From Bacteroidota bacterium (GTDB lineage: Bacteria; Bacteroidota; Bacteroidia; UKL13-3): a DNA stretch of 36,102 bases. The stretch's first letter is position 1, and each line of letters begins with the position of its first letter. The notes beneath the pieces were generated by a model. The model was given only the letters and a program-made list of their open reading frames with translations, did no database searches and was not told the DNA's origin. The stretch is taken from assembly GCA_947485745.1 (NCBI GenBank), contig CANKQY010000018.1, positions 1 to 36,102 of the forward strand, written 5' to 3'. This document shows positions 1-36,102 of the stretch, piece after piece. The position numbers were made by a program, and so were the translations under genes.

Positions 1-18
1 AATGTTCAAATAAAATTG

Positions 19-26
19 TAAATTTG
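19..26 (+). promoter_or_regulatory. Bacteroidetes -7 promoter box (TAnnTTTG)
   Basis: TAAATTTG matches the Bacteroidetes sigma-ABfr -7 consensus TAnnTTTG exactly. It ends four bases before the ATG of the antitoxin-like gene at 31. The matching -33 element would lie outside the window. If used, the transcript would be leaderless or nearly so. Confidence 0.4.
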
Positions 27-30
27 AATA

Positions 31-273
31 ATGAAAGCGAGATTGACTTTAAATATTGATAAAGAAATCATTGAAAAAGCCAAGCTTGTGGCAAAAAACA
101 ATGGGGTATCTTTATCTATATTAATAGAGCATTATTTAATTCTCCTTGTATCAAAAAAAGCTAAAGCGAACCGAGCCTCCTCTATTTCTGAAAAACTTAG
201 CGGAATAATTGAAGAGCAGAAAACAAGTTATAAAACAGAAAAAGCAAAGTATTTATTGGCTAAACAAGCTTAG
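31..273 (+). CDS. DUF6364-type antitoxin-like protein (orphan)
   Basis: An 80-residue protein with an N-terminal beta strand (KARLTLNID) followed by IIEKAKLVAKNNGVSLSILI, the usual layout of a ribbon-helix-helix DNA-binding or antitoxin protein. It most resembles the small DUF6364 proteins that often precede a PIN-domain toxin. The C-terminal half (SISEKLSGIIEEQK onward) is charged and would be the toxin-binding tail in that family. No toxin follows: the next gene is on the other strand and its stop is 18 bases away. A partner could lie upstream of the window. Family assignment comes from the sequence pattern only; function as an antitoxin is inference. Confidence 0.6.
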   Translation: MKARLTLNIDKEIIEKAKLVAKNNGVSLSILIEHYLILLVSKKAKANRASSISEKLSGIIEEQKTSYKTEKAKYLLAKQA

Positions 274-291
274 CCTATTTTTGAAAGAGTT

Positions 292-1014
292 TTAAGGAAT
301 CAACAAAACCTGCTCTTCAGTTAGCAAGGCTTCATTCCTAAATTTTAATAGCAATTGCGCAACGGTAACTACATCTTTTTGGCAATAGGTTTTGATGCGT
401 TCTAAATCATTTTCGAGCCAATACACGCTCCAAACTTTGCTGCCGTCAATATCATCTTTGGGCGTTGGGATGCCAAAGGATGCTGCCAATAATTCTAAAG
501 AGGTATAGTTTTTATAGTCGCCAAATTTCCAGAGCTCCATGGTATCTAGCAGGTTTATTTCCCATGGCTTTTTACCTGCTATGTCTAGTAAGCTTGGTAT
601 TTCTAGTCCATTTAGCAAACAACGCCTGCCGATATAAGGGTAATCAAACTCTTTGCCATTGTGTGCTACAAGCGAGCAACCAGGCTCCGAAAAATGGCAT
701 TCGAGCATGGCATTGAAATCACTGAGTATTTTAGCTTCATCATCGCCATAAAATGATTTCACCCTAAACTGATAGGTTCTACCAGAGCTGCTAAAGAAAC
801 CGCAAGATATGCATACTATTTTTCCAAATTCTGCATAGATGCCAGCACGAGGATATATGTCAGATTCGGTTTCTCCTTCGGCCCGCTTTAAGGTGGCAGA
901 TTTCTTAGCCCACAAATGTTGCCATTTCTCCGGAACATCTGCATAGTTTGGATATTGTGGCACAGTTTCAATATCCAATACCAATAATTTGGTATAATCA
1001 ATGTTTTGTAACAT
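292..1014 (-). CDS. PolB-like 3'-5' exonuclease (RNase H fold)
   Basis: A 240-residue stand-alone exonuclease of the DnaQ-like/RNase H fold, closest to proteins described as related to the proofreading domain of DNA polymerase B. The three exonuclease motifs are visible: Exo I LVLDIETVP (Asp14 and Glu16 from the chosen start), Exo II HNGKEFDYPY, and Exo III YCQKDVV near the C-terminus. These supply the acidic residues that bind two metal ions. No polymerase domain is attached. The frame is open upstream to 1050, but the ATG at 1014 (MLQNIDYTK) fits the family start; the upstream extension lies inside a repeated sequence. The role is probably DNA or RNA trimming or repair; the substrate is unknown. 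Confidence 0.8.
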   Translation of the reverse strand: MLQNIDYTKLLVLDIETVPQYPNYADVPEKWQHLWAKKSATLKRAEGETESDIYPRAGIYAEFGKIVCISCGFFSSSGRTYQFRVKSFYGDDEAKILSDFNAMLECHFSEPGCSLVAHNGKEFDYPYIGRRCLLNGLEIPSLLDIAGKKPWEINLLDTMELWKFGDYKNYTSLELLAASFGIPTPKDDIDGSKVWSVYWLENDLERIKTYCQKDVVTVAQLLLKFRNEALLTEEQVLLIP

Positions 1015-1048
1015 AAGTTTATTTTTTACTACAATGCAACCAAGAAAC
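1010..1048 (+). repeat. Interspersed short repeat, copy 1
   Basis: The 31 bases at 1010-1040 recur at 1151-1181 with one mismatch (1035/1176), and the similarity continues to 1048/1189. The core reads TTTTTACTACAAnGCAAC. This copy covers the start codon and upstream region of the exonuclease gene, so the other copies may carry a duplicated upstream region. Confidence 0.7.
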
Positions 1049-1150
1049 AATTTCCAATTATTCCAAAATACTTTTGTAAAAGCAAATATTAAACATTTTG
1101 AGGTATTAAGAAATCACCCCATTTAAATAAATCAAGTATATAGGATTTGG

Positions 1151-1189
1151 AACATAAGTTTATTTTTTACTACAAAGCAACAAAGGAAC
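1151..1189 (+). repeat. Interspersed short repeat, copy 2
   Basis: Direct repeat of 1010-1048. Bases 1164-1189 also pair with 1259-1284 as an inverted repeat (23 of 26 positions), so copies 2 and 3 flank 69 AT-rich bases. The arrangement resembles a small non-coding element with inverted ends. No coding content was seen in the whole gene-free stretch 1015-1295. Confidence 0.7.
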
Positions 1190-1258
1190 AAAGTTTTAAA
1201 AAATTGTTTTGGTTTTTGAATCCTTGCCTATTATCAAAACAACTAATAAAAAAAAATC

Positions 1259-1284
1259 GTTACTTCGTTTCTTTGTAGTAAAAA
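1259..1284 (-). repeat. Interspersed short repeat, copy 3 (inverted)
   Basis: Inverted partner of 1164-1189. The last 14 bases (CTTTGTAGTAAAAA, 1271-1284) are a perfect reverse complement of 1164-1177. It lies 11 bases downstream of the stop codon of the POT transporter at 1296-2807. Confidence 0.65.
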
Positions 1285-1295
1285 CCACCAATTTT

Positions 1296-2807
1296 TTACT
1301 TCACTTCCTGCATGAGTTTTTTAACGAAGGGCGAGATGGCTATGAGCAATACGCCGGCTATTAATGCGTAGATGGATAATTGTTGGTAGCCATCTGCATA
1401 GATCACTAACTTCTCGGCATTGCTTGCATTTTCTGATGCTCCAGCTATATTGGCTCCTAGTAAACCTGCAAAATATTGTCCGTAAGCACTGGCCAAAAAC
1501 CACATTCCCATCATGACTGCTTGGAGTTTTTGAGGAGATAATTTTGTCATGATAGACATACCTATGGGCGACAAACACAATTCTCCAAAGGTGATGATAA
1601 ACCAACCAAAGGTGAATAAATCGAGTGAGGTTACACCATTGGCATCGGCAAAAAACTTGGTATAATAAAATACATAAAAACCACCAGCTAGAAACAAAAA
1701 TCCTAAACCAAATTTAACAACAGTATTGGGCTCTAATTTATGTTTACTTAGCCAAATCCAAAGTATACCTAATAAGGCAGCAAAAGTGATAACAAAGAGC
1801 GAATTGGCCGAATTATTAACGCCATTTGGGTCAACCTTTGCACCTAACAAAGTGTTGTCTAAATTATGGGCTGCAAATAAGCTGAGCGACCCACCACTTT
1901 GTTCAAAGAAAGCCCAGAAAACTATTGAGAACAAAATGAATACTAGCGCGGCTATCAGCTTCTTGTTTTCTTGTAAAGAAAAACCGCGCATTTCATACAA
2001 TAAATAAAATAATGAAAATGGACCAATGATATACATGAAAACGTCGGTGTAACCAGAGTTTGAAACCAATAATATGATGAAAGGAATAACAGCAATGGAT
2101 GCCAAGTAAGTTATTATTTCGTAGGTTTTGCGCTTCTTAGGTTCAACATCTAAGAGTGGTGAGATACCAATATCACCTAAGCTTTTTTGGGTTTGCACAA
2201 AGGTTAGGAGGCTAATGATCATTACAATGGCAGCAAAGCCAAAAGCCACGTTCCAACGCAAAGCTTCGGGAACTATGGAGGCCAGCATATTGCCATTGGC
2301 AACAGCAATACATAGGTAGCCACCAATCAATGCGCCCAAATTTACTCCAGCATAAAACAAAGAAAAACCTGCATCCCTCCTATTGTCGTCGTCTTTATAT
2401 AATTTACCGACGATGGTTGAAATATTGGGTTTAAAAAAACCGGTACCAATAATGGTAAAACTAATTCCGATGAAGAAAAATGCTTTGGGATCAATGGCTA
2501 AAACAACACTACCCACAATCATGAGCAAGCCACCCCAGAACAGGGATTTTCTATAACCCAAAATCTTATCGGCAAACATGCCACCAATAAAAGTAAAGGC
2601 ATATACAAAAGCTTGTGTGGCGCCATATTGGAGGTTTGCTACCGTATCGTTCATATTGAGTTGGGTTACCATAAAGATAACCAACATGCCACGCATACCA
2701 TAGAAGCTAAAACGCTCCCACATTTCACTAAAAAACAAGTACCACAATTGCTTGGGGTACTTGCCTTTAAAGTCTTGAATTTGTGCTACTGTTAAATTAG
2801 TATTCAT
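1296..2807 (-). CDS. POT/PTR family peptide MFS transporter (first paralogue)
   Basis: A 503-residue proton-coupled oligopeptide transporter of the major facilitator superfamily, expected to import di- and tripeptides across the inner membrane. The family signature ExxERFSFYG is at residues 28-37 (EMWERFSFYG), the proton-coupling segment at the end of the first helix. The second PTR signature is FYAGVNLGALIG. About 12 to 14 hydrophobic segments span the protein, and the length is normal. It lies 42 bases downstream of a second POT gene on the same strand, so the two are probably co-transcribed. The substrate cannot be read from the sequence. Confidence 0.9.
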   Translation of the reverse strand: MNTNLTVAQIQDFKGKYPKQLWYLFFSEMWERFSFYGMRGMLVIFMVTQLNMNDTVANLQYGATQAFVYAFTFIGGMFADKILGYRKSLFWGGLLMIVGSVVLAIDPKAFFFIGISFTIIGTGFFKPNISTIVGKLYKDDDNRRDAGFSLFYAGVNLGALIGGYLCIAVANGNMLASIVPEALRWNVAFGFAAIVMIISLLTFVQTQKSLGDIGISPLLDVEPKKRKTYEIITYLASIAVIPFIILLVSNSGYTDVFMYIIGPFSLFYLLYEMRGFSLQENKKLIAALVFILFSIVFWAFFEQSGGSLSLFAAHNLDNTLLGAKVDPNGVNNSANSLFVITFAALLGILWIWLSKHKLEPNTVVKFGLGFLFLAGGFYVFYYTKFFADANGVTSLDLFTFGWFIITFGELCLSPIGMSIMTKLSPQKLQAVMMGMWFLASAYGQYFAGLLGANIAGASENASNAEKLVIYADGYQQLSIYALIAGVLLIAISPFVKKLMQEVK

Positions 2808-2849
2808 TTATTTTCAAGCGAAGTTGAAAAATAATTTTATGCTCTACAA

Positions 2850-4388
2850 TTAATGTGGTGCATCCATATCTGGAGCAAATTCATTGTGGTGTTCGTTCAT
2901 TAATTTTCGCAACCATGAACTCAACACAAAAAGCACAGCAGCCGAAATTCCTGTCATAACAATAAACACCATAAAAAACTCATACAAGTTGGTAATTTGA
3001 AAACCAATTATACTTGGATACACAATAGGTACATTAGGATCAACATCGCCAGAAGGTGGAATTAAAGCACTCAATGTACCAGCAAATTTATTTGCAGCAG
3101 CATTGGCCAAAAACCAAGTACCCATCATCAATGAAGATAAACGCAAAGGTGCCAGTTTAGATACCATTGAGAGTCCGATAGGCGATAAACAAAGTTCACC
3201 AATTGAATGTATTACATAAAGAGAAATTAACCACATCATGCTCACTTTATCACCTAAGCCAAGTCCTTTAACAGCAATAGCAATTACCACATAACCTAAG
3301 GCAACTAAAGTTAAACCTAAAGCCATTTTCTTAGGTGACGATGGCTCTAATTTTCTACTGTATAAGAAGCCCCAAACAATGGTTAATATTGGTGCCAAAA
3401 TAATAACGGCAAGTGGATTTATAGATTGAAAATAAGAAGCTGGCATTTCCCATCCCATTAAAGTACGATCTGTTTGTCTATCTGCAAATAATGTTAATGA
3501 GGCACCTGCTTGTTCAAATGCACCCCAGAAAAAGATTACAAAGAAAGCAAGTATAAAGATAACGATGATTCTATTACGCTCTAATTTTGTTAAACTTTTA
3601 TCGGTAAGTATGATGATAGGCATTACCACCATTGCCCCATAAATAAAATAACTAATAATTTCGATATCACTGTGAAACATTTGCTTAAAATTCAACATAA
3701 AGAATATGATTCCTATTGAACCAAGGATGAGCAAAATACTTTTTAAATCAAGCCTTTTCACTGGCAATCCAATTTCCTTGCCTTCTTCAGAAATGAGGTA
3801 TTTCTTTTGAAATAACACAAAACAAATAAGACTCACAATCATACCAAAACAGGCTGCTAAGAATCCCCATTTAAAATCCATGGAACCGCATACCAGTGGA
3901 GAAAAGAAAGCCCCAAGGTTAATACCCATATAAAAAATGGTAAAGGCACTATCAATTCTGCGATCACCTGCAGGATATAATTGACCAACCATGGTAGAGA
4001 TATTTGGTTTAAAAAAACCATTTCCAATAATAATGGCAGTTAAACCTGCCCACATAATTGAAATAGCAGAAGGGCCACCTCCTGTAGATGCGCTTAAAAA
4101 CATTAAAAACTGACCAAAAGCCATCAGTATACCACCAATAATGATGCTTCGCCTATTCCCTAAAAACTTATCGCAAAGGTAACCACCTAAAAGAGGCGTT
4201 AAATATACCAATCCTGTATAACTTCCATAAATTTGTGAAGCATCGGCATCCTGCATCATTAACACTTTTGTCATGAATAGGATGAAAATTGCCCTCATAC
4301 CATAATAACTAAATCTTTCCCACATTTCTGTGAAAAACAAAAAGTAAAGACCTTTAGGATGGTCGGTTTTTACTGCTGCTTGGCTCAT
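2850..4388 (-). CDS. POT/PTR family peptide MFS transporter (second paralogue)
   Basis: A 512-residue POT family transporter. It has EMWERFSYYG near residue 20 and the second family motif FYMGINLGAFFSP, with the usual 12-14 membrane spans. It is clearly related to the downstream gene at 1296-2807 but diverged, so the pair looks like an old duplication rather than a recent one. It is probably the first gene of a two-gene operon driven by the promoter at 4409-4439. With the dipeptidyl peptidase at 5237-7411 nearby, uptake of dipeptides is the natural guess; that link is inferred from gene order. Confidence 0.9.
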   Translation of the reverse strand: MSQAAVKTDHPKGLYFLFFTEMWERFSYYGMRAIFILFMTKVLMMQDADASQIYGSYTGLVYLTPLLGGYLCDKFLGNRRSIIIGGILMAFGQFLMFLSASTGGGPSAISIMWAGLTAIIIGNGFFKPNISTMVGQLYPAGDRRIDSAFTIFYMGINLGAFFSPLVCGSMDFKWGFLAACFGMIVSLICFVLFQKKYLISEEGKEIGLPVKRLDLKSILLILGSIGIIFFMLNFKQMFHSDIEIISYFIYGAMVVMPIIILTDKSLTKLERNRIIVIFILAFFVIFFWGAFEQAGASLTLFADRQTDRTLMGWEMPASYFQSINPLAVIILAPILTIVWGFLYSRKLEPSSPKKMALGLTLVALGYVVIAIAVKGLGLGDKVSMMWLISLYVIHSIGELCLSPIGLSMVSKLAPLRLSSLMMGTWFLANAAANKFAGTLSALIPPSGDVDPNVPIVYPSIIGFQITNLYEFFMVFIVMTGISAAVLFVLSSWLRKLMNEHHNEFAPDMDAPH

Positions 4389-4408
4389 ATTTGATAATTG
4401 TTAGAGAT

Positions 4409-4439
4409 GCAATATAATTTAAGTTCTCACTTTTACAAA
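4409..4439 (-). promoter_or_regulatory. Promoter of the POT transporter operon
   Basis: On the minus strand, TTTG (4436-4439) is followed after 19 bases by TATATTGC (4409-4416). The spacing fits the Bacteroidetes -33/-7 promoter; the -7 box differs from TAnnTTTG at its last two bases. The ATG follows 20 bases downstream. A similar TATATTGC lies upstream of coxB. Confidence 0.45.
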
Positions 4440-4483
4440 TTGCACTATCAAATTTGTGTTCAAACAGAACAATTTATTTTTTG

Positions 4484-4491
4484 TATTTTTG
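4484..4491 (+). promoter_or_regulatory. Bacteroidetes -7 promoter box (TAnnTTTG)
   Basis: TATTTTTG is an exact match to TAnnTTTG, 14 bases before the ATG of the DUF4197 lipoprotein gene. The nearest TTTG upstream (4453-4456) is 27 bases away, too far for a standard -33 element, so only the -7 half is supported. Confidence 0.4.
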
Positions 4492-4505
4492 AAAAAAACA
4501 AAATA

Positions 4506-5234
4506 ATGAAGTCGTTTTTAAAAATTAGCACCTTGTTGTTGTGCATTTTAACTTTCTCTTCTTGCGAGAAGGCCCTAAAAGCTTTAGAAGATGCTGGATT
4601 GAGCAATGAAGAAGTAATAGAAGGTTTAAAAACTGCGTTGAATGTGGGGAGCGATACCTCTGTAACTACACTTGCCAAACTTGATGGCTATTACAAAGAT
4701 GAGTTGGTAAAAATATTATTGCCCGAAGAAGCCCAACCAGTTTATGCTGTGGTGAGCAGTATTCCTGGTGGCAATTTATTATTGGACAATGCCATTCAAT
4801 CTATCAATAGAGCGGCAGAAGATGCAGCTCCAGAGGCCAAAGTTATTTTTAAAGATGCCATCACCGGCATTACCATTGCCGATGGGTTTTCTATTTTAAA
4901 TGGTGGAGATACCGCTGCAACCGTTTATTTATCTAGCAAAACATTTACGCCGTTAACAGATGCCTTTGCACCTAAAATAAATGCCTCATTGTCTAAGCCA
5001 CTTATATTTAATACCTCGGCAGAAGAGTCTTACTCAAAGCTTTTGAGCGCATACAATACCGCTTCATTGGGAGGTATTTTATGGCCCGAAATTAAAACCA
5101 ATTCTTTGAGCCAACATGTAACCAAAAAAGCTTTAGATGGCTTGTTTATTAAAGTAGCCGCTGAGGAAAGAAAAATTAGGCGCGATCCTTTGCATCAAGT
5201 AAGTGAAATTCTGAAAAAGGTATTTGGTGGGTAA
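4506..5234 (+). CDS. DUF4197 domain lipoprotein
   Basis: A 242-residue protein with a lipoprotein signal peptide: MKSF, a hydrophobic run, then the lipobox FSSC with the lipidated Cys near residue 19. The mature part matches the DUF4197 pattern (KALKALEDAGLSNEEVIEGLKTAL, then a region of alpha helices with SKLLSAYNTA and a C-terminal VTKKALDGLF). It is probably attached to a membrane facing the periplasm; no activity is known for the family. The frame is open 36 codons further upstream, but the lipobox fixes the start at 4506. It converges on the peptidase gene with two bases between the stop codons. Confidence 0.8.
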   Translation: MKSFLKISTLLLCILTFSSCEKALKALEDAGLSNEEVIEGLKTALNVGSDTSVTTLAKLDGYYKDELVKILLPEEAQPVYAVVSSIPGGNLLLDNAIQSINRAAEDAAPEAKVIFKDAITGITIADGFSILNGGDTAATVYLSSKTFTPLTDAFAPKINASLSKPLIFNTSAEESYSKLLSAYNTASLGGILWPEIKTNSLSQHVTKKALDGLFIKVAAEERKIRRDPLHQVSEILKKVFGG

Positions 5235-5236
5235 TT

Positions 5237-7411
5237 TTACAACTTCTCCAAAATAAATCGGGTCATTCTATCATAGAGATGCAAGCGCGTTTTGGCGCCG
5301 CCAATTCCATGGTTTTTGTTTGGGTAAAATTCTGAATCGAACTTCACTCCTTTCTTGATCATTTCATCTACCATTTCAACACTGTTCTGAAAATGCACAT
5401 TGTCGTCGGCAGTGCCATGAATGAGCAAGTAATTGCCTTTTATTTTTTCAACATGACTAGTAGGCGAATTGGCATCGTAGTTTGAGCCATTTTCTTGTGG
5501 AGTGCGCATAAAACGCTCAGTGTAAATATTGTCGTAATAGCGCCAATTGGTTACTGGTGCCACTGAAATAGCTGCTTTATAAACCTCTGCACCTTTGCTA
5601 ATTCCCAATCCTGCCATATAACCACCAAAACTCCAACCCCAAATACCCATGCGTGTTGGGTCAACATAAGCCAATTTACTTAGTTCTTTGGCAGCAAAAA
5701 TTTGGTCTTCAATTTCTAATTTACCCAAATTGAGGTAGGTACTTTTCTTGAATGCCTCACCTTTAAAACCTGTGCCTCTGCCATCAATAGAAACAATGAT
5801 GTATCCTTTTTGAGCCAACATTTGATACCAAAAGTAATTGCCTCCACTCCATCTGTTCATTACGGTTTGCGAGCCCGGACCACCATACACATACATGAGC
5901 AAAGGATGCTTTTGTGTACTATCAAAATTGGGTGGCAATAGGGTAAATTTATTCATGTCCTGACCCAATTCATTTTTCTGAATAGAAAATTTAACTTCCG
6001 ATAATTGGTACTCTTTTAATTTTTCTAAGAGTGCTTTATTGTCTTCTAAAGTTCTTACCAATTTGCCTGAGGCATTGCAAAGACTGTATACCGGAGGCGT
6101 GTTCATGGTGCTCACTATACTTAAAAAATAAGTGAAATCGCTGTTAAAACTTGCCATGTTCCAACCCTTGGTATTGGTGAGTTGGGTTTTTCCTTTGCCG
6201 TTTAAACCTATCACATAAATACACCTTTCGGCTGCATTTACTTCCGAAGATGAATAGTATAGTTTTTTATTCTTTTCGTCAATTCCAAATACCTCATCAA
6301 TATCAAAATTGCCTTTGGTAATTTGTTTGATTAGCTTTCCTTTTAAATTGAATTGGTACAGGTGGTTGAAACCATCTTTTTCACTGCTCCATAAAAAGGT
6401 TTTGCCATCGTTTAAAAAGGTAAGGTTGTCTGTGATGTCAACATAATATGGATTATCTTCAGTTAAAATAACATCGGTCTTACCAGATTTAGCATCGGCA
6501 ATAAGCAATTCAACTTTGTTTTGAAGGCGATTCAATCTTTGAATACTTAAGAGGTTATTGTCTTTTGTCCACTGCATTCTTGGTAAGTAAATATCCGTTT
6601 CATTGCCTGTTTGCATTTCTGCAATTAACTCCGATTTGGTATCGTACACAAAAATATTTACCAATGAGTTTGCCTCACCAGCCTTTGGGTATTTAAACTT
6701 TTCTTGCTTAGGGTAAAGGCTGCCATACATGGCCATTTCATATTCTGGCACCTTGGTTTCATCAAAACGGTAAAAGGCTAATTTATCACTATTTGGACTC
6801 CATGCAAAGCCTTTCCAAATGGCAAATTCTTCTTCATAAACCCAATCGGTACCACCATTGATAATGGCATTTTCTTTGCCATCTTTGGTTACTCTGGTTT
6901 CGGTGTTGCTTATAAAATCATAGAAGAACAAATCATTGTTTCTAACAAAAGCCATTTTGGTATTATCAGGAGAAAGGGTGGCATAGCGCACCTTTTCTTT
7001 TACAGGATTAATTAACTTTTTAATAGCCAAATCATAAATATAAAATACACTTTTACTGCTGTGTCGGTAGATACTCTCGGTTTGGGTTTCAATGATTAAT
7101 TTCTTTTCATCATTCGACCATGAATAAGCATACAAGCTAATGGCCACACCATTGTTGGCGCTGGTTACATCGGCTATTTTCACCAGTGTATCTACCACTT
7201 TTCCGGTTGCAAATTCAAATCGCAAGAGATTTTGTTGGTTATCTAAATTGCAATAATAACGGCCATCTATCATGGAGTTAAATCCAGCTACACCCTTTGC
7301 CGAAAAAGAACCTTTTGTCCAGATATCTTCTAATGTGATTTGTTTTTGAGCAAAGGTTTGGTTCGAACCAAAAAAACAGAGGAGTAAGAGCGTAAATACT
7401 ATTTTTTTCAT
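5237..7411 (-). CDS. Dipeptidyl peptidase IV (S9B family), exported
   Basis: A 724-residue serine peptidase that removes N-terminal dipeptides, usually after proline or alanine. A signal peptide (MKKIVFTLLLLCFFGSNQTFAQ) sends it to the periplasm. The N-terminal beta-propeller contains DWVYEEE, the paired glutamates that hold the free amino end of the substrate. The C-terminal alpha/beta hydrolase carries YVYGGPGSQ (oxyanion region), the nucleophile in GWSFGGY (Ser594), an Asp in HGTADDNVHF (Asp669 or Asp670) and a His in NKNHGIGG (His701). All expected catalytic residues are present and the length is normal. The frame extends six codons upstream to a TTG, but the ATG at 7411 directly precedes the signal peptide. 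Gene order suggests it feeds dipeptides to the nearby POT transporters. Confidence 0.93.
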   Translation of the reverse strand: MKKIVFTLLLLCFFGSNQTFAQKQITLEDIWTKGSFSAKGVAGFNSMIDGRYYCNLDNQQNLLRFEFATGKVVDTLVKIADVTSANNGVAISLYAYSWSNDEKKLIIETQTESIYRHSSKSVFYIYDLAIKKLINPVKEKVRYATLSPDNTKMAFVRNNDLFFYDFISNTETRVTKDGKENAIINGGTDWVYEEEFAIWKGFAWSPNSDKLAFYRFDETKVPEYEMAMYGSLYPKQEKFKYPKAGEANSLVNIFVYDTKSELIAEMQTGNETDIYLPRMQWTKDNNLLSIQRLNRLQNKVELLIADAKSGKTDVILTEDNPYYVDITDNLTFLNDGKTFLWSSEKDGFNHLYQFNLKGKLIKQITKGNFDIDEVFGIDEKNKKLYYSSSEVNAAERCIYVIGLNGKGKTQLTNTKGWNMASFNSDFTYFLSIVSTMNTPPVYSLCNASGKLVRTLEDNKALLEKLKEYQLSEVKFSIQKNELGQDMNKFTLLPPNFDSTQKHPLLMYVYGGPGSQTVMNRWSGGNYFWYQMLAQKGYIIVSIDGRGTGFKGEAFKKSTYLNLGKLEIEDQIFAAKELSKLAYVDPTRMGIWGWSFGGYMAGLGISKGAEVYKAAISVAPVTNWRYYDNIYTERFMRTPQENGSNYDANSPTSHVEKIKGNYLLIHGTADDNVHFQNSVEMVDEMIKKGVKFDSEFYPNKNHGIGGAKTRLHLYDRMTRFILEKL

Positions 7412-7426
7412 ACTTAAAAATTTATC

Positions 7427-7434
7427 CAAACCTA
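7427..7434 (-). promoter_or_regulatory. Bacteroidetes -7 promoter box (TAnnTTTG)
   Basis: TAGGTTTG on the minus strand matches the -7 consensus exactly and ends 15 bases before the ATG of the dipeptidyl peptidase gene. No clear -33 TTTG was found at the usual distance. Confidence 0.4.
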
Positions 7435-7566
7435 AATAAAAAAACCTAGAAAAAAGTACCGTTTATACTTATCTGGCCAATTTATAGGACCAATAAACTA
7501 TTTAGCTTCTAGGATTGTTTACATATTGCCATCAATATTTGGGCAATATTTAAAGATATTTGTAGT

Positions 7567-8976
7567 ATGAATTTTCAGAAAATAAGGGAACAAGACCTCC
7601 TTCAATTCAAAGAAATTGTTGGAGAAGAATATGTACTAGTTGATTTAAGTAGTCTTGAACCCTATTCGCATGATTATACGGAAGACCTATCTTTCTTCCC
7701 GGAAGTGGCTTTGAAACCTGCCAATGCCAAAGAAATAGCCGCTATTTTATCGTACTGTAATTTAAACAATATTGCCGTAACACCAAGAGGAGCTGGCACT
7801 GGCTTAAGTGGAGGCGCATTGGCTGTTTATGGAGGCGTTGTATTGAGTACTGAGCGGTTAAACAAAATTATAAGCATAGATGAAAGAAACTTCCAAGCCA
7901 TAGTAGAACCTGGGGTTATCAATGAAAGGCTTCAAGAGGCTGTGAAGGAAAAAGGCTTGTTTTACCCACCAGATCCGGCCAGTAAAGGAAGCTGTTTTTT
8001 GGGTGGAAACATTGCACACAGCAGTGGCGGACCAAGAGCGGTAAAGTATGGCACCACGCGTGATTACGTTTTGAACCTAGAAGTAGTTTTGGTGAATGGT
8101 GAAATTATTGTGACAGGTGCGAATACCCTTAAATATTCTACAGGGTATAACCTCACACATTTGATGATTGGTAGTGAAGGCACCTTGGGAATAGTAACCA
8201 AAATCATTTTAAAACTAATACCCGCTCCCAAAAACACATTATTGTTATTGGCACCATTTGCTTCACCAGAAAAAGCTTGTGAAGCTGTGAACGGCATATT
8301 TTTAGCGGGCTGCAATCCATCGGCTTGTGAGTTTGTGGAGCCCGATGGCTTTAGGTTATCTGCAGCATTGTTACAAATGACCTTTGATATTCCTGAGGAG
8401 GTTAAAGCTTATTTGCTCATTGAAGTTGATGGCAATCATTTTGATCAGATGATGAAAGAATGTGAAACCATCAGTGAGGTTTTATATACGCATCAAGCCA
8501 TAGATGTTTTGTTTGCTGAAACCGCAAATCAGAAAGAGTATTTTTGGAAATTAAGAAGAGGCATTGGCGAAGCCACCAAGCATAATAATACCTACAAAGA
8601 AGAAGACACGGTTGTACCAAGAGCTGAGCTACCCATCTTATTCCATGGTGTTAAGGAAATTAGTGCGCGTTATGGGTTCAGAACGATTTGTTACGGACAT
8701 GCAGGCGATGGCAATTTACATGTAAATATTTTGAAAGACGACTTGAGTGATGAGTTTTGGAACAATGAACTGAATGCTGCTATCATAGAAATATTTGAAT
8801 TGTGTAAACAGCTCAATGGCACCATTAGCGGTGAACATGGCATAGGTTTGGTTCAGCAAAAATACATGAAGGTAGTGATGCCCGAAACCAATTTGGCCTT
8901 GATGCGTGCCATTAAATTTGCGTTTGATCCAAAAGGAATTTTAAATCCAGGCAAAATATTTACGAAAGATAGTTAA
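7567..8976 (+). CDS. FAD-linked oxidase, GlcD / D-lactate dehydrogenase type
   Basis: A 469-residue flavoprotein of the glycolate oxidase GlcD/D-lactate dehydrogenase family, expected to oxidise a 2-hydroxy acid to the 2-keto acid. The N-terminal PCMH-type FAD domain includes TPRGAGTGLSGGAL (about residues 77-90) and PPDPASKGSCFLGGNIAHSSGG. The C-terminal FAD-oxidase domain shows CYGHAGDGNLHVNIL and SGEHGIGL, with His residues typical of the active site, and ends in the family motif NPGKIF. There is no attached iron-sulfur GlcF-type domain and no glcE or glcF beside it, so the substrate (glycolate or D-lactate) is not settled. The gene ends in a hairpin terminator at 8975-9006. Confidence 0.88.
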   Translation: MNFQKIREQDLLQFKEIVGEEYVLVDLSSLEPYSHDYTEDLSFFPEVALKPANAKEIAAILSYCNLNNIAVTPRGAGTGLSGGALAVYGGVVLSTERLNKIISIDERNFQAIVEPGVINERLQEAVKEKGLFYPPDPASKGSCFLGGNIAHSSGGPRAVKYGTTRDYVLNLEVVLVNGEIIVTGANTLKYSTGYNLTHLMIGSEGTLGIVTKIILKLIPAPKNTLLLLAPFASPEKACEAVNGIFLAGCNPSACEFVEPDGFRLSAALLQMTFDIPEEVKAYLLIEVDGNHFDQMMKECETISEVLYTHQAIDVLFAETANQKEYFWKLRRGIGEATKHNNTYKEEDTVVPRAELPILFHGVKEISARYGFRTICYGHAGDGNLHVNILKDDLSDEFWNNELNAAIIEIFELCKQLNGTISGEHGIGLVQQKYMKVVMPETNLALMRAIKFAFDPKGILNPGKIFTKDS

Positions 8977-9544
8977 GCACTAATTGAGTGCTTTTCATTT
9001 TTTATGGTACCATCTAACCAAAGAAAATTGTTGATCTTTACTAGGATCAAACCAACAATTAAACCTAAACTGGTATAAGTATCGGTTATCAAATGTTTGC
9101 TATCAGCAATCATCACACCCGCTTTGTTTGTAGTTCCAATTTTAACAAGATACTTGCCAAGATAAAGTTAACAAGACCAGAAAAAGCAATCAGGTAAATA
9201 CCCATATCGAGTTGTTTTATCTTTTGGGGTTTTATAAAAGAATGTACAGCCTCAAACAAAATATAAAAGGCAGCTAAAACAATCATTCCTCCTTCAAAAC
9301 CAATGGAGATAAATTCTATTTTACCATGTCCATAAGGATGATCTAAGTCTTGAAGCTTTTGCGATAACCACAAACTATATAAGGCAAAAGCACCTGCAGC
9401 CACATTGATAATTGATTCTAGTGCATCGCTTAAAATGGCATTACTTTGGGTGAGCAGGTGTGCAACAAATTTAATGAGCATTAATCCTACGCCTAAAATC
9501 AATACAATAAATTGAACGCGAAGAAGATTTGAATTTTTATTCAC
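8973..9544 (-). pseudogene. CDF cation diffusion facilitator, frameshifted and C-terminally truncated
   Basis: A degraded cation efflux (CDF family) gene. In the first frame it encodes family features: SNAILSDALESIIN (metal-site helix) and DHPYGHGKIEF. This frame stops at 9113 after ILLKLELQTKRV. Shifting by one base in the T run at 9140-9143 restores family sequence: GVMIADSKHLITDTYTSLG, containing the HxxxD metal site, then LIVGLILVKINNFLWLDG. That frame ends at 8973, so the product would have about 190 residues against roughly 300 normally. The sixth helix and the cytoplasmic domain are missing. The chosen start is the GTG at 9544; a TTG at 9568 is in frame but lies inside a terminator stem. 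The frameshift could be a sequencing error in a homopolymer; the truncation could not. Confidence 0.8.
8975..9006 (+). terminator. Rho-independent terminator of the FAD oxidase gene
   Basis: AAGCACT (8975-8981) pairs with AGTGCTT (8987-8993) around a five-base loop, followed by a T-rich tail to 9006. It overlaps the stop codon of the oxidase gene and also the stop of the shifted CDF frame on the other strand. Confidence 0.75.
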
Positions 9545-9550
9545 TAGGGT

Positions 9551-9558
9551 CAAAAATA
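9551..9558 (-). promoter_or_regulatory. Bacteroidetes -7 promoter box (TAnnTTTG)
   Basis: TATTTTTG on the minus strand matches the consensus exactly, six bases before the GTG start proposed for the CDF gene. It also forms the T-rich tail of the terminator at 9551-9586, so it may simply be part of that terminator. Confidence 0.25.
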
Positions 9559-9586
9559 CAAAAGGCAACCCAATGGATTGCCTTTT
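9551..9586 (-). terminator. Rho-independent terminator of the Asp-box protein gene
   Basis: On the minus strand, AAAGGCAA (9578-9585) pairs with TTGCCTTT (9561-9568), followed by TGTATTTTTG. It lies just after the stop codon of the type IX-secreted protein gene at 9611-11476. Confidence 0.7.
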
Positions 9587-9610
9587 ATAGTATAATTTAA
9601 ATCAGTTTAA

Positions 9611-11476
9611 TTAGTCTACTAACATTCTGCGAGAGGTTTTGAAACCATCTGCCTCAACGGTATAAATGTATACACCAGTTGGTAGTGAACCTAATTGTAA
9701 ATCTAATTGGCTATTACCAGCAGGGATATTATTGAATGAGTGGTTATAAACTTCTTTTCCAACTAAATCAATTACCGAAACTTTTACATCAGTTCCGCGG
9801 TTAAAATTAACTGGAATTGTGGTATTGCCATTTGTAGGGTTAGGGTAATTTTGACCTATTACAAATAACTCATTTTTAGCTTCTAAAATACCTGTTATCG
9901 ATCCAAAGATATCTGCAGTATCTACAACCATGTACATAACATCATGAATACCGGCAGCACTTGGATTATTAGTTGCATCATATCTTCCAATGCTTAATTT
10001 TTGCAAGAAAGTAAGGTGTAAACGGCCATCTACTTTTTTAGATAAAGAGCCAAAAATTTGCTCTATATTAAAGCCAATCCATGCAGTTAAATTTTTAATA
10101 TTACTCCAAGTTTTGCCACCATCTTTAGAAGTAACACAATAAATATCGCGGAAATTTTTACTATCTGTAGAGATATCGTCTTCGGTAAGTGCACTGAAAA
10201 TTAGGTAAATATATCCATTGTCACCAATTGCAGAAAAAGGCATTGTTGCAATTGAATTGTTACCATATTTTGTTCCAGCCTCATTCCAGGCAGTAGCCAA
10301 ATCAAGCGCTCCATTTTTATTTTCATCAGGCATTCCACCCACAACTTGAATACTGTCTATAGGAGTGTTATCAGACCAATAGCGAATTTGATTTTGACCA
10401 GGGAAATAACTAACAGAGTTATCATCAATATTTGCATCTAACACTCTAGATATAGCCCAGAAGCAATGAGCCACGCCATTCGCATCAATGCTTACATTAA
10501 CTGAACCATCGTTTGAATAGGTTGTATCGAATAATGTTTTATAATTATAAGCAGGCACTGGAAATGAATCGATAATAGTTCTATTCCAAGTAGCACCGGC
10601 ATCAGAGGATTTGTACAGTGTTAAATCATCTGTTAAGCCACCTACCAAAATGGCAACATTATTTCCATTTGCATCAATTGAATAATTATCACCACCTCCG
10701 CTATAAACGCGGTCGCTATTGTAACCTGGTAATAATTGGTTTTTAACTAACCAAGTATTGGTACTAAATTGGTACCTAGAATATACTTGAGGAGTTCTGA
10801 TACCGTCCATAACAACTCTATTTGGCTGAGATGAAGAAGAATCAGTATAAGAGCCGTAGGTAATCATATAATCACCAGATACAGCTGTTTGAACCCATAA
10901 TACTCCTGGACGTGTGCTTGAAGTATCTAACGCAGTAGTTGAAGTCCAAGTGCCAGGACCAACGCCTGCTTTACGATTAAAAAGGATACCACCGGCATTA
11001 CCTGTTGCGGCATCTACTTTGTGAGAAGTAATAATTTCCTCGTTGGTAGTTGGGTTAAATACATAACATGGAAAACCAGTTCTAGAGGGCTCAATTCTAA
11101 CTGTTGGATATGCGCCCCAAGTAGTGCCATCAAAATGATTGTAGCCTGAACCTCTTGTTGAATAAGGTGCTGGATCTGCACTAAACGTCCATGTTGCCGA
11201 TACTTTGCCACCTGGTAATAACTGAATACGGCGGTAAATAGAAGCATTTGTTTGTTGGTCGTTTTGTGTTTCACCAATTTTAGTTAGGAATGATTTTTTT
11301 CCTAATGCTTTAAATTCAATATTTGGACCAGGAGTTGTTGATGCAGGCGATGTTTGAATTTTTTCTTGAATTTTAGTCGCCTGACGACTTTCGTTTTGCC
11401 CTTTAAATGTTAATGGCTTTTGTGCAAAAGCACTAGTTGCCATTATAGAAAGCGCCATTAAGTAGATTTTTTTCAT
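9611..11476 (-). CDS. Type IX-secreted protein with Asp-box (BNR) repeats
   Basis: A 621-residue protein with a signal peptide (MKKIYLMALSIMATSAFAQ) and, from about residue 540, a type A sorting domain for the type IX secretion system: GQNYPNPTNG, then DVKVSVIDLVGKEVY and a final LPTGVYIYTVEADG, ending in KTSRRMLVD. The protein should cross the outer membrane and be released or fixed to the cell surface. The middle contains Asp-box motifs of sialidase-like propellers: SSDAGATWN (about residue 290) and SKDGGKTWSN (about residue 450). There is no convincing sialidase arginine triad, so an enzyme role is not claimed. A terminator follows the gene. Its substrate or binding target is unknown. Confidence 0.82.
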   Translation of the reverse strand: MKKIYLMALSIMATSAFAQKPLTFKGQNESRQATKIQEKIQTSPASTTPGPNIEFKALGKKSFLTKIGETQNDQQTNASIYRRIQLLPGGKVSATWTFSADPAPYSTRGSGYNHFDGTTWGAYPTVRIEPSRTGFPCYVFNPTTNEEIITSHKVDAATGNAGGILFNRKAGVGPGTWTSTTALDTSSTRPGVLWVQTAVSGDYMITYGSYTDSSSSQPNRVVMDGIRTPQVYSRYQFSTNTWLVKNQLLPGYNSDRVYSGGGDNYSIDANGNNVAILVGGLTDDLTLYKSSDAGATWNRTIIDSFPVPAYNYKTLFDTTYSNDGSVNVSIDANGVAHCFWAISRVLDANIDDNSVSYFPGQNQIRYWSDNTPIDSIQVVGGMPDENKNGALDLATAWNEAGTKYGNNSIATMPFSAIGDNGYIYLIFSALTEDDISTDSKNFRDIYCVTSKDGGKTWSNIKNLTAWIGFNIEQIFGSLSKKVDGRLHLTFLQKLSIGRYDATNNPSAAGIHDVMYMVVDTADIFGSITGILEAKNELFVIGQNYPNPTNGNTTIPVNFNRGTDVKVSVIDLVGKEVYNHSFNNIPAGNSQLDLQLGSLPTGVYIYTVEADGFKTSRRMLVD

Positions 11477-11510
11477 TTATTTTTTTTTAAAGTGTTTAGA
11501 TGTTCGTTTT

Positions 11511-11518
11511 CAAAATTA
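11511..11518 (-). promoter_or_regulatory. Bacteroidetes -7 promoter box (TAnnTTTG)
   Basis: TAATTTTG on the minus strand matches the consensus exactly, about 34 bases before the ATG of the type IX-secreted protein gene. No clear -33 element was found. Confidence 0.4.
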
Positions 11519-11577
11519 GAAAAAAGGCTCATAAAAAAAAGTTTTATGCCCGAAATGTTAAAAAATATTACTTTAAC

Positions 11578-12606
11578 CTAATTTACAAGCGAAGGGCGAT
11601 AGAAAATCTTAAAAAGTAATTCTTTCATCAATTCGCTATCACCAACAGGAGTTTGGTTCACTCCTTTACTTTTTAAATCATATTCTGCAACCAAAGCCAT
11701 AACCTTTTCGAGTTCAATTGTACTAAAATTGGCAGCTAACTTTTCAAAATCTCTCACCTGTCTGAACCCAATACCCATAGCCAACATTCCTTTTTGGTCT
11801 TTTACTTGCGACTGTTTCATCACAATTCCCTTCATAAAAAAGCTATTGAATTGGGCAAGTAATGGAATGATGGAGAAATCTTTAGCGCTACTTAGATGGT
11901 AGTTAATATAAAAAGTTCGTTTGGTATTTCTTTGCGCAATGGCAGATAACAATTCAAATACATTGAATTCTTTGCTGATCCCAATGTATTTTTCAATCAT
12001 GGCCTCGTTCACCTCTGTTAAATCGCCTTTGTTAATCAGCAATTTTTCAAGTTCATTGGCCACCTTACTTAAATCGCTGCCAACATGTTCGGCAATCAGC
12101 ATACAATTGCTATCACTAATTTGCATGCCACGTTCATTTAAATGCTGTTTGATCCAACGCGGCAATTCACTGTCTTCGTATAGTCGTTTCGATTCGAAGC
12201 TAACATACTTTTTACTGGCTTTATATAGCTTGCTTCTACCATCAACCTTTTTGCCCTTAACACAAACTACTAGTATAGTAGAAGGAACAGGGTTTTCAAA
12301 GTAAGCTTCAAAATCATCGAGCTTTTTATACCCTTGGGCCTCCTTTACAATAATAACTTGGTAGTTCGACATCATTGGGTACCTGCGTGCATTATCCAAA
12401 ACCGCATTTATTTCAATATCCTTGGCATAAAAAACTGTTTGATTAAAAGCCCTTTCACCTTCGGTAAGCGCATGAGCCTCTATATAATCAACTATTTCAT
12501 CTATAAAATAACTCTCTTCTCCATGCAATAAATATATGGGTTGAAACCTTCTAGCTTTCAAATCATGATTTATCTTGGCGTACTCTTGAATACTATCTGC
12601 TGGCAC
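11578..12606 (-). CDS. holA: DNA polymerase III subunit delta
   Basis: A 342-residue clamp-loader subunit that opens the sliding clamp during loading onto DNA. The N-terminal domain begins RRFQPIYLLHGEESYFIDEIVDYI, the usual HolA opening, followed by ARRYPMMSNYQVIIVKEAQ and STILVVCVKGKKVDGRSKLYKA. The C-terminal part has HVGSDLSKVANELEKLLI and FNVFELLSAIAQRN, typical of the delta collar region. The start is a GTG at 12606; no ATG precedes the conserved region. Length is normal. It is transcribed away from dnaB across a 353-base gap, an arrangement that keeps two replication genes together. Confidence 0.88.
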   Translation of the reverse strand: MPADSIQEYAKINHDLKARRFQPIYLLHGEESYFIDEIVDYIEAHALTEGERAFNQTVFYAKDIEINAVLDNARRYPMMSNYQVIIVKEAQGYKKLDDFEAYFENPVPSTILVVCVKGKKVDGRSKLYKASKKYVSFESKRLYEDSELPRWIKQHLNERGMQISDSNCMLIAEHVGSDLSKVANELEKLLINKGDLTEVNEAMIEKYIGISKEFNVFELLSAIAQRNTKRTFYINYHLSSAKDFSIIPLLAQFNSFFMKGIVMKQSQVKDQKGMLAMGIGFRQVRDFEKLAANFSTIELEKVMALVAEYDLKSKGVNQTPVGDSELMKELLFKIFYRPSLVN

Positions 12607-12959
12607 TTTATTAATTTCTTTTGTAAGGCGAATAAACCACTTTAAAGCCTATTTTAAAAACTCTATTTTATTTGTTTAAACTTTTTGCTTAAATGAAATG
12701 CCCAAACTTATGCGCAAGTTTTGTTTAAAAATAAAGTACTAGCTAATTTATTGTGTACAATACATTCACTTGAACCTCGTTGCCATTAGAAACAAAACAG
12801 AAAGTATTTACGAAATCTATCTTGGTATTCAAACAACTAGCCTTTCTTGCGAGAAATATTCAACAGGTTATCCCCAAATATTTTTAGGGTGTTTATATCT
12901 TACCTATCATTTTAAAGGTAGGTAAGTTGGGTGTATATTCGACTCAATGAATTGAAACA
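12607..12959. other. Gene-free gap between holA and dnaB
   Basis: A 353-base AT-rich divergent intergenic region. It holds one DnaA-box-like site (TTATCCCCA, 12869-12877, one mismatch from TTATCCACA) and the inverted repeat at 12899-12926. No small gene or RNA gene was recognised. A single degenerate box is not enough to call a replication origin. Confidence 0.5.
12899..12926. repeat. Inverted repeat in the dnaB leader
   Basis: CTTACCTATC (12899-12908) pairs with GGTAGGTAAG (12917-12926) around an eight-base AT loop; one pair is a G-T wobble. It is 34 bases upstream of the dnaB ATG and has no T tail, so an operator or leader hairpin fits better than a terminator. Confidence 0.6.
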
Positions 12960-14504
12960 ATGCAAGAAGAAAAAGGAAATATCAAAAGAAGGAAAACACC
13001 ACTAGGCTCAAATGTATTAGTGGAGGGTAGCAAATTGCCGCCGCAAGCCATAGATTTAGAGGAAGCTGTGTTAGGCGCGCTAATGATTGAAAAACATGCC
13101 ATGACTCTTATAGGAGAAATCCTAGTACCAGAAAGTTTTTATAAGGATTCACATGGCATCATTTACAAGGCAATAAGGGCTTTGGCATCTAATGCCGAAC
13201 CAATAGACATTTTAACTGTTACCTCTGAACTCAGGAAAAAAGGGCAATTGGAATTAGTTGGTGGTGCATTTTATATAACCCAATTAACCAATAGGGTTGC
13301 CTCAGCAGCAAACATCGAATTTCATGCTAGGATTATTTCTGAGAAGTTTCTTCAAAGAGAGTTGATTCGTATTTCAGGGGAAATTCAAACTGAGGCATTT
13401 GAAGACAGCAGCGATGCCTTTGATTTGTTGGACAGTGCAGAAAAGAAATTGTTTGAATTATCTCAAGGTAATATCAAGAAATCAATGCAATCAATGAACA
13501 AGGTAATAAAAGACACCTTGCGAGACATTGAGGACTTAAAGCACAAAACGGGTAAATTTACTGGTGTTCCCTCTGGTTTTACTAAACTGGATAGAATAAC
13601 CTCAGGATTCCAAAAATCGGATTTAATTATTGTTGCTGGTCGCCCAGGTATGGGTAAAACAGCTTTTGCATTGAGTGTTGCAAGAAATGCTTCCTTGAGC
13701 AATTTAAGCGAAGGAGAAGCCCCAAGGGGAGTTGCCATCTTCTCATTAGAGATGGGAAATAAACAGATGGTGAGCAGGATGATTAGCTCCGAAGCAGAAA
13801 TTCATGGTCAAAAGCTTAGGACAGGAGAATTAAAAGATTATGAGTGGGCACAATTAAATTCGAAAATTACTAATTTAAGTGAGGCACCAATATTTATTGA
13901 TGATACACCTGCCTTATCTGTATTTGAATTACGCGCCAAATGCAGAAGGCTCAAACAGCAGAGCAATATTCAAATGGTTTTGATAGATTACTTGCAGCTG
14001 ATGAGAGGTGATGAGGCCAATGCGAAAAATGGCAATCGTGAGCAAGAGGTAAGTTATATTTCAAGGTCTTTAAAAGCTTTAGCCAAAGAACTAGATGTAC
14101 CAGTTATTGCACTATCACAGTTAAGTCGAATGACCGAAAGAAGAACAGGCTCAAGCAGCAGGCCAGTGCTTTCAGATTTGCGTGAATCTGGATCGATTGA
14201 GCAGGATGCCGATATGGTAATGTTTATTTACAGACCAGAATACTATCAAATAAGCGAATGGGAAGATGGAGCGCCAACTGCTGGTCAGGCAGAAATTATG
14301 ATTGCCAAAAACAGGCATGGTGCCATTGAGAATTTGCGCTTAAGGTTCATCAGCGATTTCACTAAATTCACCGATTTAATGGAAGGTACCTATCCACAAA
14401 ATAACGATGATTTATTGGTTGATAACCCTGGTTTTATTACAATCGGTTCTAAATTAAATGAAGAAGAGGAAGGTCAGAATAATTTTAACCCGGCCCCATT
14501 CTAA
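12960..14504 (+). CDS. dnaB: Replicative DNA helicase DnaB
   Basis: A 514-residue hexameric helicase that unwinds DNA at the replication fork. The N-terminal DnaB domain starts PPQAIDLEEAVLGALMIE and includes PIDILTVTSELRKKG. The RecA-type core has Walker A GRPGMGKTAF (about residues 227-236), Walker B-type MVLIDYLQLM, the loop LSQLSRMTERR and the arginine-finger segment LRESGSIEQDADMVMFIYRP, ending in AKNRHGAIENLRLRF. There is no intein and the length is normal. The last 40 residues are acidic and Asn-rich. An inverted repeat lies in its leader. Confidence 0.96.
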   Translation: MQEEKGNIKRRKTPLGSNVLVEGSKLPPQAIDLEEAVLGALMIEKHAMTLIGEILVPESFYKDSHGIIYKAIRALASNAEPIDILTVTSELRKKGQLELVGGAFYITQLTNRVASAANIEFHARIISEKFLQRELIRISGEIQTEAFEDSSDAFDLLDSAEKKLFELSQGNIKKSMQSMNKVIKDTLRDIEDLKHKTGKFTGVPSGFTKLDRITSGFQKSDLIIVAGRPGMGKTAFALSVARNASLSNLSEGEAPRGVAIFSLEMGNKQMVSRMISSEAEIHGQKLRTGELKDYEWAQLNSKITNLSEAPIFIDDTPALSVFELRAKCRRLKQQSNIQMVLIDYLQLMRGDEANAKNGNREQEVSYISRSLKALAKELDVPVIALSQLSRMTERRTGSSSRPVLSDLRESGSIEQDADMVMFIYRPEYYQISEWEDGAPTAGQAEIMIAKNRHGAIENLRLRFISDFTKFTDLMEGTYPQNNDDLLVDNPGFITIGSKLNEEEEGQNNFNPAPF

Positions 14505-14560
14505 TTCATTATTTCTTAATTTTATATTCTAATTATAAATGCTAGTTTCGCTCACAAGAA

Positions 14561-15340
14561 ATGAAGGATAAACCATTAATTTTAGTAACCAACGACGACG
14601 GCATCACTGCCCCAGGTATTAGAGCCTTGGTTGAATCAGTAAAACATTTAGGCGATGTAGTAATTGTTGCCCCTGATAGTCCGCAAAGCGCTATGGGGCA
14701 TGCAGTAACTATTAGCAAGCCACTGCGCCTAGAAAAAACAAAACTTTATGGAGACATAGTTTCTTACCAATGCAGTGGAACACCGGCAGACTGCGTAAAA
14801 ATTGCGGTAGATAAAGTTTTACACCGCAAACCAGATTTATTGGTATCTGGCATTAACCATGGTTCAAACAGTTCTATTAATATTCTTTATAGCGGCACAA
14901 TGAGCGCTGCAATGGAAGGAGCCATAGAGGGAATTCCAGCCGTAGGTTTTAGTTTATGTGACTTTTCTATTGATGCCGATTTTAGTTTGGCAGCTAAAAT
15001 AGCAAGTTCGGTTGCCCAAAATGTAATTTCCAATGGCTTACCAAGTGGTGTTCTCTTAAATGTAAATATACCAAAAGTGCCTATTGAAACGTTTAAAGGA
15101 ACAAAGGTTTGCAGACAAGCAATAGCAAAGTGGGAGGAAGATTTTGATGAAAGGCATGACCCAAATGGGAAAAAATATTATTGGCTTACTGGCAAATTTG
15201 TAAATTACGACAAAGGGGAGGATACGGATGAATGGGCTCTGGCAAACGGCTATGCTTCTATTGTGCCAGTTCAATTTGATTTAACTGCCCATAATGCAAT
15301 TGCTATTATTACCCAGTGGAATATTGAATATGAAAATTAA
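14561..15340 (+). CDS. surE: 5'/3'-nucleotidase SurE
   Basis: A 259-residue metal-dependent nucleoside monophosphate phosphatase involved in stress survival in other bacteria. The signature LVTNDDGITAPGI near the N-terminus carries the metal-binding Asp pair (Asp12, Asp13). Further family motifs are VAPDSPQSAMGHAVTI with the metal-binding Ser, LLVSGINHGSN with the metal-binding Asn, and LYSGTMSAAMEGAIEGIPAVGFS. Length is typical. Its last 11 bases overlap the start of the small membrane protein gene that follows, which points to translational coupling. Confidence 0.95.
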   Translation: MKDKPLILVTNDDGITAPGIRALVESVKHLGDVVIVAPDSPQSAMGHAVTISKPLRLEKTKLYGDIVSYQCSGTPADCVKIAVDKVLHRKPDLLVSGINHGSNSSINILYSGTMSAAMEGAIEGIPAVGFSLCDFSIDADFSLAAKIASSVAQNVISNGLPSGVLLNVNIPKVPIETFKGTKVCRQAIAKWEEDFDERHDPNGKKYYWLTGKFVNYDKGEDTDEWALANGYASIVPVQFDLTAHNAIAIITQWNIEYEN

Positions 15341-15626
15341 CTTAAAAGATAATGCCGTTATAGGATTTTTAATTGGACTATTGGCTCCTAGCATTGGCAT
15401 ATTGGGATTCTACTTCTTTAATTTTACCAGTTACGAATTACACGACTTTTTAGACCTTTCAGTGAAAGAAAAATTACTTTCGCCCTTATTGAGCCTTTGT
15501 TGTATAATTAATCTTGGAATATTTTACCTGTATATACATTTCGACCACCTTTTATCGGCTAGAGGGGTCATTTTGGCCACATTCCTCTATGGGTTTATCA
15601 TAGTTTTACTTAAATTCTTGCTGTAG
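15330..15626 (+). CDS. Small membrane protein coupled to surE
   Basis: A 98-residue protein starting at an ATG inside the end of surE (ATGAAAATTAA, 11-base overlap). Three hydrophobic segments are visible: AVIGFLIGLLAPSIGILGFY, LLSLCCIINLGIFYLYIHF and GVILATFLYGFIIVLLKFLL, with a charged loop ELHDFLDLSVKEKL between the first two. No named family was recognised. The frame is open a little further upstream, but the ATG at 15330 gives a clean N-terminus. The tight overlap suggests joint expression with SurE; any functional link is inference. Confidence 0.7.
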   Translation: MKINLKDNAVIGFLIGLLAPSIGILGFYFFNFTSYELHDFLDLSVKEKLLSPLLSLCCIINLGIFYLYIHFDHLLSARGVILATFLYGFIIVLLKFLL

Positions 15627-15671
15627 AAAAAATTCTTGAGAATCTATTTCCTATTTAGATTCTAATTTCCT

Positions 15672-15679
15672 TACTTTTG
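15672..15679 (+). promoter_or_regulatory. Bacteroidetes -7 promoter box (TAnnTTTG)
   Basis: TACTTTTG matches the consensus exactly and ends four bases before the ATG of the WD40 protein gene, as at 19-26. If functional, the message would be essentially leaderless. Confidence 0.35.
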
Positions 15680-15683
15680 CCAG

Positions 15684-16913
15684 ATGGTAAAACATCTCCT
15701 ATTTTATGTTCTATTAATTAGCTCTATTTCTGCCTTTTCACAGGAACAAATCGTTTCAAAGCCAATTGTTTTATCTGATGCAAATAATGATTTAAATGCT
15801 TTAGCTGTTAGTCCACTGAAGCTTAAAAGGCTAGCGGTAGCTGGTTGGAACAATGAAGTATTGATATACAATACTGATAGTCCTTATAAATTGGTTCAAA
15901 AATTAATTGGCCATACAGCCCCAATTAACGCAATTGCCTATACCCTTTCTGGAAATATGATGGCCAGTGGAGGCAGTGACATGAATATCAGGCTTTATGA
16001 TTCAATGTACAAATTCATTCCATTGATTGAAGATTTAAACAACCGCCATTTAGCTCAAGTTACTTCATTGATTTTTGACCGTACCGGCAAATTTTTATTT
16101 AGTGGCGATAAAGAAGGTAGATTGATGCTTTGGGATGTTTTAAACAAAAAAGCCATTAAATATTACATGACAGGCAATACCATCAATGATATTTGCCTTT
16201 CCCCTACATCTGCAAATATTTTTATAGCCCACAGTGATAAACAAATAAAGGTAATTGCATTGGCTGGTGGAAAAATATTAAAAACATTAGATGGACATAC
16301 TGATGTAGTTAATGTATTGGCTATTAGCGCAAACAACCAGTATTTAATCAGTGGTTCAAACGACAAAACAGCTAGGATTTGGGATTTAAAAACTTGGAAA
16401 CCAATTCAAGAGTTAAAAGTTGACAGTTGGAAAATAACAGCAGTAGCATTTACAGATGACAGTAAATATTGCGTAACTGGTTGCAATGATGGTACCATAT
16501 ATATATGGGAAGTTGAGACAGGAAAGCTAGTTTCGAAATCTGTTTATTCAGATCTAAATATCAGAGATATTGCGTTCAGCAAAAACAATAAATTGGTTTA
16601 TGTAGCACCAAAATTAAAAGAAACCACTGATTACGGTGCTAGAATTATCCCAAGCAATATTCCTATGTCAATTGTTGCTTCTTTAACTACGAAACTTTTA
16701 AGTACAGCTCAAAAATCATTGGATAGCATTACGCAAATTAGACCGCTAACCAAACAAGATTCAATAAAATATAAAAATATTTTGATGCCAAAAACAGGTT
16801 CAAAAAATGACAACTCACCAATAAATTTTAACGAAAATGCTGGAAATTCATTCAAATTAGATTCTGCAATTATTTATAAAACCCCAATGAATCAAGTTCC
16901 TAAAAAAAAATAA
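15684..16913 (+). CDS. Exported WD40-repeat beta-propeller protein
   Basis: A 409-residue protein with a signal peptide (MVKHLLFYVLLISSISAFS). Seven WD40-like repeats can be counted between about residues 30 and 325, enough for one seven-bladed propeller. The clearest are IGHTAPINAIAYTLSGNMMA and SGSNDKTARIWDLKT. The remaining 80 residues are polar, Asn/Lys-rich and end in KKK, without a recognised domain. WD40 propellers are protein-binding platforms; the partner is unknown. The gene is upstream of the cytochrome oxidase operon in the same direction, separated by 163 bases, so co-regulation is possible but not shown. Confidence 0.8.
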   Translation: MVKHLLFYVLLISSISAFSQEQIVSKPIVLSDANNDLNALAVSPLKLKRLAVAGWNNEVLIYNTDSPYKLVQKLIGHTAPINAIAYTLSGNMMASGGSDMNIRLYDSMYKFIPLIEDLNNRHLAQVTSLIFDRTGKFLFSGDKEGRLMLWDVLNKKAIKYYMTGNTINDICLSPTSANIFIAHSDKQIKVIALAGGKILKTLDGHTDVVNVLAISANNQYLISGSNDKTARIWDLKTWKPIQELKVDSWKITAVAFTDDSKYCVTGCNDGTIYIWEVETGKLVSKSVYSDLNIRDIAFSKNNKLVYVAPKLKETTDYGARIIPSNIPMSIVASLTTKLLSTAQKSLDSITQIRPLTKQDSIKYKNILMPKTGSKNDNSPINFNENAGNSFKLDSAIIYKTPMNQVPKKK

Positions 16914-17076
16914 GGTGATTTCTGTCATTTTTCAAAGAAGTAAAATCTTTATAATCCTAATACTTGTTTAATTACAAATATTTCAATTGTAGAAAAAAAC
17001 GTCTTTTACAAAAAAATTACTTCACTATATTGCACCGCATTTTAACCAAAACTGTAATCAACCAAAAGCTAAAAAA

Positions 17077-18507
17077 ATGAAGATTCGCAATCTGTTCCTT
17101 AAAATTACATTCCTCGTTACAGTTTTGTTTTCTTTCAACCAAAGCCTATCGGCTCAAACTGTTGAAGAAGGCAAAACTCTTTTTAACGCCAATTGTACTG
17201 CCTGTCATGCAATAAAAGACAAAGTAGTTGGCCCAGCATTAAAAGATGTAGATAAGCGCAGAAAAGAAGCCTGGCTTATTAAATGGATTAAAAACTCTCA
17301 GGCCATGGTGAAAAGTGGTGATCCTGAAGCAATTCAAGTATACAAAGAAAACAACGAGAGTATCATGACTTCATTTGAATCTTTAACTGATACTCAAATT
17401 AAATCAATACTAGCTTATGTAAAAGCAGAAAGCGAAGCACCGGCAGCAGTTCCTCAAACAGCAGGAACATCACCCGCAGCTGGCAATAATGCTGCTGCAA
17501 ACAATAACCAGGAAACAAACATCAATTGGATGTTGATGATTATTGGTATTTTATTAATTGTGATAATTTCTCAGGTTTTCAAAATTCTCAGTAAAATAGG
17601 AGAAATTCAAGGTAAACCAGTTGTAAATTGGAATAAAACCAATGGTTTGTTGATGATGGCATTTTTGATAATAGGCTTAATTGCTACAGTTTGGGAATTT
17701 GTTGTTCATGGTCCACTAACCGTCTTTGAAGCAGGCCCAGCCTCTGAACATGGTGTAGAATACGACAATATGTTCATGATAACATTGGTTTTAACCGGAA
17801 TTGTATTTGTTATTACCCAAGTATTATTATTTTGGTATGGTTTTAAATACAAAGCAGATGGTAAACGTAAAGCTTTGTATTATCCTGATAACCACAAAAT
17901 AGAATTACTTTGGACAATTATTCCTGCTATTGTGTTAACAGTTTTGGTTGTTCGTGGTTTAATTACTTGGACCCACATGACCAGCCATAATGATCCAAAG
18001 GCACGTAAAATCGAGCTTTTTGCTTACCAATTTGGTTGGAATGCCCGCTATGCTGGCACAGATAACAAATTAGGCGCACATAATTTCCGCCAAGTAGGTG
18101 TGATGAATGCCTTAGGTATTGATACCAATGACGTGAATGCCTATGACGATGTTGTTACCAACGAATTGCATCTAGAGGTAAATCAACCAGTGGATTTGGC
18201 GTTCCGTGCTAAAGATGTTATTCACAGTGCATTGTTACCTCACTTCCGTGTTCAAATGAACGTGGTACCCGGTTTACCTACTAAGTTTTCTTTCACGCCT
18301 ACTGTTACAACAGCAGAAATGAGAACTAAAATGAATAAACCTGGCTTTGATTACATTTTATTATGTAATAAAATATGCGGTGGTGCCCATTACAGGATGA
18401 AAATGAAGGTGGTAATTGATACCAAAGAAGAATACCAAAAATGGATCAATAGCCAGAATGTTCTGGTAGCCAATAAGGTAAAAAACAAAACTGTTGCATT
18501 AAAATAA
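17077..18507 (+). CDS. coxB: Cytochrome c oxidase subunit II with N-terminal cytochrome c domain
   Basis: A 476-residue subunit that passes electrons from cytochrome c to CoxA. After a signal peptide (residues 1-26), residues 28-117 form a class I cytochrome c: heme-binding CTACH (40-44), a likely axial Met97 in ESIMTSF and a C-terminal helix ending ILAYVK. A Pro/Ala/Asn-rich linker (about 120-147) leads to a first membrane helix (150-171), then the usual Bacteroidetes CoxB part with further helices. The CuA site reads DVIHS (His383), CNKICGGAHYRM (Cys430, Cys434, His438, Met441). Lys432 stands where many relatives have Glu. The extra cytochrome c at the N-terminus is unusual, since caa3 oxidases carry it at the C-terminus. 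First gene of the operon; a TATATTGC box lies at 17026-17033. Confidence 0.93.
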   Translation: MKIRNLFLKITFLVTVLFSFNQSLSAQTVEEGKTLFNANCTACHAIKDKVVGPALKDVDKRRKEAWLIKWIKNSQAMVKSGDPEAIQVYKENNESIMTSFESLTDTQIKSILAYVKAESEAPAAVPQTAGTSPAAGNNAAANNNQETNINWMLMIIGILLIVIISQVFKILSKIGEIQGKPVVNWNKTNGLLMMAFLIIGLIATVWEFVVHGPLTVFEAGPASEHGVEYDNMFMITLVLTGIVFVITQVLLFWYGFKYKADGKRKALYYPDNHKIELLWTIIPAIVLTVLVVRGLITWTHMTSHNDPKARKIELFAYQFGWNARYAGTDNKLGAHNFRQVGVMNALGIDTNDVNAYDDVVTNELHLEVNQPVDLAFRAKDVIHSALLPHFRVQMNVVPGLPTKFSFTPTVTTAEMRTKMNKPGFDYILLCNKICGGAHYRMKMKVVIDTKEEYQKWINSQNVLVANKVKNKTVALK

Positions 18508-18542
18508 TTTATTACTGACAAAAATAATAACCTAATCTATAT

Positions 18543-20381
18543 ATGAGCGATCACAATATTGACAACCACCACGAGGAACATGAACACCATAAAGACTCCT
18601 TCTTGTCGAAGTATGTCTTTAGCATGGACCACAAAATGATTGCAAGACAATTTTTAATTACTGGTATCATCATGGGTACCATAGGAATGTTAATGTCTAT
18701 GATATTCCGTTTACAATTAGCCTATCCAGACATGACCTTCCCTTTCTTAGAAGGCATTATAGGACATTGGGGAAAAGATGGCAAGCTTGATCCAAATTTT
18801 TACTTGGCTTTAATTACGATACATGGCACTATCATGGTATTTTATGTATTAACAGCAGGCTTAAGTGGAACCTTTTCAAATCTATTAATTCCTCTTCAAG
18901 TTGGAGCAAGAGATATGGCTTCTCCTTTTATGAACATGTTGTCTTATTGGTTTTTCTTTGCCTCATCATGTGTCTTGTTATTCTCATTATTTGTGGATGG
19001 TGGTCCGGCCTCTGCAGGTTGGACGGTATATCCGCCGCTTTCGGCCTTGCCTAAAGCAATACCGGGTTCAGGTACAGGTATGACCTTGTGGTTAGTTGCG
19101 ATGATTTTATTTATTGCTTCTGCACTTCTAGGAGGTATCAATTATATTGCTACTATTTTAAATATGAGAACAAAAGGTATGAAAATGACTCGTTTACCTT
19201 TAACCATATGGGCATTTTTAGTTACCGCAATATTGGGTTTATTATCATTTCCGGTATTATTAGGAGGATCATTACTTTTGGTATTCGACCGTAGTTTTGG
19301 TACGTCCTTCTATTTATCTGAAATAGTTGCTGAGTTTGCAGGTGGCATTGAGCGTACCGGTGGTTCACCTATTTTGTTCCAACATTTATTTTGGTTCTTA
19401 GGACACCCTGAGGTTTATATCATTTTATTACCAGCCTTGGGAATTACCTCTGAGGTAATTGCTACCAATGCTCGTAAACCAATTTTCGGATACCGTGCAA
19501 TGATTGGTTCAATCTTAGCCATTGGAGTGCTATCATTTATTGTTTGGGGTCACCACATGTTTATAACCGGTATGAACCCATTTTTAGGATCAGTATTTAT
19601 GTTGGGTACATTGATTATTGCAGTGCCATCAGCGGTTAAAACTTTTAATTACTTGGCTACATTATGGCAAGGAAATTTGAAATTAACCCCAGCCATGATG
19701 TTTGCAATTGGCTTGGTATCTTTCTTTATTTCTGGTGGTTTAACAGGTATTTATTTAGGAAATGCAGCGCTAGACATCAATTTACATGATACCTATTTTG
19801 TGGTAGCCCACTTCCATTTGGTAATGGGTAGTGCCGCAATATTTGGTATGATGGCGGGTATTTACCATTGGTATCCAAAATTATTTGGTAGAATGATGAA
19901 TGAAACTGCAGGCCATATACACTTTTGGCTTACCATCATTTCTGCCTATTGTGTATTCTTCCCTATGCACTTTTTGGGATTGGCTGGTGTGCCACGCAGA
20001 TACTACGCAAATACTGCTTACGATCAATTTGATGTGTTTGTAGATATGAACCAATTTATTACCATAGCAGCATTATTAGGAGGTTTGGCTCAATTAATTT
20101 TCTTAGTTAATTTCTTCTATAATATATTTAAAGGCAAGCGTTCTCCACAAAATCCGTGGGATTCGAATACCCTTGAGTGGACTGCTCCAGTTGAACATTT
20201 CCATGGTAACTGGATTGGTGAAATACCACATGTTTACCGTTGGGCTTATGACTATAGTAAACCAGGAGCTGAGCAAGATTTCATTCCTCAAAATGTTCCG
20301 GATGAAGGACAAACTGATTGCATGGAAGAAGCTGTAGGATTGCCTGCAATAGGAAACCATGCGGCATCAGCAGAAGCTTAA
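18543..20381 (+). CDS. coxA: Cytochrome c oxidase subunit I
   Basis: The 612-residue catalytic subunit, with about 12 membrane helices, holding low-spin heme a and the heme a3-CuB centre that reduces oxygen. Visible ligands: IHGTIMVFY (low-spin heme His), FLGHPEVYI (CuB His, the cross-linked Tyr, and the Glu of the proton path), GHHMFITGM (two CuB His) and VVAHFHLVMG (His ligands of heme a3 and heme a). The Glu in GHPEVY places it in the A1 type. The N-terminus is His/Glu-rich (NHHEEHEHH), a possible metal-binding tail. It starts 35 bases after coxB with no terminator between. Confidence 0.97.
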   Translation: MSDHNIDNHHEEHEHHKDSFLSKYVFSMDHKMIARQFLITGIIMGTIGMLMSMIFRLQLAYPDMTFPFLEGIIGHWGKDGKLDPNFYLALITIHGTIMVFYVLTAGLSGTFSNLLIPLQVGARDMASPFMNMLSYWFFFASSCVLLFSLFVDGGPASAGWTVYPPLSALPKAIPGSGTGMTLWLVAMILFIASALLGGINYIATILNMRTKGMKMTRLPLTIWAFLVTAILGLLSFPVLLGGSLLLVFDRSFGTSFYLSEIVAEFAGGIERTGGSPILFQHLFWFLGHPEVYIILLPALGITSEVIATNARKPIFGYRAMIGSILAIGVLSFIVWGHHMFITGMNPFLGSVFMLGTLIIAVPSAVKTFNYLATLWQGNLKLTPAMMFAIGLVSFFISGGLTGIYLGNAALDINLHDTYFVVAHFHLVMGSAAIFGMMAGIYHWYPKLFGRMMNETAGHIHFWLTIISAYCVFFPMHFLGLAGVPRRYYANTAYDQFDVFVDMNQFITIAALLGGLAQLIFLVNFFYNIFKGKRSPQNPWDSNTLEWTAPVEHFHGNWIGEIPHVYRWAYDYSKPGAEQDFIPQNVPDEGQTDCMEEAVGLPAIGNHAASAEA

Positions 20382-20383
20382 AA

Positions 20384-20443
20384 AATTATGAATGATGAGT
20401 TATGAATTAATATCTCATTATTCATTATTCATAATTCATAATT
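20384..20443. repeat. AT-rich inverted repeat between coxA and ctaA
   Basis: The left arm (starting AATTATGAATGATGAG at 20384) pairs with the right arm ending TTCATAATTCATAATT at 20443; about 20 of 23 outer positions match. It fills nearly all of the 68-base gap. It has little GC in the stem and no T tail, so it is a weak terminator candidate; RNA processing or a repeat remnant is equally possible. Confidence 0.6.
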
Positions 20444-20449
20444 GAAATT

Positions 20450-21421
20450 GTGATTGATATAAAAAAACAAAATAGATTTAGACGCTTTGGCATATTAACC
20501 ATAGCGGCAGTGTTCTTTCTCATATTTATAGGTGGATTGGTGCGCAGCACAGGAAGTGGCATGGGATGCCCAGATTGGCCAAAGTGTTTTGGACAATTTA
20601 TCCCTCCTACTGATGTGAGCGAACTGCCAGCAGATTATAAAACAAAATTTGCAGTTGTTGGTAAGGAGATAGCTGATTTTGACGCCTTTAAAACCTGGAC
20701 AGAATACTATAACAGGTTGGTAGGAGTTGTAATTGGTTTATTGATTTTATTAACTGTAGTATTTGCAATTCCATACCTAAGGAGTAACAACAAAAAGATA
20801 TTCTGGCTAAGTTTTTTAGCCTTCATCTTAGTTGGCATTCAAGGATGGATAGGTGCAAAAGTTGTATCAAGTGATTTGGCAACATACATGGTGAGCATTC
20901 ATATGCTTATTGCTTTATTGATTGTTGCTTTGTTGGTTTATACAATTACAGCTAGCCAAGATTTTATAATTGAGCAGCAGTTTAATTATGCACCATTGAA
21001 GAGTTTTATTTTTCTTAGCTTGATCATTTCATTGGTTCAAACCGTAAGTGGAACACAAGTAAGGGAAGCCGTGGATGAAGTAGCGCAAAGGTTTGACAAC
21101 CGTTGGTTATGGGCAGAAGAGTTGGGACTGATATTTAAAGCACATAGAAGCTGGAGTATATTAAACTTAGGTTTGAGTGTATTTATAATGATTCAATTCA
21201 AAAAATTGTTTGAACGCAATTCAATTCTATACAAAGCCTCATTGGCATTGGTATTATTGATGAGTACTCAAGCATTAACAGGAGCGGTTTTGGCTAATTT
21301 AGGTTTTCCGAAACAGTTTCAAAGTATTCACCTAACATTGGGAAGTTTAACAGCAGGCATGCAAATTTTTATTGCAATTTTGGTGTTAACAAAAACAAAA
21401 ATTAAAAAAGAAGGCGTTTAA
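20450..21421 (+). CDS. ctaA: Heme A synthase (COX15/CtaA)
   Basis: A 323-residue membrane enzyme that oxidises heme O to heme A for the oxidase. The opening RRFGILTIAAVFFLIFIGGL, VRSTGSGMGCPDWPKCFGQF and the following TEYYNRLVGVVIGL are diagnostic; a second half repeats the fold with QTVSGTQVREAVD and KAHRSWSILNLGLS. About eight helices are visible, with His residues at the heme positions. The start is GTG (20450), directly after the AT-rich inverted repeat. It ends three bases before ctaB. Confidence 0.93.
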   Translation: MIDIKKQNRFRRFGILTIAAVFFLIFIGGLVRSTGSGMGCPDWPKCFGQFIPPTDVSELPADYKTKFAVVGKEIADFDAFKTWTEYYNRLVGVVIGLLILLTVVFAIPYLRSNNKKIFWLSFLAFILVGIQGWIGAKVVSSDLATYMVSIHMLIALLIVALLVYTITASQDFIIEQQFNYAPLKSFIFLSLIISLVQTVSGTQVREAVDEVAQRFDNRWLWAEELGLIFKAHRSWSILNLGLSVFIMIQFKKLFERNSILYKASLALVLLMSTQALTGAVLANLGFPKQFQSIHLTLGSLTAGMQIFIAILVLTKTKIKKEGV

Positions 21422-21424
21422 AAC

Positions 21425-22333
21425 GTGGAAATAAATACGATAAATAACAATGAAACTATTGCGCAGGTAAGTTACCTCAGGGCAAAGGTTAGCGACTATA
21501 ACCAATTGGTTAAGTTTCGCTTGACTTTCTTGGTGGTATTTTCATCAGTGGTAACATTTTTAACTGCTAGTGCAGGGGCCATCAATTGGTTCAATGCTGC
21601 TATGCTTGCCTTGGGAGGATTTTTTGTAACAGGAGCTGCCAATGGCATTAACCAGGTTATAGAAAAGGATTTTGATAAACTCATGTTGCGCACAGCCAAT
21701 CGACCGGTTGCAACCAATAGAATGAGTGTTACCGAGGCTTCCATTGTTTGCACCCTTATGGGAATTTTGGGAGTATTTATTATTAGTTACTATTTGAACC
21801 CACTATCTGGCTGGTTGGCATTAGGCGCCTTGATGAGTTATGCATTTATCTATACTCCTCTTAAAAGAATTTCTCCCGTATCAGTATTTGTCGGTGCATT
21901 TCCTGGGGCTATTCCAACATTGTTGGGTTGGGTTGCAGTATCAGGAACCATAAACATGCCAGCAATTATATTATTTGGGGTTCAATTTTTTTGGCAGTTC
22001 CCTCACTTTTGGAGCATAGCTTGGATATTAGATGATGATTATAAAAGAGCAGGTTTTAAGATGCTTCCATCTACACCAGGTAGAGATAAAGGTACCGCAT
22101 TTCAGGCCTTAACATTTAGTTTAGTTCTAATACCAATTGGTATGTTGCCTTATCAATATGGTATAAGTGGCGTTCCATCTGCAGTGATTGGTGCATTGGG
22201 AGGATTAATGCTTAGCTATTATTCTTACAAACTATTTAGGAGTTGCGAAATGGCAGATGCCAAGAAATTAATGTTTGCCTCATTTATCTACCTCCCATTG
22301 GTTCAGTTAGCTTATTTATTAGATAAAATATAA
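21425..22333 (+). CDS. ctaB: Protoheme IX farnesyltransferase (heme O synthase)
   Basis: A 302-residue UbiA-type prenyltransferase that adds a farnesyl group to heme B to make heme O, the substrate of CtaA. The prenyl-diphosphate site reads NGINQVIEKDFDKLMLRTAN (about residues 76-95), and the second loop has QFFWQFPHFWSIAWILDDDY with the conserved Asp residues. About eight to nine helices. The GTG start leaves a three-base gap after ctaA, so coupled translation is likely. Length normal. Confidence 0.95.
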   Translation: MEINTINNNETIAQVSYLRAKVSDYNQLVKFRLTFLVVFSSVVTFLTASAGAINWFNAAMLALGGFFVTGAANGINQVIEKDFDKLMLRTANRPVATNRMSVTEASIVCTLMGILGVFIISYYLNPLSGWLALGALMSYAFIYTPLKRISPVSVFVGAFPGAIPTLLGWVAVSGTINMPAIILFGVQFFWQFPHFWSIAWILDDDYKRAGFKMLPSTPGRDKGTAFQALTFSLVLIPIGMLPYQYGISGVPSAVIGALGGLMLSYYSYKLFRSCEMADAKKLMFASFIYLPLVQLAYLLDKI

Positions 22334-22334
22334 C

Positions 22335-22916
22335 ATGCAAAGTTCAATTGTACAAAGTAGCGAAGAAGCCAATTATGTAATTAACCCAAAGAAATTTGTA
22401 CTTTGGTTACTAATTGTTGCCAGCTTAATGTTGTTTGCTGGTTTTACCAGTGCCTATATTGTTAGAAGAGGTGAAGGGAACTGGGAGATTTTTAATCTAC
22501 CCTCTATGTTTGCTTGGAATACCTTGATGATTATTCTTTCTTCGGTATTTATACAACTAAGTTATAGTGCTGCAAAGAAAAATAATTTTGCTATCCTTAA
22601 ATCATTTTTGACCCTAGCCTTTGTGTTGGGAGTTGGTTTTTGTTTTGGACAGTGGTATGCATGGAAGCAATTAATTGCAGACAATGTGTTCTTTGCCTTT
22701 TCTAACCCATCCAATTCATTTGTATATGTAATTTCGGGTGTTCATTTATTTCACGTAATATGTGGAGCCTTGTTTATTTTCATCATGGTCATTAATTCAT
22801 TCCTAAATAAAATTCACCAAAACGCACTTTTGTATTTAAACATGTGTATTACCTATTGGCATTTTATTGGGATATTATGGATTTACTTATACCTATTCCT
22901 TTACCTTTATAGATAA
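22335..22916 (+). CDS. Heme-copper oxidase subunit III family protein (short form)
   Basis: A 193-residue membrane protein of the CoxC/subunit III superfamily with five predicted helices. Supporting pattern: LMLFAGFTSAYIVRRGEGNW in the first helix region, GQWYAWKQLI and VSGVHLFHVICGALF-like VISGVHLFHVICG, ending in YWHFIGILWIYLY, the usual subunit III C-terminus. It starts one base after ctaB. A second, longer subunit III gene follows; Bacteroidota oxidase clusters commonly have both. Which one is the true structural subunit cannot be told from sequence. Confidence 0.85.
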   Translation: MQSSIVQSSEEANYVINPKKFVLWLLIVASLMLFAGFTSAYIVRRGEGNWEIFNLPSMFAWNTLMIILSSVFIQLSYSAAKKNNFAILKSFLTLAFVLGVGFCFGQWYAWKQLIADNVFFAFSNPSNSFVYVISGVHLFHVICGALFIFIMVINSFLNKIHQNALLYLNMCITYWHFIGILWIYLYLFLYLYR

Positions 22917-22946
22917 TTAATAATTTAAAACAAGCATAATTCTAAA

Positions 22947-23702
22947 ATGGCTACAAACACTTTAAGCACCGAGAAAAAGTTTAACTGGGGTGGCGGCAAA
23001 TCACCATTTAGCGTGAGCTACGGAAAGTTAATGATGTGGATCTTCCTACTTTCTGATGCCTTCACCTTTTCATCCTTGCTGATTGCTTACGGATTTATTC
23101 GTTACAGCTTTCAATCGCCAATTCACAATTTGGTGGTAAAACCATTTGATCATTTATCACATGATTTTGTGCAAGAAATGGTTGAAAAAACAAAGTACTT
23201 TGTACAAGATCATTGGCCTTCTCCAGAATTGGTGTTTAACCATTTCCCTTTTATTCATGGAATGCATTTACCTTTGTTTTTTGTAAGTTTAATGACTTTC
23301 ATTCTCATCTTAAGTTCCGTTACTATGGTGTTGGCTGTTGAAGCTGGGCACCGCAATGCAAAAAGCGAAGTTTCTAAATATATGTTAATGACCATTATTG
23401 GAGGGGCTATGTTCTTAGGTTGCCAAGCTTGGGAATGGACAACCTTTATTGGCGAAGGAGCGCGATTGTTTGGTAACCCATACGGACCACGTTCGTTTGC
23501 AGCACTGTTTTTTATTGTAACTGGTTTTCATGGCTTCCACGTTTTTTCTGGAGTGGTGTTAAATGTTATTATATATATCAATGTATTGAAAGGCACCTAT
23601 GAAAAAAGAGGTCATTATGAAATGGTTGAAAAAGTTGGTTTATACTGGCACTTTGTAGATTTAGTTTGGGTATTTGTATTTACCTTTTTCTACCTTATTT
23701 AA
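22947..23702 (+). CDS. coxC: Cytochrome c oxidase subunit III
   Basis: A 251-residue subunit III protein, the longer of the pair. It has GKLMMWIFLLSDAFTFSSLL (first helix), CQAWEWTTFI, FIVTGFHGFHVFSGVVLN with the conserved His pair, and the C-terminal GLYWHFVDLVWVFVFTFFYL. A soluble loop of about 50 residues (residues 50-100) separates the first two helices. It follows the short form by 30 bases. Structural role in the oxidase is well supported by family and context. Confidence 0.9.
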   Translation: MATNTLSTEKKFNWGGGKSPFSVSYGKLMMWIFLLSDAFTFSSLLIAYGFIRYSFQSPIHNLVVKPFDHLSHDFVQEMVEKTKYFVQDHWPSPELVFNHFPFIHGMHLPLFFVSLMTFILILSSVTMVLAVEAGHRNAKSEVSKYMLMTIIGGAMFLGCQAWEWTTFIGEGARLFGNPYGPRSFAALFFIVTGFHGFHVFSGVVLNVIIYINVLKGTYEKRGHYEMVEKVGLYWHFVDLVWVFVFTFFYLI

Positions 23703-23731
23703 TTTATTCACCTAAAAAAATATTATCTAAA

Positions 23732-24064
23732 ATGGAACATATAGAACATTTGGAACACACAGAAACACCTAAAGACATGAAAAGCCAGATTTGGAAAACA
23801 TTCTGGATTTTATTGGCCTTTACGGTTGTAGATATCGTAATTTATTTCATGTTGCTATCAAACCACTCTATGTGGAAGAATTGGTTATTCATATTGCTTG
23901 GAGTAGTTAAAGCATATTTCATTGTAGGTGTGTTTATGCACATGAAATTTGAAAGGAAAACTTTAATGTATTCTATCATAATACCCATGATATTTGTCGT
24001 GTTTTTTGTTTCCCTCATGATTATTGAAGGCGATTATACTAATTTACTTAGGTGGTTTAAATAA
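23732..24064 (+). CDS. Cytochrome c oxidase subunit IV (prokaryotic type)
   Basis: A 110-residue protein with three hydrophobic segments: FWILLAFTVVDIVIYFML, WLFILLGVVKAYFIVGVFMH and MYSIIIPMIFVVFFVSLMII. The pattern VKAYFIVGVFMHMKFE is characteristic of the bacterial COX4 family. The N-terminus is His/Glu-rich (EHIEHLEHTE), similar in flavour to the CoxA N-terminus. The start at 23732 was chosen because the longer frame overlaps the end of coxC. Its stop overlaps the ATG of the SCO gene by one base. Confidence 0.88.
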   Translation: MEHIEHLEHTETPKDMKSQIWKTFWILLAFTVVDIVIYFMLLSNHSMWKNWLFILLGVVKAYFIVGVFMHMKFERKTLMYSIIIPMIFVVFFVSLMIIEGDYTNLLRWFK

Positions 24065-24714
24065 TGAAAAGAAAAGGATTTTGGATAGCAACCGGACTAC
24101 TTGTAGTTCCGGTTGTTATTTTTTATATACTTAATGCCGGTACGATGAATTTTAAATCGCTGCCAATTTATGGTGAACGAATTGCTCCTGATGGTGTAAA
24201 TCAAAAAGACACCATTTATTATCACATTCCTGATTTTAAAGGGTTGGATCAAAACGGCAAAGAATTTTCATTTAAAAACTTAGACGACAATATCTTTATC
24301 ACCAATTTCTTTTTTGCTTCATGCAAAGATGTTTGTCCTACTATGAACCGAAGACTATCTAAGGTTTACGAAAAATACAAGGAGTTTTCTGAAGTACGTT
24401 TTGTTTCTTTTACAGTAGATCCTGCGCAAGATAGCATTGCCGTTTTAAAGGCTTATGCAAAAAAATACAATGCAGACTCAAGTATTTGGCATTTTGTTAG
24501 AGCTAACGAGGATGATATTTTAAAAATTGGACAGGGATTTTTATTACCAGTATCTGTTGAAGATAAAACAATTGATCACAGTCAGCAGTTTATATTAGTA
24601 GATAAAGAAAAACACATCAGAGGCATCTATGATAGCTACAGCGATGTTGAAATTAAGCGTTTAGAAGAAGACATTAAAGTATTGTTATATGAATACCACC
24701 ACCCAGCAAAATAA
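24064..24714 (+). CDS. SCO1/SenC copper chaperone
   Basis: A 216-residue membrane-anchored thioredoxin-fold protein that delivers copper to, or reduces, the CuA site of subunit II. An N-terminal anchor (GFWIATGLLVVPVVIFYIL) precedes the soluble domain. The copper-binding Cys pair is in FASCKDVCPTMN (CxxxCP), and the third ligand is the His in TIDHSQQFILVD. All three ligands are present, so it should be active. TAATG overlap with the subunit IV gene and a 26-base overlap with the next gene indicate tight translational coupling. Confidence 0.94.
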   Translation: MKRKGFWIATGLLVVPVVIFYILNAGTMNFKSLPIYGERIAPDGVNQKDTIYYHIPDFKGLDQNGKEFSFKNLDDNIFITNFFFASCKDVCPTMNRRLSKVYEKYKEFSEVRFVSFTVDPAQDSIAVLKAYAKKYNADSSIWHFVRANEDDILKIGQGFLLPVSVEDKTIDHSQQFILVDKEKHIRGIYDSYSDVEIKRLEEDIKVLLYEYHHPAK

Positions 24715-25240
24715 GGATAAAGCGTTTTTTAGAATTGCCATAGGAATCTCCATTTTTGTATTAATAGCAGTTATCGTTTTGAACCGAAAAGTACTGCCTA
24801 CGCCGGCAGAGATGCCATCTTGGACCTACTTTTTACCAAAACTCAATGCATTTATCAATGGCACATGCAGTATTTTATTATTGCTGTCTTTATACTTTAT
24901 CAAAAAGAAGGACATACTAACGCACAAGAAAATAAATTTGACCGCCTTTGTTTTGAGCAGTTTATTTTTGGTGAGTTATATCTTATTTCATTGGTTGGCC
25001 CCAGAAACTCATTATCCGGAAGGAGCACCTTTCAGAAGCTTGTATTTCTTTATACTAATTTCCCATATCATACTTGCTGCTTCTGTTTTGCCTTTGATAC
25101 TTATCAGTTTTTATAGGGGTATACAATTGCAGGTGGCATTGCACAAAAAAATAGTGCGTTTTGCCTTTCCTATTTGGCTGTATGTAACCATAACTGGTGT
25201 GATAGTTTATTTAATGATTAGTCCTTATTATTCTCTTTAG
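24689..25240 (+). CDS. DUF420 membrane protein (CtaM-like oxidase assembly factor)
   Basis: A 183-residue protein with about five helices and the DUF420 pattern: PSWTYFLPKLNAFINGTCSI, SYILFHWLAPETHYPEG and HIILAASVLPLILISFYRG, with conserved His residues at helix ends. The family includes Bacillus CtaM/YozB, needed for maturation of heme-copper oxidases. It starts inside the SCO gene (26-base overlap). Assignment to DUF420 is good; the assembly role here rests on the family and operon. Confidence 0.85.
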   Translation: MNTTTQQNKDKAFFRIAIGISIFVLIAVIVLNRKVLPTPAEMPSWTYFLPKLNAFINGTCSILLLLSLYFIKKKDILTHKKINLTAFVLSSLFLVSYILFHWLAPETHYPEGAPFRSLYFFILISHIILAASVLPLILISFYRGIQLQVALHKKIVRFAFPIWLYVTITGVIVYLMISPYYSL

Positions 25241-25266
25241 TTGTTATATTCACTTATATTTACATC

Positions 25267-25542
25267 ATGCGTTACAGCAAAATAATATTAGTACTTTTTT
25301 TATTAGCCTGTTTATTTACTATTAGTAGCGATGCAGTAGCGCAATGTGCTATGTGCAAAAGTAATTTAGAGATGGCCAGAAAAGATGGTGGTACACAGGT
25401 TGGTAATACTTTAAACAATGGTATTTTATATCTCTTGGTTTTACCTTATGCGATTGCTGGGGTTTTCGGATTTATATATTATAAAAAATACAAAGAGAAG
25501 AAAGCTGCAGAAAAAGCTACGTCACTTCAATCTTTAACATAG
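25267..25542 (+). CDS. Small exported CxxC membrane protein in the cox operon
   Basis: A 91-residue protein with a signal peptide (MRYSKIILVLFLLACLFTIS, cleaved near AVAQ) immediately followed by a CAMCKSNLE motif, then GTQVGNTLNNGILYLLVLPYAIAGVFGFIYYKKYKEKK, a single C-terminal helix with a basic tail. The mature protein would thus start with a Cys pair in the periplasm held by one helix. I know similar QCAMC proteins from Bacteroidota oxidase regions, but no named family. The Cys pair could bind copper or heme or act in thiol exchange; this is inference. Spacing is 26 bases from DUF420 and 9 to DUF983. Confidence 0.75.
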   Translation: MRYSKIILVLFLLACLFTISSDAVAQCAMCKSNLEMARKDGGTQVGNTLNNGILYLLVLPYAIAGVFGFIYYKKYKEKKAAEKATSLQSLT

Positions 25543-25551
25543 CTTAAAATT

Positions 25552-25953
25552 ATGTGCGATAAGTATGAACCAAGCAAATATTTGTCTATAGCCAAATGCA
25601 AATGTCCGCAATGCCAAAGTGGTAAAATGTTTAATTACCCGGCTTGGAATCTTAAGAAGTTTATGGACATGGATGCAAATTGCAAGGTTTGTGGTTTAAA
25701 ATATGAAATTGAACCTGGCTTTTTTTGGGGAGCCATGTATGTGAGCTATGCCATTACAACCGGTATGATGCTAATGCTTGGAGGATTTATATTATGGATT
25801 AGCAATGGCAACGCAGATTTTTGGGATTATGTAATTCCTATTGTTGGCTCTATGTTATTATCGTCGCCATTAACCTATAGGTATGCGCGTGTGCTGATGT
25901 TGCAATTCTTCTCCCCTATCCGATTCAACCCTGATTTGGCAAAAAAGGATTAA
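25552..25953 (+). CDS. DUF983 membrane protein with zinc-ribbon-like cysteines
   Basis: A 133-residue DUF983 protein. The N-terminal half holds two Cys pairs, CKCPQC (about residues 17-22) and CKVCGLKYEIEPGFFWGAMY, which look like a zinc ribbon; the DUF983 hallmark is EPGFFWGAMYVSY. Two helices follow (ITTGMMLMLGGFILWI and YVIPIVGSMLLSSPLTY). The protein is one base away from the DCC gene. DUF983 genes are frequent near cytochrome oxidase genes, but their role is unsettled. Confidence 0.82.
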   Translation: MCDKYEPSKYLSIAKCKCPQCQSGKMFNYPAWNLKKFMDMDANCKVCGLKYEIEPGFFWGAMYVSYAITTGMMLMLGGFILWISNGNADFWDYVIPIVGSMLLSSPLTYRYARVLMLQFFSPIRFNPDLAKKD

Positions 25954-25954
25954 G

Positions 25955-26353
25955 ATGAAAAGTCCCATCTTATTATATGATGGTTACTGTGTGTTATGCA
26001 ATTTCTTTGTTAAACTCGTTCTTAGGTTCGAAAAAAAACCAGAGATTTATTTTGCCCCTTTGGATTCCAAAATTGCGCAAGAGATCATTTCTCAATTTCG
26101 GGTTGATCCAAACATGGATTCAATCATTTATTTTGATGGCAAAGAATGTTTTACCTATCACTTTGCGGCATTTGAAATACTAAAACACCTATGTTTTCCA
26201 ATTAACCTATTTGTTGCTTTTAAATGGCTCCCAAATTCGTTTAATAAGGCTATGTACAAATTTATAGCAAAAAAACGATACAGGGTCTTTGGCAAATATG
26301 AGAGTTGTCCGTTGCCAAATGTTAAATATCGTGAACGAATGTTGAATGCTTAA
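25955..26353 (+). CDS. DCC family thiol-disulfide oxidoreductase-like protein (DUF393)
   Basis: A 132-residue protein of the DCC family (DUF393), named after the N-terminal DxxCxxC: here LLYDGYCVLCNFFVK (Asp9, Cys12, Cys15). Further family pattern: IYFDGKECFTYHFAAFEILK and the C-terminal YRVFGKYESCP. The fold is thioredoxin-like and a redox role for the CxxC is expected. It is probably the last gene of the oxidase operon: its start is one base after DUF983 and 167 gene-free bases follow it. Confidence 0.85.
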   Translation: MKSPILLYDGYCVLCNFFVKLVLRFEKKPEIYFAPLDSKIAQEIISQFRVDPNMDSIIYFDGKECFTYHFAAFEILKHLCFPINLFVAFKWLPNSFNKAMYKFIAKKRYRVFGKYESCPLPNVKYRERMLNA

Positions 26354-26520
26354 TTTCATTCCGATAATAAGAAAGGCATGGCAGAAAAGCTATTAGCGAA
26401 TTATTACTTTGCTATTTAGTAGCTTGGGAAAATGTGTGCTTCCGATTACATTTGTTTATGGTTGAAATGTATAACATACTATAAAAAACCAATTTTTTTG
26501 ACTAAAAATAGGTTCAAATT

Positions 26521-27006
26521 ATGAAAGCAAATGGAAAAACAGTTCATGAAATTTTGATTAATGTTCCTGAGGAACGCGCAGAAGCGTTTAACAAACTACA
26601 TGAGGTAATTTTAAAAAACCTTCCCAAAGGTTTTGAAGCGGGCATCAGTTATGGTGGATTGGGATATGTGATCCCACATGCATTGTATCCTGCGGGTTAC
26701 CATTGTAAGCCTGTTGAGCCGCTTCCATTTGCAGGAATTGCTTCTCAAAAAGGCTCCATTAATTTTTATCACATGGGTATGTATGCTGAACCCAAGTTAT
26801 TGAAATGGTTCGAAACGGAATATCCAAAACACAGCAAACAAAAACTGGATATGGGTAAAAGCTGTGTTCGTTTTAAAAAGGTAGATGAGATTCCCTATAA
26901 ACTCATTGGTGAATTAATGCGAAAAATGAGCGCAAAAGATTGGATTAAAAAATACGAAGCAATGTATTTACCAAAGCCTAAGGCTGCAAAAAAAGGACTG
27001 AAATAA
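26521..27006 (+). CDS. DUF1801 domain protein
   Basis: A 161-residue soluble protein of the YdhG/DUF1801 type. Pattern: VHEILINVPEERAEAFNKLH, followed by ISYGGLGYVIPH, FAGIASQKGSINFYHMGM and the C-terminal GKSCVRFKKVDEIPYKLIGELM. It is monocistronic, between the oxidase operon and a TonB receptor. The family has no firmly established biochemical role; related proteins have been linked to iron handling elsewhere, which is not enough for a call here. Confidence 0.8.
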   Translation: MKANGKTVHEILINVPEERAEAFNKLHEVILKNLPKGFEAGISYGGLGYVIPHALYPAGYHCKPVEPLPFAGIASQKGSINFYHMGMYAEPKLLKWFETEYPKHSKQKLDMGKSCVRFKKVDEIPYKLIGELMRKMSAKDWIKKYEAMYLPKPKAAKKGLK

Positions 27007-27082
27007 CATGAATAGCCATTTCTAGGTAAGTTTTGGTATTGCCCCATAGAAAATTTATTATTGCCTACTTGTTATTTCAATA

Positions 27083-29275
27083 ATGATTCAAAAAAATCGA
27101 TTATTTTTTCTCCTACAATTTTTGGTTCAAACCGCCTTTGCTCAGCAAGCTGATAGCACTTTGCAAAAAATGAATGAGCTGGTGGTTTCGGCAGATAGGT
27201 TTGAAGAAAAATACAAAGATTTACCTAGGCAGATTGATTTGATTAATAAAAAACAGATTCAACAATTGAATCAACAAACTGCTGCTGATTTATTGGTTCA
27301 AACAGGAAACGTATTTGTACAGAAAAGTCAGCAAGACGGCGGAAGCCCAATTATTAGAGGGTTTGAGGCCAACAGAGTTTTATTGGTTTTAGATGGTGTT
27401 CGATTAAACAACGCGATTTACCGTAGTGGCCATTTGCAAAACGTATTGCGCATTGACCAAAATACGCTGGAGAAAGTAGAAGTATTGTATGGTCCGGGTT
27501 CATTGATGTATGGCTCCGATGCATTAGGAGGAGTGGTACATTTTGTAAGTGTGAAGCCTAAATTAGATAACGGTTTAACAGGCACAGTAAGCTCAAAATA
27601 TAGTTTTGTAAACAATGAACTTACCAATGCCTTTGGATTGAGTTATTCTGGCAAAAAATGGGGCGTATTGGCAAATTATACCTTTAGTGATTTTGGGGAT
27701 TTAAAACAAGGTAAAAATAGATCTAGTGAAATTGGCAACTTGGGTTTAAGACCCACCTACCAAGCAAGAGAAAACAACAAAGATGTTATTAGGGTAAATG
27801 ATGACCCCAACGTGCAAGTTGGTTCAGCATACAATCAAAACAACTTAATGGCCAAGTTTATCTTTCAACCTAAGAGCACCCAACAACATATAATTTCCTA
27901 TACTCAAAGTGGAACAGGCGATATTCCAAGATATGACAGGCTAACAGAAATGGCCAAGGATACACCGGTTTATGGAGATTGGTATTATGGTCCAGAGAAA
28001 TTTAAATTATTTAGTTACCAATTTGAGGATTCGAAAAAAAGGTTGATTGCCGACCAAATAAAAATGGTTGCTTCTACTCAAAGAATTGAAGAAAGTAGAA
28101 TCAGCAGAAATTTTGGAAGCACCAAACAAACACATAGAGAAGAAAAGGTTGATGTTTATTCTCTTAATTTAGATTTTAAAAAGAACTGGCAAATTCATGA
28201 ATTACGGTATGGATTTGAATACGCAAATAACCAAGTTAGTTCAAATGCATTTGTTAAAAATATTAATACAAATGCAACAAGCCCAGCGAGCACGCGCTAT
28301 CCAGATGGTGGATCTTCGATGGCTTGGTTTGGAGCCTACTTGAATGTGAACCATGAATTAAGTGAAAAATTAATCTTAAGTGAAGGCATTAGAATTAATC
28401 ATACAAATCTAAAATCTATTTTTATCAACAAGAGCTTTTATGAATTTTTACCAGATCTAATTGAACAAAAAAATACCTCACTTTGTGGCAATATAGGATT
28501 GGTGTATTTGATTCAAAAACAATCAAAAATATATGCCAATGTTGGTAATGCATTTAGGTCGCCCAATGTAGATGATATGGGTAAAATATTTGACTCAAAA
28601 GTTGGTTCAGCCCTAATTATGCCCAATGCCAACTTAAAGCCAGAGCAGACAGTTACCGCTGAAATTGGCACTCAGCTAATGCTTAGCAAAAAACTCAGTT
28701 TAGAGGCTAATGGATATTATACGAGGTTATGGAATGCTATTGTAGTTGCTCCAGCAACAATTAATGGCGCCGACAGTTTATTATATGATGGAAAATTAAC
28801 AGCCACCTATACAATGGCAAATGCCCAAAATGCCTATCTCTTTGGCTATCATTTTCAAATTGAATATGAGTTGAATAAACGCATTAAAATTCAATCTGGA
28901 GTAAATTATACTTACGGACGAATTTTAGGCGATAGTATAATGCCAATGGATCATGTTCCTCCATTGTTTGGAAGGAGTTCTATCAGCTATAAACACAAAA
29001 GAATAAATGCAAGTATTTATAGTTTATACAGTGCCGCAAAGAAGCTGGAAGATTATTATTTAAATGGAGAAGACAATATTCAGTATGCCACTCCTAACGG
29101 CATGCCAGCTTGGATTACACTCAATATACAAGGCGGGGTTAAACTTACCAAAAAGGAAAATGTAATGGTAAACATTGGCCTTGAAAACATTTTGGATCAA
29201 AACTACAGAACATTTGCGAGTGGCATGAGCGCTGCCGGTAGAAATTTATGGCTGAACCTAAGAGTTAATTTTTAA
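27083..29275 (+). CDS. TonB-dependent receptor, heme/hemoglobin-receptor-like
   Basis: A 730-residue outer-membrane receptor driven by TonB. A signal peptide (to about residue 20, TAFAQ) is followed by a short stretch with NELVVSADRFEE as a possible TonB box, then the plug domain (about 45-160) with IIRGFEANRVLLVLDGVRLN and YGPGSLMYGSDALGGVV. The beta-barrel ends in aromatic NLRVNF. The RGFEANRVLLVLDG sequence and the pair FRSPNVDD and PNANLKPEQ resemble the FRAP/NPNL region of heme receptors. No hmuY-like hemophore is nearby. It converges with a ZIP gene, stop codons touching. The substrate could be heme, a siderophore or another metal complex. Confidence 0.82.
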   Translation: MIQKNRLFFLLQFLVQTAFAQQADSTLQKMNELVVSADRFEEKYKDLPRQIDLINKKQIQQLNQQTAADLLVQTGNVFVQKSQQDGGSPIIRGFEANRVLLVLDGVRLNNAIYRSGHLQNVLRIDQNTLEKVEVLYGPGSLMYGSDALGGVVHFVSVKPKLDNGLTGTVSSKYSFVNNELTNAFGLSYSGKKWGVLANYTFSDFGDLKQGKNRSSEIGNLGLRPTYQARENNKDVIRVNDDPNVQVGSAYNQNNLMAKFIFQPKSTQQHIISYTQSGTGDIPRYDRLTEMAKDTPVYGDWYYGPEKFKLFSYQFEDSKKRLIADQIKMVASTQRIEESRISRNFGSTKQTHREEKVDVYSLNLDFKKNWQIHELRYGFEYANNQVSSNAFVKNINTNATSPASTRYPDGGSSMAWFGAYLNVNHELSEKLILSEGIRINHTNLKSIFINKSFYEFLPDLIEQKNTSLCGNIGLVYLIQKQSKIYANVGNAFRSPNVDDMGKIFDSKVGSALIMPNANLKPEQTVTAEIGTQLMLSKKLSLEANGYYTRLWNAIVVAPATINGADSLLYDGKLTATYTMANAQNAYLFGYHFQIEYELNKRIKIQSGVNYTYGRILGDSIMPMDHVPPLFGRSSISYKHKRINASIYSLYSAAKKLEDYYLNGEDNIQYATPNGMPAWITLNIQGGVKLTKKENVMVNIGLENILDQNYRTFASGMSAAGRNLWLNLRVNF

Positions 29276-30007
29276 CTAGTTGTGCAGGCCAATGCTGATC
29301 AATGAAGCCACGCCAATACCAAGTATTACAGCGATAACCTTTTGTTTGGTGAAATGATGTTGCTCGCTATTTTCGAACAGGATGGTGGTAGAAATATGTA
29401 AGAAAGTACCAATTACAAAGGCCATAAAATAATCGAAGAACTCTTCTTGGATACTGTTTTTTAAGTATAAGCTAAGGCCTGAACCCAATAAAGCCATTGA
29501 CCCATAAATTAAACTGATGTTTCGCAAGGAGTTATTGCTTAAGTGAATTCCTTTTAGAATGCTTATTAAAGCAAATGCAGCAGGGATTTCATGAATGATG
29601 ATGCCAAATAACAAAGAATAAAAACTGGTATTATCATTGATCCACAATGAACCTAATGGTATGCCTTCTGTAAATGAATGGAGGCTCATGGAGGCTACAA
29701 TGCCTATTGGAATTACTTTGGTTTTTAATTGATGGTGCACATGCATGTGACCATGTTCAATGCCTTCCGAATATTTCTCTAAGAATATTTGAAAGAAAAA
29801 GCCACCCAAAACCAATAAACCTTTGTAAGGATCAAAGTTTTGGAACACTTCGGGAATCAAATTAAGGAGTGTTATCCCCAAAAGATAGGCACCTGCAAAA
29901 GCTAAAAACCAAGCCAATTGTTGTTGGTATTTCTTGGCACTTTTAATAGCTAAATAGCTACCTAGTAATGGCCCAACAGGCAATAATAAAAACCAGAAGT
30001 AACTCAT
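29276..30007 (-). CDS. ZIP family metal transporter
   Basis: A 243-residue eight-helix transporter of the ZIP family, usually importing zinc or iron. Metal-binding helices are clear: SLHSFTEGIPLGS (helix 4, HxxxEG) and IIIHEIPAAFALISIL (helix 5, HEIP). A His-rich loop (HGHMHVHHQ) sits between helices 3 and 4, as in many ZIPs. Its first four bases overlap the end of the PAP2 gene, so it is the last gene of a three-gene operon. It converges on the TonB receptor gene. Confidence 0.9.
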   Translation of the reverse strand: MSYFWFLLLPVGPLLGSYLAIKSAKKYQQQLAWFLAFAGAYLLGITLLNLIPEVFQNFDPYKGLLVLGGFFFQIFLEKYSEGIEHGHMHVHHQLKTKVIPIGIVASMSLHSFTEGIPLGSLWINDNTSFYSLLFGIIIHEIPAAFALISILKGIHLSNNSLRNISLIYGSMALLGSGLSLYLKNSIQEEFFDYFMAFVIGTFLHISTTILFENSEQHHFTKQKVIAVILGIGVASLISIGLHN

Positions 30008-30567
30008 TCTTTAATAGCAATAAATTTTGTTACATACCTAGAAAAAGCAATCCCAAATAAAATACCCGTTGCAGCACCAGCCATTACATCTAAGGGATAA
30101 TGAACACCTACATAAACCTGGGAAAAACAAATCGTAAACGCCCAAAATAGTAACAAGGGCAAAAGCCACTTTTGCGCTTTAAAAAAGTAAGGTATAAAAA
30201 TAGCAAGTGCAAAATGGTTGGTGGCATGAGCCGACATAAAACTGTATCCATTGCAGCTTGCAATGAGGTGCCTGGTAATTCCTTCAAGGCTTGGTTCGGC
30301 ACAAGGCCTAATTCGCATAAAAGTATGCTTTACCAAATTGGCCGAAAACTGATCTGTAACAACTATCATTAAACCTATAGCAAGCAAAATTTTCCAACTT
30401 TCTGCTTTGTAGTTTTTAATAACAAATACTACAAATAATAAATAAAAGGGATACCAAATCTCTTGCTTTCTAATGATTGGACATATAGTATCAAAGAAGG
30501 AATTTGCCAATCCGTTATTGACAAAAATAAACGCTTGCTTATCGATTTCTAATAAACTATCTAGCAT
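30004..30567 (-). CDS. PAP2 superfamily membrane phosphatase
   Basis: A 187-residue membrane protein with five to six helices and the three phosphatase motifs: KHTFMRIRP (KxxxxxxRP), SFMSAHATNHF (the SxH catalytic His) and VYVGVHYPLDVMAG (HxxxD). Likely substrates are lipid phosphates such as undecaprenyl diphosphate or lipid A. It overlaps the methyltransferase gene by 11 bases and the ZIP gene by 4. The specific substrate cannot be determined. Confidence 0.9.
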   Translation of the reverse strand: MLDSLLEIDKQAFIFVNNGLANSFFDTICPIIRKQEIWYPFYLLFVVFVIKNYKAESWKILLAIGLMIVVTDQFSANLVKHTFMRIRPCAEPSLEGITRHLIASCNGYSFMSAHATNHFALAIFIPYFFKAQKWLLPLLLFWAFTICFSQVYVGVHYPLDVMAGAATGILFGIAFSRYVTKFIAIKE

Positions 30568-31303
30568 CTGACTTTTGAACTATTAGGATCAAACGATCGC
30601 TGGTTAAAGGATTATAAGCCGACAAATCATAAGCACCAAATTTTTCAATGAGTGTAAACCCGGTTTTAGCAAACAATGCTTCAAAATCGGTTAATGACAA
30701 AGCCTGAACCTTTTCTTGAAATTTATAACAATTATCATGATTGGTAAACTCAATTGATTTTACAATTTTATTGTTCTCAATTTTCTTGATAATATCAAAC
30801 CTAATACCTTCTTTTTCTTTCATTTCATGAGGTATCAAGGTAGAAATAACTTTAGTAACATTAAAGAAATCAATGAGTAAATAACCATTGGGCTCAAGAA
30901 TATTGCTAATTTGAGATAATACGATTTCGTCGGTTTCCAAATCATCAAAATAGGCAAAACTGGTAAAAAGATTAAGAGCGATATCAAACTTTTTATTTAA
31001 ATTGAGTACTCTTAAATCACTCACCTCAAAATGAAGCTTGCTATTTTCGAATGGCTTTGCGGCTAAAATGCTGTGTTCAGATAAATCAACACCCGTTACA
31101 TCAAAACCCAAAGAATTGAGGTAAATACTGTGGCGACCTTTTCCGCAAGCTAAATCAATTATTTTTCCATCAGGCTTTGGATCAAACCGAGTAATGAGAT
31201 TTTTGAGAAAAAACTCTGCCTCTTGCATGTCTCTATTCCCATACAAAATATGGTAATAAGGAGAATCAAACCAATCTGCAAACCACTCTTTTTTCTTGTC
31301 CAT
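30557..31303 (-). CDS. Class I SAM-dependent methyltransferase
   Basis: A 248-residue methyltransferase of the Rossmann type. Motif I is IIDLACGKGRHSIYL, followed by GFDVTGVDLSEHSI (acidic residue binding the ribose) and FDIALNLFTSFAYF (motif II region); NGYLLIDFFNV is motif III. Substrate unknown. The start was set at the ATG 31303 (MDKKKEWF). An in-frame, hydrophobic 20-codon stretch lies upstream, beginning at a TTG; it could encode a membrane anchor but is not supported by a good start. First gene of the operon with PAP2 and ZIP. Confidence 0.85.
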   Translation of the reverse strand: MDKKKEWFADWFDSPYYHILYGNRDMQEAEFFLKNLITRFDPKPDGKIIDLACGKGRHSIYLNSLGFDVTGVDLSEHSILAAKPFENSKLHFEVSDLRVLNLNKKFDIALNLFTSFAYFDDLETDEIVLSQISNILEPNGYLLIDFFNVTKVISTLIPHEMKEKEGIRFDIIKKIENNKIVKSIEFTNHDNCYKFQEKVQALSLTDFEALFAKTGFTLIEKFGAYDLSAYNPLTSDRLILIVQKSDAR

Positions 31304-31442
31304 GAATACACGCGAAATTAGCAAAATAATGCCAATTGCCAATAGCAAAGAGATAAATAGCAAATAACCCTTAAAGGAAAAAAATTACCTTTTATACGAA
31401 TTAAGAAAATATTATCGTCAACCTTTTGCATTTTTGGAACCA

Positions 31443-34244
31443 ATGATAAAAAAATTACTTCTATTCAACCTATTGTTGTTTGTGGGTTTGAACCTATTTG
31501 GGCAAACAGGTAGAATATTTGGCACCCTCTCAGATACCGTGAATTACAAGCCTATGGCTTATTCAAGTATTTCGTTAATTAAAAAAGATTCGGTATTGGT
31601 TCGAACCCAATTTACTAACCAAAAAAGTGAGTTCAATCTTGAGCTATTACTAGCAGATACTTATAGCTTGAGGATTACCAGACCTTCCTATGCAGATTAT
31701 GAAGAAAAAATTGTGCTGAAAGATAATGAGCAAAAAAATCTTGGGAGTATCATATTAATTTCAAAGGAAAACTTATTGAAGGAGGTATTGATTAAAGACC
31801 GTATGGCCATCAGATTAAGGGGCGATACCACAGAATTTTTAGTAGATTCATTTTTAACCAACAAAAATTCGAATGTGGAAGACCTGCTTAAAAAACTCCC
31901 AGGCATTCAGGTTGACAAAAGTGGCAAAATAACGGCACAAGGAGAAGAGGTAAAAAAGGTTTTGGTAGATGGTGAGGAGTTTTTTGGTAACGACCCAACC
32001 GTGGCAACAAGGAATTTAAAAGCAGAAAAAGTAGAAACCATTCAGGTGTTCGACCAAAAAAGTGCCCAAACCATTCAAACAGGAATTGATGATGGCACAA
32101 AGGAAAAGACCATTAATTTAACCTTAAAAGAGGACGCCAAAAAAGGCTATTTTGGTAAAGTTGGTTCTGGAGTTGGCACAAAAAACGATAGTAAAATAGA
32201 AGGTGTTTCAACCAATTATGGAACAGAAAACAGGTATGAGGGGGAAGCCATGTACAATAACTTTAAGGACAAAAGAAAATTGTCTGCTTTCTCTACCATA
32301 AGCAATACCAATAAAACTGGCTTAAATTGGGAGGATAGAGAAAAGTACATGGGAGGCAGCAATGTTGAATATGATGAGGCCAGTGGTTATATGTATTCCT
32401 TTTTTGAATCGGATCCTAACGAGTATAATGGCAATGGCATTCCGCAAACCAAATACATTGGAGCCTTCTATGGAGATAAAGTTTTAAAAGATAAACTTGG
32501 TTTTAACTTAACAGCAACACACAAAGAAACCAATACCCAAGGAGCCGACAAGAACTATACCCAATACATTTTGCCTGATACCATGTATTTTAATAATCAA
32601 ATTAACAAACTCAATAACTTTAAATCGGCAAACACCATCAATGGAAAAGCAGATATTAAACTTGACTCCTTGAGTACTCTAGTAATTAAGGCAAATCTTA
32701 CCCAGACAAATTTCAATAATCAAAACAATTTTGTTTCAGAAAATTACAATGGCTTATCCCAAATAGTAAATAGCAACGAAAGAGAAAACACCAACAAAGG
32801 TGAGCGAAACTCTGGCAATTATTCTATCAACTACAATAAAAAATTCAATAAAAAAGGTCGGTCATTTTCATTTCAATTCGATCAAAAAATTAACCAAAAT
32901 TACAGTGATGGCAACTTGCTTTCCAAAACCACCTATTACAATGGAGATACTAATTCAACCATCAATAGTGAACAAAATCTGGATCAGCTTAAATTAATGG
33001 AGGAAAATGGAAATAATTTTGGCGCAAGAACTACCTACACAGAGCCTTTAAACAAAACTTGGTCGCTCATTGCCGATTATGATTACCACTTAACTTTGAA
33101 TAAATCATTGATCAATACTTACAATAAAAATCCTGCAGGTGCTTATGTAAATAGAGTAGATTCTTTGAGTAATGATTTAAATTACAATATAGGAATTCAA
33201 AAAGGAGGCATTACTTTTAGGTACATATCTAAGAAAATAAATACTTCATTAGGTGGAAGGGTTAGTCATACCAATTTAACACAAAAAGACCTCATAAGAG
33301 ATACCACACAATACCAAAACTTTTTAAACTTTTTTCCGGCAGCTGCCTTAACTTATAAATTAAGCACAACCAAAAATTTTAGACTTTCTTACAACGGTTC
33401 AACCCGTCAACCAAGCTTACAACAAATCAATCCAATTCAGGATTTAAGTAATCCACTAGTAATCTACAGAGGAAATCCAGCTTTAGGTCAGAACTTTGAT
33501 AACGATGTTAGTTTAACTTTTAACAGCAACAAACCTATACAAGGTAGAGGCATGTATTTAAGTTTAAATTACAGTTATACCTTCAATGATTTTGCAAATT
33601 TTGATGAGGTAGATAACCAAGGCAGGAGAATTTATAAAACTGTAAATGTAGATGGGAATCAAAGTATAGGCGGCTACATATATTATTACTTCAAAATAAA
33701 ATCGTTAAACTTAAATATTAACCAAAGCTTGAATCCTAATTTAAGTAAGAACTCAAATTTCATCAATAGCCAAGCCAATACAAATATTAATACCAACTGT
33801 ACCTATGATATCACGTTTAATTATGGCGAAGAGGAAAAATATGATTTTAATTTTAGTCCAAGCATTAATTATTTTAGGTCTACCACTAGTTTAAGGCCAG
33901 ATGTAATAACACAATATTTTACATACGCACTCAATGGAAGCACCAACCTTTACTTACCAAAAAAGTTTGAATGGTTTATTGATGCAACATACAATATCAG
34001 ACAACAAACCCAAGTATTTAGTAAAAACACCAATAACTTAATTATAAGTGCTTTTGTTAGTAGAAAATTTTTAAATGACGAAAGGCTTTTGGCAAAGATT
34101 GGCGTAGAAGATTTATTGAACCAAAACATAGGCTTTAATAGAAATGCAAGCAGTAACTACATCAATGAAAATACTTATATTGTATTAAGACGTTATTTTA
34201 TGTTTAGCCTAACTTATAACTTTACCAATGGAGCAAAGAATTAA
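31443..34244 (+). CDS. Outer-membrane beta-barrel protein with carboxypeptidase-like regulatory domain
   Basis: A 933-residue outer-membrane protein. A signal peptide (MIKKLLLFNLLLFVGLNLFG) leads to a small beta-sandwich of the carboxypeptidase-regulatory type (about residues 22-110, starting GRIFGTLSDT), then a plug-like segment (LKKLPGIQVDKSGKI, VLVDGEEFFGNDP) and a long Asn/Ser/Tyr-rich barrel. This is the Bacteroidota barrel type related to TonB receptors and often paired with GLPGLI proteins. The following gene is a GLPGLI protein that overlaps it by 17 bases. The ATG at 31443 was chosen over an in-frame TTG at 31434. What it transports or exports is not known. Confidence 0.85.
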   Translation: MIKKLLLFNLLLFVGLNLFGQTGRIFGTLSDTVNYKPMAYSSISLIKKDSVLVRTQFTNQKSEFNLELLLADTYSLRITRPSYADYEEKIVLKDNEQKNLGSIILISKENLLKEVLIKDRMAIRLRGDTTEFLVDSFLTNKNSNVEDLLKKLPGIQVDKSGKITAQGEEVKKVLVDGEEFFGNDPTVATRNLKAEKVETIQVFDQKSAQTIQTGIDDGTKEKTINLTLKEDAKKGYFGKVGSGVGTKNDSKIEGVSTNYGTENRYEGEAMYNNFKDKRKLSAFSTISNTNKTGLNWEDREKYMGGSNVEYDEASGYMYSFFESDPNEYNGNGIPQTKYIGAFYGDKVLKDKLGFNLTATHKETNTQGADKNYTQYILPDTMYFNNQINKLNNFKSANTINGKADIKLDSLSTLVIKANLTQTNFNNQNNFVSENYNGLSQIVNSNERENTNKGERNSGNYSINYNKKFNKKGRSFSFQFDQKINQNYSDGNLLSKTTYYNGDTNSTINSEQNLDQLKLMEENGNNFGARTTYTEPLNKTWSLIADYDYHLTLNKSLINTYNKNPAGAYVNRVDSLSNDLNYNIGIQKGGITFRYISKKINTSLGGRVSHTNLTQKDLIRDTTQYQNFLNFFPAAALTYKLSTTKNFRLSYNGSTRQPSLQQINPIQDLSNPLVIYRGNPALGQNFDNDVSLTFNSNKPIQGRGMYLSLNYSYTFNDFANFDEVDNQGRRIYKTVNVDGNQSIGGYIYYYFKIKSLNLNINQSLNPNLSKNSNFINSQANTNINTNCTYDITFNYGEEEKYDFNFSPSINYFRSTTSLRPDVITQYFTYALNGSTNLYLPKKFEWFIDATYNIRQQTQVFSKNTNNLIISAFVSRKFLNDERLLAKIGVEDLLNQNIGFNRNASSNYINENTYIVLRRYFMFSLTYNFTNGAKN

Positions 34245-34989
34245 ACATATTATAGTAAGGTTTTTCCTTCTACTAATCATTATTGCAGGATTATCAATTG
34301 GCAAATCCTTGGCACAAAACCTAGCGCTTTCGGGTACAATAACTTTTGAACGCAAAGAAAATATGCACAAGTATTTTACAGAACAAAATAGCTGGACTGA
34401 AGCCCGCTTGAAACAAATGCCTAAATACAAAACGGATGTTTTTCAACTGAGTTTTCAAACCAAACAAACCTTATATAAGGTTACGCTGGAAGATGAAAAT
34501 CCGATGTTTACTTGGATGAAAGTAGCTGCGGCGAATACCGTAAAAACCGACTTTGAATCCAAGCAAATTACTTGTGAAAAAATAATTTATGATGCCAGTT
34601 ATAAAATTGAAGATAGTATTCCTGTCTACCAATGGAAGATGCACAATGAATTTAGAACCATTGCCGGCTATAATTGTAGGAAAGCAAGTACCATCCTCAT
34701 GGATTCTATTTATGTCATTGCATTTTACACAGATGAAATACCGGTTTCGGGCGGACCAGAATCATTTACAGGCCTGCCGGGTATGATAATGGGAATAGTA
34801 TTGCCAAGATTAAATACTACCTATTTTGCTACCAAAGTTGAAACACAATTGTTGTCAGAAACCGCCTTTGAATTGCCAAAAACCAAATCGAAAAAAGTCA
34901 CTTTTAAACTTTATAATGAGGAACTTTCAAAAGCCATAAAAGATTGGGGTGAATACGGCACCAAAATTATTTGGAAAGCAAATCTTTAA
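34228..34989 (+). CDS. GLPGLI family protein
   Basis: A 253-residue exported protein with an N-terminal hydrophobic segment (VRFFLLLIIIAGLSIGKSLAQ). It belongs to the GLPGLI family: the defining motif appears as ESFTGLPGMIMGI, preceded by the usual AGYNCRKASTI (Cys) and VIAFYTDEIPVSGGP. These proteins occur only in Bacteroidota and are usually encoded beside an outer-membrane barrel gene, as here (17-base overlap). Function unknown. The overlap suggests that the two products act together at the outer membrane. Confidence 0.88.
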   Translation: MEQRIKHIIVRFFLLLIIIAGLSIGKSLAQNLALSGTITFERKENMHKYFTEQNSWTEARLKQMPKYKTDVFQLSFQTKQTLYKVTLEDENPMFTWMKVAAANTVKTDFESKQITCEKIIYDASYKIEDSIPVYQWKMHNEFRTIAGYNCRKASTILMDSIYVIAFYTDEIPVSGGPESFTGLPGMIMGIVLPRLNTTYFATKVETQLLSETAFELPKTKSKKVTFKLYNEELSKAIKDWGEYGTKIIWKANL

Positions 34990-35057
34990 GCTATTTCTGT
35001 TTGAACCCATACTTATTTTCTGTTTTGGTACCTGTTTAATAATTGTAATTCTTCCCT

Positions 35058-35065
35058 TACCTTTG
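35058..35065 (+). promoter_or_regulatory. Bacteroidetes -7 promoter box (TAnnTTTG)
   Basis: TACCTTTG is an exact consensus match, 19 bases before the dapA ATG. The nearest TTTG upstream (35024-35027) is 30 bases away, beyond the normal 19-21 spacing. Confidence 0.4.
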
Positions 35066-35084
35066 CTACCTAAACAAAACAAGC

Positions 35085-35957
35085 ATGAAAGGTACAGGCG
35101 TAGCATTAATTACCCCATTTAAAAAAGATTTTAGCATTGATTTTAATGCCTTAGGAAATATTGTAGACCATGCAATTAGTGGTGGTGTTGAATATTTGGT
35201 GGCACTTGGCACCACAGGCGAAAGTGTAACGCTCACCCACGAAGAAAAGAAACAAGTTTATTCCTTTATAGCTGAGCGCGCCAAAGGTAAAGTACCTTGT
35301 GTAGCTGGAATTGGAGGCAATAATACCACCGAGGTTATAGCCACCATCAAATCATTTGATTTCACTGGTTTTGATGCCATTTTATCTGTTAGTCCGTATT
35401 ACAATAAACCTACCCAAGAAGGCATTTTCCAGCATTTTATGGCAGTTCAAGAAAACTGTCCTGTTCCTATTATTTTGTACAATGTACCAGGCAGAACTGG
35501 TTCAAACATGAGCGCTGCCACCACTTTAAGGTTGGCCAATGCCAGTGAGAAATTTGCTGCCATAAAAGAAGCCAGTGGCATGCCAGAACAATTCATGGAT
35601 TTATTGAATGAGAAGCCTGCAGATTTTGATATTATTTCGGGCGATGATAACCTAACCCTCCCCTTTTTAGCCATGGGCATGACGGGAGTAATATCTGTAA
35701 TTGGTCAAGCCTATCCGCAAAAGTTTACCAGCATGGTACGATTAGGATTGGATGGTAAATTTGAAGAAGCCCGTCAGATCCATTATAACCTCTATAACTT
35801 AATGAAAGGCATTTTCATTGAAGGCAATCCAGGTGGCATTAAGTATGTAATGAGCAAAATGGGCCTTTGCGAAAATGTGGTTCGTTTGCCACTTGCGCCA
35901 ATTAGCAAGGATTCTGAGGCGAAATTGGATGGCTTGATGAATGCGGATGGAAAATAG
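35085..35957 (+). CDS. dapA: 4-hydroxy-tetrahydrodipicolinate synthase
   Basis: A 290-residue TIM-barrel aldolase that condenses pyruvate with aspartate semialdehyde, the first committed step to diaminopimelate and lysine. Visible active-site residues: LGTTGESVTLT (Thr44), SVSPYYNKPTQEG (Tyr106), LYNVPGRTGSNM (Tyr132 and Arg137) and AAIKEASG with the Schiff-base Lys161. EGNPGGIKYVMSKMGL near the C-terminus is also typical. Length and residue numbering agree with the well-studied family. The stop codon is immediately followed by a repeated, GC-richer sequence. Confidence 0.96.
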   Translation: MKGTGVALITPFKKDFSIDFNALGNIVDHAISGGVEYLVALGTTGESVTLTHEEKKQVYSFIAERAKGKVPCVAGIGGNNTTEVIATIKSFDFTGFDAILSVSPYYNKPTQEGIFQHFMAVQENCPVPIILYNVPGRTGSNMSAATTLRLANASEKFAAIKEASGMPEQFMDLLNEKPADFDIISGDDNLTLPFLAMGMTGVISVIGQAYPQKFTSMVRLGLDGKFEEARQIHYNLYNLMKGIFIEGNPGGIKYVMSKMGLCENVVRLPLAPISKDSEAKLDGLMNADGK

Positions 35958-35989
35958 CTTCTGGCTGCTAGCTGCTGGCTTCTGGCAGC
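35957..35989. repeat. Short GC-richer repeat after dapA
   Basis: GCTTCTGGC occurs at 35957-35965 and 35978-35986, with GCTGCTAGCTGCTGGC between. The composition differs sharply from the AT-rich surroundings, and the repeat begins within the last base of the dapA stop codon. It looks like part of the repeat region that follows. Confidence 0.5.
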
Positions 35990-36091
35990 GGTCACTGAGC
36001 TTGTCGAAGTGTTATGCGGGGCAAGGTGAAATTTTGTTTAAAGGGTTAGCTGGTAATCTGATTGGAGCAGGCTTCGACAAGCTCAGCCACC
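35990..36091. repeat. REP-like inverted repeat
   Basis: GGTCACTGAGCTTGTCGAAG (35990-36009) and CTTCGACAAGCTCAGCCACC (36072-36091) are reverse complements at 18 of 20 positions, separated by 62 bases. The core CTTCGACAAGCTCAG is familiar to me as a repeated intergenic sequence in many bacterial genomes. The element may continue past the window end at 36102. Confidence 0.7.
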
Positions 36092-36102
36092 GGGCTATTC
36101 GA

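Follow-up and report, generated by a model that had tools for sequence, protein, structure and literature searches.

An ActA-like cytochrome c module at the N-terminus of oxidase subunit II in a minority of Bacteroidia families

In Flavobacterium johnsoniae, the ActA protein of alternative complex III (ACIII) carries a membrane-anchored mobile domain with a sixth heme, for which a role as electron carrier to cytochrome aa3 has been proposed. Deletion of actA abolished aa3 activity and deletion of actE caused no impairment; the sixth heme is presumed, and no more than that, to be the electron path to the oxidase (PMC8552683). According to a second report, R. marinus has a five-heme ActA and a caa3 oxidase whose subunit IIc bears a cytochrome c domain; of the additional such domain on F. 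johnsoniae ActA, its authors write that it 'appears to functionally replace' the R. marinus one (PMC5928083). Described here is an ActA-type module on the N-terminus of the oxidase subunit II, CoxB. A literature search, with preprints and most subscription papers outside its range, found no N-terminal cytochrome c on CoxB among its listed results.

The coxB gene described here lies in a 36,102-nucleotide stretch of Bacteroidota DNA (the window), which belongs to a draft genome of 139 contigs (G000) with one CoxB. The features of the gene and of the oxidase genes downstream are listed in Table 1.

Table 1. Positions of coxB, its parts and the adjoining oxidase genes in the window.
Feature	Position	Strand	Basis
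coxB, cytochrome c oxidase subunit II with N-terminal cytochrome c (476 aa)	17077..18507	+	ORF, Pfam
Signal peptide, aa 1-27	17077..17157	+	extent judged from sequence by eye
Monoheme cytochrome c module, aa 28-119, homologue of ActA N-terminal module	17158..17433	+	PDB match, Pfam, AlphaFold2
Predicted heme c site CTACH, aa 40-44 (C40, C43, H44)	17194..17208	+	sequence
Likely axial Met97, aligned with Met of ActA modules	17365..17367	+	alignment
Disordered linker rich in Ala/Asn/Pro/Ser, aa 120-149	17434..17523	+	pLDDT, dN/dS
TM0, first membrane helix, aa 150-177, native to CoxB	17524..17607	+	AlphaFold2, module-free CoxBs
Second membrane helix, aa 185-215	17629..17721	+	AlphaFold2
COX2-type membrane hairpin, aa 224-302	17746..17982	+	Pfam, AlphaFold2
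CuA domain, aa 309-460	18001..18456	+	Pfam, AlphaFold2, fold search
CuA ligand His383	18223..18225	+	sequence
CuA motif C430-NKI-C434-GGA-H438-YR-M441	18364..18399	+	sequence
coxA, oxidase subunit I	18543..20381	+	Pfam
ctaA/COX15-type heme A synthase	20450..21421	+	Pfam
ctaB heme O synthase	21425..22333	+	Pfam, NCBIfam
COX3-like protein 1	22335..22916	+	Pfam
COX3-like protein 2	22947..23702	+	Pfam

The protein belongs to the heme-copper oxidase subunits II of the CuA type, as it has the COX2 membrane and periplasmic domains, the CuA ligands and an adjoining coxA. Pfam searches detected Cytochrom_C at residues 29-116 (44.2 bits; cut-off 21.3), COX2_TM (PF02790) at 230-291 (35.6 bits; cut-off 22.8) and COX2 (PF00116) at 360-443, the last with 22.1 bits barely above its cut-off of 22. 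The score with the NCBIfam CoxB equivalog TIGR02866 is 109.8 and thus below the cut-off of 147.7; the CuA ligands are nevertheless complete, with H383, C430, C434, H438 and M441 as the usual set of two Cys, two His and one Met. The CuA loop reads CNKIC (18364-18378) and has Lys432 and no Glu between the two Cys; a Glu between these Cys is the usual Mg site residue, and it is not deemed essential for membership in subunit II. In relatives the loop reads CAKIC (G725, G535, G518) and CNQIC or CNQLC (G516, G469, G543). Only one CxxCH is present in the protein, which has no ActA-type pentaheme core; Met97 sits in the sequence IMTSF. A C-terminal cytochrome c as in caa3 subunit IIc is absent, the chain ending 35 residues past Met441.

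An AlphaFold2 model (38 aligned sequences, mean pLDDT 77, pTM 0.60) showed a folded N-terminal domain, four long helices (143-178, 185-215, 224-260 and 272-302) and the CuA beta domain at the C-terminal side. Because the number of helices is even, the heme domain and CuA would lie on the same, periplasmic side of the membrane. A fold search returned, among the matches listed, oxidase subunit II only. The sequence-only reading, made before this analysis, had recognised a signal peptide, the CTACH motif, Met97, a linker and a CuA subunit II; sequence, Pfam and AlphaFold2 bear this out. The N-terminal position of the heme c domain and the flexibility of the linker, which it had also claimed, agree with the Pfam match at 29-116 and with a pLDDT below 50 at residues 123-143.

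A search of the PDB with the whole protein revealed ActA of F. johnsoniae ACIII (6btm_A) as the best match, with 108 bits and an E value of 4.6e-30 and with CoxB residues 30-182 aligned to ActA 54-204. Homology, the CxxCH motif and the axial Met of the N-terminal sixth-heme module of ActA are all found in CoxB, and judged by its sequence the N-terminal domain is homologous to this module. Its description in the sequence-only reading, as the domain of a caa3 oxidase 'at the wrong end', misses this identity: the same module is present on both ActA and CoxB of the organism. A displaced C-terminal caa3 domain was ruled out, as the closest solved relative is ActA. Subunit IIc of the Thermus thermophilus caa3 (PDB 2YEV) likewise combines CuA with one fused cytochrome c, and the two proteins align with 68 bits from the helix and CuA parts; its fusion, however, is C-terminal, and its cytochrome c part gives a local match of only 5 bits to the window CoxB. 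The R. marinus ACIII-caa3 pair resembles our system in having a cytochrome c fused to subunit II, with one extra heme per pair, and differs in the place of the domain, which is presumably C-terminal, after CuA; the module of the window CoxB lies ahead of the membrane helices and resembles that of ActA. F. johnsoniae ActA (PDB 6BTM) shares with CoxB the whole order of a monoheme module with CxxCH and axial Met, a flexible linker and then a membrane helix, as well as the proposed partner, cytochrome aa3. There, however, the module sits on the donor, whereas the organism of the window has a copy on CoxB and some lineages have it on CoxB and not on ActA.

Past about residue 145 the ActA match may reflect helix composition, since CoxBs without the module share TM0. 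In these unfused CoxBs of the family of the window (f1), the signal peptide is followed by a short spacer and then by the same first helix; module and linker of the fused proteins are thus placed between the signal peptide and a helix native to CoxB. That TM0 was brought in together with the module is unsupported, the helix being the same in unfused CoxBs. The distance from the axial Met to the first helix has a median of 54 residues in both proteins, with a range of 46-98 in CoxB (65 of 66 measured; the 98 comes from f104, with an uncertain helix assignment) and of 44-62 in ActA (n=69).

The genome of the window encodes its own ACIII. The act operon, a run of six genes resembling actABCDEF, is located on another contig (C44), so the sequence-only reading was right that ACIII is absent from the window. 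By Pfam, the run comprises a cytochrome c plus multiheme cytochrome (ActA), a molybdopterin/FeS protein (ActB), an NrfD protein (ActC), ActD and a one-heme cytochrome (ActE); the sixth gene, which has no Pfam hit, is called ActF from its place and size. ActA, the first gene of the run, encodes 429 aa with six CxxCH motifs, and its module is 54% identical to CoxB residues 9-176. A simple move of the module from ActA to CoxB in this genome was therefore ruled out, since both proteins carry it. The cytochrome b family PF00032 of bc1 complexes had no match in this genome nor in 62 other genomes of f1, and one weak match barely above the cut-off in a further one (G410). Together with the act operon this supports ACIII as the likely electron source, as had been proposed from the sequence.

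To what extent the fusion occurs in other genomes was analysed in several samples. A phylum sample of 392 genomes gave 185 matches, and among the matches listed only that of the window genome was full-length. In G212, the match spans two separate genes: a membrane-anchored cytochrome c is encoded directly upstream of coxB, and the window protein aligns across both genes, with the difference that there is no covalent tether to CoxB. In other Bacteroidota lineages, a separate cytochrome c gene was seen beside coxB at L064 (6124-6700, with a membrane helix), L249, L253, L254 and L256. Within f1, 63 of 64 genomes match; where both proteins are readable, the module is on both in 34 genomes (including G393, which has no heme motif, and G403, with CoxB split over two contigs), on ActA only in 15 and on CoxB only in four. 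The CoxB module is retained in seven genera of f1. All 19 genomes of the genus of the window (g1) have the module region on CoxB (two split over contigs, one heme-less), and the full-length fusion recurs in Bacteroidetes bacterium UKL13-3, whose genome is closed (G453; single contig, 3,236,529 bases). An assembly artefact or chimeric MAG, which the 139-contig draft state of the window genome might have suggested, we count as refuted by these genomes.

A sample of 396 genomes of the class Bacteroidia revealed 373 matches, at least 42 with the module on CoxB. The fused families are f1, f72, f73, f89, f99, f101, f103, f104 and f105, with one genome of f75 in addition. Many of the Bacteroidia with the module on the oxidase come from fresh water. 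The N-terminal fusion is thus a minority architecture, found in nine families and one genome of a tenth within the class; a standard place in most Bacteroidota CoxBs, which the sequence-only reading had named as refuting its proposal, was not found. As a comparison panel we took 64 genomes representing 59 families, picked beforehand as unfused or of unknown fusion state. ActA was detected at E 1e-25 in 62 of these, all with the module span (in G476 via an ORF joining both parts). In the 60 panel genomes with ActA and a listed CoxB match, none of the listed CoxB matches starts before query residue 118, and the long-frame CoxBs of the 16 panel genomes that were read have no CxxCH.

Long CoxBs of family f6 were considered as fused and ruled out, as they have no CxxCH and their C-terminal tail is OmpA-like. 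In these proteins (L242-L246; G037, G064, G158, G162 and G178) the C-terminal extension resembles, by eye, an OmpA peptidoglycan-binding domain, by which the oxidase subunit is perhaps anchored to the cell wall. G475, a highly reduced genome of 0.5 Mb (family f79), has an ActA with the module span and CoxB within 8 kb.

The location of the module on the two partners was scored in 147 genomes, the panel by match span and the remaining genomes by CxxCH count. The module is on ActA only in 80 (15 of f1, 2 of f99, 60 of the panel and 3 further outgroups), on both proteins in 46 (including one genome with a decayed CoxB module), on CoxB only in 21 and on neither in none. The CoxB-only genomes belong to genus g180 of f1 (4), f72 (3), genus g271 of f99 (3), f101 (10) and f104 (1); their ActAs are without the module and retain five hemes, and a five-heme ActA is also part of the R. 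marinus pair. Excluded from the 147 are the second f104 genome (G613), whose fragmented CoxB includes a piece of the module, G442, where a contig end truncates CoxB and which had earlier been tallied as unfused, G429 and G434, where ActA is present and was not extracted, and genomes with one protein read.

Loss of the ActA module occurred in five of the nine fused families versus none of the 55 unfused panel families (Fisher p 1.7e-5, which ignores phylogeny); these counts are not tree-corrected and include only 4-5 independent ActA losses. On a joint core tree of 71 genomes, in which fused ones are over-represented, five changes are required for ActA loss, four of them forced by well-supported branches, and six for CoxB fusion; an independent-pairs test of the reciprocity had no power (median p 1). 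In the genus of the window the ActA copy is retained alongside the CoxB copy, which argues against a simple swap from ActA to CoxB in this genus.

Homology, architecture, distribution, selection, reciprocity with ActA and gene neighbourhood together make it quite probable that the module is a tethered one-heme shuttle between ACIII and the oxidase, which can be attached to ActA, to CoxB or to both. For the CoxB module, heme attachment, electron path and swinging are what we infer. Electrons from menaquinol would pass via ActB and the pentaheme wire of ActA, whether ActE takes part or not, and on to the heme of the module, which would then swing on its linker of roughly 30 residues to CuA. The copy on CoxB would be the oxidase's own pick-up arm once coxB had left the act operon, and the organism of the window would have two tethers, acting in parallel or in series. 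The placement of the module across relatives suggests an electron-carrying arm attachable to either partner, and for the question of the route from ACIII to the oxidase, relatives with the module on the oxidase, on both partners or in decay act as natural experiments.

An unlikely alternative is that the module serves, as in caa3 oxidases, as a general entry port for electrons from ActE or from a periplasmic cytochrome c that is soluble or lipid-anchored, with no special relation to ActA. A C-terminal cytochrome c on subunit II is described in this way, next to ActE, for the R. marinus caa3 (PMC5928083), and stand-alone cytochrome c genes adjoin coxB in G212, G043, G324, G192 and G377, which are other Bacteroidota. 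The domain, however, is specifically of the ActA type, none of the 147 genomes is without a module on both partners, and in several families the CoxB module is closest to the ActA of its own group.

The CoxB module is under strong purifying selection and the linker is not: 10 of 12 live pairs give a module dN/dS of 0-0.08 (two saturated), and 9 of 12 family pairs a linker value of 0.17-0.51, one further CoxB pair being not computable. One genome of the genus of the window, G393 (L068), resembles a natural knock-out: its CoxB frame is intact, CxxCH and Met are lost from the module, dN/dS of the module against G400 is 0.42, and its ActA keeps six hemes. A heme module is missing from CoxB in genera g183, g186 and g189, the last of which retains only an apparent helix remnant. 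Given these losses, the CoxB copy is at least sometimes dispensable where ActA keeps the module. One might then regard it as a duplicate of the ActA module that has no distinct role and is decaying, to which the heme-less copy of G393, the remnant of g189 and the nesting of unfused clades among fused ones would all conform. We hold this to be very improbable in view of the low dN/dS in the other pairs, the seven f1 genera that kept the module, and g180, f72, g271 of f99, f101 and f104, where the CoxB module is the sole copy found.

Trees of the modules, built on 97-98 columns, bear on the origin of the CoxB copies. A first tree including the decayed copy of G393 was distorted by its long branch, so that the core CoxB modules did not form one group, and it was rebuilt without this copy. 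In the f1 tree a single group (31 rows, support 96/90) unites the CoxB modules from six genera. A single origin of all 38 f1 CoxB modules was rejected (p-AU 0.0083), as was one origin of the f1 core and g187 (p-AU 0.0226) and, in a class tree with 23 chosen genomes for f1, of the f1 core with f99/f105 (p-AU 4.3e-5); these one-clade tests were chosen after inspection of earlier trees. The class tree of 87 modules requires 13 changes between ActA and CoxB, at least six of them on well-supported branches. CoxB modules of f105, f99 genera g250/g236, f103, f73 and three of four of f89 are closer to the ActA of their own group than to CoxB modules of other groups. The CoxB module of f99 g271 is similarly close to g250/g236 CoxB and to ActA, and those of g180, f72 and f101 have no close partner; an own-group ActA module is not clearly the nearest one for g271, g187, g180, f72 or f101. 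The CoxB modules of g180 and f101 group together on the class tree (99/96), and the ActA losses of the two may for this reason be one event.

These trees call for several exchanges of the module between ActA and CoxB, and both recurrent copying and gene conversion would fit. It is well possible, though we lean against it, that one ancient fusion was homogenised with ActA by gene conversion and that no recurrent transfers took place, which would be compatible with the shuttle function. A likeness of CoxB modules to the ActA module of their own genome would also follow from conversion, and the fused families cluster partly on the core tree. One origin is rejected by the tests above (p-AU 0.0083, and 4.3e-5 for the f1 core with f99/f105), though conversion gives the same signal; the unfused clades within f1 and f99 demand several losses under this reading.

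Fused coxB genes are located apart from the act operon. Of 60 panel genomes, 46 have coxB within 12 kb of actA; the count is 0 of 67 for fused genomes and 0 of 20 for unfused f1 and f99 genomes, the latter two sets being mostly drafts with the genes on different contigs, where contig breaks could explain the counts. In the closed UKL13-3 genome actA and coxB are 366 kb apart. Where at least 900 bases precede coxB, actE or actF is present upstream at 0 of 86 fused loci versus 48 of 84 unfused ones (some genomes counted twice); the gene before coxB in the window encodes WD40 repeats and is not actF. Unfused f1 loci are likewise without act genes upstream of coxB, so departure of coxB from the act operon accompanies the fusion and is insufficient for it. 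Extending the shuttle reading, we tentatively suggest that the mobile heme is a transferable part which was copied repeatedly from ActA to CoxB and which at least one partner must carry. In species with both copies, such as that of the window, the two tethered hemes might pass electrons to each other and so link two complexes whose genes no longer form one unit and which may have ceased to assemble as one.

Two further observations concern individual CoxB groups. The CoxBs of f101 and f89 (L273-L278, L282, L284, L286, L288, L325-L328) are 549-598 aa long; their matches break near query residues 350-353, and they have roughly 65-90 additional residues inside the CuA domain. Among the listed f75 genomes, G625 (L259, L324) has the only fused CoxB. 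Its CoxB module is nearest to the module of g182, a genus of f1, and its ActA module is not, which may reflect a horizontally acquired cox operon or a binning error.
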